A stretch of 64,000 nucleotides of DNA from Burkholderiales bacterium 70-64 (lineage in GTDB: Bacteria > Pseudomonadota > Gammaproteobacteria > Burkholderiales > Burkholderiaceae_E), in contig MKUQ01000060.1 in assembly GCA_001898645.1 (NCBI GenBank), positions 62,001 to 126,000 on the forward strand. Direction: 5' to 3'. How positions within the stretch are numbered: position 1 is the first letter of the stretch; each line of letters opens with the position of its first letter. Shown piece by piece: positions 1 through 64,000 of this stretch. The notes under the pieces are model-generated. The model was not told where the DNA came from. It was given only the letters and a program-made list of their open reading frames with translations, and did not search any database. Position numbers and translations under genes: made by a program.

Positions 1-2
1 GC

Positions 3-887
3 AACGTGATCGTCGAGGGCGCGGCGATCGAGGGCCTGCTCGAGACGATCGGACGCGAGCGCGTGAGCGTGTTCACCTGCGTGCCGACGGCGCTCACCCG
101 CATCGTCAATCATCCGGATCTCGAACGCCACGACCTGTCCAGCCTGCGCGCCATCGGCTACGGCGCCGAGCCGATCCCATATAACACGCTGGAGAAGGCG
201 CTCGAGCGGTTCGGACCGGTCCTGACGCAGAACTACGGCCTGACGGAAGCGATGATGACGGTCGCGACGCTGCGCCCTGCGGAGCACTTCGTGTCCGACG
301 CGGCCACCGGCCGCAGGGTGCCGCGGGTCGGATCGATCGGGCGGCCGTACACCTTCGTCGAGGTCGTGCTGCGCGACGGCAACGGCGAGCGGGTGCCCGA
401 GGGCGAGGTGGGCGAGATCACGATCCGTTCCGATCACGTGATGCAGGGGTACTGGAACCGGCCCGAGGAAACCGCGAAAGTGCTGCGCGACGGCTGGCTG
501 TGGACCGGCGACCTCGCCCGCTGCGACGAGCAGGGATTCATCACGCTTGCCGGGCGCAGCAAGGACATGCTGATCTGCGGCGGGTTCAACATCTATCCGG
601 CCGAGGTCGAGGCCGTGCTCACCAGCCATCCGCGCGTGCTCGAGGCGGCGGTGGTCGGGACGCCGGATCCCGATTGGGGCGAGATCGCGGTGGCGTTCGT
701 CACCGCGCTGCCGGGCACGGCGCTTTCCGCCGAAGAATTGCGCAGTCACTGCAAACCCGTGCTCGGCATGAAGACGCCGCGTGCGTTCCGGCTCGTCGAT
801 GCGCTGCCGAAGAACGCCAACGGCAAGGTCGACAAGCCGAAGCTGAACGCTGCGGCGGCCCGCATGGAGGAATGCGGCGATGTCTGA
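3..887 (+). CDS. Acyl-CoA synthetase (AMP-dependent), C-terminal part
   Basis: This is the C-terminal ~294 residues of an adenylate-forming acyl-CoA ligase; the true start lies left of the window. The family activates a carboxylic acid to acyl-AMP and then to the CoA thioester. Visible family motifs are NYGLTEA (the A5-type motif), GWLWTGDLARCDEQG containing the adenylate-contacting TGD, the hinge region GRSKDML followed by GGFNIYPAEVE, and the terminal catalytic-lysine motif NANGKVDK. The next gene, a thiolase, begins inside its last codons, so the two are co-transcribed and probably act in one beta-oxidation-like or aromatic side-chain pathway. The acyl substrate cannot be told from this fragment. 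Confidence 0.93.
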   Translation, partial: NVIVEGAAIEGLLETIGRERVSVFTCVPTALTRIVNHPDLERHDLSSLRAIGYGAEPIPYNTLEKALERFGPVLTQNYGLTEAMMTVATLRPAEHFVSDAATGRRVPRVGSIGRPYTFVEVVLRDGNGERVPEGEVGEITIRSDHVMQGYWNRPEETAKVLRDGWLWTGDLARCDEQGFITLAGRSKDMLICGGFNIYPAEVEAVLTSHPRVLEAAVVGTPDPDWGEIAVAFVTALPGTALSAEELRSHCKPVLGMKTPRAFRLVDALPKNANGKVDKPKLNAAAARMEECGDV

Positions 888-2076
888 CCAGGACGTGGTC
901 GTCGTCTCGGTGGCGAGGACGCCGTTCGGCCGATTCGAAGGAGCATTGAGCGGGATCGACGGGCCGGTGCTCGGCGCGCTGGCGATCGACGAAGCGGTGC
1001 GCCGCGCCGGGATGCTCCCCGACAGCGTCGGTGCGGTCTATGGCGGGGTGGGCATGATCGCATCGGGGGTGCTCACGCCGGTGCGCCAGGCGGTGCTGCG
1101 CTCCTGCCTGCCGGAATCGACCCCATCCGCGGCCATCGACCGCGCCTGCTGCTCGGGCATGACCGCCATCGGGATCGGCTTCAGGGAGCTGCTGCTCGAC
1201 GAGTCGGAGGTCGTGGTCTGCGGCGGGTTCGACTCGCTCAGCCGTACGCCGCTGCTGTGGCCGAGGGACCGCGCCAGGCGCATCGGCAACGTCGCCGTCG
1301 AGGATCCGCTGCTGCTGCGAGGCGCGGTGGTCGATCGGCCGATCGCGGTCTATTCCGGCGAAGAGGCGCTGCGCCGCGGCGTCGATCGCGAGCAGCAGGA
1401 CCGCTGGGCCGTCGAGAGCCACCGGCGCTATGCGCGGGCCGAGGCGGCCGGACGGTTCGCCTTCGAGCGGTTCGCGGTGCAGGCGCCCGGCGGCAAGGGT
1501 GCGCAGATCCGCGTGGACACCGACGAGTCGCCGCGCCCCGATACGACACTCGAGAAGCTCGCCCGGCTCGAACCGGTCTACGGCGGCAGGACGATCACTG
1601 CCGGCAATGCCCCGGGCCTGAACGACGGCGCGGCGTTCCTCGTGCTCTGCCGGCGCGGCTACGCGCGGGCGCACGGCCTCGAGCCGCTCGCACGCATCGT
1701 CGACCATGCGCAGGTATGCGGCGGTCCGACCTCGGGGACCTCGACGCCCGCCGCGGCCATCGCCCGCCTCGCGCAGCGCAACGGGCGCGAGGTGCGGCAG
1801 TGGGACGGCATCGAGATCAACGAGGCCTATGCCGCCACGCCGCTGGTGAGCACGCTGGTCCTGGCCGATGGAGACGAACAGGAGGCGGCACGCCTGCGCG
1901 AGCGCACCAACGTGCATGGCGGCGCGGTCGCGATCGGCCACCCTCTCGGCGCGAGCGGGGCGCGCATCGTGATGTCGCTGATCAACTGCCTGAGACGTCG
2001 CGGCGGCGGACGAGGCGTGGCCGCGATCTGCGGCGGTTTCGGCCAGGGCGACGGCGTGATGGTCGAGGTCGGGTAG
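880..2076 (+). CDS. Thiolase family acyltransferase
   Basis: 398-residue thiolase. The family either splits 3-ketoacyl-CoA with CoA or condenses two acyl-CoAs. Residues 86-93 (IDRACCSG) carry the acyl-accepting cysteine, most likely C90 by alignment with the C-x-S-G pattern. NEAYA, the GHPLGASGAR histidine loop and the C-terminal CGGFGQGDG stretch supply the other active-site elements. Length is normal for the family. The ATG at 880 overlaps the preceding ligase gene by 8 bases, which implies translational coupling. Degradative and biosynthetic thiolases look alike at this level; the neighbouring ligase favours a degradative role. Confidence 0.92.
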   Translation: MSDQDVVVVSVARTPFGRFEGALSGIDGPVLGALAIDEAVRRAGMLPDSVGAVYGGVGMIASGVLTPVRQAVLRSCLPESTPSAAIDRACCSGMTAIGIGFRELLLDESEVVVCGGFDSLSRTPLLWPRDRARRIGNVAVEDPLLLRGAVVDRPIAVYSGEEALRRGVDREQQDRWAVESHRRYARAEAAGRFAFERFAVQAPGGKGAQIRVDTDESPRPDTTLEKLARLEPVYGGRTITAGNAPGLNDGAAFLVLCRRGYARAHGLEPLARIVDHAQVCGGPTSGTSTPAAAIARLAQRNGREVRQWDGIEINEAYAATPLVSTLVLADGDEQEAARLRERTNVHGGAVAIGHPLGASGARIVMSLINCLRRRGGGRGVAAICGGFGQGDGVMVEVG

Positions 2077-2081
2077 CGGGA

Positions 2082-3131
2082 ATGTCCGAGCGGCCGATCG
2101 ACATCCGGCAGGTGGCTCGCACGCTCAGCGCGGTCGAGAACCGCCGGCCCCAGGCCGATGCGATCGTGCGCGAGGCCTACCGGCAGGCGCGCCCGGTCCC
2201 GGTGGTGGGAATCGCCGGCCCCCCGGGCGCGGGGAAGTCCACCCTGCTCGACCATCTGGCGCTCCACTGGGCGCAGGCGGGCGAGCAGGTGGCCGTCATT
2301 GCCGTCGATCCGTCCAGCCCGTATACCGGGGGCGCGATGCTCGGCGATCGGTTCCGCATGGACCGTGCCAGCGCCCATCCGCGCGTGTTCGTGCGCAGCC
2401 TGTCTTCGCGCGGCCAGGCGGGCGGCCTGAGCCGGGCCGCGCAGGACGTGGTCACGGTGATCGGAGCGCTCGGCTTCGACCGCGTGCTGGTCGAAACGGT
2501 GGGCAGCGGCCAGGCGGACCTCGACGTGGCCATGCTGGCGGACTGCGTCGTCGTCGTCTCGGTGCCGGGCCTCGGCGACCAGATCCAGGCGGCCAAGGCG
2601 GGCATCCTCGAGATCGGCGACGTCTATGCCGTGAACAAGCAGGACCTCCCCGGCGCCGACACGGTGGCCGGACACCTGGAGGCGAATCTCGATCTGGTCT
2701 ATCCGGGCCGCGCGGGCGTGAACGAGCCGGGCCGCACCGGCCGGCGCTACGCGGCGGGCGGCGCCAATCCGTCGGTGCATCGGAGGCATGGGGCAGCGCA
2801 CGGGCCGGAATCGTTCTGGCGGCCTCCCGTCATGCGAGTGAGCGCCCGCGAGGGCGCGGGCATCGACGCGCTGGCCGGCACGATCGACGCATTCCTCGAG
2901 TGGCAGCGTGAGGGCGGGTGCGAGGCGCAGCGCCGGGTCGAACGGCTTCGAAGCCACGTCGCGCGGCTGGCGGCCGGGCGCCTGCTCGCGCTCGCCTCGC
3001 ACGAAGGATCCTCCGCCGAGCTGGGCCGTCTCGCGGAACGCGTCGCCTCGGGTGCGTCCACGCCGGACCAAGCCGCGGAGGTCCTTATCGATGTACTGTT
3101 CGAGAGCTGGCGCAGGCGGCGCGCGACTTGA
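2082..3131 (+). CDS. MeaB/ArgK-type G3E GTPase
   Basis: 349-residue P-loop GTPase of the MeaB/ArgK/MMAA family, which protects and gates loading of B12-dependent acyl-CoA mutases. The Walker A motif GPPGAGKS is at residues 46-53. VETVGSGQ and the following VAMLAD form the switch region, and the base-recognition motif reads NKQD rather than the usual NKAD. The ATG at 2082 is 5 bases after the thiolase stop and is preferred because the sequence upstream in the same frame is thiolase shadow. No mutase or B12 gene is in the window; a partner may lie to the left of it. The operon context with a ligase and thiolase fits acyl-CoA catabolism through propionyl- or isobutyryl-type intermediates, which is inference. 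Confidence 0.9.
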   Translation: MSERPIDIRQVARTLSAVENRRPQADAIVREAYRQARPVPVVGIAGPPGAGKSTLLDHLALHWAQAGEQVAVIAVDPSSPYTGGAMLGDRFRMDRASAHPRVFVRSLSSRGQAGGLSRAAQDVVTVIGALGFDRVLVETVGSGQADLDVAMLADCVVVVSVPGLGDQIQAAKAGILEIGDVYAVNKQDLPGADTVAGHLEANLDLVYPGRAGVNEPGRTGRRYAAGGANPSVHRRHGAAHGPESFWRPPVMRVSAREGAGIDALAGTIDAFLEWQREGGCEAQRRVERLRSHVARLAAGRLLALASHEGSSAELGRLAERVASGASTPDQAAEVLIDVLFESWRRRRAT

Positions 3132-3137
3132 CGGACT

Positions 3138-3710
3138 TCAGGGCAGCCAGCCGGACGGGCCGGCCAGCGCGATCACGCCGAGCACCGCGAACAGCGCCGC
3201 CGCGACGCCGTGCACCAGCCGCACCGGCATGCGGGTGGCCATGCGGTCGCCGGCCAGCACCGCCGGCACGTTGGCGATCATCATGCCGAGGGTGGTGCCG
3301 GCCACCACCGGCAGGAAGGCGTCGAAGCGCGCTGCCAGGGCCACCGTGGCGATCTGCGTCTTGTCGCCCATCTCGGCGAGGAAGAAGGCCAGCAGCGTGG
3401 CGCCGAGCACTCCCAGCCCGGCGCCGCGCACCTGCACCGAGTCGAGCTTGTCGGGCACCAGCACCCAGGCGGCCATCGCGATGAACGACAGACCGAGCGC
3501 CCAGCGCAGGACCTCGGGTCCGAGCAGCGCGTTCAGCCAGCCGCCGACGGCGCTCGCCAGCGCGTGGTTGAAGAGCGTCGCGAGGAAGATTCCGGTGACG
3601 ATGGGCAGCGGGCGCCGGTAGCGGGCGGCCAGCACGAGCGAGAGCAGCTGCGTCTTGTCGCCGATCTCGGCGAGCGCGACGATGCCGGTGGAGACGAGGA
3701 AGGCTTCCAT
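3138..3710 (-). CDS. GDT1/UPF0016 family Mn2+ exporter (MneA-like)
   Basis: 190-residue membrane protein of the GDT1/TMEM165 family, whose bacterial members export manganese. It shows the internal duplication of the family: EIGDKT at residues 15-20 and EMGDKT at 113-118, each within a transmembrane helix and expected to bind the cation. About six hydrophobic segments are visible. The ATG at 3710 was chosen over an upstream in-frame start at 3755 because MEAFLVSTG starts the first helix directly and the extra residues are riboswitch leader. No clear Shine-Dalgarno precedes it. The long leader contains a yybP-ykoY aptamer, which strongly supports manganese as the regulating ion. Confidence 0.92.
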   Translation of the reverse strand: MEAFLVSTGIVALAEIGDKTQLLSLVLAARYRRPLPIVTGIFLATLFNHALASAVGGWLNALLGPEVLRWALGLSFIAMAAWVLVPDKLDSVQVRGAGLGVLGATLLAFFLAEMGDKTQIATVALAARFDAFLPVVAGTTLGMMIANVPAVLAGDRMATRMPVRLVHGVAAALFAVLGVIALAGPSGWLP

Positions 3711-3721
3711 GGGGCGATCGC

Positions 3722-3769
3722 GGGTCGGGCGGAGGGCGAGCCGATGGCAAGACACCGTCCGCCCGACCC
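3722..3769 (-). promoter_or_regulatory. 12-bp stem-loop between Mn riboswitch and start codon
   Basis: Perfect 12-bp inverted repeat (GGGTCGGGCGGA at 3722-3733 against its complement at 3758-3769) with a 24-base loop. In the mRNA it sits between the yybP-ykoY aptamer and the GDT1 start, ending 11 bases before the ATG. There is no U-run after it, so it is not a textbook intrinsic terminator. It is a good candidate for the expression platform of the riboswitch, acting on translation or on Rho-dependent termination; the mechanism is inferred. Confidence 0.6.
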
Positions 3770-3784
3770 CGGACGCGGTGCACC

Positions 3785-3906
3785 GCCAATGGTCTCGCCA
3801 GACGGCCGCGCGGCGGCGGCCCCATGCGCGCCATGCTTCGATGACGAAGCAAGCATGTTGACGCGCATCCCCCGCGAGCGGGGGCGGCTACTCCCCAAGG
3901 ACGGGC
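3785..3906 (-). promoter_or_regulatory. yybP-ykoY manganese riboswitch
   Basis: The RNA read from the minus strand contains GGGGAGUAGC (start at 3896), a GC-rich helix, GUCAACAUGC, a second helix and CGAGACC (GAGACC at 3796-3791) in the order and spacing of the yybP-ykoY aptamer. These are the two conserved loops that dock to bind Mn2+ in this riboswitch class. It lies directly upstream of a GDT1-family exporter, the commonest gene controlled by this RNA. In known members Mn2+ binding turns expression on. Confidence 0.9.
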
Positions 3907-3908
3907 GC

Positions 3909-3914
3909 AGTATA
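3909..3914 (-). promoter_or_regulatory. Candidate -10 box for the riboswitch transcript
   Basis: TATACT on the minus strand, placed a few bases upstream of the yybP-ykoY aptamer so that the RNA would begin at its 5' edge. No convincing -35 box is seen 17 bases upstream. Confidence 0.5.
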
Positions 3915-3997
3915 GCAGCGCTGCCCGGGGCGCGATCGGCGGGGGCGGCCTCGTCCCCTTGCCCTTACCATATCCGGCCGCCTCGACTCCCCCGCAC

Positions 3998-6826
3998 ATG
4001 CCCGAACCGCCCCTTCGACCCGAGCAGCGCGCCGGCGTCCTCGACGACCCGTCGCTGCGCGACGCCGGCGAGGTGGCGCGGGCGCTCGGCACCGACCTCG
4101 AGCGCGGGCTGGGCGCGCAGGAGGCGGCGCGCCGCCTCGCGCGCGACGGCCCGAACGAGCTGCGCGCAACGCCGCCGCCGCCCGCCTGGCGCCGCCTGCT
4201 CGCCCAGTTCCGGGACCCGCTCGTCTACCTGCTGCTGGCCGCGGTGGTCATCTCGCTCGCCGCCTGGGCGATCGAGGGCGCGGCCGGCTGGCCGGTGGAC
4301 GCGCTCGTCATCGCCCTGATCGTCGCGGCCAACGGCATGCTCGGCTACATGCAGGAGGCCAGGGCGCAGAACGCGGTGGCGGCCCTGGCGCGCATGACGG
4401 CGGTCACCTCCGCGGTGGTGCGCGACGGCCGCCTGCAGCGCGTGCCCAGCGCCGCGCTGGTGCGCGGCGACCTGCTGGTGCTGGGCGAGGGCGACGCCGT
4501 GGGCGCGGACGCGCGCCTGGTGCAGGCTGCCTCGCTGCGCGTGCTGGAAGCCTCGCTCACCGGCGAGAGCGAGGCGGTGCTCAAGGACGCGGACACGCTG
4601 CCCGAACCGGCGGCGCTCGGCGATCGGCTCGACATGGTGTTCAAGGGCACGGCCGTGGCGCAGGGCACGGGCCGTGCCGTGGTGACCGCGACCGGCATGC
4701 GCACCGAGGTGGGCTCGATCGCCGGCATGCTCGAGTCGGCCGAAGAGGCGCCCAGCCCGCTGCAGAAGGAAGTGGCGCGCATCGGGCGTACCCTCGGCGT
4801 CGCGGTGCTGGTCATCGCCGCGGTGGTGATGGCGACCGTGTTCGTGATCTCCGGCGTGCGCACGGCCGGCGGCGCGGTCGAGATCCTGCTGTTCGGCGTG
4901 TCGCTGGCGGTGGCGGCGGTCCCCGAGGGGCTGCCGGCGATCCTCTCGGTGGTGCTCGCCCTCGGGGTACAGCGCATGGCCCGGCGCAACGCCATCGTCA
5001 AGGAGCTCTCCTCGGTGGAGACGCTCGGCTCGGCGTCGGTGATCGCCGCCGACAAGACCGGCACGCTGACCCGCTCGGAGATGACCATCGTGCGCCTGAT
5101 CACCGCCTCGGGCACCGCGCGCCTGACCGGCGTGGGCTACGCGCCGCACGGGCGCCTCGAGTGCGAGGCCAGCGGGACGCCCGGCGAGGCGATGCTGGCC
5201 GAGGACATCGTGGTGCTCAGCGGCGGCAGCCTCGCCGGCAACGCCGCGCTGCACCAGGGTCCCGATGGCCGGTGGCAGATCCAGGGCGACCCGACCGAAG
5301 CGGCGTTCCTGGTGGCCGAGCGCAAGGCCGGCCTCGCCGAGCGGCGCCGGCGGCGCTTCGCGCGCGTCGGCGAGATCCCGTTCACCTCCGAGCGCAAGAT
5401 GATGTCCACCATCGAGGTGGACCACGAGCACGGCGGGCAACTGGTGGTGATCGCCAAGGGCGCGCCGGACGTTCTCCTCGGGCGATGCAGCCGGATGCGC
5501 GCCGGCATGGAGGTCGTCGACCTGGACGAGCGGTCGCGCGCGCGCATCCTCGCCGAAGTCGACGGGCTCTCCGACGCGGCGCTGCGCACGCTCGCGGTGG
5601 CCTATCGCCCGCTCGAAGCGGGCGAGGACCCCGACGATGCGGCGCGGCTCGAGCGCGACCTGATCTACGCCGGCACGGTGGGCATCATCGACCCGCCGCG
5701 CGAGGAGGTCGGGCCGGCCATCGGCGAGGCGCGCCGCGCCGGCATCCGGGTGCTGATGATCACCGGCGACCACCCGCGCACGGCCGCGCGCATCGCTGCC
5801 GACCTCGGCATCGTCGAGGCCGGGGCCGGTGAGCACGCGGGAGCCGGCGTGCTCACCGGCCGCGAGCTCGAGCGGATGGACGATGCGGCGCTGGCCGAGG
5901 CGGTGCGCGCCACGTCGGTGTACGCGCGCGTGGAGCCGCGCCACAAGCTGCGCATCGTCGACGCGCTGCAGGCCGCCGGCCACGTCGTCGCCATGACCGG
6001 CGACGGCGTGAACGATGCACCGGCGCTCAAGGCCGCCGACATCGGCGTCGCGATGGGCATCACCGGCACCGAGGTCACGCGGGAAGCCGCCCGCATGATC
6101 CTCGCCGACGACAACTTCGCCACCATCGTCGCGGCCGTGCGCGAGGGGCGCGTCATCTTCGAGAACATCCGCAAGTTCCTGCGCTACCTGCTCTCGTCGA
6201 ACATGGGCGAGGTGCTCACGGTGTTCCTCGGCGTGGTGCTGGCCGAGGCGATCGGCCTGGTCGGCCCGGGCGGAGCGGTGGTGCTGCCGCTGCTGGCGAC
6301 GCAGATCCTGTGGGTCAACCTGATCACCGACTCCGGTCCCGCCCTGGCCATGGGCATCGACCCGCAGACCGACGACGTGATGGCGCGCAAGCCGCGCCCG
6401 TCGGACGAGCGCGTCATCGACGCGCGCATGTGGGCAGGCGTGCTCGAGGTCGGTGCGGTGATGGCCGCCGTGACCCTGCTGGCGCTCGACATGTACCTGC
6501 CGGGCGGGGCGATCGAGGGCAGCCGCGACGTGGCCAACGCGCGCACCGCCGCCTTCACCACGCTCGTGTTCGCGCAGCTGTTCAACTGCTTCAATGCCCG
6601 CTCGGAGTCGGCGAGCGCGTTTCGCCACCTGTTCGTCAATCGCTGGCTGTGGGGCGCGGTCGTCCTGTCGGTGCTGCTGCAGGTGGCCGTGGTGGAGCTC
6701 GGCTTCATGAACCTCGCCTTCGGCACGGTGCCGCTGGGCCTCGACCAGTGGCTGGCATGCGCGGCCCTGGCGAGCGTGGTGCTGTGGACGAGCGAGCTGC
6801 GCAAGCTGCTGGCGCGCCTGCGCTGA
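3998..6826 (+). CDS. P-type cation-transporting ATPase (P2A-like)
   Basis: 942-residue P-type ATPase, close to SERCA/PMA-type Ca2+ pumps and bacterial relatives, acting in the inner membrane. In order: N-terminal cation-ATPase domain, actuator domain with TGES (SLTGESEAV), helix M4 with PEGLP at 309-313, phosphorylation loop DKTGT with D352, the nucleotide domain, the hinge TGDGVNDAP, and a C-terminal block of transmembrane helices. The ATG at 3998 is preferred; an upstream non-ATG start at 3959 would add 13 proline-rich residues. It is divergent from the manganese-riboswitch gene and shares its intergenic region. Ca2+ is the family default; Mn2+ export is possible given the neighbour, but no residue seen proves the ion. 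Confidence 0.93.
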   Translation: MPEPPLRPEQRAGVLDDPSLRDAGEVARALGTDLERGLGAQEAARRLARDGPNELRATPPPPAWRRLLAQFRDPLVYLLLAAVVISLAAWAIEGAAGWPVDALVIALIVAANGMLGYMQEARAQNAVAALARMTAVTSAVVRDGRLQRVPSAALVRGDLLVLGEGDAVGADARLVQAASLRVLEASLTGESEAVLKDADTLPEPAALGDRLDMVFKGTAVAQGTGRAVVTATGMRTEVGSIAGMLESAEEAPSPLQKEVARIGRTLGVAVLVIAAVVMATVFVISGVRTAGGAVEILLFGVSLAVAAVPEGLPAILSVVLALGVQRMARRNAIVKELSSVETLGSASVIAADKTGTLTRSEMTIVRLITASGTARLTGVGYAPHGRLECEASGTPGEAMLAEDIVVLSGGSLAGNAALHQGPDGRWQIQGDPTEAAFLVAERKAGLAERRRRRFARVGEIPFTSERKMMSTIEVDHEHGGQLVVIAKGAPDVLLGRCSRMRAGMEVVDLDERSRARILAEVDGLSDAALRTLAVAYRPLEAGEDPDDAARLERDLIYAGTVGIIDPPREEVGPAIGEARRAGIRVLMITGDHPRTAARIAADLGIVEAGAGEHAGAGVLTGRELERMDDAALAEAVRATSVYARVEPRHKLRIVDALQAAGHVVAMTGDGVNDAPALKAADIGVAMGITGTEVTREAARMILADDNFATIVAAVREGRVIFENIRKFLRYLLSSNMGEVLTVFLGVVLAEAIGLVGPGGAVVLPLLATQILWVNLITDSGPALAMGIDPQTDDVMARKPRPSDERVIDARMWAGVLEVGAVMAAVTLLALDMYLPGGAIEGSRDVANARTAAFTTLVFAQLFNCFNARSESASAFRHLFVNRWLWGAVVLSVLLQVAVVELGFMNLAFGTVPLGLDQWLACAALASVVLWTSELRKLLARLR

Positions 6827-6882
6827 GCAGCGCCGATGGTATGCTCGGCGCGCGATTTCCCGAGCCGAGGCAGCTCCGAGCG

Positions 6883-7410
6883 ATGGACGAGGTGATCCTG
6901 GTGGATGCCGCCGACAATGCAGTCGGCGCCGCGGAGAAGCATGCCGCGCACGCGGCGGGCCTGCTGCATCGCGCCTTCTCGGTGATCGTGCTCGACTCGG
7001 CCGGCCGCATGCTCCTGCAGCAGCGCGCGCGCCACAAGTACCACTCGGGCGGCCTGTGGTCGAACACCTGCTGCAGCCACCCGCGCCCGGGCGAAGGCAC
7101 GGAGGCCGCGGCCCACCGCCGGCTCGTCGAGGAGATGGGGTTCGATTGCGCGCTCGAGCGCGTGCACGGCTTCGTCTACCGGGCCGAGGTCGGCAACGAT
7201 CTCATCGAGCACGAGTACGACCACGTCTTCGTCGGCCGCTGCGATGCGCTGCCGCGCTGCGATCCCCTGGAGGTCGAGGCCTGGCGCTGGATCGATCCGC
7301 ATTCGCTGATGCGTCTGGTGGCGCGGCGCCCGGACCTCTTCACCTACTGGTTCAGACGCTGCCTCGTCGAGAGGCCGCAGCTGCTCGCGCCCGGCACGGG
7401 CCCGGGCTGA
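6883..7410 (+). CDS. idi: Isopentenyl-diphosphate delta-isomerase, type I
   Basis: 175-residue Nudix-fold enzyme that interconverts IPP and DMAPP for isoprenoid synthesis. Family signatures are SNTCCSHP (active-site cysteine and a metal histidine), AAHRRLVEEMGF (Nudix-like helix) and EYDHVF, whose glutamate and histidine bind metal; the final TYWF region is also typical. The ATG at 6883 begins MDEVILVD, the usual family start; another ATG at 6841 would give a non-conserved extension. It follows the ATPase by about 56 bases and precedes an MFS gene by 6, so it may be read through from the ATPase promoter. Since most proteobacteria make both isomers by the DXP pathway, this enzyme would only adjust their ratio. 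Confidence 0.93.
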   Translation: MDEVILVDAADNAVGAAEKHAAHAAGLLHRAFSVIVLDSAGRMLLQQRARHKYHSGGLWSNTCCSHPRPGEGTEAAAHRRLVEEMGFDCALERVHGFVYRAEVGNDLIEHEYDHVFVGRCDALPRCDPLEVEAWRWIDPHSLMRLVARRPDLFTYWFRRCLVERPQLLAPGTGPG

Positions 7411-7416
7411 GAAGGT

Positions 7417-8625
7417 GTGAACGAAACCGCCGACGCGGCCGTCGTCCGCGCGAAGATCCTCGCCGGCGTCTCGGCCGCGGCCTTCCTCGGGCCGTTCACC
7501 CAGACGGTCTACGTGCCGAGCCTGCTGGAGATCGGCGCCGACCTGGCCGCCGACACGCTGATGGTCAACCTGACCATCTCCATCTTCACGGCCATCCTGG
7601 CCGCCAGCAGCTTCGTCGTCGGCCCGCTCGCCGACCATCGCGGCCGGCGCGCGGTGCTGCTGCCCGGGCTGGGCGTCTACGTCGCCGGCTGCCTGCTGTG
7701 CCTGCTCGCTCCGTCGTACTGGGCGTTCCTGGCCGGGCGCGTGGTGCAGGCCTGCGGCATCAGCACCGGCTCGGTGGTCGCCGCGGCGGTCATCGGCGAT
7801 CTCTACGCCGTGGACGAGCGGCCGCAGGCGATGAACCGCTACCAGCTGATGGTGTTCCTCGGGCCCGTGGCCGGGCCGGTCATCGGTGGGCTCATCGCGG
7901 CCCACCTGCACTGGCAGTGGGCCTTCGGCGTGCTGATGGCGGTCGGTCTCGCCGTCATGCTGTACAACGCAACCACCCTGCCCGAGACGCTCGCGCGCGC
8001 AGGCGCCGGCAACCCGCTCGCGCTCAGCCGCATCCGGGTGGTCGTGCGCAGTGCCTCGGCCCGCTCCATCCTGCTCCTCGGGTTCAGCCAGTTCTACGGC
8101 TACTACGTGTTCCTGGTGTTCCTGCCGCAACTGGCCGAGCGCTTCGCGCTGAGCACCTCCGGCAAGGGGCTCGCCTTCGTGCCGCTCACCGCGGGCATCC
8201 TCGCCGGCATCGAGGCGGTGAAGCGCTGGCTGCCTCGCCAGACGGGCACGCGCATCATGAGCGCAACCTCCTACGGCATCTGCGCCAGCGTCCTGGCGCT
8301 GTGGCTGGCGAGCACCGCCGGGGCGCTGTCGCTCGGCCTGCTGCTGCTGGCCACGCTGCTCTACGGCATGCTGCTCGGCGCCAGCCTGCCGGCCCAATCG
8401 ACGGCCCTGGTGAACCTGTTCACCGCCGAACGCGCCACCGCCATGGGCATCTACAACTTCACCCGCTTCATGGGTGCGGCCGCCGGACCCCTGCTGGGAG
8501 CGATGATCGCCGGAGCCTTCGGCCTGAACGCAGTGCTCCTCTCGCTGGGCCTGCTGCTGCTGGCGGCGGCATGGGCGATCCAGCGCGGCATGACGGATCC
8601 GGGCGAGGCGGCGGCGGGACGGTAG
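7417..8625 (+). CDS. MFS transporter, DHA1 drug-efflux type
   Basis: 402-residue major facilitator with about 12 hydrophobic segments. The DHA1 hallmarks are an N-terminal helix with the pattern GPFTQTVYVPSLLEIG, the loop-2 motif GPLADHRGRR between helices 2 and 3, and GPVAGPVIGG in helix 5 (antiporter motif C). It resembles Bcr/CflA-type multidrug or metabolite exporters. The GTG start at 7417 is 6 bases after idi; a GAAGG sequence sits unusually close to it. The substrate is unknown. Confidence 0.87.
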   Translation: MNETADAAVVRAKILAGVSAAAFLGPFTQTVYVPSLLEIGADLAADTLMVNLTISIFTAILAASSFVVGPLADHRGRRAVLLPGLGVYVAGCLLCLLAPSYWAFLAGRVVQACGISTGSVVAAAVIGDLYAVDERPQAMNRYQLMVFLGPVAGPVIGGLIAAHLHWQWAFGVLMAVGLAVMLYNATTLPETLARAGAGNPLALSRIRVVVRSASARSILLLGFSQFYGYYVFLVFLPQLAERFALSTSGKGLAFVPLTAGILAGIEAVKRWLPRQTGTRIMSATSYGICASVLALWLASTAGALSLGLLLLATLLYGMLLGASLPAQSTALVNLFTAERATAMGIYNFTRFMGAAAGPLLGAMIAGAFGLNAVLLSLGLLLLAAAWAIQRGMTDPGEAAAGR

Positions 8626-8635
8626 GCCGCGGAAA

Positions 8636-8667
8636 GGCGGCGAGTCATGGCGGGGCGCCTCGCCGCC
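8636..8667 (+). terminator. GC-rich hairpin after MFS gene
   Basis: Nine-base arms GGCGGCGAG (8636-8644) and CTCGCCGCC (8659-8667) lie 11 bases after the MFS stop. No T-run follows, so it is only a possible terminator. A second perfect hairpin (GTGCCGG at 8737-8743, CCGGCAC at 8748-8754) lies further on. The rest of 8626-8814 shows only a near-repeat (TCTCATTC at 8787 and 8796) before the next start. Confidence 0.4.
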
Positions 8668-8814
8668 GCGGGACCGGTATCGCCGCGTAGCCGGCATCCG
8701 TCCGTCGCCTCGCCGCTGCCGCACGTCCCCCTTTCCGTGCCGGCCGTCCGGCACGAATGCTAGGCTGGGTGCGGCTCATATGAGCTTCTCATTCCTCTCA
8801 TTCGAGACGATTCC

Positions 8815-10110
8815 GTGAGCGAGGAAATCCTCCTGGGCAGGCAGCCCATCGTCGATGCCAGGGGGTCGCTGGTCGCCTTCGAGCTGCTGTTCCGCAGCGT
8901 CGAGCGGCCTGCCCCCGAAGCGGCCCGCGGCGGGCTCGACGATCTGCAGGCGTCCTACCAGGTGATCGCGCGCTCGCTGGCCGATCTCGGTCTCACGGCA
9001 AGCCTCGGCCGCTTCAAGGGCTACGTGAACGCCGACCGCTCGCTGCTCATGAGCGAGGTGGTCGAGATCCTTCCCCCCGAACGCTTCGTCCTGGAGATCC
9101 TGGAGACCACCGCGATCGACCTGCCCCTGCGCGAGCGCATCGTGGAGCTGCGGGCGCGCGGCTACCGCATCGCGCTGGACGACGTCTGCGATGCCACCGA
9201 CCCCCGGCTCGATTTCCTGGATCTGGTCGACATCGTGAAGATCGATCTGCGGTCGCCGGGCGTGCCGCAGTGGAAGGCGCTTGCCAGGCGGCTCGGATCC
9301 AAGGGCAAGGTCCTGCTGGCCGAGAAGGTGGAAACCGACGACGAATTCCGGGAAGCCACCGCCGCCGGCTTCGACCTCTTCCAGGGCTACTTCTTCGCCC
9401 GGCCGCAACTGCTGCGCTCGCGGCGCGTGCCGTCGTCGGCCCCGCAGATGCTGCGGCTGATCACGCTGCTCGAGCAGGACCCGGACATCGATGCCGTCGC
9501 CCGCGAGATGCGCCGCCACCCGGCCCTGGCCAAGCCGATGCTGCAGCAGGTCAATTCGAGCGCCACGGGCCTGCGCCGCCAGGTCGATTCGATCGGCACG
9601 GCCATCGCGCTGGTCGGCCTGCGCCAGGTGCGCCGCTGGGCCCAGCTGCTGCTGTACGCCGACGGCGAGGGCAAGGGCGGGCCGATGCATGCCGACCCGC
9701 TCGTGCAGCAGGTCGGCCTGCGCGCGCGGCTGATGGAGCTGCTCGCCGAGCGCTGGCATCCCGGGGAGCCCCGGCTGGGCGAGCAGGCGTTCCTCGTCGG
9801 CATGCTGTCCAAGATCGACGTGCTGTTCGGCTTGCCGCTGCCGGACCTGATCGGCAAGCTGCCGCTCGCGCCCGGCGTGCGCGACGCCCTGCTCGATCGC
9901 GCCGGCCCGCTCGGCCATTTGCTGAGCGTGTGCGAGGCGCGCGAGCGCGCCGACCTGCCGGCCCTGGAGGCGCTGTGCCGCGACATGGGCGACATCGACC
10001 TCGCACAGACCGCGCTCCTGGAGACCCAGGCCGCGGCCTGGACGATGGCGCAGACCGACACGCAGCCGGCGCAGGAATCGCCGCGGCAGGCGGTGCGCGC
10101 AGCGGCGTGA
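8815..10110 (+). CDS. EAL-like/HDOD domain signalling protein (YuxH type)
   Basis: 431 residues with an N-terminal EAL-like domain and a C-terminal HDOD domain, the YuxH architecture. The EAL signature is replaced by FELLFR. Some later positions survive (LEILET, IALDDV, VKID, AEKVE), so the domain could bind cyclic-di-GMP or a partner but is probably not an active phosphodiesterase. The HDOD part, from about residue 205, has the family pattern HPALAKPMLQQVNSSATGLRR...IALVGLRQVRRW and no HD metal pair. The GTG start at 8815 is the first in frame. It stands alone, convergent with the CNNM-type gene, and probably acts in the cytosol as a regulator. Confidence 0.85.
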   Translation: MSEEILLGRQPIVDARGSLVAFELLFRSVERPAPEAARGGLDDLQASYQVIARSLADLGLTASLGRFKGYVNADRSLLMSEVVEILPPERFVLEILETTAIDLPLRERIVELRARGYRIALDDVCDATDPRLDFLDLVDIVKIDLRSPGVPQWKALARRLGSKGKVLLAEKVETDDEFREATAAGFDLFQGYFFARPQLLRSRRVPSSAPQMLRLITLLEQDPDIDAVAREMRRHPALAKPMLQQVNSSATGLRRQVDSIGTAIALVGLRQVRRWAQLLLYADGEGKGGPMHADPLVQQVGLRARLMELLAERWHPGEPRLGEQAFLVGMLSKIDVLFGLPLPDLIGKLPLAPGVRDALLDRAGPLGHLLSVCEARERADLPALEALCRDMGDIDLAQTALLETQAAAWTMAQTDTQPAQESPRQAVRAAA

Positions 10111-10169
10111 CGGCACGCCCCTGCCCTCGGAGCGATGCGGAACTTGCGATCTTGCCGCATCGCCTGTGC

Positions 10170-11237
10170 TCAGTCACCCACATCGGAAACCCAGCGGCCT
10201 CGCCGCCTGCGCAGTGCAGCCAGGCGGTCGTGGCGCCGGTCGTCGGCGCCAGGTCGCGCTGACGCATCGGGCTGCTCGTCGGTGATCGCGATTCCCGTCA
10301 AGGTCTCGAGCAGATTTTCGAGCGCCACGATTCCCGGTACATGGCCGTCGGCGTCGACGACGAGGGCGATCGCCTCGTGCGCGTTCAGCATCGCCCGCGT
10401 GGCCTCGTGCACACGCAGCGACGCGAGCAGCCGCGGCAGCGGACGCGCGAACTGCGAGACCTCGACGCGGGGGGATCCGCCCGACGCCAGATGCAACAGC
10501 ACCTCGCGCAGGGCGACATAGCCGACGACATTCGAACGGTCACCCCTGTAGATCGGGATCCTGCTGAACGCCTGCACCTCGCCGTTGGTGAGGAATTCCG
10601 AGGCTGGTGCAGTCTCGGGGAGCATGACCGTCATGTCGAGCGGCGTATGGATGTCCCGCACCGTCACATTGGCCATGTAGACGATGTGGCCGATCAGGTC
10701 GGACTCGTCGGAGCCGAGCACGCCCTCTTCGGGTGCCATCGCAATCATGGCCGCGAGCGCGCGCCGGGTCAGCGAGTCTTCGCTGCCGCTCAGCGCGGCG
10801 GTGACGGCCCGGAAGACGGGCAGGATGGGCGCCAGCAGGACGAGCAGCCCGCCCAGCACCAACCCCACCCCTTCGGAGAGCTGCGCGGCATGCGAAGCCG
10901 CATACGTCTTGGGGCCGATCTCGGACACGAAGAGCAGCAGCAGCGTCATCGTGACCGACACCCACGGCACGGTCGATTCGCCCCAGAGGCCGGCAGCCAC
11001 CGCTCCCGCGAAGGTGGCGCCGACCATCACGGCGAACGTGTTGACGAAGAGAATCGCGCTGAGCGCGTCGGCCGGGTGTCGTCGCCGCAAGTCGAGAAGG
11101 GTGCGCGCGCCGCGGCTTCCGGCGGCCGCGCGCAGATGCAGGGCCGGCATCGGCGCGCTCAGGAAGGCCGCCTCGAGAATCGAGCAGGCGCCCGAGAGCA
11201 CGGCCGCCAGCAGGATCCAGAACACGAGCCAGGGCAT
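10170..11237 (-). CDS. CNNM/CorC-like DUF21-CBS membrane protein
   Basis: 355-residue protein with an N-terminal DUF21 (CNNM) transmembrane domain of three to four helices and C-terminal paired CBS domains. The family handles Mg2+ or Co2+ efflux, or supports resistance to divalent cations. The segment EIGPKTYAASHA near residue 112 matches the conserved loop of the family (E-x-x-P-K). The CBS part includes the pattern FSRIPIYRGDRSNVVGYV, which normally binds adenine nucleotides. The ATG at 11237 follows GGGGAG at good spacing and is preferred over a longer Arg-rich reading. Its roughly 190-base leader comes from the mirrored promoter region shared with the divergent Cys-rich gene. Confidence 0.9.
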   Translation of the reverse strand: MPWLVFWILLAAVLSGACSILEAAFLSAPMPALHLRAAAGSRGARTLLDLRRRHPADALSAILFVNTFAVMVGATFAGAVAAGLWGESTVPWVSVTMTLLLLFVSEIGPKTYAASHAAQLSEGVGLVLGGLLVLLAPILPVFRAVTAALSGSEDSLTRRALAAMIAMAPEEGVLGSDESDLIGHIVYMANVTVRDIHTPLDMTVMLPETAPASEFLTNGEVQAFSRIPIYRGDRSNVVGYVALREVLLHLASGGSPRVEVSQFARPLPRLLASLRVHEATRAMLNAHEAIALVVDADGHVPGIVALENLLETLTGIAITDEQPDASARPGADDRRHDRLAALRRRRGRWVSDVGD

Positions 11238-11388
11238 CAGCCGTCTCCCCTGACGGTCCCGACGCCGAAGGCGTGCGCTGCCGCAGCGGCGCATGCGGAG
11301 CCGCACTCGCTGCTGACCGATCTCGTGGAGGTTTCCCGCATGCCCATCCCTCCAGCACGTGGCGCTGGCCGGTAGGCATCATCAGCCG

Positions 11389-11421
11389 TCAGGCGGTTCG
11401 GGGAGGCATGCCATCTCCCAT
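11389..11421 (-). other. Possible 10-codon leader peptide, minus-strand copy
   Basis: Short frame MGDGMPPRTA followed by TGA, at the start of the leader of the CNNM-like gene. It starts 13 bases after the minus-strand TATACT box, so the transcript would have almost no 5' untranslated sequence. The identical frame occurs on the plus strand at 11487-11519 because of the inverted repeat. It has consecutive proline codons. Translation is not demonstrated. Confidence 0.35.
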
Positions 11422-11434
11422 GACGGATGAAGTC

Positions 11435-11440
11435 AGTATA
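11435..11440 (-). promoter_or_regulatory. Candidate -10 box toward the CNNM-like gene
   Basis: TATACT on the minus strand, mirrored by an identical box on the plus strand at 11473-11478. No clear -35 box is seen. Confidence 0.5.
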
Positions 11441-11472
11441 GCCCTCGGTCTCCTCCGAAAGGAACGGATCGC

Positions 11473-11478
11473 TATACT
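11473..11478 (+). promoter_or_regulatory. Candidate -10 box toward the Cys-rich gene
   Basis: TATACT on the plus strand within GCTATACTTG, the mirror of the box at 11435-11440. A start about 7 bases downstream would begin the RNA at the edge of the right arm. No clear -35 box is seen. Confidence 0.5.
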
Positions 11479-11486
11479 TGCTTCAC

Positions 11487-11519
11487 ATGGGAGATGGCAT
11501 GCCTCCCCGAACCGCCTGA
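11487..11519 (+). other. Possible 10-codon leader peptide, plus-strand copy
   Basis: MGDGMPPRTA then TGA, identical to the minus-strand frame. Its ATG is 8 bases after the TATACT box, so translation would be leaderless or nearly so. It ends 46 bases before the start of the Cys-rich gene. A leader peptide with Pro-Pro could stall ribosomes and control the downstream gene; this is inference. Confidence 0.35.
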
Positions 11520-11565
11520 CGGCTGATGATGCCTACCGATCGGCGCGATGCGCCCGAGGTCAGGC

Positions 11566-12915
<1,350 letters not shown>

Positions 12916-12987
12916 CCGGCGCACATCGCGGCCGGGGCGCTCACCACCAGCCGGGGGGAGCCGGCTCCGCCTGAACGCTCCGCCGAT

Positions 12988-14841
12988 TCACTCGACCGTC
13001 ACGCTCTTGGCCAGGTTCCTGGGTTTGTCCACGTCCGTGCCGCGCGCGAGCGCGGCATGGTAGGCGAGCAGCTGCAGCGGCACCACGTGCAGGATGGGCG
13101 ACAGCGGGCCGGCGTGGTCGCCGAGGTTGATGATGTTCACGCCGTCGCTGGGCTCGATGTGGGTGTCCTGGTCGGCGAAGACGAACAGCTCGCCGCCGCG
13201 CGCGCGCACCTCCTGGAGGTTCGACTTCAGCTTCTCGATGAGCGCGTCGTTGGGCGCGACCACCACCACCGGCATCTCGCGGTCGACCAGCGCCAGCGGG
13301 CCGTGCTTGAGCTCGCCGGCGGCGTAGGCCTCGGCATGGATGTAGGTGATCTCCTTGAGCTTGAGCGCGCCTTCGAGGGCGATCGGGAAGTGCACGCCGC
13401 GCCCGAGGAAAAGCGCGTGCTGCTTGGGCGCGAAGCGGTTGGCCCAGTGGCGCACGGCCGGCTCGCATTCGAGCACGCGGCTCACGGCGGCCGGCAGGTG
13501 GCGCAGCTGCGCGAGCAGCTCCTTTTCGCGCGCCGGGGCGAGCCGGTCGCGCTGCTTGGCAAGCACCAGGGTGAGCACGAACAGCGAGGCCAGCTGGGTG
13601 GTGAACGCCTTGGTGGAGGCGACGCCGATCTCCGGGCCGGCGCGGGTGAGGAAGCGCAGCCGGCTCTGGCGCACCAGCGCCGACTCGGGTACGTTGCAGA
13701 TGGACAGCGTGTCGCGCAGGCCGAGGCTCTTGGCGTGCTGCAGCGCCGCCAGCGTGTCGGCGGTCTCGCCCGACTGCGACACGGTGATGACCAGCGTGTC
13801 GGGCAGCGCGACCGGGTCGCGGTAGCGGTATTCGCTGGCGATCTCGACGGCGACCGGCAGGCCGGCGATCGATTCGATCCAGTACTTCGCCACGCAGCCG
13901 GCGTGGTAGCTGGTGCCGCAGGCCAGCACCAGGACCTGCCGGGTGCGCGCGAAGATCTCCTCGGCCTCGGCGCCGAACAGCCCGGCCGACAGCGACGACG
14001 CGTTGGCCACCATCTCGAGCGTGTTGGCGATGGCGCCCGGCTGCTCGAAGATCTCCTTCTGCATGAAGTGGTCGTACCTGCCCAGCTCGATGGCGTCGGC
14101 CGAGAGCTGACTCTCGACGATGGGGCGCTCGACCGGACGGCCGTCGCGGTCGACGATCGAGTAGCCGTCGAGGCGGATCTGCACCACGTCGCCTTCCTCG
14201 AGGTAGGTCACGTAGCGGGTCACCTGCAGCAGGGCGGAGGTATCGGAGGCGAGGAAGTTCTCGCCCTTGCCGGAGCCGGCGTTGCCGATGCCCAGCAGCA
14301 GCGGCGAGCCCTTGCGAGAGCCCACCACGGTGTTCGGCTCCTTCCTGCAGATGGCGGCGATGGCGTAGGCGCCCTCGAGCTCGCGTACCGCCTTCTGCAC
14401 CGCGGCGAACAGGTCCAGGCCGGCGGCGAGATGGCTGTGCACGAGGTGCGCGATGACCTCGGTGTCGGTGTCGCTCGCGAACCGGTAGCCGCCCGCTTCC
14501 AGCCGCCGGCGCAGCGCGTCGTGGTTCTCGATGATGCCGTTGTGCACCACCGACACCTCGACGCCGTCGTTGCACGACACGTGCGGGTGCGCGTTGTTCT
14601 CGGTGACCCCGCCGTGGGTGGCCCAGCGCGTATGCGCGATGCCGGTCGGGGCGTCGGCATGCACCTCGCGCGTGCGCGCCTCGAGATCGGCCACGCGGCC
14701 GACCGCGCGTACGCGCTGCATGGCGCCGTTCATGATGGCGATGCCCGCCGAGTCGTAGCCGCGGTATTCGAGCTTGCGCAGCCCTTCGATGAGGATCGGC
14801 ACGACGTTGCGCTGCGCGACCGCTCCGACGATTCCACACAT
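12988..14841 (-). CDS. glmS: Glutamine-fructose-6-phosphate aminotransferase
   Basis: 617 residues, full length. It makes glucosamine-6-phosphate, the first committed step to UDP-GlcNAc for peptidoglycan and LPS. After Met removal, Cys1 of CGIVGAVAQ is the glutaminase nucleophile; HTRWATHG and NGIIEN complete the N-terminal glutaminase domain. Two SIS isomerase domains follow ([44 protein letters not shown]), ending in the usual AKSVTVE. It lies 31 bases after glmU on the same strand, probably one operon. No glmS ribozyme is expected or seen. Downstream there is only a short AGCCGG/CCGGCT hairpin at 12949-12966 without a T-run. Confidence 0.97.
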
Positions 14842-14872
14842 GTTGCTGCTCCCTCGCTGCTGGGCGTTTCCG

Positions 14873-16243
14873 CTACCCCTGGCCGGGTTTCTTCTTCACC
14901 GGCCGTTGCCAGGATTCGATGGTGACCTGCCGGGCGCGCGACACGGTCAGGCGCTGCGCCGGCGCGTCGCGCGTGAGAGTGGTGCCGGCGCCCAGGGTGG
15001 CGCCGCGCCCGACGCGCACCGGTGCCACCAGCTGGCTGTCGCTGCCGATGAAGGCGTCGTCCTCGATCACCGTCTGGTACTTGTTGGCGCCGTCGTAGTT
15101 GCAGGTGATGGTGCCGGCGCCGATGTTGACGCGCTCGCCCACCACGGCGTCGCCGATGTAGGCCAGGTGGTTGGCCTTGGACGCGGCGGCCATGCGCGTG
15201 TTCTTCAGCTCCACGAAGTTGCCCACGTGCGTGTCCTCGCCCAGCACGGTGCCGGGGCGCAGCCGCGCATACGGGCCGATGCGCGCGCGCGCGCCGATCG
15301 AGGCGTCCTCGATGTGCGTGAACGGCAGGACCTGCGCGCCCGCGCCGATGCGCGCGTCGCGGATGACGCAGTTCGCCCCGATGCTCGCACCGTCTTCCAG
15401 CACCACCTTGCCTTCGAACACGCAGTTCACGTCGATCGTCACGTCTCGTGCACAGACCAGCTCGCCGCGCACGTCCAGGCGCGCCGGATCGGCGAGCTGC
15501 ACGCCTTCGTCCATCAGGGCCTCGGCGAGGTTGCGCTGGAAGAGGCGCTCCAGTTCGGCGAGCTGCCGCTTGCTGTTCACCCCGAGCGTCTCCCATGCGT
15601 CGGCGGGCTGGGTCGACGCCACCGGCACGCCATCGTGCACCGCGGCGGCGACCACGTCGGTGAGGTAATACTCCTTCTGGGCGTTGTCGTTGGAGAGCGC
15701 CGCCAGCCAGCGGCGCAGCGCCGGCGTGGGCGCGACCAGGATGCCGGTGTTGATCTCGCGGATCGTCCGCACGGCCTCGCCGGCATCCTTCTCCTCGACG
15801 ATGCGCACGATATGGCCGCCCTCGCGCACGATGCGTCCGTAGCCGCGGGGGTCGGCCAGCTCCACGGTGAGCAGCCCCAGGCGCTCGCTGCCGGCCGCCT
15901 CGACGAGGCGCGCCAGGGTGTCGCGGCGGGTGAGCGGCACGTCGCCGTAGAGCACGAGGGTGGGCACGTCGTCGTCCAGGTGTGGCAGCGCCTGCATCAC
16001 CGCGTGGCCGGTGCCCAGCTGGGGTGCCTGGCGCGCGAAGCGCAGGTCGCCGCAGCCGGCCAGCGCCTGCGGCACCGCTTCGCCGCCGTGGCCGTAGACC
16101 ACCACGATACGCCGCGGCGCGAGGCTGCGGGCACGGTCCACCACGTGGGCGATCAGCGATTTGCCCGCCAGCAGGTGCAGCACCTTGGGCAGCTCGGAAC
16201 GCATCCGTTTGCCCATCCCGGCGGCGAGGATGACGACGTTCAT
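14873..16243 (-). CDS. glmU: Bifunctional GlmU: GlcN-1-P acetyltransferase / GlcNAc-1-P uridyltransferase
   Basis: 456 residues. The N-terminal pyrophosphorylase domain starts [17 protein letters not shown] (the nucleotide loop). The C-terminal left-handed beta-helix acetyltransferase shows many hexapeptide repeats from about residue 250, with [11 protein letters not shown] and the following [10 protein letters not shown] as the acetyl-CoA/active-site region. It forms UDP-GlcNAc from GlcN-1-P in two steps. It is upstream of glmS, and pathway logic agrees with co-expression. The 135 bases before it (16244-16378) contain no gene; T-rich stretches there could carry its promoter. Confidence 0.97.
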
Positions 16244-16378
16244 CTTTTCCTTTGTTTTCAGCTACTTGCGTCTTGTTTGCAGGCCCTGCGCAAACAGCTT
16301 AGCACGCGTATGTGGCGGACCGTGGCGCCGTTCGTCGTCGTCGCCGGCCGGACGGCCGCCGCCGCCCGCCGGCCGCCG

Positions 16379-17938
16379 TCACCCGCCGGCCAGGTGGCGC
16401 GCTCCGAGCGCCAGCGCGATCGCCAGCACCAGCGCCAGCACGCCGATCCAGCGCCGCGTGCGCCGCTGCTCGGTGAGCAGCCGTTCGAGGAGAATGCGGG
16501 TGGAATCGGGCTGCGCCCGGGCCCGGTGCGCCAGCACCGTGTGCACCAGTCGCGGCAGCTCGGGCAGCATGCGCACCCAGTGGGTGGCTTCCCGCCGCAG
16601 GTGGGCCTGGAAGCCGGCCATGCCGAGCTGCTCCTGCATCCAGCGCTCGAGGATGGGCTTGGCGGTGATCCACAGGTCCAGCTCGGGGTCGAGCTGGCGC
16701 CCGAGCCCCTCGATGTTGAGCAGCGTCTTCTGCAGCAGCACCAGCTGCGGCTGGATCTCGACGTTGAAGCGGCGCGAGGCCTGGAACAGGCGCAGCAGCA
16801 CCAGCCCGAGCGAGATCTCCTTGAGCGGCCGGTCGAAGAAGGGTTCGCAGCAGGCGCGCACTGCCCCTTCGAGCTCCTCGATGCGGGTGGTGGGGGGCAC
16901 CCAGCCCGACTCCACGTGCAGCTCGGCCACGCGCCGGTAGTCGCGCCGGAAGAACGCGAGGAAGTTCTGCGCCAGGTAGTTCTTGTCGAATTCGGACAGG
17001 GTGCCGACGATGCCGAAGTCGAGCGCGATGTAGCGGTTGAAGTCGGGGCCGGGGCCGCCGACCAGGATGTTGCCCGGGTGCATGTCGGCATGGAAGAAGC
17101 CGTGCCGGAACACCTGGGTGAAGAAGATCTCGACGCCGTCGCGCGAGAGCTGCTTGAGGTCGATGCCGGCCTCGCGCATGCGCTCGATCTGGCTGATCGG
17201 GAAGCCGTGCATGCGCTCCATGGTGAGCACGCCGGTCGAGCACCAGTCCCAGTACATCTCGGGAATGCGCAGCAGGCGCGAGCCTTCGAAGTTGCGCCGC
17301 AGCTGGTTGGCGTTGGCCGCCTCGCGGATGAGATCGAGCTCATCGTGCAGGTACTTGTCGAACTCGTCGATGACGTCGAGCGGACGCAGCCGCCGTGCGT
17401 CGGCCGACACGCGCATCAGCAGCGCGCCCGCGGTGCGCAGCAGCTCGAGGTCGCGCTCGATGATCGGCGCCATGCTCGGGCGCAGCACCTTGACGGCCAC
17501 CTCGCGGCCGTTCTTCAGGCGGGCCAGGTGGACCTGCGCGATCGATGCCGAGGCCACCGGCGTGCGCTCGAAATCGTCGAACAGCTCCTCGAGCGGACGC
17601 CCGAGCCCGCGCTCGATCTCGCGCACGGCGAGCTCTCCCGGGAAGGGCGGCACCTGGTCCTGCAGGCGCGCCAGCTCGTCGGCGATGTCGGCGGGCAGGA
17701 GGTCGCGGCGCGTCGAGAGCACCTGGCCGAACTTGACGAAGATCGGGCCCAGGCTCTCGAGCGCCTCGCGCAGCCGCTGCCCGCGCGGCGCATCGAGCCG
17801 CCGGCCGAAGCGCAGCACGCGCACCGCGGCGAAGGCCCAGCGCGAGCCGGTGGTCGCCGCCGCCCCCGAGGCGGCAAGCTCGTCGAGGCCGTAGCGCCAG
17901 GCGACGAAGAAGATGCGGATCAGACGGGTGGTACGCAA
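16379..17938 (-). CDS. ubiB: UbiB-family atypical kinase/ATPase
   Basis: 519 residues. The ADCK/ABC1 family is needed for ubiquinone synthesis, probably by extracting lipid intermediates from the membrane. Visible are the family KxGQ-type motif ([16 protein letters not shown]), the Ala-rich nucleotide loop ASASIAQVH, catalytic-loop residues [10 protein letters not shown] and the metal-binding LDFG. The C-terminus ends with an Arg-rich stretch and a hydrophobic helix ([16 protein letters not shown]) expected to anchor it in the inner membrane. Other ubi genes are not in the window. It diverges from the secreted-protein gene at 18077. Confidence 0.92.
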
Positions 17939-18018
17939 GGCACGCAGCTAGCGGGGGTGGCCCGGAGTCAACCTGCCATTCTAGAGCCTGTTCACGCTCC
18001 GATTGCGCGCCGTGTTCG

Positions 18019-18034
18019 GGATCATGCATGATCC
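18019..18034. promoter_or_regulatory. 16-bp perfect palindrome, possible operator
   Basis: GGATCATGCATGATCC is fully symmetric and lies in the 138-base divergent space between ubiB and the gene at 18077. Its place and symmetry suit a dimeric regulator. No regulator is identified. Confidence 0.4.
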
Positions 18035-18076
18035 GCACGGTCGCCCGGTCGCGGCGACGGTCATCGGAGCCCGTAC

Positions 18077-19357
18077 ATGTCCCGCCCCCTTCGTTGTGCC
18101 GCCCTTGTCTCGGCCGCTGCCGTCATCCAGTTCGCCGCGCCGGCCGCGGCCCAGCAGGTCGTCAAGCCGCCGATCGCGCAGTACTGGATGGACGTCGCGA
18201 CGCACGGCATGGCGGGCATGCCCGAGTTGCCGGGGATGCCGTCGTTCATGGGCGGCGGCGGACCGGGCAGCGGCGGCAATCAGTACGGCAATGCGCGCGG
18301 CATGGCACCCGGCCGCTGGCTCGACCTGGCATTGCACACGCGCAACAAGCCGTCCGGCAGCGACGCATCGCACGCCATCCCGGCGGGCATGCAGATGGGC
18401 GCAAGCCTGCCACTGGTTCCGATGGGACCGGCGGCGGGCGGGCGCGAGCCGGACGAAGCCGCCGAGATGCCACGCGAGCGTCCGACGGGACGCCTGCTGA
18501 TCTACTGGGGCTGCGGTGAGGCGGTGCGTGCGGGGCAGCCGCGCATCGTCGACCTGGCAAGCGGCGATCCCCGGGTTTTCGCCCGCGCCTTCGGCGGGCG
18601 CTATGTGCCGGATCGCGGCGCGCGCATCGCACCCGGCTATTCGCTCTGGCCCAACGAGAAACACCGCGAGCCGGTCCCTCGCGGGGCGTCGCTCGCGGGC
18701 GAGCACGCCATCGGCGGCGAGGGCGTGCCCGCGGGGATGAAGTTCGCGGTCGACCCGGCGCACGACTTCATGCCCGCGATCCAGCTCGCCTCCAGCGGCG
18801 CCCTCGCCGACAGCATCGCACTGCAGTGGCCTGCGGTGCCCCATGCGCGAGCGTACTACCTGCACGCGATGGGCAGCGTCGGCAACGACATGGTGCTGTG
18901 GAGCTCGGCCGAGACGCCCGACACCGGAACGGGTCTGTTCGACTACCTGCCGAATGTGACGATCGAGCGCTGGGTCGGCGAGAAGGTGCTGCTGCCGGCC
19001 TCGGCGACCCGCTGTGCAGTGCCCAAGGGCATCTTCGCGTCGGCGCGCGACGCGGGCGCGATGCTGCGGATGATCGCGTGGGGCGGCGAGCTGAACCTCG
19101 CACACCCGCCGCGCCCGGCCAATCCGCGCACGCCGTGGGAGCCCGAGTGGGCGGTCCGGGTGCGCGTCAAGACGACGACGATGGCCATGCTCGGCGTCGA
19201 CCTGGGCGGTGCGGCGGCCGGCCAGCCGGTGCAAGGCGAATCGGCGCAGGGGGCGCAGAGCGGATCGTCGGGCGCACAACCCACGCTGCCGTCGATCCCG
19301 GGCGTGCCGGAGGCGGGCCGCGCGCTCGACGCGCTCAAGGGGATCTTCCGGCGTTGA
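18077..19357 (+). CDS. Hypothetical secreted protein
   Basis: 426 residues with a clear Sec signal peptide (Arg-containing start, hydrophobic ALVSAAAVIQFAAPAAA, cleavage after AAAQ likely). The mature start has a Met/Gly/Pro-rich region, residues about 38-70 (GMAGMPELPGMPSFMGGGG). The rest contains an apparent beta-rich domain with VDLASGDPRVFA, LQWPAVPHARAYYLHAMG and a Gly/Ala-rich tail. No catalytic motif or known domain is recognised. It is monocistronic, with a 16-bp palindrome just upstream. It is likely periplasmic or outer-surface. Confidence 0.8.
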   Translation: MSRPLRCAALVSAAAVIQFAAPAAAQQVVKPPIAQYWMDVATHGMAGMPELPGMPSFMGGGGPGSGGNQYGNARGMAPGRWLDLALHTRNKPSGSDASHAIPAGMQMGASLPLVPMGPAAGGREPDEAAEMPRERPTGRLLIYWGCGEAVRAGQPRIVDLASGDPRVFARAFGGRYVPDRGARIAPGYSLWPNEKHREPVPRGASLAGEHAIGGEGVPAGMKFAVDPAHDFMPAIQLASSGALADSIALQWPAVPHARAYYLHAMGSVGNDMVLWSSAETPDTGTGLFDYLPNVTIERWVGEKVLLPASATRCAVPKGIFASARDAGAMLRMIAWGGELNLAHPPRPANPRTPWEPEWAVRVRVKTTTMAMLGVDLGGAAAGQPVQGESAQGAQSGSSGAQPTLPSIPGVPEAGRALDALKGIFRR

Positions 19358-19421
19358 GCCTGGGCGCTGCGAGGGGTCCGTCGCGGCATCCGGCGCACGG
19401 ATGCCGCGGCAGGGCGCTCGC

Positions 19422-19877
19422 TCACCCGGCGGGCGAGGTCTCCTCGCCGGTGCCTGCCGGCCACTCGAACAGCGTGCGCGCGTGGCCCTTGCCCACCGTG
19501 ACGTCGCGGCGCAAGGTCTTGCCGGCCAGCGTCGCCTCGACGCGGTAGCGTCCCGGCTCGAGTTTCGCGAGCACGAACGGACCGTCGGCGGTCGTATCCA
19601 GCACCACATTGCGTTCGGCGTCGCGTATCCGGACATGCACGTCGGCCGCGAAGTCGGCTTTCTTGCCGTCGCGCACCGCGAATTCGAGGGCCATCGGCCA
19701 GCGGCCGGCCTCGCGCTCCATGGCCGTCGCCTCGTCCTGGCCGACGCCGCCGGTCATGTACTCGACGCTGCCGCTCTTCTGCACCGTCGGCAGGCTGGCT
19801 GCCTGGGCGGCGGCAGGGCCGGCCATGGCCAAGCCCAGCGCCGCTGCGAGCGCGGCGCGGCGGAAGTTCGCGTTCAT
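19422..19877 (-). CDS. Small exported protein with carboxypeptidase-regulatory-like fold
   Basis: 151 residues. The signal peptide (FRRAALAAALGLAMAGPAAAQA) is followed by a short region and then a beta-sandwich stretch (AERNVVLDTTADGPFVLAKLEPGRYRVEATLAGKTLRRDVTV) typical of transthyretin-like/CarboxypepD-regulatory domains. It lies 69 bases downstream of the DegQ-type protease on the same strand and may be co-transcribed with it. Function is not known; a periplasmic role alongside the protease is a guess. Confidence 0.78.
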   Translation of the reverse strand: MNANFRRAALAAALGLAMAGPAAAQAASLPTVQKSGSVEYMTGGVGQDEATAMEREAGRWPMALEFAVRDGKKADFAADVHVRIRDAERNVVLDTTADGPFVLAKLEPGRYRVEATLAGKTLRRDVTVGKGHARTLFEWPAGTGEETSPAG

Positions 19878-19946
19878 GGGATACCTCCAGGTTCTCGATG
19901 GGGCGGACGTCGCCTGCAGTGCTCCGCCCCGCGCACTGGCACCGGC

Positions 19947-21440
19947 TCAACCGATCTGCACCGGCACGAAGATCTTGTCGTGGCCGCGCTGGATCAGCAG
20001 CGCCATCGACTTGCCCGACTTCGCGAGCAGCGCGCGCAGCTGCGCGACGCTGTTCACCGGCGTTCCGTCGACGGCCAGCAGGACATCGCCGGAGTGGATG
20101 CCGGCCAGTGCCGCCGGCCCCTCGGCGTCCTCGATCACCAGGCCGTGGTCGATGCCGCCCTCGCGCCGTTCCTGCGGCTGCAGGGGGCGCACCGCCAGGC
20201 CGAGCCGCCCCTGGCTGGCGCTGCTCCCGCTGTCCGACCGGGCCACCGTCTCGCCGGCCTTGCCGAGCGTGGCGACCACGTCGCGCGATCGGCCGTCGTG
20301 CCACACCTGCAAGGTCACCTTGCGGCCCGGCTCGGCCAGGCCGATGCTGGCCGAGAGGTCGCCCGCCTCGACGATCGGATGCCCGTCGATGCGAGTGATC
20401 ACGTCGCCGCTCTCCAGGCCGGCACGATCGGCGGCGCTGCCTTTCTCCACGCTCGATACCAGCGCGCCTTCGGGCTTGTCGAGCTTGAAGGAGTCGGCCA
20501 GCGCCTGGTTGACGTCCTGGACGGTCACGCCCAGCTTGGCGTGCTCGACCTTGCCGTGCGCCAGGATCTGGTCCCTGATGTGCACCGCCAGGTCGATCGG
20601 GATCGCGAACGAGAGCCCTTCGTAGCCGCCGGTGCGGCTGTAGATCTGGGAGTTGATGCCCACCACCTGGCCCTGGGTGTTGAACAGCGGTCCGCCGGAA
20701 TTGCCGGGGTTCACGGCGACGTCGGTCTGGATGAACGGTACGTAGCCTTCGTCGGGCAGCGAGCGGCCCTTGGCGCTGACCACGCCGGCGGTCACCGAGT
20801 TCATGAAACCGAACGGCGATCCGATCGCCAGCACCCACTGCCCCACTTCGAGCGTCTTGTCGTTGCCCAGCGGCACGACGGGCAGGTTGTTGGCATCGAT
20901 CTTGAGCACCGCCACGTCGGTGGCCGCGTCCGAGCCCAGCACCTTGGCGCGGAATTCGCGGCGATCGGTCAGCTTCACCATGACCTCTTTCGCGTCGCGC
21001 ACCACGTGCGCGTTGGTGAGGATGATGCCGGAGGGATCGACGATGAAACCGGAGCCCTCGCCGCGCACGGGCACCTCTCGCTGCTGCAGCATGCCGTTGG
21101 GTCCCATGAAGCGGCGGAAGAACTGGTAGAACGGGTCGTTCTGCAGCTGCGGGTCGACCGGCCCCTCGTCGGCGGAGCCGACGAGCTCCTTGCTCACGCC
21201 GGTGACGCTGATATTGACCACCGCCGGACCGTAGCGGCTGGCGATCGAGGAGAAGTCGGGCAGCGCCATGGCGCCGGCCTGCGGGGCTGCCGGGGCCGTG
21301 GCCGCCGGGACCATCGGGGCCGCCGGCATCGGCGCGGCCTGTCCGGTATGCCACGACGACGCGGCGCCCAGCACCACGATGCCGGCAGCGGCCAGCGAGA
21401 CGACGATCTGTTTCGCCTTGAAGGAACGTTGAGTATCCAT
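19947..21440 (-). CDS. Do-type periplasmic serine protease (DegQ/MucD-like)
   Basis: 497 residues. An N-terminal hydrophobic segment (10-30) serves as anchor or uncleaved signal. The trypsin-like domain has the catalytic triad H145 (TNAHVV), D175 (ATDVAVLK) and S248 (NPGNSGGPLF). Two PDZ domains follow, the first around FAIPIDLAVHIRDQI onward, the second near residue 400 to the end. The protein degrades or refolds damaged periplasmic proteins. The tandem CTTAG elements at 21492-21511 upstream suggest control by an OmpR-family response regulator. Confidence 0.93.
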   Translation of the reverse strand: MDTQRSFKAKQIVVSLAAAGIVVLGAASSWHTGQAAPMPAAPMVPAATAPAAPQAGAMALPDFSSIASRYGPAVVNISVTGVSKELVGSADEGPVDPQLQNDPFYQFFRRFMGPNGMLQQREVPVRGEGSGFIVDPSGIILTNAHVVRDAKEVMVKLTDRREFRAKVLGSDAATDVAVLKIDANNLPVVPLGNDKTLEVGQWVLAIGSPFGFMNSVTAGVVSAKGRSLPDEGYVPFIQTDVAVNPGNSGGPLFNTQGQVVGINSQIYSRTGGYEGLSFAIPIDLAVHIRDQILAHGKVEHAKLGVTVQDVNQALADSFKLDKPEGALVSSVEKGSAADRAGLESGDVITRIDGHPIVEAGDLSASIGLAEPGRKVTLQVWHDGRSRDVVATLGKAGETVARSDSGSSASQGRLGLAVRPLQPQERREGGIDHGLVIEDAEGPAALAGIHSGDVLLAVDGTPVNSVAQLRALLAKSGKSMALLIQRGHDKIFVPVQIG

Positions 21441-21491
21441 GGCACGATTCCTGTTCGAGTTGTCTGCAACGCCAGGCAGTCTCCTACCGTC

Positions 21492-21511
21492 GTCTTAGGG
21501 CAGTCTTAGGG
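21492..21511 (-). promoter_or_regulatory. Tandem 9-bp repeats, candidate response-regulator site
   Basis: GTCTTAGGG at 21492-21500 and again at 21503-21511, an 11-base period. OmpR-family regulators bind such tandem half-sites one helical turn apart, and PmrA/QseB-type sites contain a CTTAA-like core at that spacing. It ends 52 bases before the protease ATG. Confidence 0.4.
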
Positions 21512-21600
21512 GCGTCCGCCGCGCCCGGCGACCGCGAAGGTGTAGGCTGCGCGGCACGGCCCCGCGCCCGGGCGCCGGCCCGCTTCGCACCGGAACCGCC

Positions 21601-22203
21601 ATGCTTCCACCGCTCGTCCAGTGGCTGATCATCGTCAACGTCGCCGCCTTCCTGCTGCAGAACCTGCTCGGTGCGGCGCTCTACTCCTGGTTCGCGCTGT
21701 GGCCCGGCGACGTGACCGGCACTTTCCTCATGGCGCCGTGGACGCTGGTGAGCTACAGCTTCCTGCACGCAGGCCTCACGCACCTGCTGCTGAACATGTT
21801 CGCGCTGTGGATGTTCGGCGCCGACCTCGAGCGCGTCTGGGGCACCGCGCGCTTCGCGCTGTGCTACTTCCTCGGCGTGGTGGTGGGCGCGCTCGCGCAG
21901 ATCGTCGTGGTGGCCTTCTTCGGCGCCGCCGACGCGCCGGTGATCGGGGCCTCGGCGGGCGTCTTCGCCCTGCTGGCCGGCTACGCGATCGTGTTTCCGC
22001 ACCGCACCGTGATGCTGCTGATCCCGCCGATCCCGATGCCGGCGCGGGTCTTCGTGGTGGTCTACGCGGCCATCGAGCTGGCGCTCGGCGTGACCGGCAC
22101 GGCGAGCGGCGTGGCGCACTTCGCGCACCTCGGCGGCCTGCTGGGCGGCTGGATCGCGTACCGCTTCGGGGGCATGCTGTCCGGACACTGGCGGAATCGT
22201 TGA
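21601..22203 (+). CDS. Rhomboid-family intramembrane serine protease
   Basis: 200 residues with about six transmembrane helices. Family landmarks are H56xxxxHLLLNM (helix 2), the catalytic GASAG with S118, and the partner histidine H176 in AHFAHLGG. The fold cleaves transmembrane helices of substrate proteins within the bilayer. The ATG at 21601 starts the first hydrophobic stretch directly. It heads a group of four same-strand genes of envelope character (22236, 22580, 22999). Its substrate is unknown. Confidence 0.9.
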   Translation: MLPPLVQWLIIVNVAAFLLQNLLGAALYSWFALWPGDVTGTFLMAPWTLVSYSFLHAGLTHLLLNMFALWMFGADLERVWGTARFALCYFLGVVVGALAQIVVVAFFGAADAPVIGASAGVFALLAGYAIVFPHRTVMLLIPPIPMPARVFVVVYAAIELALGVTGTASGVAHFAHLGGLLGGWIAYRFGGMLSGHWRNR

Positions 22204-22235
22204 TAATCGTGCAGGCATTTCCGGAGGCGACGGTC

Positions 22236-22580
22236 ATGTGCATCCGCAATCTGCTCGCGCCGGTCGTGGCGGCCGGCTTCCTGTGCACCGCCGCGGCGCA
22301 TGCCGCCGAGGGATCGGTGCGCATCCTGCAACCCGCCGAGGGCGCGACGCTCGACTCGATGGCGCAGAACAGGCTGGTCTACGAGGTCGACCCCGGTCCG
22401 CAGGGAGACCACATCCACGTCTACGTCGACGACCGGGAGGTGGGCATCCTGCGCCAGCGCAAGGGCAACTACGCCCTCGAGACGCTCGCGCCGGGCCGGC
22501 ACGAGCTGTGCGTCAAGGTGGTCAACAAGGCGCACACGCCGATCGGCCTCCAGAAGTGCGTGGCGGTCACGGTCGACTGA
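22236..22580 (+). CDS. Small secreted protein with Ig-like fold
   Basis: 114 residues. A signal peptide (LLAPVVAAGFLCTAAAHAA) precedes a mature part of about 90 residues with alternating beta-strand pattern: SVRILQPAEGATL, HIHVYVDDREVGIL, ETLAPGRHELCVKVV, KCVAVTVD. The two cysteines in the last strands could form a disulfide. The shape resembles small copper-site or Ig-like periplasmic proteins, but no metal-binding motif is firm (GDHIHVYVDD is a candidate). CGGAGG precedes the ATG at 22236. Its stop overlaps the next start (ATGA), a sign of coupling. Confidence 0.75.
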   Translation: MCIRNLLAPVVAAGFLCTAAAHAAEGSVRILQPAEGATLDSMAQNRLVYEVDPGPQGDHIHVYVDDREVGILRQRKGNYALETLAPGRHELCVKVVNKAHTPIGLQKCVAVTVD

Positions 22581-22993
22581 TGAGTGCGGAGAACCTCGCC
22601 TACGCGCTGGTCCAGCTGGTGCACAACTTCGGCGCGGCCTCGGTCGTCGGCGGAGCGGTGTTCGCGCGCTGGCCGATGCCCCAGCCGCGCGAGGTGCAGC
22701 GTGCGCTGGCCTGGCTGGTGCTCGCGGCGTGGATCGCGCAGATCGCCAGCGGCGTGTCGTTCGCGGCGGTCAGCCGTCATTTCTACGGCGCGCTGCCCGA
22801 CATCCACGCCGTGGCGCGCGCGGCCCTGGCGGTCAAGGTGGCCGCGGCCGTGCTCGGCCTGGCGACGGCGGCGTGGCTGGCCGGGCGCGGCGAGCGCGCC
22901 GGCGAGGCCGGCCGCGTGCTCGCCTGGCGCATGCTCGCGGCCTGCGGCGTGATCGCGCTGGCCGCCGCCGCGGTGCTGCGCTGGTTCTCCTGA
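22580..22993 (+). CDS. Hypothetical four-helix membrane protein
   Basis: 137 residues with four hydrophobic segments (about 8-26, 40-62, 78-98, 112-134). It contains conserved-looking His residues (LVHNFGAASVVGG and SRHFYG) that could hold heme or metal, as in CopD- or DUF2269-like proteins. This resemblance is only by pattern. The start overlaps the stop of the secreted protein gene by one base, and the stop is followed 5 bases later by the TDT-type transporter start, so the three are probably one translation-coupled unit. Confidence 0.72.
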   Translation: MSAENLAYALVQLVHNFGAASVVGGAVFARWPMPQPREVQRALAWLVLAAWIAQIASGVSFAAVSRHFYGALPDIHAVARAALAVKVAAAVLGLATAAWLAGRGERAGEAGRVLAWRMLAACGVIALAAAAVLRWFS

Positions 22994-22998
22994 AGAGC

Positions 22999-24057
22999 GT
23001 GCCGCACACCGCCCCTGCCGGCCTGCGGCGCGCGCTCGCCAACCTGGCCGAGATGTCGCCGGCCTGGTTCGCGATGGTCATGGCGACCGGCATCGTGTCG
23101 CTGGCGTCCGAGCAGTACGGCCTGCACTTCGTCGCCGGGGCGCTGTTCGTCCTCAACGTGGCGGCCTGGGGAGTGCTGTGGCTGCTGACCCTCGCGCGCC
23201 TGGTGTGCCACCGCCGGCGCTTCCTCGCCGACCTCTTCGATCACCCGCGCGGCCCGGGCTTCTTCACCACGGTGGCCGGCACCGCCGTGCTCGGCAGCCA
23301 GTTCATCCTGCTCGGCGGCGATCTGCGCATCGCCGTCGCGCTGTGGGCGGCGGCGATCGTGTTGTGGGTCGGCCTCACCTACACCGTGTTTGCGGCCTTC
23401 ACCATCAAGGAGGACAAGCCGACGCTGGATCGCGGCATCACCGGCGGCTGGCTGCTGGCGGTGGTGGCGACCCAGTCGATCGCGGTGCTGAGCGCGCTCA
23501 TCGCCGCGCGCACCGCCCAGCCGTGGCGGCTCGAGCTGAACTTCTTCGCGCTGTCGATGTGGCTGTGGGGCGGCATGCTCTACATCTGGATGATGTCGCT
23601 GATCTTCTACCGCTACACCTTCTTCCACTTCTCGCCCGGCGACCTCGCTCCGCCGTACTGGATCAACATGGGGGCGATGGCGATCTCCACGCTGGCGGGC
23701 TCGCTGCTGATCGTCAACGCGCCGCAGGCGCCGTTCCTCGATTCCCTGCTGCCCTTCCTCAAGGGCTTCACGGTGTTCTACTGGGCCACCGGCACCTGGT
23801 GGATCCCGATGCTCCTGGTGCTGGCGGTGTGGCGCTACGTCTACAAGCGCTTCCCGCTGGAGTTCGATCCGTTGTACTGGGGCGCGGTGTTCCCGCTCGG
23901 CATGTATGCCGCGAGCACGCACGAGATGACCGCCGCCATGCACTTCGACTTCCTCGGCTTCCTGCCGCCGGTGTTCCTCGGCGCTGCGCTGCTGGCCTGG
24001 ACGGCCGCGTTCGCGGGCGTGCTCAGGCGGATCCCGCGCTACCTGCGCGCCGGCTGA
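22999..24057 (+). CDS. TDT/SLAC1-family anion channel or transporter (TehA-like)
   Basis: 352 residues, about ten transmembrane helices. The opening AEMSPAWFAMVMATGIVSLA is the family signature (P-x-W-F-x-x-V-M-x-T-G), and GTWWIPML with YWGAVFPLGMYA near the end are also typical. Members include TehA, Mae1 and the plant SLAC1 channel, and carry dicarboxylates, sulfite or other small anions. No ATG is available; the GTG at 22999, 5 bases after the previous stop, gives a normal N-terminus. The substrate is unknown. Confidence 0.87.
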   Translation: MPHTAPAGLRRALANLAEMSPAWFAMVMATGIVSLASEQYGLHFVAGALFVLNVAAWGVLWLLTLARLVCHRRRFLADLFDHPRGPGFFTTVAGTAVLGSQFILLGGDLRIAVALWAAAIVLWVGLTYTVFAAFTIKEDKPTLDRGITGGWLLAVVATQSIAVLSALIAARTAQPWRLELNFFALSMWLWGGMLYIWMMSLIFYRYTFFHFSPGDLAPPYWINMGAMAISTLAGSLLIVNAPQAPFLDSLLPFLKGFTVFYWATGTWWIPMLLVLAVWRYVYKRFPLEFDPLYWGAVFPLGMYAASTHEMTAAMHFDFLGFLPPVFLGAALLAWTAAFAGVLRRIPRYLRAG

Positions 24058-24066
24058 GAGCTCGTC

Positions 24067-24087
24067 CGGCAGTCGTTCGGCAGTCGT
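24067..24087 (+). promoter_or_regulatory. 10-bp direct repeat before the TRAP operon
   Basis: CGGCAGTCGT at 24067-24076 and 24078-24087, an 11-base period, followed by a small CCGGG/CCCGG hairpin at 24088-24101. The position 120 bases before the TRAP binding-protein gene suits an activator site. The rest of 24058-24206 shows only a strong AAAGGAGA Shine-Dalgarno. Confidence 0.3.
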
Positions 24088-24206
24088 CCGGGATTTCCCG
24101 GAGATGGCGGCCGAAAAGCCCGGAAGACCCCGTTCCGACGACCCTGTCGAGCTGATCGGGCCAGGTAGATCGAGTACCCTGTCGACCTCGAACAAAGGAG
24201 ACTCCG

Positions 24207-25244
24207 ATGCAGGCAAATCGACGTCGCGTCCTCGGCGGCGCAGCGGGCCTGACCGCCATCGGCGGGTTCCCGGCCATCGTGCGCGCGCAGGCCAAGATCG
24301 CTCTCAAGCTCAGCCACTACCTGCCGCCGACGCACGGCCTGCACACCGATTTCATGGAGCCGTGGGCACGCGAGCTCGAGGCCAAGACGCAAGGTGCGGT
24401 GTCGGTGCAGATCTCGCCCGGCACCTCGGCCCTCGGCCAGGTGCAGAACCAGCTCGACCAGTGCCGCAACGGCATCGTCGACATCGCCTTCGGCCTGTGC
24501 GGGATGCCGCGCGGGCGCATGACGCGCAGCACGATCGTCGAGATGCCGCTGCTGGTGAAGACGGCCGAGGGCGGCTCGCGCGCGCTGTGGAACCTGTATC
24601 CGAAGATGCTCGGCCCCGACTACCAGGGCGTCAAGCCGCTGCTGCTCATGACGCACAACGGGGGGCTGATCCACACCCGCGAGCGCAAGGTGGAAACGCC
24701 CGACGACCTGCACGGGCTGCGCATCCGTACGCCTTCGCCCACGGTGTCGATGATGCTCGAGTTCCTCGGCGCGAGCCCGGTCGGCATGCCGCCGGCCCAG
24801 GTGTACGAGAACCTGCAGCGCGGCGTGCTCGACGGCACCGCGTTCCCGTGGGACCCGGTGCGCGCGTTCAAGCTCGCCGAGGTCACGCGCTTCCATTGCG
24901 ATGCGCGCATCTACACCGCGGCGTTCTGGTTCGCGATGAGCGAGCGCAAGTACAAGGCGCTGCCGGCCGACGTGCGCGGCGTCATCGACCAGATCTCCGG
25001 CCCGGCGCTGTTGTCCAAGGTGCAGGGCTGGTGGGACAAGTGGGACGACGCCGGCAAGCAGACCGCGGTGGCGCGCGGCAACACCATCATCGAGCTGAGC
25101 AGCGAGCAGCGCGCCCAGTGGGGCCGGCGGTTGGTGCCCCTGTTCAACAAGGCGATGATCGACTTCGAGAAGCAGGGCGTGGCCGACGCGCGCGACATCT
25201 ACATCGCGATGCAGCGCGAAGTGGCCAAGGTCGAGCGGACCTGA
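24207..25244 (+). CDS. TRAP transporter solute-binding protein (DctP type)
   Basis: 345 residues. The twin-Arg-like leader RRRVLGGAAGLTAIGG is followed by a periplasmic binding domain with the DctP features (LKLSHYLPPTHGLHTDF near the mature start, GLRIRTPSPTVSMMLEFLGASP in the ligand-binding hinge). The conserved arginine of RIRTP usually binds the carboxylate of the substrate. It is followed by the small and large TRAP permeases at 25249 and 25860. It captures a carboxylate such as a C4-dicarboxylate or an aromatic acid; the exact ligand is not predictable here. Confidence 0.92.
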   Translation: MQANRRRVLGGAAGLTAIGGFPAIVRAQAKIALKLSHYLPPTHGLHTDFMEPWARELEAKTQGAVSVQISPGTSALGQVQNQLDQCRNGIVDIAFGLCGMPRGRMTRSTIVEMPLLVKTAEGGSRALWNLYPKMLGPDYQGVKPLLLMTHNGGLIHTRERKVETPDDLHGLRIRTPSPTVSMMLEFLGASPVGMPPAQVYENLQRGVLDGTAFPWDPVRAFKLAEVTRFHCDARIYTAAFWFAMSERKYKALPADVRGVIDQISGPALLSKVQGWWDKWDDAGKQTAVARGNTIIELSSEQRAQWGRRLVPLFNKAMIDFEKQGVADARDIYIAMQREVAKVERT

Positions 25245-25248
25245 GATC

Positions 25249-25785
25249 GTGGCCGGCGTTGCGGGGCAGGCCGGCTCGCCCGAATCGCTGCTGCACCGGT
25301 TGTGCCGATGGTGCGCGACGCTCGGCGTGGCGATCCTGCTGGTGTGCGCGGCTCTCACGGTGCTCGACATCGTGCGCCGGCTCCTGGTGGGCGAGTCCAT
25401 CACCGGCCTGGTCGACCTGACCCAGCTGCTGGTCATGACCAGCGTGTTCCTGTGGATCCCCTACGCCTTCGAATGCCGGGCCAACATCGAGGTCGACCTG
25501 CTGTTCGATCGCCTGCCGGCGTTCGCGCGCCGCTGGCTCGACCGCCTCTGGCCGCTGGCCGGCGCGCTGTTCCTGGTCTTCGCGGTCTGGCACTCCGGGC
25601 GCGCGGCCATGCAGGTGCTCGAGTACGGCGACAGCTCGCCGACCCTGGGCGTGCCGATGATCTGGTACTGGGCGCCGGTGCTGTTCGGTACGGTGCTGGC
25701 GGCGATCGTGTGCACGGTACAGTTCGTGCGCGCGCTGCTCGACCCGCAGGCCGGCGCAGTGCAGCAGGGACCGGGCGGTTCCTGA
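25249..25785 (+). CDS. TRAP transporter small permease (DctQ type)
   Basis: 178 residues with four transmembrane helices and the DctQ family pattern (TVLDIVRRLL, VDLTQLLVM, WIPYAFECRANIEVDLL). It pairs with the large permease to use an ion gradient for uptake. The GTG start at 25249 is 4 bases after the binding-protein stop, so it is coupled. The 74 bases to the next gene contain only GGAGG-type ribosome-binding sequence. Confidence 0.9.
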   Translation: MAGVAGQAGSPESLLHRLCRWCATLGVAILLVCAALTVLDIVRRLLVGESITGLVDLTQLLVMTSVFLWIPYAFECRANIEVDLLFDRLPAFARRWLDRLWPLAGALFLVFAVWHSGRAAMQVLEYGDSSPTLGVPMIWYWAPVLFGTVLAAIVCTVQFVRALLDPQAGAVQQGPGGS

Positions 25786-25859
25786 GGCTCGCCGGCGCTG
25801 CCGCATCGTGACCGCAGCAACCCTGAAAGACTCCTGAGGGATCCATCGGAGGGTCGACG

Positions 25860-27158
25860 ATGTCGTTGCCGCTGATCGGGGCGCTGGGCTTCGCCATCGT
25901 CATCCTGCTGTGCCTGCTGCGCCTGCCGGTGGCGATCGCCATGGGAGTGGTGGGTTTCGCCGGCCTCGGCCTGACCTCCGGGTTCGATACCTCCGGCTTC
26001 ATGCTCGGGCGCGCCACCTTCGAAGCGGTGTTCCCCTATTCGCTGTCGATCGTGCCGCTGTTCATCGCCATGGGCGTGTTCGCCGGCCACGCCGGCCTGT
26101 CGCAATCGCTCTATGCGTTCGTTGCCGCGCTGGTGGGGCACCTGCGCGGCGGCCTGGCCATGGCCACCGTGGGCGGCTGCGCGATCTTCGGCGCGGTGAG
26201 CGGCTCGGGCATCGCGACCACCGCCACCATGGGCCGGGTGGCGCTGCCCGAGATGCGCCGGCACGGCTATGCCGACACCCTCGCCACCGCGTCGGTGGCC
26301 GCCGGCGGCACGCTGGGCGTGATGATCCCGCCCTCGATCCTGTTCGTCATCTACGGGCTGGCCACCGAGCAGTCGATCGGCAAGCTGTTCCTCGCCGGGG
26401 TGCTGCCGGGCATCCTCGGCATGTTCCTGTACTCGCTGGCGGTCGCCTGGTCGGTGCGCCGGCGTGCCGATGCCGGGCCGGCCGGCGAGCGCCGCAACTG
26501 GGCCGAGCGCCTCGCGGCGCTGCGCGCCGTTTGGCAGGTGGCGCTGCTGTTCGGCGTGGTGCTCGGCGGACTGTACCTGGGCTGGTTCTCGCCCACGGAA
26601 GCGGCCGCCGTGGGCGCTTTCGGCGCGATGCTGCTGGCGGCGCTGTCGGGACGGCTGACGCGGCGCGCGCTCGCCAACGGGGTGGCCGAGACCGCCCTCA
26701 CCAGCGGCATGATCTTCATGATCCTGATCGGCGCGGGCATCTTCAATGCCTTCGTCGAGTCCACCGGCATGACCGATGCGATGATCGAGTTCGTGCGCGA
26801 GCTGGGGTGGAGCCGCTGGGCGGTGATGGCGGTGCTGATGATCACCTACGTGATCCTCGGCGCGCTGATGGACGAGCTGTCGATGATCCTGCTCACCGTG
26901 GGCCCGGTGTTCCAGCTCATCACCGCGCTCGGCTTCGATCCCATCTGGTTCGGCGTGATGCTGGTGACGGTGTGCGAGATCGGCATGATCCTGCCGCCGG
27001 TGGGCATCAACCTGTTCGTCATCCAGGCCATCGCCGGCGTGCCGCTGGCCACGGTGGTGCGCGGCATCGCGCCGTTCGCCGTGGTCGACGGCCTGCGCCT
27101 GGTGCTGCTGAGCGTGTTCCCGTGGCTGGCGCTGTGGCTGCCGTCGCGGATGATTTGA
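25860..27158 (+). CDS. TRAP transporter large permease (DctM type)
   Basis: 432 residues, about twelve helices with re-entrant segments. Typical blocks are FGAVSGSGIATTATMG, AGGTLGVMIPPSILFVIYG and VTVCEIGMILPPVGINLFV. It forms the translocation pore with DctQ in the inner membrane. The ATG at 25860 follows GGAGGGTCGACG. The stop overlaps the TTG start of the next MFS gene, a TTGA junction. Confidence 0.94.
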   Translation: MSLPLIGALGFAIVILLCLLRLPVAIAMGVVGFAGLGLTSGFDTSGFMLGRATFEAVFPYSLSIVPLFIAMGVFAGHAGLSQSLYAFVAALVGHLRGGLAMATVGGCAIFGAVSGSGIATTATMGRVALPEMRRHGYADTLATASVAAGGTLGVMIPPSILFVIYGLATEQSIGKLFLAGVLPGILGMFLYSLAVAWSVRRRADAGPAGERRNWAERLAALRAVWQVALLFGVVLGGLYLGWFSPTEAAAVGAFGAMLLAALSGRLTRRALANGVAETALTSGMIFMILIGAGIFNAFVESTGMTDAMIEFVRELGWSRWAVMAVLMITYVILGALMDELSMILLTVGPVFQLITALGFDPIWFGVMLVTVCEIGMILPPVGINLFVIQAIAGVPLATVVRGIAPFAVVDGLRLVLLSVFPWLALWLPSRMI

Positions 27159-28453
27159 AGCTCTTCTGGCTCGGGCTGGCCGCGTTCGCCAGCGCGACGT
27201 CGATGCGCGTGTGCGATCCGATGCTGCCTCGCCTGGCGCAGGACTTCGACCTCTCGCTGGGCGCCGCCGCGGGGGTGATCACCCTCTACACGGTCGCCTA
27301 CGGCCTGTTCCAGCTGGTCCACGGACCGATCGGCGATCACCATGGGAAGCCGCGCGTCGTGGCGCTCGCCTCGCTGGTGAGCGCGGCCGGCTCGCTCGCC
27401 TGCGCGCTCGCGCCCGGCTTCGCGGTGCTGCAGGCGGCGCGCTTCGTCACCGGCGCGAGCGCCGCCGCCATCGTCCCGCTGTCGATGGCCTTCATCGGGG
27501 ATTCGGTCGCCTACCACGAGCGCCAGCGCGCGCTGGCGAAGTTCATCAATGCCACCATCCTCGGGCTGGTGCTCGGCCAGGCCATGGGCGGCCTGTTCGC
27601 CGACACCCTGGGCTGGCGCGCGGCATTCGCGCTGCTGGCGCTGCTCTTCGCGACTGCCGGCGTCGCCCTGGTGCGGACCGGGCGCTCCCAGCCGGCCGCG
27701 ACGGTATCGGCCGCGACGGTATCGGCAGCAACGGCGCCGGCCGGCCGCGCCGCCGGGCCGGGTGCGGGCGGCGCCGTCGATGCGGCCGGCGCGATGGGCG
27801 CGATGGGCACCTCCGGCACCAGCAGCACCGTCGACGCGGCTGCTGCCGTCGGCGCGCTGGCCCGCTATCGCGCGGTGCTCGCCGCGCCGTGGGCGCGCAT
27901 CGTGCTGGCCACGGTGCTGCTCGAAGGCGTGCTGGTGTTCGGCGCGCTAGCCTTCTTCCCGAGCTTCCTGCACCGTCGCTTCGGGCTTGCCCTGTGGGCG
28001 GCCGGCGCGACCGTCACCGCCTTCGGCGTCGGAGGCATCCTCTACACGGCGAGCGTGCGCGTGCTGATGCGCCGCCTCGGCGAGCGCGGCCTGTCGCTGG
28101 CCGGCGGCGCGCTGCTCGCGGCCGGGTTCCTGCTGATGGCCGCCGCCGGCTCACTCTACCTGGGAGTGCTGGCCTGCCTGCTGGCCGGGCTGGGCTACTA
28201 CATGCTGCACAACACGCTGCAGACCAACGCCACCCAGATGGTGCCGGCGCAGCGCGGCACCGCCGTGTCCATGTTTGCGATGAGCCTGTTCCTCGGCCAG
28301 TCGGTGGGCGTTGCCGCGGCCGGCCTGGCGGTGCCGGCGGGCGGCTTCGAGCCGACCTTCGTCTTCTGTGGGATCGCGCTGGCGCTCCTGGGGGCGCTCT
28401 TCGCCGCCAGCTTCGGGCGGCGGCCGGCGGCGCATGCCGGCGACAGGCCCTGA
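27155..28453 (+). CDS. MFS transporter with low-complexity central linker
   Basis: 432 residues, twelve-helix MFS of the arabinose-efflux/YnfM-like kind (GDHHGKPRVVALASL in loop 2). The loop between helices 6 and 7 (about residues 175-235) is Ala/Gly/Thr-rich and contains a perfect 15-bp DNA tandem repeat (27695-27724). There is no ATG; TTG at 27155, overlapping the DctM stop, is the best start, and GTG at 27134 is an alternative. Coupling to the TRAP genes suggests it exports a by-product or the counter-metabolite of the imported acid; this is inference. Confidence 0.82.
   Translation: MKLFWLGLAAFASATSMRVCDPMLPRLAQDFDLSLGAAAGVITLYTVAYGLFQLVHGPIGDHHGKPRVVALASLVSAAGSLACALAPGFAVLQAARFVTGASAAAIVPLSMAFIGDSVAYHERQRALAKFINATILGLVLGQAMGGLFADTLGWRAAFALLALLFATAGVALVRTGRSQPAATVSAATVSAATAPAGRAAGPGAGGAVDAAGAMGAMGTSGTSSTVDAAAAVGALARYRAVLAAPWARIVLATVLLEGVLVFGALAFFPSFLHRRFGLALWAAGATVTAFGVGGILYTASVRVLMRRLGERGLSLAGGALLAAGFLLMAAAGSLYLGVLACLLAGLGYYMLHNTLQTNATQMVPAQRGTAVSMFAMSLFLGQSVGVAAAGLAVPAGGFEPTFVFCGIALALLGALFAASFGRRPAAHAGDRP
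27695..27724 (+). repeat. 15-bp tandem repeat x2
   Basis: GCCGCGACGGTATCG occurs twice without a gap, inside the linker codons of the MFS gene. It is read as Ala-Ala-Thr-Val-Ser twice and is a length-variable but frame-keeping unit. Confidence 0.9.
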
Positions 28454-28469
28454 AGGAAGAAGACGCGCC

Positions 28470-29345
28470 TCAGCGCTCGAACGCCGGGTCCGGGTCGAAG
28501 GCGATGTCGCCCTCGGGCATCGGCTCGCCGGTGGCCCGCAGGCCCGCGAAGTCGAAGTGCGTGCGGTCCATCAGGTGCGAGGGCGTGAGGCGACCGAGGG
28601 CGGCGTAGACGTTCTCCACGCGGCCCGGGAAGCGCTTCTCCCATTCGCGCATGAGCTGCTTGATCTCGCGCCGCTTGAGGTTCTCCTGCGAGCCGCACAG
28701 GTTGCACGGGATGATCGGGAAGCGGCGCCACTGCGCGTACGCGGCGAGGTCTTCCTCCTTCACGTAGGCCAGCGGCCGGATCACCACGTGGCGGCCGTCG
28801 TCGGAGACCAGCTTGGGCGGCATCGCCTTGAGCTTGCCGCCGAAGAACAGGTTCAGGAAGAAGGTCTCGAGGATGTCGTCGCGATGGTGGCCGAGCGCGA
28901 TGCGGGTGGCGCCGAGCTCGTCGGCGACGCGGTACAGGATGCCGCGGCGCAGCCGCGAGCACAGCGAGCACATCGTGCGGCCTTCGGGGATCACCCGCCT
29001 GACCACCGAGTAGGTGTCCTGGTTCTCGATGTGGAACGGCGCGCCGAGCGATTCGAGGTAGCGCGGCAGCACGTCCGCGGGGAAGCCCGGCTGCTTCTGG
29101 TCCAGGTTCACCGCCACGATGTCGAACGCCACCGGCGCGCGTGCGCGCAGCGTGAGCAGCAGGTCGAGCAGCGCGTAGCTGTCCTTGCCGCCCGACAGGC
29201 ACACCATCACGCGGTCGCCCGCGCCGATCATGCCGAAGTCGCCGATCGCCTCGCCGGCGAGCCGCAGCAGGCGCTTGTGCAGCTTGTTGCGCTCGTAGGC
29301 GAGCTTCTCGTCGCGGCGTGCGGCGGTGGGCTCGGCGGTGCTCAT
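28470..29345 (-). CDS. ttcA: tRNA 2-thiocytidine(32) synthetase
   Basis: 291 residues. The PP-loop ATPase motif SGGKDS is near residue 50. Iron-sulfur/sulfur-transfer cysteines come as CSLCSRLRR and [12 protein letters not shown], the TtcA pattern. It thiolates cytidine 32 in certain tRNAs. The ATG at 29345 overlaps the folB stop (ATGA), so it is translated from the folB transcript. Convergent with the MFS gene; only 16 bases separate them. Confidence 0.94.
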
Positions 29346-29716
29346 GGATGCCTCCAGACCTCGACGCGCACCGCGCGTGCGCGCGGCAGCGGCTGCGGCT
29401 TGGTCACCGCGACCTTGAGCGCGCGCAGGCCCGGCAGCCTGGCCAGCTCGTCGGCGAGATCGCCGCACAGCGTCTCGACCAGCCGGAAGCGGCGGTCGCG
29501 CACCATGCGCTCGACCGTCTCGACCACGCGCTCGTAGTTGACGGTCTCGGCCAGCACGTCGCGCCGCGGCGCCCGGGTGGTGTCGGGCACGTACAGCTCG
29601 ACGTCGATGACGATCGGGCGCAAACGGGCCTGCTCGCGATCGTAGACGCCGAGGAAGCAGTCGATCTCGATGTCCTGCACGAGGATGCGATAGCAATCGT
29701 GGAAGCGGTCGTCCAT
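29342..29716 (-). CDS. folB: Dihydroneopterin aldolase
   Basis: 124 residues. It cleaves 7,8-dihydroneopterin to 6-hydroxymethyl-dihydropterin in folate synthesis. Family landmarks are the CFLGVYDRE region near the start, [10 protein letters not shown], the catalytic-site glutamate in [10 protein letters not shown] and the final VAVTKPQPL lysine motif. The ATG at 29716 begins [11 protein letters not shown], slightly longer than E. coli FolB. A pteridine reductase-like gene is just upstream, which supports a pterin role for both. Confidence 0.92.
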
Positions 29717-29748
29717 GGCGGATCCGTTCGGGGGAAGAGGCTGCGGGC

Positions 29749-30501
29749 TCAGCGAGAGGCGAGACTCGCGCCGCCGTCGACGGCCAGCACGTGGCCGGTG
29801 ACGTAGTCGTTGCCCGAGATCAGGAAGGCCACCGCGCGTGCGATGTCCTGCCCGGTGCCGAGGCGCCCGAGCGGGATCGCCTCCAGCTTGGCGCGGCGCT
29901 CGGCTTCGCCGAACACCACGTGTTCCGGCCAGTCGAGCGAGCCCGGCGCGACCGCGTTCACGCGCACCCGGGGCGCCAGCTCCAGCGCCAGCGCGCGGGT
30001 GAGCGCGACCATGCCGGCCTTGGCGGCGCTGTAGACCGAGAACTGCGGCAGCGGCCGCTCGGTGTGCACGTCGCAGACGTTGACGATGGCGCCGCCGTGC
30101 GCGCGCAGCCACGGCACGGCTGCCTGGCTGGTGAACAGGGCCGCCTTCAGGTTGCCGTCGACGAGCTCGGTCCATTGCCGCTCGTCGATCGAGCCGATCG
30201 GCGTGCGGTAGAAGGTCGAGGCGTTGTTGACCAGGGCGTCCAGGCGGCCCTTCCAGCGGGCGGCCGCCTCCACCACGCGGGCGCATTCGGCGGCCTGCGA
30301 GAGGTCGCCCGCCACGGCCAGCGCCGAGCCGGCGCGCGCCGCCTCGAGCGCCGACACCAGGCCGTCGGCCTCGGCGGCCGAGCGCCGGTAGTGCACCACC
30401 ACGTCCGAGCCGAGCGCGTGCAGGTGGCGCGCGACCTCGGCGCCGATGCGGCGCGCGGCGCCGGTGACCAGCACGACGGGGTTCGATGGCTGCGCTTGCA
30501 T
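29749..30501 (-). CDS. Pteridine reductase-like SDR (PTR1/FolM type)
   Basis: 250-residue short-chain dehydrogenase. The N-terminal cofactor loop TGAARRIG fits the TGx3RxG signature of PTR1-type pteridine reductases rather than the common TGxxxGxG, and HYRRS after the second strand suggests NADPH use. NNAS, and YSAAK with the catalytic Tyr and Lys, are present. Expected substrates are dihydrobiopterin, dihydromonapterin or dihydrofolate. The adjacent folB supports this. The ATG at 30501 is preferred; 73 bases separate it from the divergent acyltransferase gene. Confidence 0.87.
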
Positions 30502-30574
30502 GACGAGTGGCGGGGCGGGCGTCGGCAGTGTAAGCCATCCGGCCGGGGCTGGTACGATCTGCATACTTTCGCAG

Positions 30575-31570
30575 ATGTCGCGTTCCATGCTCGCCTTTCT
30601 GCCTCCGACGCTGCGCGCCTTCGTCGCGCTGCTGCTGCTGGTGGTGAACACGCTGTTCTGGTGCACGCTGCTGTTCGCCTTCTCGCTGGTGAAGCTGGCG
30701 CTGCCGCTGCGGCCGGTGCGCGCGGTCATCGACCCGGTGCTCAACGCCATCGCCAGCGGCTGGATCGCGGGCAACAGCGCCTGGATGAAGCTGACCCAGC
30801 GCACCCGCTGGGATGTCGACGGGCTCGACGGGTTCACCTACGGCGGCTGGTACATGGTGAGCGCCAATCACCAGACCTGGGTCGACATCTTCGTGCTGCA
30901 GCACCTCTTCAACCGGCGCATCCCGCTGCTGAAGTTCTTCCTGAAGCAGGAGCTGATCTACGTGCCGGTGATGGGCCTGGCCTGGTGGGCGCTCGACTTC
31001 CCGTTCATGCGCCGGCATTCCGACCAGTACCTGCGCAGGCATCCGGAAAAGCGCCTGGAAGACCTCGAGACCACGCGCCGCGCGTGCGCGAAGTTCGCGC
31101 TGGTGCCCACCAGCGTGATGAACTTCGTCGAAGGCACGCGCTTCACCTCCGAGAAGCATGCCGCCCAGCGCTCGCCCTACCGCCACCTGCTCAAGCCGAA
31201 GGCGGGCGCGCTGGCGCTGGCGCTGATCGCCCTGGGCGACCGCTTCGACTCGCTGGTCGACGTCACCATCGTCTACCCGGACGGCGCGCCCAGTTTCTGG
31301 CAGTTCCTGCGCGGCGACGTGAAGCGGGTGGTCGTGCACGTGGCGCGAGAGCCGATCCCGGCGGAGTTCCTCACCGGTGACTACCTGGGTGACACCCGGC
31401 TGCGCAAGCGCGTGCAGCGCTGGCTGCACGACCTGTGGCAGCGCAAGGACGAGCGCATCTCGGCGCTGCTCGGCGAGGCGCCGGAGCCGGCGCGCGCCGC
31501 CTCTGCGTGCGGGGCCGCGAAGCCGGCCACGGTGCCCTCGGCGGCCTCGGCGGAAGGCAGCGATGGCTGA
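30575..31570 (+). CDS. PlsC-like lysophospholipid acyltransferase (YihG-like)
   Basis: 331 residues. An N-terminal membrane helix (FVALLLLVVNTLFWCTLLFAF) precedes the acyltransferase core with NHQTWVD, the HX4D catalytic motif, and FVEGTRFT, the second glycerol-phosphate-binding motif. A ~40-residue Ala-rich tail is extra. It probably acylates lysophosphatidic acid or another lysophospholipid at the inner membrane. The ATG at 30575 is preferred; a second ATG at 30587 is possible. The stop overlaps the next gene start by 8 bases. Confidence 0.88.
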   Translation: MSRSMLAFLPPTLRAFVALLLLVVNTLFWCTLLFAFSLVKLALPLRPVRAVIDPVLNAIASGWIAGNSAWMKLTQRTRWDVDGLDGFTYGGWYMVSANHQTWVDIFVLQHLFNRRIPLLKFFLKQELIYVPVMGLAWWALDFPFMRRHSDQYLRRHPEKRLEDLETTRRACAKFALVPTSVMNFVEGTRFTSEKHAAQRSPYRHLLKPKAGALALALIALGDRFDSLVDVTIVYPDGAPSFWQFLRGDVKRVVVHVAREPIPAEFLTGDYLGDTRLRKRVQRWLHDLWQRKDERISALLGEAPEPARAASACGAAKPATVPSAASAEGSDG

Positions 31571-32744
31571 GGCGCTGCCGGCCCCGGACGAGCGCGCGGC
31601 CGAGACCTCGCGCGCGCTCGCGCAGCGCATCGGGGCGGCGATCGATGCGGCGGGCGGCTGGATCGGCTTCGACTGCTACATGGAGATGGCCCTCTACGAG
31701 CCGGGGCTGGGCTACTACGCTGCCGGAAGCCGCAAGCTGGGGGCCGCGGGCGACTTCGTCACCGCCCCCGAGCTCACGCCGCTGTTCGGCGAGTGCCTGG
31801 CGGCGCAGTGCGCGCAGTGGTTCGACCAGTGCGTGCCCGAGGTGCTCGAGTTCGGCGCCGGCTCGGGCGCGCTGGCCGCGCGCCTGCTCGCCGCGCTGGC
31901 CGCGGCGGGCGCGGCGCCGCGGCGCTACGCCATCCTCGAGCTGTCGGGCGAGCTGCGCGAGCGCCAGCGCCGCACGCTGGCCGAGCAGGTGCCGGCGCTG
32001 CTCGACCGCGTGGACTGGCTCGACGTGCTGCCGCAGCGCATCGAGGGCGTGGTGCTGGCCAACGAGGTGCTCGATGCCATGCCGGTGCGCCTGTTCGCCG
32101 CGCGTGGCGGCGAGGTGCTCGAGCGCGGCGTCGGGCGCGCGGGCGACGCCGCGCAGTTCGCCTTCGCCGACCGGCCGGCCGACGCCGCCTTCGCGCAGCG
32201 CGTGCGCGAGGCCCTGGAAGATGCCTGGGACGCGGCAGGCGAGGGGGAATACGTCTCGGAGATCGGCGAGCAGGCGCAGGCGTGGGTGGAGACCGTCGGC
32301 GCCCGCCTGGTGCGCGGGGCGATGCTGCTGATCGACTACGGCTTCCCGCGTGCCGAGTACTACCATCCGCAGCGCTCGATGGGCACGCTGCAGTGTCACT
32401 ACCGGCATCGCGTGCACGGCGATCCGTTCGTGCTGCCCGGCCTGCAGGACATCACCGCGCACGTCGACTTCACCGCAGTGAACCGCGCGGCGCAGCGCGC
32501 CGGCCTGTCCACCCTGGGCTACACCTCGCAGGCGCGCCTGCTGCTCGACTGCGGCCTGCTCGACCGCTTCGCGGCACTGCCGCGCGAGGACACGGTGGCG
32601 TGGGCGCGCCAGGCGCAAGCGGTGCAGCAGCTGCTCTCGGAAGCGGAGATGGGCGAGCTGTTCAAGGCCATCGCGTTCGGACGCGGCATGCCCGACGATG
32701 CGCTCGGCTTCGCCACGCGCGACCGGCGCGGCACGCTCGGCTGA
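31563..32744 (+). CDS. MidA/NDUFAF7-type SAM-dependent methyltransferase
   Basis: 393 residues. This family methylates an arginine of respiratory complex I in mitochondria (NDUFAF7); bacterial members are less studied. Motifs are FMEMALYEPGLGYY-like sequence near residue 42, GDFVTAPELTPLFG, the SAM-binding VLEFGAGSGALAA, ANEVLDAMPV and LIDYGFP. Normal length. The start overlaps the acyltransferase stop. The complex-I-associated NDUFA9-like gene is close by at 34301, but complex I genes are not in the window. Confidence 0.92.
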   Translation: MAEALPAPDERAAETSRALAQRIGAAIDAAGGWIGFDCYMEMALYEPGLGYYAAGSRKLGAAGDFVTAPELTPLFGECLAAQCAQWFDQCVPEVLEFGAGSGALAARLLAALAAAGAAPRRYAILELSGELRERQRRTLAEQVPALLDRVDWLDVLPQRIEGVVLANEVLDAMPVRLFAARGGEVLERGVGRAGDAAQFAFADRPADAAFAQRVREALEDAWDAAGEGEYVSEIGEQAQAWVETVGARLVRGAMLLIDYGFPRAEYYHPQRSMGTLQCHYRHRVHGDPFVLPGLQDITAHVDFTAVNRAAQRAGLSTLGYTSQARLLLDCGLLDRFAALPREDTVAWARQAQAVQQLLSEAEMGELFKAIAFGRGMPDDALGFATRDRRGTLG

Positions 32745-32828
32745 AGTGGGTTGCCTCTTCTTCCCGGCCTCGGCGCCGTCGCGGCTGGCCGCGGGCGGCT
32801 CGTGGCCGTCGCGTCGGGAACGCAGCCG

Positions 32829-33023
32829 ATGCTGAAGTGGCTGCTGGTGGTCGTGCTCGCGCTGGCGGTGTTCTCCGGATTGATGCCGCTGCTGCGCCGG
32901 CTGGGGCTCGGCCGCCTGCCGGGTGACTTCGAATTCCGCGCGTTCGGGCGCGAGTGGGCTATCCCGCTCACCTCGACGGTGCTGCTGTCGCTGCTCGCGG
33001 CGTTGCTGGCGAAGTTGCTGTGA
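32829..33023 (+). CDS. DUF2905 small membrane protein
   Basis: 64 residues with two hydrophobic segments separated by LGRLPGDFEFRAFGREWAIPL, the DUF2905 core (GRLPGD). Function unknown. The ATG at 32829 is preferred over an upstream in-frame start at 32751 because family members begin with the first helix. Ends 22 bases before the convergent cca stop. Confidence 0.85.
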   Translation: MLKWLLVVVLALAVFSGLMPLLRRLGLGRLPGDFEFRAFGREWAIPLTSTVLLSLLAALLAKLL

Positions 33024-33045
33024 GAGCTGCCTGTGCCGCAGCCGC

Positions 33046-34272
33046 TCAGCCGCTGCGGGTATCGGCCAGCGCGGCGATCGCCGCGACGCGCGCCGCGTGC
33101 ACCGCGTCGCGGATGGCGCCCGCCGAGCCCGCGTGCGCGCCGGCGATCGCGCCGGCATCGACCGAGCGCATCGCCCGGGCTGCCTCGCGCAGGCGATCGC
33201 CCTGCGGATAGGGGCGATCGGCGCGGCCGGCGCGCCCGCGCCAGTCGGCCTCGCATGCGGCGATGATCTCCTCGAGGCGGCGCGGCTTGCGCAGCACGTC
33301 GAGCCGCTCGAGCAGGCGGGCGAGGGTGGCGGGGCGCAGCTCGCAGGCGCGATGGATGCGACAGTGCTCGCGCGCCACCAGGCGTGCCAGCTCGCGGCAT
33401 TCGCCCGGCACGCGCAGCCGTTCGCACACCGTCTCCAGCAGCGTCGCCGAGCGCGCCTCGTGCCCGAGGTGGCGCGGCCACTGCGGCGGCGGCGTGGTGC
33501 CCTTGCCGAGGTCGTGCATCAGCGCCGCGAAGCGCACGGCGAGCGAGGCGTCGTGGGCGGCGGCATGGTCGACGACCATCATCGTGTGCACGCCGGTGTC
33601 CACTTCCGGATGGTGCGCCGCCGGCTGCGGCACGCCCCACAGGCGGTCGAGCTCGGGCAGCACCCGCGCCAGCGCGCCGCACCCGCGCAGCACCGCGAAC
33701 ATGCGCGAGGGATGGCGCTCCATCAGGCCGCGCGCGAGCTCCTGCCAGACGCGCTCGGCCACCAGCGCGTCGGCTTCGCCGTGCTCGACCATGCGGCGCA
33801 TCAGCGCGAGCGTCTCCGGGGCCACGCCGAAGCGCTCGAAGCGCGCGGCGAAGCGCGCCAGCCGCAGGATGCGCACCGGGTCCTCGGCGAACGCCGTCCC
33901 GACGTGGCGCAGCACGCCGGCGCGCAGGTCGGCCAGCCCGCCGTGCGGATCGATCAGCGTGCCGTCGGCGTCGCGCGCCATGGCGTTGATGGTGAGGTCG
34001 CGCCGGGCGAGATCGTCCTCGAGCGTGACGTCGGGCGCATAGTGGACCGTGAAGCCGCGGTAGCCGGGCGCGGTCTTGCGTTCGGTGCGCGCGAGCGCGT
34101 ATTCCTCGTGGGTATCGGGATGCAGGAACACCGGGAAATCGCGCCCGACCGGCCGGAACCCGCGCCCGATCAGCATCTCCGGGGTCGCGCCGACCACCAC
34201 CCAGTCGCGGTCCTTGACCGGCAGGCCGAGGAGCTCGTCGCGGACCGCGCCGCCGACCTGGTAGATCTTCAT
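33046..34272 (-). CDS. cca: CCA-adding tRNA nucleotidyltransferase
   Basis: 408 residues. It adds or repairs the 3' CCA end of tRNAs. The N-terminal nucleotidyltransferase core shows [11 protein letters not shown] and KDRDWVVVG (catalytic Asp pair), followed by [10 protein letters not shown] (nucleotide selection). The C-terminal HD-like region includes HDLGK and [10 protein letters not shown], as in class II enzymes with phosphohydrolase activity. It is the last gene of the slt-epimerase-cca group on this strand. Confidence 0.95.
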
Positions 34273-34300
34273 CTCGCGCGCCGCTGAACGCGGTGGACGC

Positions 34301-35263
34301 TCAGCGACGCGCGCGGGTGCGCTCTTCGGCGAAGCGCGCCGGCGCGCGCCGCAGGTAGCCCGGCGCGACCGCGCCGATCGGCGTCGGCACGATGTCCAGG
34401 GCTTCGGCGATCGGGCTGCCGGCGACGTTGTCGATGCTCATCGTATCGAAGTTGTCGCGCGACATGAGGGTGGGGCCCGGGGCGAATTCGAGCACAGCCG
34501 CCTGCAGGCGGCCGAGCGCGTCGGGCAGGCCGATGATGGGGCGCCGGTAGCCCGAGTAGCTGCCGGCCAGCGCCACCAGCTCGCGCAGCGTGTACACGTC
34601 GGGCCCGGCCAGCTCGTAGCACGTGCCCGTCGCCTGGGGCAGGTCGAGGGCGTTGACGAAGGCGCGCGCGACGTCGCCCACGAACACCGGTTGGAAACGG
34701 GCCTCGGCGCGGCCCAGCGCGATCACCGGCAGCCATGCCTGCAGCTGCGCGAACAGGTTGAGGAGGCGGTCGCCGGGGCCGAACACCACCGAGGGCCGGA
34801 AGATCGTCCAGTCGAGACCGGACTCGCGTACCACGCGTTCGCCGGCCGTCTTCGAGCGCAGGTACATCGACGGCAGCGACTGCTCGCCGCCTTCCTGCAC
34901 GCCCAGCGCCGACATGTGCAGCAGCCTGCGCACGCCCGCCGCGGCGCAGGCCGATGCGATGCGAGCGGGCAGGCGCACGTGCGCCTCCTCGAACTCCGGC
35001 CCCCACGGCGAGCCCTTGCGCCCGTGCAGGATGCCGGCGAGGTTGACGACCGCATCGGCGCGGGCCACCAGTGCGGCCAGCGTCGCGTCGTCGCGCAGGT
35101 CGGCCTCGACCACGTCCACGGTGGGCAGCGGCAGCAGGTGGCGCGCGCGTTCGAAGCGCCGGGTCGGGACCACCACCTCGCGGTTCATCGCGGCCAACCG
35201 GCTCGCGATCTGGCTTCCGATGAAGCCGGTGCCGCCGACGAGCAGGATACGGGCATGGATCAT
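34301..35263 (-). CDS. NDUFA9-like NAD(P)-binding protein
   Basis: 320-residue atypical short-chain dehydrogenase. The Rossmann motif [11 protein letters not shown] is at the start, then [10 protein letters not shown] and SKTAGERVV. The catalytic pattern YxxxK appears as YLRSK. It belongs to the group related to the complex I accessory protein NDUFA9 and to Clostridial/beta-proteobacterial sugar-epimerase-like proteins. Substrate unknown. Gaps of 23 and 28 bases to slt and cca suggest an operon. Confidence 0.87.
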
Positions 35264-35286
35264 GGCTACACGGCGCGGCAGCGTCG

Positions 35287-37269
35287 TCAGGGCAGATCGT
35301 CGTCGGGCGTGGCCGGCTGCGGCGCCACGCTGCCGAGCCGGGCCTTGAGCGACTGCGGCTCGCCCGAGAACAGGGCGGCGTAGACGTTGGCGTTGGCGAG
35401 CACCTTCTTCACGTAGTCGCGCGTCTCGGTGAACGGGATGATCTCGGCGAAGATCGCGCCCTCGACCCGCTGCGGAAGCGTGGCGCGCCAGTTGCGCGGG
35501 CGCCTGGGCCCGGCGTTGTAGGCCGCCGAGGCCAGCACCGGGGAGCCTTCGAGGTTGTCGAGCACGCTGCGCAGGTAGTAGGTGCCGAAGCGCAGGTTGG
35601 TCGGCAGGTCATGCAGCTGCTCGATGCGGAAGTCGCGCTCGCCGAGCTTGCGCGCGATCCAGCGCGCGGTGGCCGGCATGATCTGCATCAGCCCCTGGGC
35701 GCCGGCCCACGAGCGCGCATCCATGATGAAGCGCGATTCCTGGCGGATCAGCCCGTAGATCCACGCCGGATCGAGGCCGCGCTCGGCCGCCACCGGCTCG
35801 AGCTCGGCGAGGAAGGGCGACACGTAGCGCAGGCGGAAATCGTGCTCGCTCTGCGTGCGGTCGGCGGTGTTGACGCAGCGGTCGAGCACGTTGCGCCGGC
35901 AGGCCCACTCGGCGGCCGCGAGCAGCTGGCGGTCGTTCATGCCGCGCAGCTGGAAGTTCCATTCGCGGTTGCCCTCGACGCGCAGGCCGAGCTCATAGAA
36001 GCGCAGCGCGCGCGCGAAGCCGGGGTTGCGCGCGGGCTCGGCCAGCTCCTCGGCGGTGGGCGTGGCCGCGCGCTCGGGCACCGCGACGAGGCGTCCCAGA
36101 TCCTCGGCGGCGAGCTGCCCATAGAAGCCGTACTGGCCGGCGATGCCCTGCAGCAGGGCGTCGGCGCGCGCCGGTTCGCCGGTGCTGCGCAGCGCGCGCG
36201 CCAGCCAGTAGGTCCACACGGGATCGCCCCGGCCGGTCTCGGACATGCGCTCGATGACCGTGCGCAGCGTCGGCCAGTCCTGGGCGCGCAGGGCCGCGCG
36301 GGCCAGCCACGCCCAGGTTTCGTCGCCGGCCGGCGCTTCGAGCGCCAGGCGGGTCCACTCGAGCGACTCGGGCGCCAGCCGCCGCATGCCGGCAGCGGCG
36401 ATCTGCGACCACACGAACGCCTGGTCGGCGCGCGCCAGCGGGCTCGGATCGGTCTTCAGGCGCGCCGCCGCGGCTTCCGGATCGTTGCGCGCCAGGCGGC
36501 TGAAGGCGATCAGCGTGAGCTCGCGTCCGCTGTTGGCCGTGAGCGAGCGGGCGGGATTGGAAAGGGCGGCATTGACTGCCGCCGCGTCGAGCGAGAGCAG
36601 CTCGGCGACGCGGCGCGCCGCATCGGCCGAGTTGCCCTCCAGCGCCACCCGCAGGCGCGCGGACAGGTCGGCGCGCGACAGCGCGCCCGATTTCGCCTGG
36701 GCCTCGAGCAGCGCCGCGCAGCCCTCGCCGAAGCTGCGCACGGAAAAGAGCGTGGCGCGCGCCTCGGGCGGCGCCGGGCGGCCGCGCTGCACCTGGCCGA
36801 GCCATGCGTAGCAGTGCACGTCGTCGTCGTCGCGCAGCACCCACCTCGGGTACTGCTCGTCGAAGATGGTCCATGCCCCGCGCCGGCCGAGGCTGGCGAG
36901 CCAGTCGCGGCGCAGCAGGTCGGCCACGATGGTGCCCTCGTGCTGCTCGAGGAAGGCGCGGATGTCGCTGTCCGCACCGCCGGAATACGCGTCGGGGTTC
37001 GGCGCCTGCAGGCGCATGCGCAGCCGCCAGAAACCGAGGTACTCGGCGAGCGGGTGCTCGCGCGCCTGGGCGGCGGCGGCATCGAAGCGCGCCAGATCGT
37101 TCTTCACGAAGGCTTCGCGCGCCGCCAGCAGCGCTTCGTCGGCGGTCATCGCCGCGGGTGCGCGGGTGCTCGCGGCGCGCTTCTGCGCCTGTGCCGGCTT
37201 CGCGGCGCATGGCCCGATCAGCCCTACAATCGCAGCAACGGCGGCGGCGATCGCGATCCGGTGTCTCAT
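35287..37269 (-). CDS. slt: Soluble lytic murein transglycosylase
   Basis: 660 residues. A signal peptide (IAIAAAVAAIVGLIGPCAA) directs it to the periplasm. A long alpha-helical U-domain fills residues ~40-480 and the C-terminal lysozyme-like catalytic domain follows. The catalytic Glu is in IRQESRF; GLMQIMPAT, and AAYNAGPRR near the end, are family motifs. It cuts peptidoglycan to anhydro-muropeptides. The ATG at 37269 starts the signal peptide; the longer reading frame upstream is a shadow. Divergent from the cyclo-ligase gene with 61 bases between. Confidence 0.94.
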   Translation of the reverse strand: MRHRIAIAAAVAAIVGLIGPCAAKPAQAQKRAASTRAPAAMTADEALLAAREAFVKNDLARFDAAAAQAREHPLAEYLGFWRLRMRLQAPNPDAYSGGADSDIRAFLEQHEGTIVADLLRRDWLASLGRRGAWTIFDEQYPRWVLRDDDDVHCYAWLGQVQRGRPAPPEARATLFSVRSFGEGCAALLEAQAKSGALSRADLSARLRVALEGNSADAARRVAELLSLDAAAVNAALSNPARSLTANSGRELTLIAFSRLARNDPEAAAARLKTDPSPLARADQAFVWSQIAAAGMRRLAPESLEWTRLALEAPAGDETWAWLARAALRAQDWPTLRTVIERMSETGRGDPVWTYWLARALRSTGEPARADALLQGIAGQYGFYGQLAAEDLGRLVAVPERAATPTAEELAEPARNPGFARALRFYELGLRVEGNREWNFQLRGMNDRQLLAAAEWACRRNVLDRCVNTADRTQSEHDFRLRYVSPFLAELEPVAAERGLDPAWIYGLIRQESRFIMDARSWAGAQGLMQIMPATARWIARKLGERDFRIEQLHDLPTNLRFGTYYLRSVLDNLEGSPVLASAAYNAGPRRPRNWRATLPQRVEGAIFAEIIPFTETRDYVKKVLANANVYAALFSGEPQSLKARLGSVAPQPATPDDDLP

Positions 37270-37330
37270 CGACGGCAACTCGCAGCACTCGGTGCTGCGG
37301 CGATCGCCGCAGCAAGACCAGAGGAAAAAC

Positions 37331-37924
37331 TTGCGTCCGAGCATACCACGCACCATCGAGGAAGAAGCCGGCCGCGGTGCTGCGCGCAACACTCTGCTGG
37401 CGCGCCGCCGCTCGATGGCGCCCGATGTCCGTTGCGCGGCCGACGAGGCGATCGCCGCGCGGCTCGACGAGGTGCTCGCGGCGCGTCCGTGGGGTGCCGG
37501 CGACGTGCTGGGCGTGTACTGGCCGGTGCGCGGCGAACCCGACCTGCGCGAGGCGATGGCGCGCTGGCACCGCGCCGGGCGCGCCATCGCGCTGCCGCGC
37601 GTGGTGGCTGCCGATCGGGCGCTGGAGTTCGGCCGCTGGGAGCCCGGCTGGCCGATGCGCGAGGCGCAGTTCGGCATCCCGGTGCCCGAACCGTTCGTCG
37701 TCCTGGTCCCCACGCTGCTCATCGTGCCCTGCGTGGGCTTCGACGCACATGGCCATCGGCTCGGCTACGGCGGCGGCTACTACGACCGCACGCTCGGCGA
37801 GCGCGCGATCCCGGCGATCGGCGTGGCCTACGACGCCTGCGAGATCGAGCGCTTCGAGCCCGGCGCACACGACCGGCGCCTGGCCATGATCGTCACGCAG
37901 ACGCGGCAGGTGCCGCCGGGGTGA
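37331..37924 (+). CDS. 5-formyltetrahydrofolate cyclo-ligase family protein
   Basis: 197 residues. It converts 5-formyl-THF to 5,10-methenyl-THF with ATP. Motifs: ARRRSM near the start (substrate-binding basic stretch), VPCVGFD and GHRLGYGGGYYDRTL, the conserved C-terminal ATP/folate loop. The start is TTG at 37331, preceded by GAGG at six-base spacing; no ATG or GTG fits better. The 3' end overlaps the tail of the convergent EAL gene by 32 bases. In many proteobacteria this gene follows 6S RNA, but the gap here is too short to hold one. Confidence 0.9.
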   Translation: MRPSIPRTIEEEAGRGAARNTLLARRRSMAPDVRCAADEAIAARLDEVLAARPWGAGDVLGVYWPVRGEPDLREAMARWHRAGRAIALPRVVAADRALEFGRWEPGWPMREAQFGIPVPEPFVVLVPTLLIVPCVGFDAHGHRLGYGGGYYDRTLGERAIPAIGVAYDACEIERFEPGAHDRRLAMIVTQTRQVPPG

Positions 37925-39257
37925 GGGCGGCGGCGCGGTTGCGGTTGGCGCACCACTCGGGCAGGCGATCGGCCGGCAGCGCGGGCGAAAGCTGCCAGCC
38001 CTGGGCAAGGTCGCACCCGAGCCCGCGCAGCAGGCCCATCGTGTCCTCGTCCTCGACGCCCTCGGCGATCGCGCGCAGCCCGAAGGCGTGGGAGAGGTCG
38101 ATCAGCGCCTGCACGATGCGCCGCTCGCTGCTTCCGTGCAGCGCGCCCCGCACGAAGCTCTGGTCTATCTTCAGCTCGTCCAGGGGAAAGCGGCGCAGGT
38201 AGCCGAACGAGGAGTAGCCGGTGCCGAAGTCGTCGATCGACAGCCGGCAGCCGATCTCGCGCAACTGGTGCGCGATCCCGATCGCGGTGCGCTCGTTGCG
38301 CACCAGCGCGCTTTCGGTCAGCTCCAGCGTCAGCCGGCTGGCCGGCTGGCCCCAAATCTCGAGCGCGCGCGCCACCAGCATCGGAAACGACGAGTCCGAG
38401 AGCGTGATCGCCGACAGGTTGATGGCAACCGACATCTCGAGGCCGCCGGCGCGCCAGTCGGCGAGGTGGCGCAGCGCCGTGTTCAGCGCGAAGTGCGTGA
38501 GCGGGTCGACCAGGCCGCGCTCCTCGCATACCGAGGCGATGGTGGCCGGGTCGACCATGCGGCCGTCGGCGCGCCTCCAGCGGATGAGCGCTTCGCAGGC
38601 GCCGCAGCGGCCCGTGCGCAGATCGACCTGCGGCTGGAAATGCAGCTCGAGCTCGTTGGACTCGAGTGCGTGGCGCAGCTCGCGTTCGACGTCGTCGCGC
38701 CGCAGCGCCGACTCGCCGCCCTCGCGCAGGCACACGATCTCGACGTGGGCGTCGCGGTCGCGTGCGCGCGAGGCGGCATCGGAGGCTGCGGCCAGCAGCG
38801 TCATCGGCTCGCATGGCGATCCGGGCGCGGCCCATGCGCCCCCGATGCACGGGCGCAGCTGCACGCTGCGGAGCGCCTCGGGCGCGCCCGTCTCGAAGGG
38901 GCGCCGCAGAGCCTCGAGCAGCGCGTGGCCGGCCAGCTCGGCCAGCGCCTCGCTGGGCAGCCCGGACAGCAGCAGCCACAGCTCCTCGCGCGAGGCGAAG
39001 GCGTAGCGGTCTTCGGGGCGCAACAGTGCCTGCACGCGAGTGGCGATCTCGCGCAGCACGGCGGCATCCGAGGGATCCTGCGCCAGCGCCAGCAGCCGGT
39101 CGGAGCGGTGCAGGGCGATCACCAGCAGGACGGTGCGCGAGCCGTCGTCCTGGGCGAGGTGTCCGGCGAGGCCGTGCAGCAGCGCGGCAGGGGTCAGGCG
39201 GGCCGGTTCCACCGTATCAGGCGAGAGGCTCGGCTTCTGCTGCGAGCTGGCCGGCAT
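37893..39257 (-). CDS. Degenerate GGDEF plus intact EAL cyclic-di-GMP phosphodiesterase
   Basis: 454 residues. The N-terminal part (about 40-180) looks like a GGDEF fold, but its signature loop reads SREELW, so cyclase activity is not expected. The EAL domain is intact: EAL at 222-224, N280, E312 (ELTES), D342-D343 (DDFGTGYSS), K363 (LKIDQ) and E399 (AEGVE). It should hydrolyse cyclic-di-GMP to pGpG. The ATG at 39257 lies 41 bases inside the preceding HD-GYP gene, which suggests coupled translation; GTG at 39212 is an alternative start. Confidence 0.92.
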   Translation of the reverse strand: MPASSQQKPSLSPDTVEPARLTPAALLHGLAGHLAQDDGSRTVLLVIALHRSDRLLALAQDPSDAAVLREIATRVQALLRPEDRYAFASREELWLLLSGLPSEALAELAGHALLEALRRPFETGAPEALRSVQLRPCIGGAWAAPGSPCEPMTLLAAASDAASRARDRDAHVEIVCLREGGESALRRDDVERELRHALESNELELHFQPQVDLRTGRCGACEALIRWRRADGRMVDPATIASVCEERGLVDPLTHFALNTALRHLADWRAGGLEMSVAINLSAITLSDSSFPMLVARALEIWGQPASRLTLELTESALVRNERTAIGIAHQLREIGCRLSIDDFGTGYSSFGYLRRFPLDELKIDQSFVRGALHGSSERRIVQALIDLSHAFGLRAIAEGVEDEDTMGLLRGLGCDLAQGWQLSPALPADRLPEWCANRNRAAALTPAAPAASA

Positions 39258-40818
39258 AGTAGTCCCGCAGCTTCAGCCCGTAGGCGCCCGCGGCCAGCCC
39301 GCGCACGATGCGGATCGGCCGGTGCTCGCGGTCCTTGGGTCGCGTCAGCAGGTCGCGTTCGAAGGGCGTGCCCAGCGGCGTCTTCTCGGGCGTGGTCAGC
39401 ACCAGCACGCGCGGCTCGAGCCGGCGCACGCGGTTGTGGGCGAGCACCACCGCGACTTCGCCAGTGGACAGCTCCACCAGGCTGCCGACCGGGAAGATGC
39501 CGATCGATTGCACGAACTGCTCGACCAGCGGCTCGTGAAACGAGGTGCCGGCCCACTCGTACAGGTTCATCAGCGCGTCCTGCGGCGCCGAGGCATTGGC
39601 GTAGGGGCGCGCGGTGACGAGCGCCGCGAAGCTGTCGGCGATCGCCGCCATGCGGCCGTAGATCCCGATCTCCTCGCCCTTGAGGCCCTTGGGGTAGCCG
39701 CTGCCGTCGAGGCGCTCGTGATGCTGGGCGATGCCCTGCATCACCGGCTCGGCCAGCGCCACGCTCTGGGTGAGCGCCTCCAGGCCGAGCCGAACGTGCT
39801 CCTTGACCACGTTGTGCTCGGAAGGGGTGAGCATGCCGGGCTTGTCCAGCAGCGCGCGCGGCAGCCTGGTCTTGCCCACGTCGGCGAGCATGCCGATCAT
39901 GCCGAGGTGCGCCAGGTCGCGGCGCGGAAAACCGAGATGGCGGCCCAGTGCCACCAGGTACAGGCCGACCTTCACGCCGTGCTGGTAGGTGCCGTGGTCT
40001 TCCTCGCGCAGGCGCGCCACCCACATCAGGGCGTCGGGGTTGTCGATCATGCTGTCGACCATGTCGTCGACGGCGCGTCCCACCTCCTGCACGTTCGGCA
40101 CGCGCCCGCTGCGCACGTCGGCCATCAGCGCATCGAGCACCTGGCTGCCGCGCCCGAAGGCTTCGCGCGCGCGCGGCAGCTCCTCCTCGACCGGCGCGCG
40201 GTCGGCATAGCGGCGCAGCTTCATCTCGGGCGGCAGCTGGCTGCGGATGGCGCTGTGCGAATCGGCCTGCAGCGCGCGCATCTCGTCGCGGGCGTTCGCA
40301 TGGCCGGTCATGGAGCGCAGCCAGTCGAACGTGCGCCCGAACAGCGACGGCCGTGTCTGCGACGCCTCGCTGGCGACGGCGGTGGCCTTGATGAAGCGCC
40401 TGAAGCGTTCGCGCGTCTGGCTGCTGATCTTCACGTCCGAGCGGATGCGCACCGGGCGCGAGGGCGCCGCGTGCCGCGTGCGGCGCTCCTCGGGCGCGGC
40501 GGTCTCGAGGGGCAGCGGTGCGTCATCGGCCGGGGCGTCCGCATGCTCGAACGGCGTGCTGCCGAGCTCGGCCTTGCGGATCGCCTCGGCGACGTGCGCG
40601 CCCGACAGATCGAGGTCGACGTAGACGTAGCGGCAATAGCGGCGCAGCGTGTCGAGCTCGATCTGGCTGTCGACCAGGAAGCCCTGCAGCAGGAACGGCG
40701 TGTCGAGCCAGGGGCGGTCGAGCTCGGTGACGAACATGCCGCACTGCAGGCTCTCGGCCGGGATCTGGTAGCGCCTGGCGCTGGCGAGGCCCGGAATGTT
40801 CGGTATCGTGGCTGACAT
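39217..40818 (-). CDS. DUF3391 / HD-GYP protein with altered HD motif
   Basis: 533 residues. The N-terminal DUF3391 region (about 17-80, with GMFVTELDRPWLDTPF) is followed by a HD-GYP domain. The metal ligands H280, H341, H366-H367 and D395 and the GYP loop (374-376) are present, but the HD pair itself reads A312-D313 (GMLADVGK). The missing histidine normally binds iron or manganese, so phosphodiesterase activity is doubtful. A paralogue with the same change lies at 44200. TTGGTG and TAACAT at 40907-40878 could be its promoter. Confidence 0.9.
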   Translation of the reverse strand: MSATIPNIPGLASARRYQIPAESLQCGMFVTELDRPWLDTPFLLQGFLVDSQIELDTLRRYCRYVYVDLDLSGAHVAEAIRKAELGSTPFEHADAPADDAPLPLETAAPEERRTRHAAPSRPVRIRSDVKISSQTRERFRRFIKATAVASEASQTRPSLFGRTFDWLRSMTGHANARDEMRALQADSHSAIRSQLPPEMKLRRYADRAPVEEELPRAREAFGRGSQVLDALMADVRSGRVPNVQEVGRAVDDMVDSMIDNPDALMWVARLREEDHGTYQHGVKVGLYLVALGRHLGFPRRDLAHLGMIGMLADVGKTRLPRALLDKPGMLTPSEHNVVKEHVRLGLEALTQSVALAEPVMQGIAQHHERLDGSGYPKGLKGEEIGIYGRMAAIADSFAALVTARPYANASAPQDALMNLYEWAGTSFHEPLVEQFVQSIGIFPVGSLVELSTGEVAVVLAHNRVRRLEPRVLVLTTPEKTPLGTPFERDLLTRPKDREHRPIRIVRGLAAGAYGLKLRDYYAGQLAAEAEPLA

Positions 40819-40877
40819 GGCTCGAAACTGCGGCGGCGGCGCCGGCTCGGGCCGCCCTCCATGGGGGTTCGCGGTCC

Positions 40878-40907
40878 ATGTTAGCCACGGGCCGGGTGCT
40901 GCACCAA
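40878..40907 (-). promoter_or_regulatory. Candidate sigma-70 promoter for the HD-GYP gene
   Basis: TTGGTG (40907-40902) and TAACAT (40883-40878) on the minus strand, 18 bases apart, 60 bases before the start codon. The rest of the 150 bases between metF and this gene shows only GC-rich sequence, with no terminator that I can identify. Confidence 0.4.
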
Positions 40908-40968
40908 GGCCGGCGGCGCGGCCAGTCGGGCCGCCGGCAACAGCAACCGACGAACGGTGCGGGCCCCG

Positions 40969-41838
40969 CTATCGGCGGCCCGCGGCTCCGGCGCGCCGTG
41001 CGGGCGCGAGCGCCTCGAGGATGCGGCCGCTGTGGCCGGCCTGGTTCAGCGTGTAGAAATGCAGCCCCGGCGCGCCTTCGGCGAGCAGGCGCCGGCACAG
41101 GTCGGTGACCACCTCCGCGCCGAAGCTGCGGATCGATTCGATGTCGTCGCCGTAGCTCGCGAGCCGGTTGCGGATCCAGCGCGGGATCTCGGCGCCGCAG
41201 GCGTCGGAGAAGCGCGCCAGCTGCGCGAAATTGCCGATCGGCATGATGCCGGGCACGATGGGCGCGTCGATGCCGAGGCGGCGCGCGTCGTCGCGGAAGC
41301 GCAGGTAGGCGTCGGCGTTGTAGAAGTACTGCGTGATCGCCGAGCTCGCGCCGGCGCGCATCTTGGCCGCGAAGGCCCGCAGGTCGTCGTGCGGGCTGCG
41401 CGCCTGGGGGTGCATCTCGGGATACGCCGCGACCTCGATGTGGAACCAGTCGCCGGTCTCGGCGCGCACCCAGGCGACGAGATCGCTGGCGTAGCGGAAG
41501 TCGCCCGTGTCGACCATGCCGGAAGGCAGGTCGCCGCGCAGGGCGACGATGCGCCCGATGCCGTGAGCGCGGTAGGTGGCGAGCAGCTCGCGTACCGACT
41601 CGCGGGTGGCGCCCACGCACGACAGATGCGGCGCCACCGGCCTGCGCTCGGCGGCGATCTCGAGCACGGTCGCGAGCGTCTTCTCGCGCGTGGCCCCGCC
41701 GGCGCCGTAGGTGACGCTGTAGAAGGCCGGCGCGAAGGCGGCCAGCTCCTCGCGCACCGCGCGCAGCTTGTCCATGCCGGCGGGCGTGTTGGGCGGGAAG
41801 AATTCGAAGCTCAGGGTGACGTCGGGCGGAGAGGTCAT
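40969..41838 (-). CDS. metF: Methylenetetrahydrofolate reductase
   Basis: 289 residues. It makes 5-methyl-THF, the methyl donor for methionine synthase. Motifs: SFEFFPPNT at the start, VTYGAGG, ALRGDLP and the FAD-binding region FIPQYFYN-like sequence ITQYFYN. The ATG at 41838 overlaps the tlyA stop (ATGA), so translation is coupled. It is the third gene of the SAH-riboswitch operon, so methyl-group supply and SAH removal are controlled together. Confidence 0.95.
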   Translation of the reverse strand: MTSPPDVTLSFEFFPPNTPAGMDKLRAVREELAAFAPAFYSVTYGAGGATREKTLATVLEIAAERRPVAPHLSCVGATRESVRELLATYRAHGIGRIVALRGDLPSGMVDTGDFRYASDLVAWVRAETGDWFHIEVAAYPEMHPQARSPHDDLRAFAAKMRAGASSAITQYFYNADAYLRFRDDARRLGIDAPIVPGIMPIGNFAQLARFSDACGAEIPRWIRNRLASYGDDIESIRSFGAEVVTDLCRRLLAEGAPGLHFYTLNQAGHSGRILEALAPARRAGAAGRR

Positions 41839-42590
41839 TTGCGTGCGTACAGGAAGAATTCGCGGTTGCCGTCGCCGCCGCGGATCGGGCTGTCGAACCA
41901 CTCGAGGACCTGCCAGCCGGCGAGCGCGGCGGCCCCTTCGATGTCGCGGCGCACCGTCTCGTAGCGCGTCGCGTCGCGCACCAGGCCGCGCCGGTCGACG
42001 CCGCCCGGGCCGAGCTCGAACTGCGGCTTGACCAGCGCCAGCAGCCGCGCGCCGGCGCGTGCGAGCGCGTATGCCGGGCGCAGCGCGTGCGCGAGCGAGA
42101 TGAAGCTCAGGTCGGCCACCACCAGGTCGAAGCCGCCCGGCGGGCAGGCTGCGCCGAGCGCAGCGGCCTCGAGCGTGCGCACGTTCACGCCCTCGAAGGC
42201 GTGCACGCGAGGATCCGCGCGCAGGCGCTCATGCAGCTGTCCGTGGCCGACGTCGATGCCGGTGACGTGCGCCGCGCCGGCGGCGAGCAGACAGTCGGTG
42301 AAGCCGCCGGTGCTCTGGCCGAGGTCGAGGCAGGCCAGTGCGCGCACGTCGAGCCGCGTGTGCTCGAGCGCCCCGGCGAGCTTCAGGCCGCCGCGCGAGA
42401 CGAAGCGCAGCTCGGCGTCGTCGCACAGCTGCAGCTCGCAGTCGTCGGGCAGGTCCTCGCCGACCTTCCTCGGCGCCGTCCAGCCCTGCGGCCCGAGCCA
42501 GCGCACCGCGCCGCGCGCGATCAGGCGCTGCGCCGCCGAGCGCGACGGCGCCAGGCCGTGGCGCACCAGGAGCTGGTCGGCGCGGGTCAT
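41835..42590 (-). CDS. TlyA-family S4/FtsJ-like rRNA methyltransferase
   Basis: 251 residues. An N-terminal S4 RNA-binding domain (TRADQLLVRHGLAPSRSAAQRLI) is joined to a FtsJ-like SAM-binding fold (SRGGLKLAGAL, LDLGQSTGGFTDCLL, DLSFISL, VKPQFE). Characterised TlyA proteins 2'-O-methylate rRNA; the earlier name haemolysin is historic. It sits between ahcY and metF, 18 bases after ahcY. Its product SAH is removed by AhcY, which explains the operon. Confidence 0.9.
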   Translation of the reverse strand: MTRADQLLVRHGLAPSRSAAQRLIARGAVRWLGPQGWTAPRKVGEDLPDDCELQLCDDAELRFVSRGGLKLAGALEHTRLDVRALACLDLGQSTGGFTDCLLAAGAAHVTGIDVGHGQLHERLRADPRVHAFEGVNVRTLEAAALGAACPPGGFDLVVADLSFISLAHALRPAYALARAGARLLALVKPQFELGPGGVDRRGLVRDATRYETVRRDIEGAAALAGWQVLEWFDSPIRGGDGNREFFLYARK

Positions 42591-42608
42591 GGCACGGCGC
42601 GGCGAGGG

Positions 42609-44027
<1,419 letters not shown>

Positions 44028-44050
44028 GGTCACTCCATGAAGGGGTGACC
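44028..44050 (-). promoter_or_regulatory. Shine-Dalgarno-hiding hairpin before ahcY
   Basis: The mRNA can pair GGUCAC (44050-44045) with GUGACC (44033-44028), plus two inner G-C pairs, enclosing UUCAU. The 3' side contains the GGAG ribosome-binding site and ends next to the ATG. It is the natural candidate for the off state of the SAH riboswitch. A second small hairpin (CCGUG/CACGG at 44111-44095) lies between it and the aptamer. Confidence 0.55.
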
Positions 44051-44112
44051 CGCTGCGCGAAAGCCGGGGCGCCGATGCCGCTGGCGCTCGTCGGCCGTGC
44101 AGGGGTCACGGA

Positions 44113-44190
44113 TCAACGAGCGCGGTTGGTACACGGCCCCGAGCCTGGCGGTTCCGGACATGCCGGAACCCGTTGCAGCGCTCCTCGGGA
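44113..44190 (-). promoter_or_regulatory. SAH riboswitch
   Basis: The minus-strand RNA has CCGAGGAGCGCUGCAACGG, a hairpin (GGUUCCGG...CCGGAACC), CGCCAGGCUCGG and, after a short linker, AACCGCGCUC, which is the conserved SAH-riboswitch order. CCGAG pairs with CUCGG (P1), and GAGCGC with GCGCUC forms the pseudoknot. It precedes ahcY, its usual target. SAH binding should raise expression of the ahcY-tlyA-metF operon. Confidence 0.94.
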
Positions 44191-44198
44191 TGCAGCGG

Positions 44199-44204
44199 AT
44201 TATA
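44199..44204 (-). promoter_or_regulatory. -10 box of the ahcY operon
   Basis: TATAAT on the minus strand, 9 bases upstream of the SAH aptamer. It overlaps the stop codon of the upstream HD-GYP gene (44200-44202). No good -35 box was recognised. Confidence 0.7.
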
Positions 44205-45870
44205 AGCCGGCCGGCTCGCGGGCGTAGTAGTCCCTCAGCCGCAACCCGAATGCGCCCGCCGGCAGCCCGCGGGCGATGTGCACGCGCGCGCCGTCGTAGA
44301 CCTCGTCGGGGTCCTGCTGGCCGGTGCGGTCCTGCACCGGACGCAGCGGCCCCTTGTCGGCCCCGGTGAGCACGACCAGCTTCGGCTGCAGCCGCTGCGC
44401 GTCGCGCGAGCGCCCGACCACCGCCGCGACCTCGCCGCCGGCGAGCTCGACCAGCGTGCCGATCGGGTACACCCCGATGGCGAGCACGAAGCGCTCGACC
44501 AGGCCGCGGTCGAACAGCGATGCCGACCAGTCGTGCAGCGCGGCCAGGGCATCCTCGGTCGACAGCGGGTTGGCGTAGGGCCGCGCCGCGGTCAGCGCGC
44601 AGAAACTGTCGACGATGCCTGCCATCCGGCCGTGCAGGCCGATCGCCGGCCCCCTGGACGCCTCGGGGTAGCCCGAGCCGTCGAGGCGTTCGTGGTGCTG
44701 CGCGATGCCGTGCAGCACCGGCTCGGGCAGCTCGCCTGCGCGCGCCAGCACGTCCAGGCCGATCTTCACGTGCTGCTTCATCAGCGCGTAGTCCTGCGGC
44801 GCCAGCACGCCGGGATGCTCGACGAGCTCGCGCGGCAGCAAGGCCTTGCCGATGTCGGCGAGCAGGCCCGTGAGCACCAGCTCGGCGATCGATGCCCGGG
44901 CCATGCCCAGCGCGCGGCCGAACTCGGCCAGATGCAGTGCAACGGCCACCGCCGGGTTCGGCACCGGCGTGCTCTGGGCGTAGACCGCGCCCAGCCAGCG
45001 CATGGCGTCGGGCGCGAGCATCAGGGCGCCGGCGAACTCGTCGGCCGCCTCCACCACCGGTTCCAGGACCAGCGGCCGGCCCAGGCGCACCTGCCGCAAC
45101 GCCCGGTCGGCGGCCGCCACCAGGCGGGCGTGCAGCGGTCGCGCCGCCGTGAGCGTGTCGCGCAGCGGCGCGGGGACGGGGACCTCGACCGCGCCGATGG
45201 CTGCGCCCCACACGGCGCGCAGCGCCGGCAGGCCGGGCGCCGCGTGCGTGCCCTCGGCCGCATCGGGCCCGGCCCGCCGGCCGTTCAGCCCGAGCCAGCC
45301 GCGCAGCCGCGCCGGCAGGGTCGTGTGCTCGTCCGCGGGCCGCTGCGGCGCGGCTTCGCGCAGCAGCCTGCGGATGCGCGCCTGCGCCAGCTCGCTCGGG
45401 TGCACGTCGTTGCGCGCGTGCTGGCGCGCGTTGGCCACTTCGTGGCGCAGGGCCTCGGCCCGCCGCCGCAGGCGATGGCGGGCGCGCTGCTTGCGCTGCG
45501 CCTCGTCTTCGTCGAGCGGGCCGGCAGCCCGCGTTTCGTCGCGCCCCGTGGGCTCGATGTCCTGGAGCTCCGGCGAGCGGTCGCTCGAGAGCACTGCCGC
45601 TGCGCGGATCGCCGCGAGCAGGTCGGCGCCGGAGCGGGCCGCATCGACCGTCACGTAGCGGCAGTGATGGCGGATCGCAGCGAGCTCGGCTTCGCTCGCC
45701 ACCAGCAGGCCGCCGGCCGGCAGCGGCGTATCCGCCCAGGGGCGGTCGAGCTCGGCCACGTACATGCCGGGCAGCACCCGCTGGGTGTCGATGCGGTAGC
45801 GCCCGTCGGAGGCCGGGGCGACGGAAGGGTAGACGATCTCCTCGAGATCTGCCAGGAACGGCGTCGACAT
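44200..45870 (-). CDS. DUF3391 / degenerate HD-GYP protein, second copy
   Basis: 556 residues, paralogue of the gene at 39217: the N-terminal block GMYVAELDRPWADTPL and the C-terminal YYAREPAGL region align. The HD-GYP domain keeps HH(E) 392-394 and GYP 400-402, but HD reads A338-D339 and the first metal histidine is P306, so it has lost two ligands. It is expected to be inactive as a phosphodiesterase and may act as a cyclic-di-GMP receptor or scaffold. A ~110-residue Arg/Glu-rich helical insert lies at 110-220. The ATG at 45870 is preferred over one at 45948. Confidence 0.87.
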   Translation of the reverse strand: MSTPFLADLEEIVYPSVAPASDGRYRIDTQRVLPGMYVAELDRPWADTPLPAGGLLVASEAELAAIRHHCRYVTVDAARSGADLLAAIRAAAVLSSDRSPELQDIEPTGRDETRAAGPLDEDEAQRKQRARHRLRRRAEALRHEVANARQHARNDVHPSELAQARIRRLLREAAPQRPADEHTTLPARLRGWLGLNGRRAGPDAAEGTHAAPGLPALRAVWGAAIGAVEVPVPAPLRDTLTAARPLHARLVAAADRALRQVRLGRPLVLEPVVEAADEFAGALMLAPDAMRWLGAVYAQSTPVPNPAVAVALHLAEFGRALGMARASIAELVLTGLLADIGKALLPRELVEHPGVLAPQDYALMKQHVKIGLDVLARAGELPEPVLHGIAQHHERLDGSGYPEASRGPAIGLHGRMAGIVDSFCALTAARPYANPLSTEDALAALHDWSASLFDRGLVERFVLAIGVYPIGTLVELAGGEVAAVVGRSRDAQRLQPKLVVLTGADKGPLRPVQDRTGQQDPDEVYDGARVHIARGLPAGAFGLRLRDYYAREPAGL

Positions 45871-46042
45871 CGTGGATCCGGGGGCGCGTTCGCGAGCGTG
45901 GTGGTGGCGACAGGCCGTAGCGTAGCGATGCCGCAGGGAGTCGTCCACGTGCCTGCCGTGCGCGTGTGCGCAAGCGCGACACTCGCCGACGAAGGGTCGC
46001 GCACGGCATTCGGGCGGTGTCTCCGGGCGTTACACTGCGAGG

Positions 46043-46681
46043 ATGTCCCGGCTGTCAGATCTACGCAAAAGCTACGAGCGGGGCGAGCTCGACGAAACGC
46101 ATGCGTCGGCCGATCCGCTCGACCAGTTCCGCACCTGGTTCGAGCAGGCACTGCGCGCCGAGCTGCCCGAGCCCAACGCCATGACGGTGGCCACCGTGGG
46201 AGAAAACGGGCGACCCTCCACACGCGTCGTGCTGGTCAAGGATTTCGACGCCCGCGGCATCGTCTGGTACACCAATTACGAAAGCCGCAAGGGGCGCGAG
46301 CTGGCGCTGCATCCGGTAGCCGCCCTGCAGTTCCACTGGGTCGAGCTCGAGCGCGTGGTGCGCATCGAGGGCAGCGTGGCGCGCGTCGATGCGGCCGAGT
46401 CGGACCGCTATTTCGAGTCGCGCCCCCTGGCCTCGCGCATCGGGGCCTGGGCCTCGGAGCAGAGCCGCCCGCTGGCCTCGCGGGCAGCGCTGGTGGCCCG
46501 TGCGGCGGAATTCGGCCTGAAGTTCGGCCTGCATCCGCCGCGGCCGCCGCACTGGGGCGGCTTTCGCCTGAGCCCCGATTATTGGGAGTTCTGGCAGGGG
46601 CGGCCGTCGCGGCTGCACGACCGGCTGGCCTATCGGCGTACCCCCGACGGGGGCTGGTCGCGCCAGCGCCTGTCGCCCTAG
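46043..46681 (+). CDS. pdxH: Pyridoxamine/pyridoxine 5'-phosphate oxidase
   Basis: 212 residues. FMN enzyme producing pyridoxal 5'-phosphate. Motifs: [23 protein letters not shown] (FMN site), [24 protein letters not shown], and the C-terminal [11 protein letters not shown] and WSRQRLSP, including the conserved final LxP. The ATG at 46043 is only about 6 bases after a TACACT box and has GAGG directly abutting, so the transcript may be leaderless or the promoter lies farther up. The 172-base gap to the HD-GYP gene has no other feature. Confidence 0.96.
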
Positions 46682-46683
46682 GT

Positions 46684-47052
46684 TCAATGCAGCCTGGAGG
46701 CGATCAGCTGCAAGAGCGCCTGCGGGACCAGCGCGAACGGATCGTTGCGTTGCGCGAGCGCGATGGCCGCGGCGCGCAGCGCGGGCGTGCACGCGATCAG
46801 CGCCTCGAGGGTCCGCGCATCGTCGCCCTCCTCGGCTGCCCGCAGCGCTTCCGACAGGCAATCGACAGGCAGCTCGAGCCCGCCGGCTTCGCCGGCCTCG
46901 ATGCGGCTGGCCAGGGCCACCAGCCCGAGCCGGGTGCTGATCGACAGGCGCGGCTCGGCAGCCAGCGCCTCGGTGAGCGCGGCCGTCAGGCCGGTGGCAC
47001 TTGGCCGGCTGCTGCCGGCCAGGTGGGCCACGAAATGCAGGAGCGACGACAT
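46684..47052 (-). CDS. Hypothetical protein downstream of metK
   Basis: 122 residues, rich in Ala and Leu, predicted helical (LTAALTEALAAEPRLSISTRLGLVALASRIEAG). No known domain, signal peptide or membrane helix. It begins 43 bases after metK on the same strand, so it may be co-transcribed. The ATG at 47052 has no clear Shine-Dalgarno. It is convergent with pdxH, 2 bases away. The coding status is likely but not certain. Confidence 0.55.
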   Translation of the reverse strand: MSSLLHFVAHLAGSSRPSATGLTAALTEALAAEPRLSISTRLGLVALASRIEAGEAGGLELPVDCLSEALRAAEEGDDARTLEALIACTPALRAAAIALAQRNDPFALVPQALLQLIASRLH

Positions 47053-47095
47053 GGCGCCATTGGACCAGAGCCGGCGCGCGCCGGCTTGATCCGCG

Positions 47096-48274
<1,179 letters not shown>

Positions 48275-48440
48275 CGCTTCTCTCCTGTGAAGTCGGACGG
48301 CTGGGCCTGGTTCGCGCATCCGCTGCGCGAGGCCCGTCGGCGCTGCCGATTCCGGGAGAAGCGGCGACGCTTTAGCGGGATTGTTCGGGGCACACGTGCA
48401 CCCCCGCCGCCCCGCAAGTTGTCCCATTAACTCGGCGGCA
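48275..48440 (-). promoter_or_regulatory. Structured metK leader RNA, unassigned
   Basis: In mRNA order: an outer GCGGG/CCCGC helix (48415-48411 with 48379-48375) holding a GGGGUGCAC/GUGCCCC-type hairpin (48404-48387); a small AAGCG/CGCUU hairpin; then a nested helix AGGCCC/GGGCCU enclosing UGCGCG/CGCGCA (48335-48303). The Shine-Dalgarno AGGAGA is at 48286-48281. I do not recognise the SAM-I, SAM-II, SAM-V, SAM/SAH or SAH consensus. It may be a regulator of metK of another kind. Confidence 0.5.
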
Positions 48441-48445
48441 CGCCG

Positions 48446-48451
48446 ATTATA
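48446..48451 (-). promoter_or_regulatory. -10 box of metK
   Basis: TATAAT on the minus strand at the head of the structured leader. No good -35 is seen in the GC-rich sequence upstream. Confidence 0.6.
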
Positions 48452-48527
48452 GATCGAGATCCGCGGCACGCGCGCCGGCGATCGCATAGACTCACGCCTC
48501 GCCCGCCCCGGGCAGACCGCGACCGAC

Positions 48528-49406
48528 ATGAGCGACCGATCGAGCCCCCCCGATGGCGAGCGCCGCGAGCGCGAAGACCTGCTGGTGACGGCCCTGCGCC
48601 GGCTCGGCAGGCTGCCCCTCGGCATGCTGCGCGGCGTCGGCGCGGCGCTCGGCCTGGCCGCCTACCTGCTCGCGCCCGGGTATCGGCGCAAGATTCGCGC
48701 CAACCTGCACCGGGCGGGCTACCCGTCGCGCCGCGAGGCCTGGCGGGCGGCCGCCGAGGCCGGCCGCATGGCCGGCGAGCTGCCCTTCATCTGGACGCGC
48801 GGGCCGGCGGCGATCGCGCGCTGGATCGCCTGCGACGACCTGGCCACGCTCGAGGCGGCCGAGGCGGGCGGGCACGGCGTGGTGTTCCTGACCCCGCACC
48901 TGGGCGCGTTCGAGGTGACGGCACGCTTCCTCGCCCAGCGGGCGCCGATCACCGTGCTGTTCAAGCCGCCCACCAAGCCGTGGCTGCGCCCGCTGCTGGA
49001 GTTCTCGCGCAACACCGGCGCGATGCGGGCGGTGCCGGCCACGCTGGGCGGGGTGCGCGCGATGCTGCGTGCGCTGCGCTCCGGCGAGGCGATCGGCCTG
49101 CTGCCCGACCAGGTGCCGGGCGACGGCGACGGCCGCTGGGTGCCGTTCTTCGGCGAACCTGCCTACACCATGACCCTGCCGCAGCGGCTGGCCCAGCATC
49201 CCGGCGTGCGGGTGGTGTTCACGGTGGGCGAGCGGCTGCCCGGCGGGCAGGGCTGGCGGGTGCACTTCGAGGCGATGGAGGAAGAGCCCACCCCGGAGGC
49301 GATCAACGCCCGCATGGAGGCGCTGATCCGCCGCTACCCGGCGCAATACCTGTGGAGCTACAACCGCTACAAGCGCCCGCGTGCCGCGGCGCAGGCCCCG
49401 CAATGA
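48528..49406 (+). CDS. LpxL/HtrB-like lipid A acyltransferase, first copy
   Basis: 292 residues. The family adds secondary acyl chains to lipid A at the inner membrane. It has the catalytic HX4E motif as HLGAFE, the downstream [10 protein letters not shown] (a motif resembling the conserved D-Q stretch), and [14 protein letters not shown] at the end. A hydrophobic N-terminal segment ([19 protein letters not shown]) supplies the membrane contact. Divergent from metK. It overlaps the following gene by 4 bases. Confidence 0.9.
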
Positions 49407-50281
49407 GCGGCGAGCCGCTGATTCGCGCGGCGCTGCTGCTGCTGCGCACGCTGGCGCGGCTGCCCTACCCGGTGCTGCGGCGCCTCGGCGAGGGCGCCGG
49501 CGCACTCGCCTGGCTGCTCGCCGTGCCGCGCCGGCGCATCACGCGCATCAACCTGCGCCTGTGCTTCCCGCAGTGGAGCGAGGCGCAGCGGCGCGCGGTC
49601 GAGCGCCGGCATTTCCGCTGTTTCGTGCGCAGCTTCTTCGAGCGCTTCATCTTCTGGTACGGCCCTCCCGAGCGCATCCGGCGCCTGTGCCGCATCGAGG
49701 GCATCGAGCACTTCCAGGCGCACCGCGGCCGCCCGCTGATCGTGCTCGCGCCGCACTTCGTCGGGATCGACGCCGGCGGCATCCGCTGCCTGCTCGAGTC
49801 GCCCGGGGCATCGATGTACGCCGCGCAGAAGAGCCGCGCGCTCACCGAGGCGATGACGCACGGCCGCCTGCGCTTCGACGCGCGGATGCTGCTGCGTACC
49901 GATGGCCTGCGCCCGGCGGTCAGGGCCATCCGCGAGGGGCTGCCCTTCTATTTCCTGCCCGACATGGACCTCGGCGCGCGCGACGCGCTGTTCGTGCCGT
50001 TCTTCGGCGTGCCGGCCGCCACTGTGACCTCGATGGCGCGCTTGGCGCGCATGACGGCGGCCGCGGTCGTGCCCTGCGTCACGCGCATGACCGACGACGG
50101 CTACGTGGCGCGCTTCTATCCGGCCTGGGAGGGTTTTCCCGGCGACGATCTGGAGGCGGCCACGCGCCGGATGAACGCGTTCATCGAGGCGCGCGTGCTC
50201 GAGATGCCGGCGCAATACCTGTGGAGCCACCGCCGCTTCAAGACCCGCCCGCCCGGCGAGCCGAGTCCGTATCGGCGATAA
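49403..50281 (+). CDS. LpxL/HtrB-like lipid A acyltransferase, second copy
   Basis: 292 residues, homologous to the preceding gene. The catalytic motif reads HFVGID, HX4D instead of HX4E, followed by [17 protein letters not shown] and [15 protein letters not shown]. The ATG at 49403 overlaps the previous stop (ATGA). The two probably act on lipid A, one after the other; the D-for-E change suggests a different chain or position, which is inference. Confidence 0.9.
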
Positions 50282-50289
50282 TCCGCCGC

Positions 50290-51162
50290 ATGAGACTGCG
50301 CTTCACCAAGATGCACGGCGCCGGCAACGACTTCGTGGTCGTCGACGGCGTGCGCCAGACGGTGCAGCTGGAGCCGGCGCAGTGGCGCCGGCTCGCCGAT
50401 CGCCACCTCGGCATCGGTGCCGACCAGATCCTGCTGGTGGAGCCGGCGCGTGGCGCCGGCGTCGATTTCCGCTATCGCATCTTCAATGCCGACGGCGGCG
50501 AGGTCGAGCAGTGCGGCAACGGCGCGCGCTGCTTCGTGCGCTTCGTGCACGACCAGGGCCTCAGCGAGCGGCGCGCCCTGCGCGTCGAGACGATGTCCGG
50601 CATCATCGAGCCCGCCCTCGAGGACGACGGCCGGGTGAGCGTCGACATGGGTCCGCCGGCCTTCGATCCGGCCGCGATCCCCTTCGATGCCAGCGGGCTG
50701 GCCGCGCGCACGCTCGGCGACGACACCCTGTGGCCGCTCGAGATCGCCGGCGCGCTGCGCTGGATCTCGGTGGTATCGATGGGTAACCCGCACGCGGTGC
50801 AGGTGGTCGACGACGTCGACGCCGCCCCGGTGGCCACGGAAGGCCCGCTCATCGAGCGCTGCGCGCGCTTCCCGCGCCGCGTCAACGCCGGCTATCTGCA
50901 GGTGCTCGAGCGCTCGCAGGCGCGCCTGCGCGTGTGGGAGCGCGGCGCCGGCGAGACGCTGGCCTGCGGCACCGGCGCGTGCGCGGCCGTGGTCACCGGC
51001 ATCCGCCGCGGGCTGCTCGACGCGAGCGTCGACGTGCACACCCGCGGCGGACGCCTGAGCATCCGCTGGGACGGCGGCAACGTCCGCATGACCGGCCCGG
51101 CCGAAACGGTCTTCGACGGAGAGATCGACCTCCCCGTCGCCCCCCTCACGGATCCTGAATGA
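50290..51162 (+). CDS. dapF: Diaminopimelate epimerase
   Basis: 290 residues. It converts LL- to meso-diaminopimelate for lysine and peptidoglycan. Catalytic cysteines are in QCGNGARC and ACGTGAC; the start [15 protein letters not shown] and GNPHAV are family signatures. The ATG at 50290 is 8 bases after the acyltransferase stop. The next gene starts at its stop (ATGA). The dapF-DUF484-xerC order is common in proteobacteria. Confidence 0.96.
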
Positions 51163-51833
51163 GCGACAGCGACCCCCACGCCGACGACGTCGCGCAATAC
51201 CTGCGCGACAACCCCCATTTCTTCCAGTCTCACCTGGATCTCCTGGCCACCATCACCGTGCCGCATCCGCACGGCGGGCGCGCCATCTCGCTGCAGGAGC
51301 GCCAGCTCGAGGTGCTGCGCGAGAAGCTGCGCGCCCACGAGTTGCGGCTGGCCGAGCTGCTGCGCATCGGCGAGGAGAACGACGCCATCGCCAAGAAGCT
51401 GCAGCGCTGGACGCGCCAGCTGCTGCTGGCGACCGAGCCGGCGCAGCTGCCCGACATCGTCGTCGACGGGCTGCACGGCATCTTCTCGGTGCCCCAGGTG
51501 GCGATGCGCATCTGGGGCCTGCGCGATGCCTACTCCGGCCTCGAATGCGCCCGGCCGGTGCCGGTGGACGTCATCACCCTGGCCAACAGCATGAAGCAGC
51601 CGTTCTGCGGCCGCAACTCCGACTTCCAGGCGGCCACCTGGCTGCCCGAGGGCGGGGCCGACACGCGCTCGATCGCTCTCTTGCCGCTGCGCAAGGGCGT
51701 CGACCCGAACGCCTACGGGCTGATCGTGCTCGGCTCGGCGGACCCCGATCGCTTCGCCAGCGGCATGGGCACGGCCTTCCTCGAGCGCATCGGCGACACC
51801 GCCAGCGCGGCGCTGTCGCGCTTGGTCGAATAG
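51159..51833 (+). CDS. DUF484 family protein
   Basis: 224 residues. DUF484 proteins have a coiled N-terminal part and a GAF-like C-terminal domain. Here [24 protein letters not shown] and the helical [29 protein letters not shown] match the family start. Role unknown. Conserved linkage between dapF and xerC supports orthology. Start overlaps the dapF stop. Confidence 0.92.
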
Positions 51834-51840
51834 GCTCCGC

Positions 51841-52881
51841 GTGGTGGCGAACGACGACTGCGTCGAGCGCTACCTGGGCAGGCTGCGCAGCGAGCGCGGC
51901 TGCTCCGAACGCACCATCGCCAGCTACCGGCTCGACCTGCGCGAGCTGGCGCGGCTCGCCGGCGCCGATGCGGCTTCGATTCCCGCTGCCGGCTCGGGCT
52001 CGGGCTCGGGCTCGGGCTCCGGTGGCGGCACGGGCACGGCTGCGCAGGCAATGGCCGAGCCCGACTGGGCGCGCGTCACCGAGCACGAGGTGCGCCGCTG
52101 GGTCGCCGCCGGCGCGCGCGCCGGGCTGTCCGCGCGTTCGCTCGCACGCCGGCTCTCGGCGTGGCGCGGGTTCTTCGACTGGCTCGCCGAGGCCAGGCGC
52201 GTGAGCATCAACCCGGCGCGCGCGGTGCGCGCGCCGCGCGCACCGCGTCGCCTGCCCAAGGCGCTCGCCCCCGACGTGGCGGTGCGGTTCGCCGAAGGGC
52301 CGGCCGGGGAGGACTTCGAGGCGCTGCGCGACCAGGCCATGCTCGAGCTGCTCTACTCGTCCGGCCTGCGCCTGTCGGAGCTCACCTCGCTCGACATGCG
52401 CCACTTCGACGCGCCCGCGCCCGCCTCCACCGGCTGGATCGACCTGGCCGAGGCGCAGCTCACGGTGCGCGGCAAGGGCGGGCGCACGCGCACGGTGCCG
52501 ATCGGGCGCGCGGCGCTGGCGGCGCTGCAGCGCTGGCTGGCGGCGCGCGCGGCCTGGAGCGTGGTGCACCCCGGCGCCGATGAGCGCGCCCTGTTCCTGA
52601 GCGGCCAGGGGCGGCGGCTGGCCAACCGCACCGTGCAGGTGCGGCTGAAGCGGCTGGCCATCGCGCGCGGCGTGCCGGTCGACGTGCACCCGCACGTGCT
52701 GCGCCACTCCTTCGCGAGCCACCTGCTGCAGTCCAGCGGCGACCTGCGCGCCGTGCAGGAGCTGCTCGGCCATGCCAGCATCGCCACCACGCAGGTCTAC
52801 ACTGCGCTCGACTTCCAGCGGCTGGCCGCGGTGTACGACGCGGCGCACCCGCGTGCGCGCCGGCGCGCCACGGGCGGATGA
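51841..52881 (+). CDS. xerC: Tyrosine recombinase XerC with Gly-Ser insertion
   Basis: 346 residues, longer than the usual ~300. It resolves chromosome dimers at dif together with XerD. Catalytic residues are R177 (GLRLSEL), K212 (RGKGGRTR), H285 and R288 (HPHVLRH), H311 (LLGHAS) and Y320. The insertion at residues 51-63 (GSGSGSGSGS then GGG) comes from a hexamer DNA repeat in the N-terminal core-binding domain, probably between helices, so DNA binding may survive. GTG start at 51841, 7 bases after DUF484. Confidence 0.92.
   Translation: MVANDDCVERYLGRLRSERGCSERTIASYRLDLRELARLAGADAASIPAAGSGSGSGSGSGGGTGTAAQAMAEPDWARVTEHEVRRWVAAGARAGLSARSLARRLSAWRGFFDWLAEARRVSINPARAVRAPRAPRRLPKALAPDVAVRFAEGPAGEDFEALRDQAMLELLYSSGLRLSELTSLDMRHFDAPAPASTGWIDLAEAQLTVRGKGGRTRTVPIGRAALAALQRWLAARAAWSVVHPGADERALFLSGQGRRLANRTVQVRLKRLAIARGVPVDVHPHVLRHSFASHLLQSSGDLRAVQELLGHASIATTQVYTALDFQRLAAVYDAAHPRARRRATGG
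51991..52020 (+). repeat. (GGCTCG)x5 hexanucleotide repeat
   Basis: Four perfect copies of GGCTCG and one GGCTCC inside xerC, encoding Gly-Ser five times. The same hexamer, in another phase and frame, makes the Gly-Leu run at 11776-11811. Confidence 0.95.
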
Positions 52882-52975
52882 GCCGGCCGCGGCCCGCGCG
52901 AGCCGCGGCCGAAGGGGTATGGAGACCTGCCGCGAGCGTCCGCTGTACACTTCGGCCCCCTGTGAGGGAACTACG

Positions 52976-53949
<974 letters not shown>

Positions 53950-53953
<4 letters not shown>

Positions 53954-54396
53954 CCGGTAGCGACATCATGGCAGCAACGAAGGAAAAGCGAATCCCGACC
54001 GAGGCGGAGCTGCTGAAGATGCCCGACTCGGACTACATGAACGAGGCCCAGCTCGCGTTCTTTCGGCAGCGCCTGCAGCAGATCGAGAAAGACCTGCTCG
54101 CCAACGCCGACGAGACCACCGAGAACCTGCGCGAGACCGTCCTCGTGCCCGATCCGGCCGACCGCGCCACGATCGAGGAAGAGCATGCGCTCGAGCTGCG
54201 CACGCGCGATCGCGAGCGCAAGCTGCTGAAGAAGGTGCAGCAGTCGCTGGCCCGCATCGAAAGCGGCGAATACGGCTACTGTGAGGAGACCGGCGAGCCG
54301 ATCGGCATCCCCCGGTTGCTCGCCCGCCCCACCGCCACGCTCTCGCTGGAGGCGCAGGAGCGCCGCGAGCTGCGCCAGAAGCTCTATGGGGATTAA
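53950..54396 (+). CDS. dksA: RNA polymerase-binding protein DksA, zinc-finger-poor form
   Basis: 148 residues. The coiled-coil tip region (ADRATIEEEHALELRTRDRERKLL) and the C-terminal GxYGYCEETGEPIGIPRLLARP are those of DksA, which binds RNA polymerase and works with ppGpp. Of the four zinc-finger cysteines only the first is left; the others read T (CEET), L-S and A. This resembles DksA2-like, zinc-independent forms. Starts at 53950 (overlapping the GTPase stop) or 53968; the ribosome-binding evidence does not decide. The adjacent zinc GTPase gene makes the loss of zinc ligands notable. Confidence 0.93.
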
Positions 54397-54566
54397 GAGC
54401 TTCACTCGTTCTGGCGCACCCGGACGACAGGCGGTTTCGACCCGACTTGCGGTCGGCGCCGCGCCATTTTGGCGTGGAAGGTGCGTGCTAGACTGCCCCG
54501 GCACCCCCCGGACCGTTCGCTGCAACGTCCGGCGGACTCGTCTCCTCGACGTATCGAAGGGTATCG

Positions 54567-55955
54567 GTGGTCTTCTCCCTCTTCAACCGGAAGGACAGGC
54601 TGGACCCGCGCCGCTCCCGCGAGGCGCTGCTCGCACGCACCGCTGATTCCCGTCCCGGGCCGAGCACCGACACGCTCGCCGCCCAGCGCGAGGCGGCCCG
54701 GCGCACCGAGGAGAAGATCAACCAGATCGAATCGGAGATGATCGCCGCGGCGGTCGTGGCGCGCGCCGCCGCGGAAGCCGGCGCGGCGGAACCGGCCGCG
54801 GCAGGGCGTGTGCCCGCCGCCGCGCCCCCGGCGTCCGAATCGCCCGCCGTGCCCCCGACCGTGGCGCTGGGCGATGCCGCGGGCGCCATGGCCATCGACG
54901 TCAATGCCTCGTCGCTGCCCGGCGTGCTCGAAGAAGCGGCCATCCTCTATTCCAACGGCCAGCCGCAGCCGGCGGCCCAGGCGCTGCGCCAGGCGCTCGG
55001 CGACGCCTCGTTGGCGGGCTACCAGCCACTGGCCTGGCTGATGCTGCTCGATCTGTACCAGGCGTTGGGCGAGCGCGCCGCCTTCGAGGCACTGGCGCTC
55101 GAATATGCCGCGCGCTTCGAGTCCTCGCCGCCGGGCTGGAGCGATCAGCTGTCGGGGCAGCCGCTGGCCGGACGCGCCGGAGCGCAGGCGGCGGGCGCGC
55201 CGCAGGGCGGGCCGGCGGCCGGCGCGACGGTATTCCCGGCGCGCATCGATGCATCGGTCTCGGCGCAGGTCGACGCGATCCTGCGCGCCGCCGCCACCCG
55301 CGCCGAGGTGCGGGCCGATTTCTCTGCGGCCGCGGCGGTCGATGCCGCCGGTGCGGCGGTCTTGCTGCGCCTGTTCCGGCATTTCACCAAGCCGGCCGCC
55401 TGCACGCTGGTGGTGCACGGGGCCGAGCGGCTGCACGCGGCCGCCAGCGGCATCATCGAGACCGGCCGCCGCGACGCCTCCGAGGCCGGCTGGATGCTCG
55501 CCCTGCAGGCACTGCGCGTGCTCGGCCGGCAGCAGGCCTTCGAAGACCTCAGCATCGATTACTGCGTCACCTACGAGGTGTCGCCGCCGTCGTGGGAGCC
55601 CGCCGGCGAGCGTATCCGCCTCGCCGGAGAGGCCCCCGCGCACGGCGCCGCCCCCGAGCCCGCGCGCAGCCACGATGCCGGCGCCTTCGTGCTGGGCGGC
55701 GACCTGCTCGGGCGCATGCAGGCCGAGCTGCAGGCGCTGCGCGCCTACGCGGCCGACCGCGGCGACATCGTCGTCGATTGCCGCACGCTGCGGCGCATGG
55801 AGTTCGTCGCCGCCGGCGACCTGCTCAACGAAGTCGCCACCCTGCGCGGGAACGGCAAGCAGGTGCTGTTCGTCGAGCCGAACTACCTCGTCTACGCGCT
55901 GATGCTGGTCATGGGCATCCACGAGCTCGCCGAGATCCGCCGGCGTAAAATCTGA
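54567..55955 (+). CDS. STAS-like domain protein upstream of hslV
   Basis: 462 residues. An N-terminal charged segment, an Ala/Pro-rich linker (~65-105), a helical repeat region (110-190), then two segments that resemble STAS (anti-sigma antagonist-like) domains, the last ending with GDLLNEVATLRGNGKQVLFVEPNYLVYALMLVMGIHEL. No phosphorylatable serine is clear. The GTG start at 54567 gives MVFSLFNRK. TAGACT near 54490 could be the promoter. The 170 bases after dksA otherwise show nothing. Role unknown; linkage with hslVU is common in this group. Confidence 0.8.
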   Translation: MVFSLFNRKDRLDPRRSREALLARTADSRPGPSTDTLAAQREAARRTEEKINQIESEMIAAAVVARAAAEAGAAEPAAAGRVPAAAPPASESPAVPPTVALGDAAGAMAIDVNASSLPGVLEEAAILYSNGQPQPAAQALRQALGDASLAGYQPLAWLMLLDLYQALGERAAFEALALEYAARFESSPPGWSDQLSGQPLAGRAGAQAAGAPQGGPAAGATVFPARIDASVSAQVDAILRAAATRAEVRADFSAAAAVDAAGAAVLLRLFRHFTKPAACTLVVHGAERLHAAASGIIETGRRDASEAGWMLALQALRVLGRQQAFEDLSIDYCVTYEVSPPSWEPAGERIRLAGEAPAHGAAPEPARSHDAGAFVLGGDLLGRMQAELQALRAYAADRGDIVVDCRTLRRMEFVAAGDLLNEVATLRGNGKQVLFVEPNYLVYALMLVMGIHELAEIRRRKI

Positions 55956-56072
55956 TACGGTTTCGCGTTCGTATCATCGCGTCGGGGCGGCTTGCCGTGC
56001 TGCAGCACTGTCCGTGGCGCTTCGTCTTCATCCGCCCTTGTCCCGGCGGCTGCCGTCCCCATATCTGAATTC

Positions 56073-56612
56073 ATGGAACAGTTCCACGGCACGACCATCG
56101 TCTCGGTACGGCGCGGGCCGCTCGTCGCGCTCGGCGGCGACGGCCAGGTCACGCTCGGCAACGTCGTGATCAAGGCGGGTGCCCGCAAGGTGCGCCGCCT
56201 GTACAACGATCGCGTGCTGGCCGGCTTCGCCGGCGGCACGGCCGATGCCTTCACCCTGTTCGAGCGCTTCGAGGCCAAGCTGGAGAAGCACTCGGGCCAT
56301 CTGGTGCGCGCCGCGGTCGAGCTGGCCAAGGACTGGCGCACCGATCGCATGCTGCGCCGCCTCGAGGCGATGCTGGCGGTAGCCGATCGCGACGCCTCGC
56401 TGGTCATCACCGGCAACGGCGACGTGCTCGAGCCCGAGCAGGGACTGATCGCGATCGGCAGCGGCGGGCCTTATGCCCAGGCCGCTGCGCGCGCGCTGCT
56501 CGAGAACACCGAGCTCGACGCCGAGGCGATCGTGCGCAGGTCGCTGGCGATTGCCGGCGAGATCTGCATCTACACCAACCAGCACCACACCGTCGAGACA
56601 CTCGGCGCATGA
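56073..56612 (+). CDS. hslV: ATP-dependent protease subunit HslV
   Basis: 179 residues. The peptidase half of the HslUV complex. The catalytic Thr is T7 after removal of the MEQFHG propeptide (GTTIVSVRR); GGDGQVTLG and [10 protein letters not shown]-like [10 protein letters not shown] are conserved. The ATG at 56073 is preferred to an in-frame start at 55992. It is followed 25 bases later by hslU. Confidence 0.96.
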
Positions 56613-56637
56613 CCGGACGCAGGCCGTGATCACCCCC

Positions 56638-57963
56638 ATGACTCCGGAAGAGATCGTCTCCGAGCTCGACAAGCACATCGTCGGGCAGGACGCCGCCAAG
56701 CGCGCGGTGGCGATCGCGCTGCGCAACCGCTGGCGCCGCCAGCAGGTGGCCGAGCCGCTGCGCCAGGAGATCACGCCCAAGAACATCCTGATGATCGGGC
56801 CGACCGGCGTCGGCAAGACCGAGATCGCGCGGCGCCTGGCGCGCCTGGCCAACGCGCCGTTCATCAAGGTCGAGGCGACCAAGTTCACCGAGGTGGGCTA
56901 CGTCGGGCGCGACGTCGATACCATCATCCGCGACCTCGCCGAGATGGCGATCAAGCAGGTGCGCGAGCAGGAGAAGAAGCGGGTCGAGCAGCGCGCGCTC
57001 GATGCGGCCGAGGACCGCGTGCTCGATGCGCTGCTGCCGCCGCCGCGCAGCATGGGCTTCGGGGCCGGCGGCGAAGGCGAGCCGGCCGATTCGGCCACGC
57101 GCCAGAAGTTCCGCAAGAAGCTGCGCGAGGGCGAGCTCGACGACAAGGAGATCGAGATCGAGCTGGCGATGCCCATGCCGTCGATGGAGCTCATGGGCCC
57201 GGCCGGCATGGAGGAGGTGACGCAGCAGCTCCAGTCGCTGTTCTCCAACATGCCCGGGCGGCGCAAGGCGCGCAAGCTGCGCATCGGCGAGGCCATGAAG
57301 CTGCTCGCCGATGAGGAGGCCGCCAAGCTGGTCAACGACGACGAGATCAAGGCCAGGGCGCTCGCGGCGGTCGAGCAGAACGGCATCGTGTTCATCGACG
57401 AGATCGACAAGGTCGCCTCGCGCACCGACGTCCACGGCGCCGACGTGTCGCGCCAGGGCGTGCAGCGCGACCTGCTGCCGCTGGTCGAGGGCACGGCGGT
57501 CAACACCCGCTACGGCGTGGTACGCACCGATCACATCCTGTTCATCGCCTCGGGGGCTTTCCACCTGTCGCGCCCCTCCGACCTGATCCCGGAGCTGCAG
57601 GGGCGCCTGCCGATCCGCGTCGAGCTGGCTTCGCTGTCGGCCGACGATTTCGTGCGCATCCTGGTCGATACCGATGCGAGCCTGACGCGCCAGTACCAGG
57701 CGCTGCTGGCCACCGAGCGCGTCGAGCTGGTGTTCACGCCCGAAGGGGTGCGCCGGCTGGCCGAGATCGCCTCGGCGGTGAACGAGAAGACCGAGAACAT
57801 CGGCGCGCGCCGCCTCTCCACGGTGATGGAGAAGCTGCTCGAGGAAGTGTCGTTCCACGCCTCGCGCCGCTCGGGCGAGACCGTGACCGTCGACGCCGCG
57901 TTCGTCGACGCGCGCCTGTCCACCCTGGCCAGGAGCGAGGACCTGGCGCGCTACATTCTGTAG
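56638..57963 (+). CDS. hslU: ATP-dependent protease ATPase subunit HslU
   Basis: 441 residues. AAA+ unfoldase: Walker A GPTGVGKT, pore loop GYVGRD, an intermediate I-domain (~110-225), Walker B VFIDEIDK, sensor motif [15 protein letters not shown], and C-terminal ARYIL, which docks into HslV. The ATG at 56638 starts [15 protein letters not shown] at 56626 is a less likely start. The operon is closed by a strong hairpin directly after the stop. Confidence 0.97.
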
Positions 57964-57965
57964 GA

Positions 57966-58005
57966 CGCGCGGCGCCCCGGCCCTTGCGGGCCGGGGCGCC
58001 GCGCG
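57966..58005. terminator. 18-bp-stem terminator after hslU
   Basis: CGCGCGGCGCCCCGGCCC (57966-57983), TTGC loop and the exact complement (57988-58005), then TTT. It lies in the 90-base convergent gap between hslU and the lipoprotein gene and can serve both strands, although the T-run is short. Confidence 0.85.
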
Positions 58006-58053
58006 TTTCGACCCGAGCCCGGCAAGGTCGGAATTGGCGCCACGATGGCAGGC

Positions 58054-60201
58054 TCAGGGATTCAACCTGACCATCGAGTAGTACATCGAGAACGAACGCC
58101 CGGTCGCGTCGCTCGAATCGAACGAGATGCCGTTCATGTACGTGTTCTCCGCGTAGGCTCCGTTCACGGTCGGGTGACACTGCGCATCGCCCGCGGGGCA
58201 GAGGATCTGCGCCGAGCGGTCTGTCGAGCCGAAGCGCACGCCATCGTCGAACGGCGTGGCGGTGCCGGAGAGCAGGCCGAAGAGCGAAGCCGACGTCGGC
58301 GGCAGCGCTGTATCGGGCACCGTCCAGGCGAACGGCTCGAGCGGTGCGCTCGCGGGCAGCAGCGACTGCCCTTCGGGAACGGTTCCCGGCGGATTGGACG
58401 CGGCGCGCAGGCGCGTGAGCGTCGCCTCGTCGAGCGCCATCAGGCCCTGGTGCCGCAGCTCGCGGATCGACAGCGGGCGCGTGCGGGTCCTGAACGTCTG
58501 CGTGGCCGCCAGCGTGGCCGGGTCCGCAGCCAGGTAGTAGCGGAACGTCCAGACGCTCTGCGCGCGCATCGACTCGATCGATGCGTCGTCGGGGAAGTTC
58601 GCCGGATTCGCGAAGTACAGGCGCGCGCTTTCCTTCGCCCGGGGCGACGGATTCGCGGGCGTCGCGGCGTCGACGTACACGCTGCGCAGGCGCAGTTCGC
58701 CCGTGTTGCTCAGGCCGTTGACAGCGTCGGTGGAACCGGCGGGATTGGGCAGATAGTTGTACTGCAGCACCAGTTGCGAGCGGCCCGGCCTCGGACGCAG
58801 CGTGAGCACGTTACCGCGCGGCGTCGTGACTTCCACGCGGTCGAGGATCGACGCGCCGCCCTGCGTCACGTTCCCGACGCTCAGGTTGTAGCCGGTGCTG
58901 TAGTAGCTGAATGCTTCCTGTCCCAGCGTGATGTGCCGGCGCAGCTGCTGCGACGGCACGACCTCGACCGGATACTCGTATCCGTTGCCGACGAGCTTGA
59001 GCTTGCCGTCCTCGGACTGGACCGTGAACGTATCGAAGGTCTCGTCGCCGTCGGCGTTGCGGTTTCGGTAGCTGACCACGATGCGGCCGTCGCTGGGGCG
59101 CGTGTATTCGTAGTTGCCTTGCGAGAACACGGTACCGGTGCCACCGTCGAAGAACATGCCGCGGAACGGCTTGTTCGGGCCGCCGCCGACCCGCGCACCC
59201 CCGTTCTTGAAGTTCGCCGGATCGTTGCCCGCAAAGATGTTGCGGCACTCCGGCGCGACGATGTTCGCCGCCGTGGCGGCCGTGGTGCTCAGGTTCACGC
59301 GAACGTGGGTGGGCAGCGCATAGCAGGCGTTCAGGCCGCGCAGCAGCGCGGCGATCAGCTCCGACGTGCCCGAGGCGACCAGCGTTTCGGAAGCAATCGG
59401 CGCGCCGCCGACCGATGAGGCCGTGATGTCGTTGGCCGCGACGATCGACGCGACGCTGCTCTGCGCGCTGCTGAACTGGATGGCCGGCGGCGGGGTGGTA
59501 TCGTCGCTGCCGGTCTGCCGGATGCCGATCTCGATGTTCGAGCTCGTGGCGTCGGCCGGAATGATCTCGACGCGGATCGAATCGAGCAGCCGGTCGTAGC
59601 CGGTGCCGTCGACGGCGAAGTCGGCCTTCAGAAGGTCGGTTTCGCTGGTGCCGGTGGCGGCGAGCACCGGCGCGAGGATCTGCCGGATCTCCGTGACGGC
59701 CGCCGCGACGCTGGCCGCGCTCACCTGCGAGCGCCCGGCCGCGATGGCGTCGGCCAGCTTCAGCGGATCGCCGGACGGCGAAAGCCGCGATGCGACGAGG
59801 TGGGTGATCGGCGTGACGTTGACAGTGGTGGATTCGGCCGACTCGAGCACGCTGACCATCGTTTGCATCTCGCCGGGGGCGCCGGAGCGCGATGCGATCA
59901 GCACGAACGGCGCCTGCGCATCGGCCGCGAGCGTGACCGAGTATCGGCCGTTGCTGCCGACCGGCTCGCTGGTACCGACCGTGGCGCCGGTACGGTCGAT
60001 GACGGTGATCACAGCGTCCGTGAAGGCGGCGCCGGAAGCGGCGATGCCCGACAGGGTCGGCGCGACGGGGGCTGCGGGTCCGGCGGGCGCGCCGGGTGCC
60101 CCGCCGCCGGACGCCGCGTCGCCGCCGCTGCCGCATCCCGCGATCGTGAACAAGGCGGCGCTGGAAAGAGCCAGCGCCAGCGGTCTGAGTTCGAATTGCA
60201 T
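58054..60201 (-). CDS. Large lipoprotein of unknown function
   Basis: 715 residues from the ATG at 60201. The lipobox IAGC (FTIAGCGSGG) shows a lipoprotein; the mature start is Gly/Ala/Pro-rich. A bacterial Ig-like/carboxypeptidase-regulatory segment (TLSGIAASGAAFTDAVITVIDRTG) and a helical part (~90-190) are followed by a long beta-rich C-terminal region with FRGMFFDGGTGT and GKLKLVGNGYEYPV. No catalytic site recognised. The Gly-Ala-Pro-rich start suggests exposure at the outer membrane. Divergent from the LuxR gene across 148 bases that carry two dyads. Confidence 0.8.
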   Translation of the reverse strand: MQFELRPLALALSSAALFTIAGCGSGGDAASGGGAPGAPAGPAAPVAPTLSGIAASGAAFTDAVITVIDRTGATVGTSEPVGSNGRYSVTLAADAQAPFVLIASRSGAPGEMQTMVSVLESAESTTVNVTPITHLVASRLSPSGDPLKLADAIAAGRSQVSAASVAAAVTEIRQILAPVLAATGTSETDLLKADFAVDGTGYDRLLDSIRVEIIPADATSSNIEIGIRQTGSDDTTPPPAIQFSSAQSSVASIVAANDITASSVGGAPIASETLVASGTSELIAALLRGLNACYALPTHVRVNLSTTAATAANIVAPECRNIFAGNDPANFKNGGARVGGGPNKPFRGMFFDGGTGTVFSQGNYEYTRPSDGRIVVSYRNRNADGDETFDTFTVQSEDGKLKLVGNGYEYPVEVVPSQQLRRHITLGQEAFSYYSTGYNLSVGNVTQGGASILDRVEVTTPRGNVLTLRPRPGRSQLVLQYNYLPNPAGSTDAVNGLSNTGELRLRSVYVDAATPANPSPRAKESARLYFANPANFPDDASIESMRAQSVWTFRYYLAADPATLAATQTFRTRTRPLSIRELRHQGLMALDEATLTRLRAASNPPGTVPEGQSLLPASAPLEPFAWTVPDTALPPTSASLFGLLSGTATPFDDGVRFGSTDRSAQILCPAGDAQCHPTVNGAYAENTYMNGISFDSSDATGRSFSMYYSMVRLNP

Positions 60202-60230
60202 GGGTTCTCGCATCGAGTGGAGGAAACACC

Positions 60231-60282
60231 GGGTTCATTCGAGCGAACCCAGCGCCGCCATACGCTAGAGTGCGGACCGCAC
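60231..60282. promoter_or_regulatory. Two dyad elements between lipoprotein and LuxR genes
   Basis: GGGTTC-N8-GAACCC (60231-60250) and GTGCGG-A-CCGCAC (60270-60282), both perfect, in the divergent intergenic region. Either could be a dimeric regulator site, perhaps for the adjacent LuxR-type protein. Confidence 0.4.
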
Positions 60283-60349
60283 CGCATGAATAGTGCAAAT
60301 GCACCATGTATTGCGCCAGCAACGAATAACCGCGAGGGAAGACGCTCCG

Positions 60350-61330
60350 ATGGCAACACAGCGGCCGAACGAATTCAGTACCGTGCTTCTGTCGTTGTAC
60401 CGTGCCGCTTCCGAGCAATCGCTGATGGCATTCCAGGACGAGGCCCTGAAGATCATCAAGTCGGTGCTGCCGTTCGACTCGTCGATGTGGGGTACGGCGA
60501 CGCACACGGACGTCGGCATCGACATCCACAGCATTCACCTGCACAACTCATCGCAGGACATGCTCGACTTCTACGAAGAGGTCAAGCATCAGGACGCCGC
60601 GGCGGCGGCCTGCACGCGTTCCCCGCAAGCCACGCTCGCGTTCCATTCCCCCACGATGTTCGCGGGCAGGGCGCACAGCGGCATGCGCGCGCTGTGCGAG
60701 CGGTTCGGACACGCGAACATGCTGATCAGCTCCGATCTGCGCCCGGAGACGCGGTTCGTTCAGTGGATTTCGCTGTACCGGGCCGATCCCGATGCGCACT
60801 GCGGCGAGCGGGAGCGGGCGTTCCTCGAGCTGCTCGCGCCGCACGTGATGCAGTCGCTCGCGATCAACCGGCTCACCCATCTCGACCGGCTGTCGTCGAG
60901 CCGGCATGGCGCGGACAAGGGTTTGGCGATCGCCGACGCGCGCGGCGTGCTGTATCACGCCGGCGAGGACTTCGAGTATTTGTTGCGCAGCGAGTGGAGC
61001 GGCTGGGACGGCCGCGCCTTACCGGCGCCGCTGCGCGACCATTTCTCCCGCGGGCTCACGCCGTTTCGCGGCAAGGCCCTGGTCGCGCGATGCTCGCTCG
61101 ACAAGGGGCTGCTGTTCCTGCGGGTACGCGCGCGCAGACCCGTGGACAATCTCACGGAACGCGAGTACGCGATCGCGAAGCTGCTCGCGCAGGGCGCTAC
61201 GCACAAACACGTCGCGCGCGCGCTGAATCGCTCGCCGGCAACGGTGCGCAACCAGATCCAGACGATCTACGAGAAGCTGGGCATCAACAACGTGGTCGCA
61301 CTCGTGGGCGAGTTGAGCTTCGACCGCTGA
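60350..61330 (+). CDS. LuxR-family transcriptional regulator
   Basis: 326 residues. The C-terminal helix-turn-helix (LTEREYAIAKLLAQGATHKHVARALNRSPATVRNQIQTIYEKLGI) is a GerE/LuxR domain. The N-terminal ~200 residues form no recognised autoinducer or receiver domain; they may be GAF- or PAS-like. The ATG at 60350 follows GAGGGAAG; an ATG at 60293 lies within the intergenic dyad region and is less likely. It is divergent from the lipoprotein gene and convergent with the protocatechuate genes. The ligand is unknown. Confidence 0.87.
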   Translation: MATQRPNEFSTVLLSLYRAASEQSLMAFQDEALKIIKSVLPFDSSMWGTATHTDVGIDIHSIHLHNSSQDMLDFYEEVKHQDAAAAACTRSPQATLAFHSPTMFAGRAHSGMRALCERFGHANMLISSDLRPETRFVQWISLYRADPDAHCGERERAFLELLAPHVMQSLAINRLTHLDRLSSSRHGADKGLAIADARGVLYHAGEDFEYLLRSEWSGWDGRALPAPLRDHFSRGLTPFRGKALVARCSLDKGLLFLRVRARRPVDNLTEREYAIAKLLAQGATHKHVARALNRSPATVRNQIQTIYEKLGINNVVALVGELSFDR

Positions 61331-61453
61331 CGGGGAAGCCGGGCACGATCGACGCCGCTGGATCCGCGCGGGTGCGCCTTGCCCCGCTGCGCGATCGCAC
61401 GGAGCCGAGCCGGCGCGACCGGGCCGCCATCTCCTGCATGGAGGTTGCTGCGC

Positions 61454-62293
61454 TCAGCCCCGGCTCTCCATCAGCATCAGCCCCGAGGCGGTGTTCGAGA
61501 TCGGGATGTGGTAGTTGGAATGCAGCTTCTCGACCTTGTCGGGCAGCGCGCCGCGCGCGACCAGCCACATCAGCAGCTCGATGCCCTGGGTGCCGGTGAG
61601 CTCGACCAGCTCCTCGTTGGAGTACTGCGTCGCCCACTTCGGGTCGTCGATCATGCTCGCCATGAACTTCAGGTCGAACTCCTTGTTGATGTGGCCCGCA
61701 CGCGTGCCGTCGAGCTGGTGCGAGAGGCCGCCGGTGCCCATCACCAGGACGCGCTGGTCGGCCTCCCACGACTGGATCGCGCGGCCGATCGCCTGGCCGA
61801 AGCGGAAGCAGCGCGAGGCCGACGGCAGGGGCGCCTGCACGGTGTTGATCACCACCGGCACGACGCGCACCGGCCAGCGCTGGTCGGGCCACAGCAGCGC
61901 CATGGGCAGCGTGAAGGCGTGGTCGACCAGCATCTCCTGGCAGGTGACGATGTCGAACTCGTCGGCCACCAGCGATTCGATCATGTGCCAGGAGAGGTCC
62001 TGGTCGCCCGGGAACGGCGGCAGCGTCGGGATGCCCCAGCCCTCGTCGGCGTTGTGATATTCGGGCGCGGCGCCCACCGCGAAGGTGGGCATCTTGTCGA
62101 GGAAGAAGTTCAGCCCGTGATCGTTGTAGATGAGGACCAGCACGTCGGGCCTGGCCTGGGCCAGCCACTGGCGTACCGGCGGATAGCCGTCGAAGAACGG
62201 TTTCCAGTACGGATCGTCCTGCAGGCGCTTGTGGATCGCCCCGCCGATGGCCGGCACGTGCGAAGTGGTGATGCCCCCGATGATGCGTGCCAT
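61454..62293 (-). CDS. ligB: Protocatechuate 4,5-dioxygenase beta subunit (LigB-like)
   Basis: 279 residues. Class III extradiol dioxygenase: H12 (TTSHVPAIG) and H59 (YNDHGLNFF) plus a Glu in the YSNEELVELTG region bind Fe2+. It opens the ring of protocatechuate between C4 and C5, giving 4-carboxy-2-hydroxymuconate semialdehyde. The ATG at 62293 is 5 bases after the alpha-subunit stop. The last gene of the cluster on this strand; the 123 bases to the convergent LuxR gene show no clear terminator. Gallate or a methylated relative could also be substrates. Confidence 0.93.
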   Translation of the reverse strand: MARIIGGITTSHVPAIGGAIHKRLQDDPYWKPFFDGYPPVRQWLAQARPDVLVLIYNDHGLNFFLDKMPTFAVGAAPEYHNADEGWGIPTLPPFPGDQDLSWHMIESLVADEFDIVTCQEMLVDHAFTLPMALLWPDQRWPVRVVPVVINTVQAPLPSASRCFRFGQAIGRAIQSWEADQRVLVMGTGGLSHQLDGTRAGHINKEFDLKFMASMIDDPKWATQYSNEELVELTGTQGIELLMWLVARGALPDKVEKLHSNYHIPISNTASGLMLMESRG

Positions 62294-62298
62294 GACGA

Positions 62299-62646
62299 CT
62301 ACCCCCTGGCGGCCACGAGCATGGCCTTGAATTGTTCCTTGGTCATGCCGGTCTGCTGCGCGCCGATGTCCTGCATGTCGAGCCCGAAGATGCCGGCGAA
62401 CTTGGCCAGGTAATAGGCGTTGCCGCCGGCCTCGATGAGCTGCAGCACGTTGCGCGCGCGGATCGCCTCGCGCTGCTGCGGGTTGAGGCCGTACTTCGCG
62501 CAGTAGGCGTCCTCGTCGCGCAGGAACGCCTCGCGATTGGCGGCGTCGTTGAACGAGAAGCACATCTTGTTGAGCGCGTAGCCCTTGCGCGCTTGCGCGC
62601 CGTCGAAGATGGTCGTGCCGGGAATCTGTCGCTTGCCTGCCTTCAT
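62299..62646 (-). CDS. ligA: Protocatechuate 4,5-dioxygenase alpha subunit (LigA-like)
   Basis: 115 residues, all-helical small subunit with the LigA pattern KGYALNKMCFSFNDAANREAF, YCAKYGLN and LIEAGGNAYYLAKFAGIFG. It covers the active site of LigB. GGAGG precedes the ATG at 62646. It follows the Bug binding-protein gene by 21 bases. Confidence 0.94.
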   Translation of the reverse strand: MKAGKRQIPGTTIFDGAQARKGYALNKMCFSFNDAANREAFLRDEDAYCAKYGLNPQQREAIRARNVLQLIEAGGNAYYLAKFAGIFGLDMQDIGAQQTGMTKEQFKAMLVAARG

Positions 62647-62667
62647 CGCGGTCCTCCTGGATATGAT

Positions 62668-63699
62668 CTACTGTAGCGGGATCTTTGCAGCCACGATCAC
62701 TTCGCGCCAGCGCCGGATCTCGCTCGCCAGCAGCGCCTCGAGCTCGGCCGGCGTGCCGGCCTGCGGCCGCACCCCCATTTCCAGCAGGCGCTGCAGCACG
62801 GCGGGCACGGAGAGCGCCTGGCGGATCGCGGCCTCGAGCCGCTCGATGACCGCCGCGGGCGTACCGACCGGCACCGCCAGCGCGTTCCACGAGGCCACGT
62901 CGTAGTCCGCCACGCCGGCTTCCTGCACTGTCGGGGTGGTGGGCAGCACGCGGTTGCGCCGCGACGCGCTGACGGCCAGCGGCCGCACCGCGCCGCCGGC
63001 GATCTGCGGCAGCGCCGGCCCGAGGATCTCGAATGCCAGGTCGATCTCGCCGCCGCGCAGCGCGGTGAGCACCGCCGGGGTGGCCTGGTAGGGCACGATC
63101 AGCGCGTCGATGCCGGCGCGCGTCTTGAACAGCTCGGCCGCCAGGTGCTGCGTCGAGCCGATGGCGATCGTGCCGATGGTGAGCTTGCCCGGATGGGCGC
63201 GGGCCCAGGCGAGCAGGTCGCGCAGGCTGCGCCAGGGCGAGCCCGAGTCCACGCACAGCGCGAGGTCGAAGAAGCCGATGGTGCAGACCGGCGCGAGGTT
63301 GCGGGTCACGTCGAACGGCAGCCTGCGGAACAGGCTCGCGCTGATCGCGTTGGCGTTGCTCAGCAGCAGCGCGGTGTAGCCGTCGGGCGCCGCGTTGACC
63401 ACCGTGGTGGTGGCGACGATGCCGCCCGCGCTGGGGCGGTTGTCGATCACGACGGGCTGCCCCAGCGCCGAGCCCATCGCCTGCGCGACGACGCGCGCGG
63501 TGAGGTCGGCGATGCCGCCGGGCGCGAACGGCACGACCAGCGTGACCGGGCGTTCCGGGTAGCCCTCGCCGCGAGCGAAGGCGCGCGGGGCCGCGGCGGC
63601 GACCGCGGCGGCGACCGCGGCCGCCCCGAGCAGCATGCGGCGCGGCACGCAGACGGTACGCGGCCTGCTGACGGCGCCCTGCGCGCGGACGGTATCCAT
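62668..63699 (-). CDS. Bug/TctC-family periplasmic binding protein
   Basis: 343 residues. Twin-Arg-like start (PRRMLLGAAAVAAAVAAAAPRAFA), then YPERPVTLVVPFAPGGIADLTARVVAQ, PVVIDNRPSAGG and PTVQEAG as in Bug proteins. The family binds carboxylates for tripartite tricarboxylate transporters, but membrane subunits (TctA/TctB) are absent here, as is common for Bug genes. The ATG at 63699 is preferred over one at 63762. The position within lig genes suggests binding of protocatechuate or a related acid. Confidence 0.92.
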   Translation of the reverse strand: MDTVRAQGAVSRPRTVCVPRRMLLGAAAVAAAVAAAAPRAFARGEGYPERPVTLVVPFAPGGIADLTARVVAQAMGSALGQPVVIDNRPSAGGIVATTTVVNAAPDGYTALLLSNANAISASLFRRLPFDVTRNLAPVCTIGFFDLALCVDSGSPWRSLRDLLAWARAHPGKLTIGTIAIGSTQHLAAELFKTRAGIDALIVPYQATPAVLTALRGGEIDLAFEILGPALPQIAGGAVRPLAVSASRRNRVLPTTPTVQEAGVADYDVASWNALAVPVGTPAAVIERLEAAIRQALSVPAVLQRLLEMGVRPQAGTPAELEALLASEIRRWREVIVAAKIPLQ

Positions 63700-63754
63700 G
63701 TCGGACGGCGCGCTGCGCGGCCAGGGGTCCGTCGGCTTCAACTCCGGCCGGCTC

Positions 63755-64000
63755 CTAGGCAACGGCGGCCAGCTGCTGCTCGAGGCGGTGCAGCGTGCGG
63801 TAGCACGGCAGCACCTGCGCCACGCTGGCGTTGGGCTCGCGGCCCTCGCGGATCGCGGCGATGAACTCGCGGTCCTGCAGCTCGATGCCGTTCATCGAGA
63901 CGTCGACTCTGGAGACGTCGATCTTCTGCTCCTTGCCGTCGAAGAGATCGTCGTAGCGCGCGATGAACGTGCCGTTGTCGCAGATGTAGCGGAAGAAGGT
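63755..64000 (-). CDS. LigC-like dehydrogenase, C-terminal part
   Basis: 81 C-terminal residues; the start is beyond the right edge. The sequence (FFRYICDNGTFIARYDDLF, VDVSMNGIELQDREFIAAI, EPNASVAQVLPCY) matches 4-carboxy-2-hydroxymuconate-6-semialdehyde dehydrogenase (Gfo/Idh/MocA family), the step after LigAB. Stop TAG at 63757-63755. It lies upstream of the Bug gene on the same strand. Confidence 0.85.
   Translation of the reverse strand, partial: TFFRYICDNGTFIARYDDLFDGKEQKIDVSRVDVSMNGIELQDREFIAAIREGREPNASVAQVLPCYRTLHRLEQQLAAVA

Follow-up and report, generated by a model that had tools for sequence, protein, structure and literature searches.

Introduction

Enzymes that depend on Mg are poisoned by fluoride, and exporters are the defence against it that is known best.

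The bacterial RNA that answers to this ion is the fluoride riboswitch (crcB motif, Rfam family RF01734). In the available part of one account, it binds fluoride as a complex with Mg2+, and its targets are antiporters, pyrophosphatase and enolase (PMC11139923). Another account, in the sections accessible to us, lists mutS, ion-transport and formate hydrogen lyase genes as companions of the class (PMC2864571). In Enterobacter cloacae FRM, a fluoride operon is described in which RF01734 lies before ppaC, uspA, eno, gpmA and crcB; the accessible sections of this account make no mention of CorC, hemolysin, CBS or a divergent arrangement (PMC5533749). In the open-licence literature searched, the available portions contain no account of head-to-head fluoride riboswitches and none of a CNNM protein in the fluoride response, with the reservation that a fluoride-riboswitch gene list of 2012 may contain CNNM. 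The same literature holds no mention of DUF6062.

Here we analyse a stretch of 64,000 nucleotides from Burkholderiales bacterium 70-64 (the window), in which a perfect inverted repeat separates two divergent genes. We consider it likely that the repeat represents head-to-head fluoride riboswitches, formed by an inverted copy of a promoter-leader unit and predicted to exert translational ON control over both genes.

Two RF01734 aptamers lie back to back between divergent genes

By direct sequence comparison, the two arms of the repeat (Table 1) are exact reverse complements. An earlier note on this DNA had described a perfect repeat of 52 bp; the repeat is indeed perfect, and its length is 53 bp. 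The arm occurs exactly twice within the window and finds matches in 0 of 100 shuffles. With mismatches allowed, the inverted repeat extends to 74 nt (89%). The neighbours are those named before: the left protein has a CNNM domain (PF01595, E 3.1e-25), here joined by a CBS domain, and the right one has four CxxC..CxxH modules.

Both arms pass the Rfam gathering cut-off of RF01734 (34). Their cmscan alignments to the family are without broken pairs, and P1, P3, the pseudoknot and the conserved joining sequences are present. Both aptamers locate in 5' leaders and face genes, and their kin precede crcB, gpm, enolase and MutS-like genes. Judged by these matches, the inverted repeat consists of an RNA switch already known to sense fluoride, present twice and back to back. 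Because both arms belong to RF01734, fluoride is the predicted signal for the two of them, and each arm would bind the ion. The GGCAU/AUGCC pseudoknot that the earlier note had noticed corresponds to the known RF01734 pseudoknot, and its idea of a duplicated regulatory RNA giving one signal to two genes agrees with two RF01734 aptamers facing both genes.

We tallied the pseudoknot in 67 riboswitches, a selection from those in the loci examined; one was set aside because it did not fit our pattern. Among the 66 that were parsed, pairing is kept in 324 of 330 pseudoknot cells, and both strands show changes. The spelling GGCAT/ATGCC appears in 38 of the 66, and the rest read GGAGT/ACTCC, GGAGC/GCTCC and others.

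The window holds two further riboswitch matches. The Mn riboswitch match (RF00080; 45.7 bits, cut-off 45) is a separate element at 3804-3915 (-), which reads leftward, away from a P-type cation ATPase at 3959-6826 (+). A SAH riboswitch (RF01057; 57.8 bits, cut-off 37) is found at 44111-44192 (-).

Table 1. Features of the head-to-head locus, and related riboswitches in the same genome
Feature	Position	Strand	Remarks
Left arm, perfect 53-bp inverted repeat	11370-11422		reverse-complement comparison
Right arm, perfect 53-bp inverted repeat	11486-11538		reverse-complement comparison
Fluoride riboswitch aptamer RF01734, left (CNNM) leader	11366-11427	-	49.3 bits, E 1.2e-10, cut-off 34
Fluoride riboswitch aptamer RF01734, right (DUF6062-like) leader	11481-11542	+	50.0 bits, E 7.2e-11, cut-off 34
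TATACT, putative -10 box, leftward	11435-11440	-	shared GCTATACT block; without consensus -35
TATACT, putative -10 box, rightward	11473-11478	+	shared GCTATACT block; without consensus -35
Predicted OFF hairpin, left	11340-11379	-	3' pseudoknot strand pairs GGGCAU at upstream-ORF start
Predicted OFF hairpin, right	11527-11570	+	3' pseudoknot strand pairs GGU.AGGCAU at right-gene start
Putative 34-codon upstream ORF	11237-11341	-	TGA overlaps CNNM ATG (TGATG); read from sequence
CNNM/CorC-like protein with CBS domain	10170-11237	-	likely ATG 11237; mechanical ORF starts at GTG 11306
DUF6062-like protein, four CxxC..CxxH modules	11566-12915	+	likely ATG 11566; ATG 11548 also possible
RF01734 before crcB, own genome	C30:7789-7852	+	
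RF01734 before MutS-like gene, own genome	C30:14725-14795	-	

The leaders are predicted to control translation

Two outward TATACT boxes, as pointed out in the earlier note, are found between the aptamers. A consensus scan gave no full sigma-70-type promoter (shuffle mean 0.1); therefore, the evidence for the putative promoters consists of the -10 boxes and the GCTATACT block, which recurs in the crcB leader of this genome.

Downstream of the boxes, the 3' half of the pseudoknot lies in the strand AUGCCUACC, for which the start-codon regions offer a partner, AGGCAUG on the right and GGGCAUG on the left. The inner stems of the two hairpins differ in sequence between left and right, and the pairing is kept. 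Compared with shuffles, the right hairpin stretch folds well (z -2.46; 4 of 200 fold as well), and the left one is less clear (z -1.79; 13 of 200). The whole leaders fold no better than shuffles (z -0.19 and -0.94). In the minimum free energy structure of the whole right leader, the AUG is hidden by the 5' aptamer strand instead, and the centroid shows the OFF hairpin described here.

When 26 riboswitches were compared with single-base shuffles for a complement of this strand in the roughly 70 nt that follow, 15 gave p<=0.05; by the same procedure, the start-region complements of the window have p 0.033 on the right and p 0.063 on the left. In the leaders of loci L073, L163, L164 and L166, the pairing partner is an AGGA-type site shortly 5' of the ATG. 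Because the 3' pseudoknot strands can pair with the start-codon regions, these data suggest that translational ON control is the favoured mode for the window leaders. On the left side, the stop of the putative upstream ORF overlaps the CNNM start at TGATG, which suggests that the ORF couples its translation to that of CNNM.

We propose that two closely spaced divergent promoters act here, and that each mRNA begins at about the edge of its own aptamer. In the absence of fluoride, AUGCCUACC would pair with the start-codon region and hinder translation. When fluoride and Mg2+ are present, it would pair with the GGCAU loop, locking the aptamer and releasing the start codon. In the left copy, the effect would pass through the upstream ORF, which is opened at the freed AUG (11341) and runs into the CNNM start. 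Fluoride would then switch on the CNNM/CorC-like and DUF6062-like proteins, in step with crcB and the MutS-like gene elsewhere in the genome.

It is also conceivable, with a rather low probability, that both aptamers are fluoride riboswitches controlling termination or RNA stability, and that the start-region hairpin is incidental. Overlapping terminators are reported as common for the class in the available sections of PMC2864571, and two leaders of locus L044 have a terminator-like platform, in which GGGGC ahead of a T run is the partner of the 3' pseudoknot strand. In the window, however, no terminator-like site was found in 11200-11700, and the pairing partner sits at the start codons, both of which argue against this reading.

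The two divergent genes

The left protein passes the cut-offs of PF01595 (89.3 bits, cut-off 28.4) and CBS (27.8 bits, cut-off 24), and its profile matches 7m1u with E 1.4e-35. It stays below the cut-offs of the NCBIfam models that it matches, CorC and PaeA included; the CorC equivalog NF011675 gives 33.9 bits against 379. Six peptide patterns, by which distant or unlucky relatives are missed, were run against 84,980 species, each represented by one genome, and revealed 31 CNNM loci. Two of them encode proteins above 40% identity (45 and 44%), and the rest are at about 30% or less. Both of the closer relatives belong to gpm|enolase-CNNM loci under head-to-head fluoride riboswitch pairs. At the other 29 loci, no fluoride riboswitch was found at E<=1 with our own model up to 4 kb on each side. 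Within the bacterium's own family, CNNM proteins are present in 74 of 74 genomes, and the top match from any other genome has 28% identity. Among plasmids, 54 records have CNNM matches, none of them at 60% identity or more. The left protein is a probable new fluoride-response protein.

The right protein scores 26.1 bits against PF19538, just under the gathering cut-off of 27, and is therefore called DUF6062-like; two relatives in L044 pass (39.4 and 60.9). An alignment of three sequences shows no change in the Cys and His residues of its four CxxC..CxxH modules. Meanwhile, we notice a GGGCTC tandem repeat inside the gene, at about 11775-11812 (+), which gives a GLGLGLGLGL run absent from the two L044 relatives. 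Structure prediction from the one sequence has a mean pLDDT of 39.5 and was set aside, and a search for solved relatives returned none that is credible (one match, E 0.67).

We searched for DUF6062-like proteins regardless of riboswitches, scoring up to four candidates per genome in 399 genomes. Strong matches are present in 2 of the 399 genomes (three copies) and in 2 of 72,556 plasmid records. All five strong copies locate downstream of a fluoride riboswitch in the same direction. In four of these, no other annotated or long ORF stands between the riboswitch and the DUF6062-like gene, and the remaining copy (L044 3804-5219) is the third gene of an apparent operon. Four weak partial matches lie away from RF01734: two genomes (G041, G042) contain no RF01734 at all, and two others (G250, G295) contain none in the loci fetched. 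G041 and G042 also provide the only matches, both weak, outside the own genome in the own family of 74 genomes. A PF19538 search in 398 genomes gave no match and missed the own genome as well, hence it is uninformative. The recurrent position behind RF01734 makes the right protein another probable member of the fluoride response.

Because close CNNM and DUF6062-like matches are missing in the own family, both genes were probably acquired. In seven stretches downstream of glmS from genus relatives, two of which end early at contig ends, only glmS of nine window proteins is found, joined by glmU in one. We also considered an island marked by base composition and rejected it; no GC dip extends across the two genes.

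Head-to-head pairs recur in other genomes

In a sample of the order, fluoride riboswitches at E<=0.001 occur in 65 of 399 genomes (53 over the cut-off), and in a sample of the phylum in 67 of 398 (57 over the cut-off). Nine genomes are shared by the two lists, giving 123 riboswitch-bearing genomes. Head-to-head pairs within 500 nt are present in 2 of these 123, one pair in the own genome and two in G152; second copies may be missed in both samples because 12 candidates were scored per genome. In the family sample, where the candidates scored per genome were likewise limited in number, 5 of 74 genomes carry the riboswitch, and a head-to-head pair was found in the own genome alone.

On the other hand, two Rhizobiales genomes (G825 and G826, with loci L073 and L074) contain 13 and 9 riboswitches, including three and four pairs, respectively, and two Burkholderia plasmids have one pair each before crcB. 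Altogether, twelve pairs are found on six genomes or plasmids. The Rhizobiales genomes were reached via the CNNM search and the plasmids via the DUF6062-like search, outside the order and phylum samples. Since these pair-rich genomes were reached through the genes of interest, the frequency of pairs is no unbiased rate. Taken as a whole, the head-to-head layout is rare, but it is frequent in a small number of genomes whose fluoride regulons are large.

The genes flanking the pairs include gpm|enolase-CNNM, dynamin-like|dynamin-like, CLC-like|MutS-like and Usp-like|pyrophosphatase-like, in which the CLC, Usp and pyrophosphatase names were assigned by reading the sequences. Two outward fluoride riboswitches in a further genome (G117) are separated by 1.8 kb and were left out of the pair count.

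The fluoride regulons of the two Rhizobiales genomes are unusually large. In G152, the region L044 1-20000 (G152:C44) forms a fluoride-riboswitch island with two DUF6062-like, two MutS-like and three dynamin-like genes and a HIT protein. One of its dynamin-like proteins has a weak DUF6062 match near the C-terminus (20.2 bits, cut-off 27).

Origin of the mirrored layout and further alternatives

The aptamer cores of the window pair are identical (46/46). The core agrees with the crcB copy in 42 of 48 columns and with the MutS copy in 43 of 56. In the eleven other head-to-head pairs, two of which are near-copies on related plasmids, the two cores are 60-82% identical. An identity forced by function is ruled out by these diverged pairs; therefore, the perfect match of this pair suggests that it was duplicated recently or was evened out by gene conversion. 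The earlier note had held that a perfect match is hard to keep unless recent or functional: a recent event or gene conversion is indicated, and the layout elsewhere does without identity. Nor is the arm absent elsewhere, an outcome which that note had considered, as related copies exist in the own genome and in other genomes.

The similarity extends into the GCTATACT flank, where shuffles align as well in 2 of 1000 cases for left against right, and in 0 of 1000 for right against crcB and for left against crcB. The parts 3' of the aptamer are not clearly alike between left and right (equalled by 68 of 1000 shuffles); hence only the -10 box and the aptamer can be assigned to the copied unit with certainty. 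We conclude that a promoter-leader unit, comprising at least these two parts, was duplicated as an inverted copy, either in recent times or with gene conversion afterwards.

Perfect identity over 53 bp would also fit a recent event that left only one functional arm, the other being an inverted duplication or gene-conversion copy without function, and the left start region does open a short upstream ORF, not CNNM directly. We consider this very unlikely: both copies retain a -10 box and a full aptamer, each has a start-region complement whose inner stem is spelled in its own way, and kin of the CNNM gene are likewise under fluoride riboswitches. Two functional arms remain the preferred reading.

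The signal guessed in the earlier note, a divalent metal, is highly improbable. It is in line with the membership of the left gene in the CNNM/CorC metal-transport family and with the binding of fluoride as an Mg2+ complex, as stated in the available part of PMC11139923. However, the family that both arms match is RF01734 and none of the metal riboswitches, so that reading them as metal riboswitches is rejected, and the genes behind their kin are those of crcB, gpm, enolase and MutS-like proteins. The prediction is fluoride, not a divalent metal as such.

A mobile inverted repeat of the MITE or REP type, which the earlier note had already thought less likely, or an assembly artefact can be practically dismissed, although both typically show long perfect inverted repeats: the other own-genome copies are single aptamers before crcB and MutS-like genes and whole inverted units were not found at unrelated loci there, the arm flanks differ, similar diverged pairs exist in other genomes, and of the 42 plasmid records that match one aptamer none covers 80% or more of the pair.

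Discussion

Beyond this locus, we see the chances as evenly balanced that head-to-head pairs represent a distinct, reused "fluoride divergon", and that the CNNM subfamily and the DUF6062-like proteins are unrecognised dedicated parts of the fluoride response. Perhaps these proteins handle Mg2+ or Mg-F complexes, and protect or repair metal sites hit by fluoride. If a CNNM/CorC-type protein is under fluoride control, it links metal transport with fluoride tolerance. If a DUF6062-like protein takes part in the response, a family without a role receives one. The twin switch would be a natural two-output device, with one ion driving two operons.

Among known proteins, the CNNM/CorC family, with solved members 7m1u and 7m1t, shares PF01595 and CBS with the window protein; the latter differs in falling short of the CorC and PaeA cut-offs, and the two relatives found above 40% both belong to fluoride loci. 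The DUF6062 family (PF19538) is related to the right protein by a weak profile match, and that protein carries the four CxxC..CxxH modules.

As in the Enterobacter cloacae FRM operon, in its available description, RF01734 precedes fluoride-target genes, and the window's kin loci also contain gpm and eno. The difference is that the operon has one riboswitch before one operon (PMC5533749, sections available). With the fluoride riboswitch as a class, the window shares P1, P3, the pseudoknot and kin before crcB and MutS-like genes. It differs from the class in having two identical copies head to head, with 53 nt between the Rfam matches, which face two genes; in its start-region platform; and in its targets, CNNM and DUF6062-like. 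The riboswitch class is known, whereas the mirrored layout and the two genes served look new.
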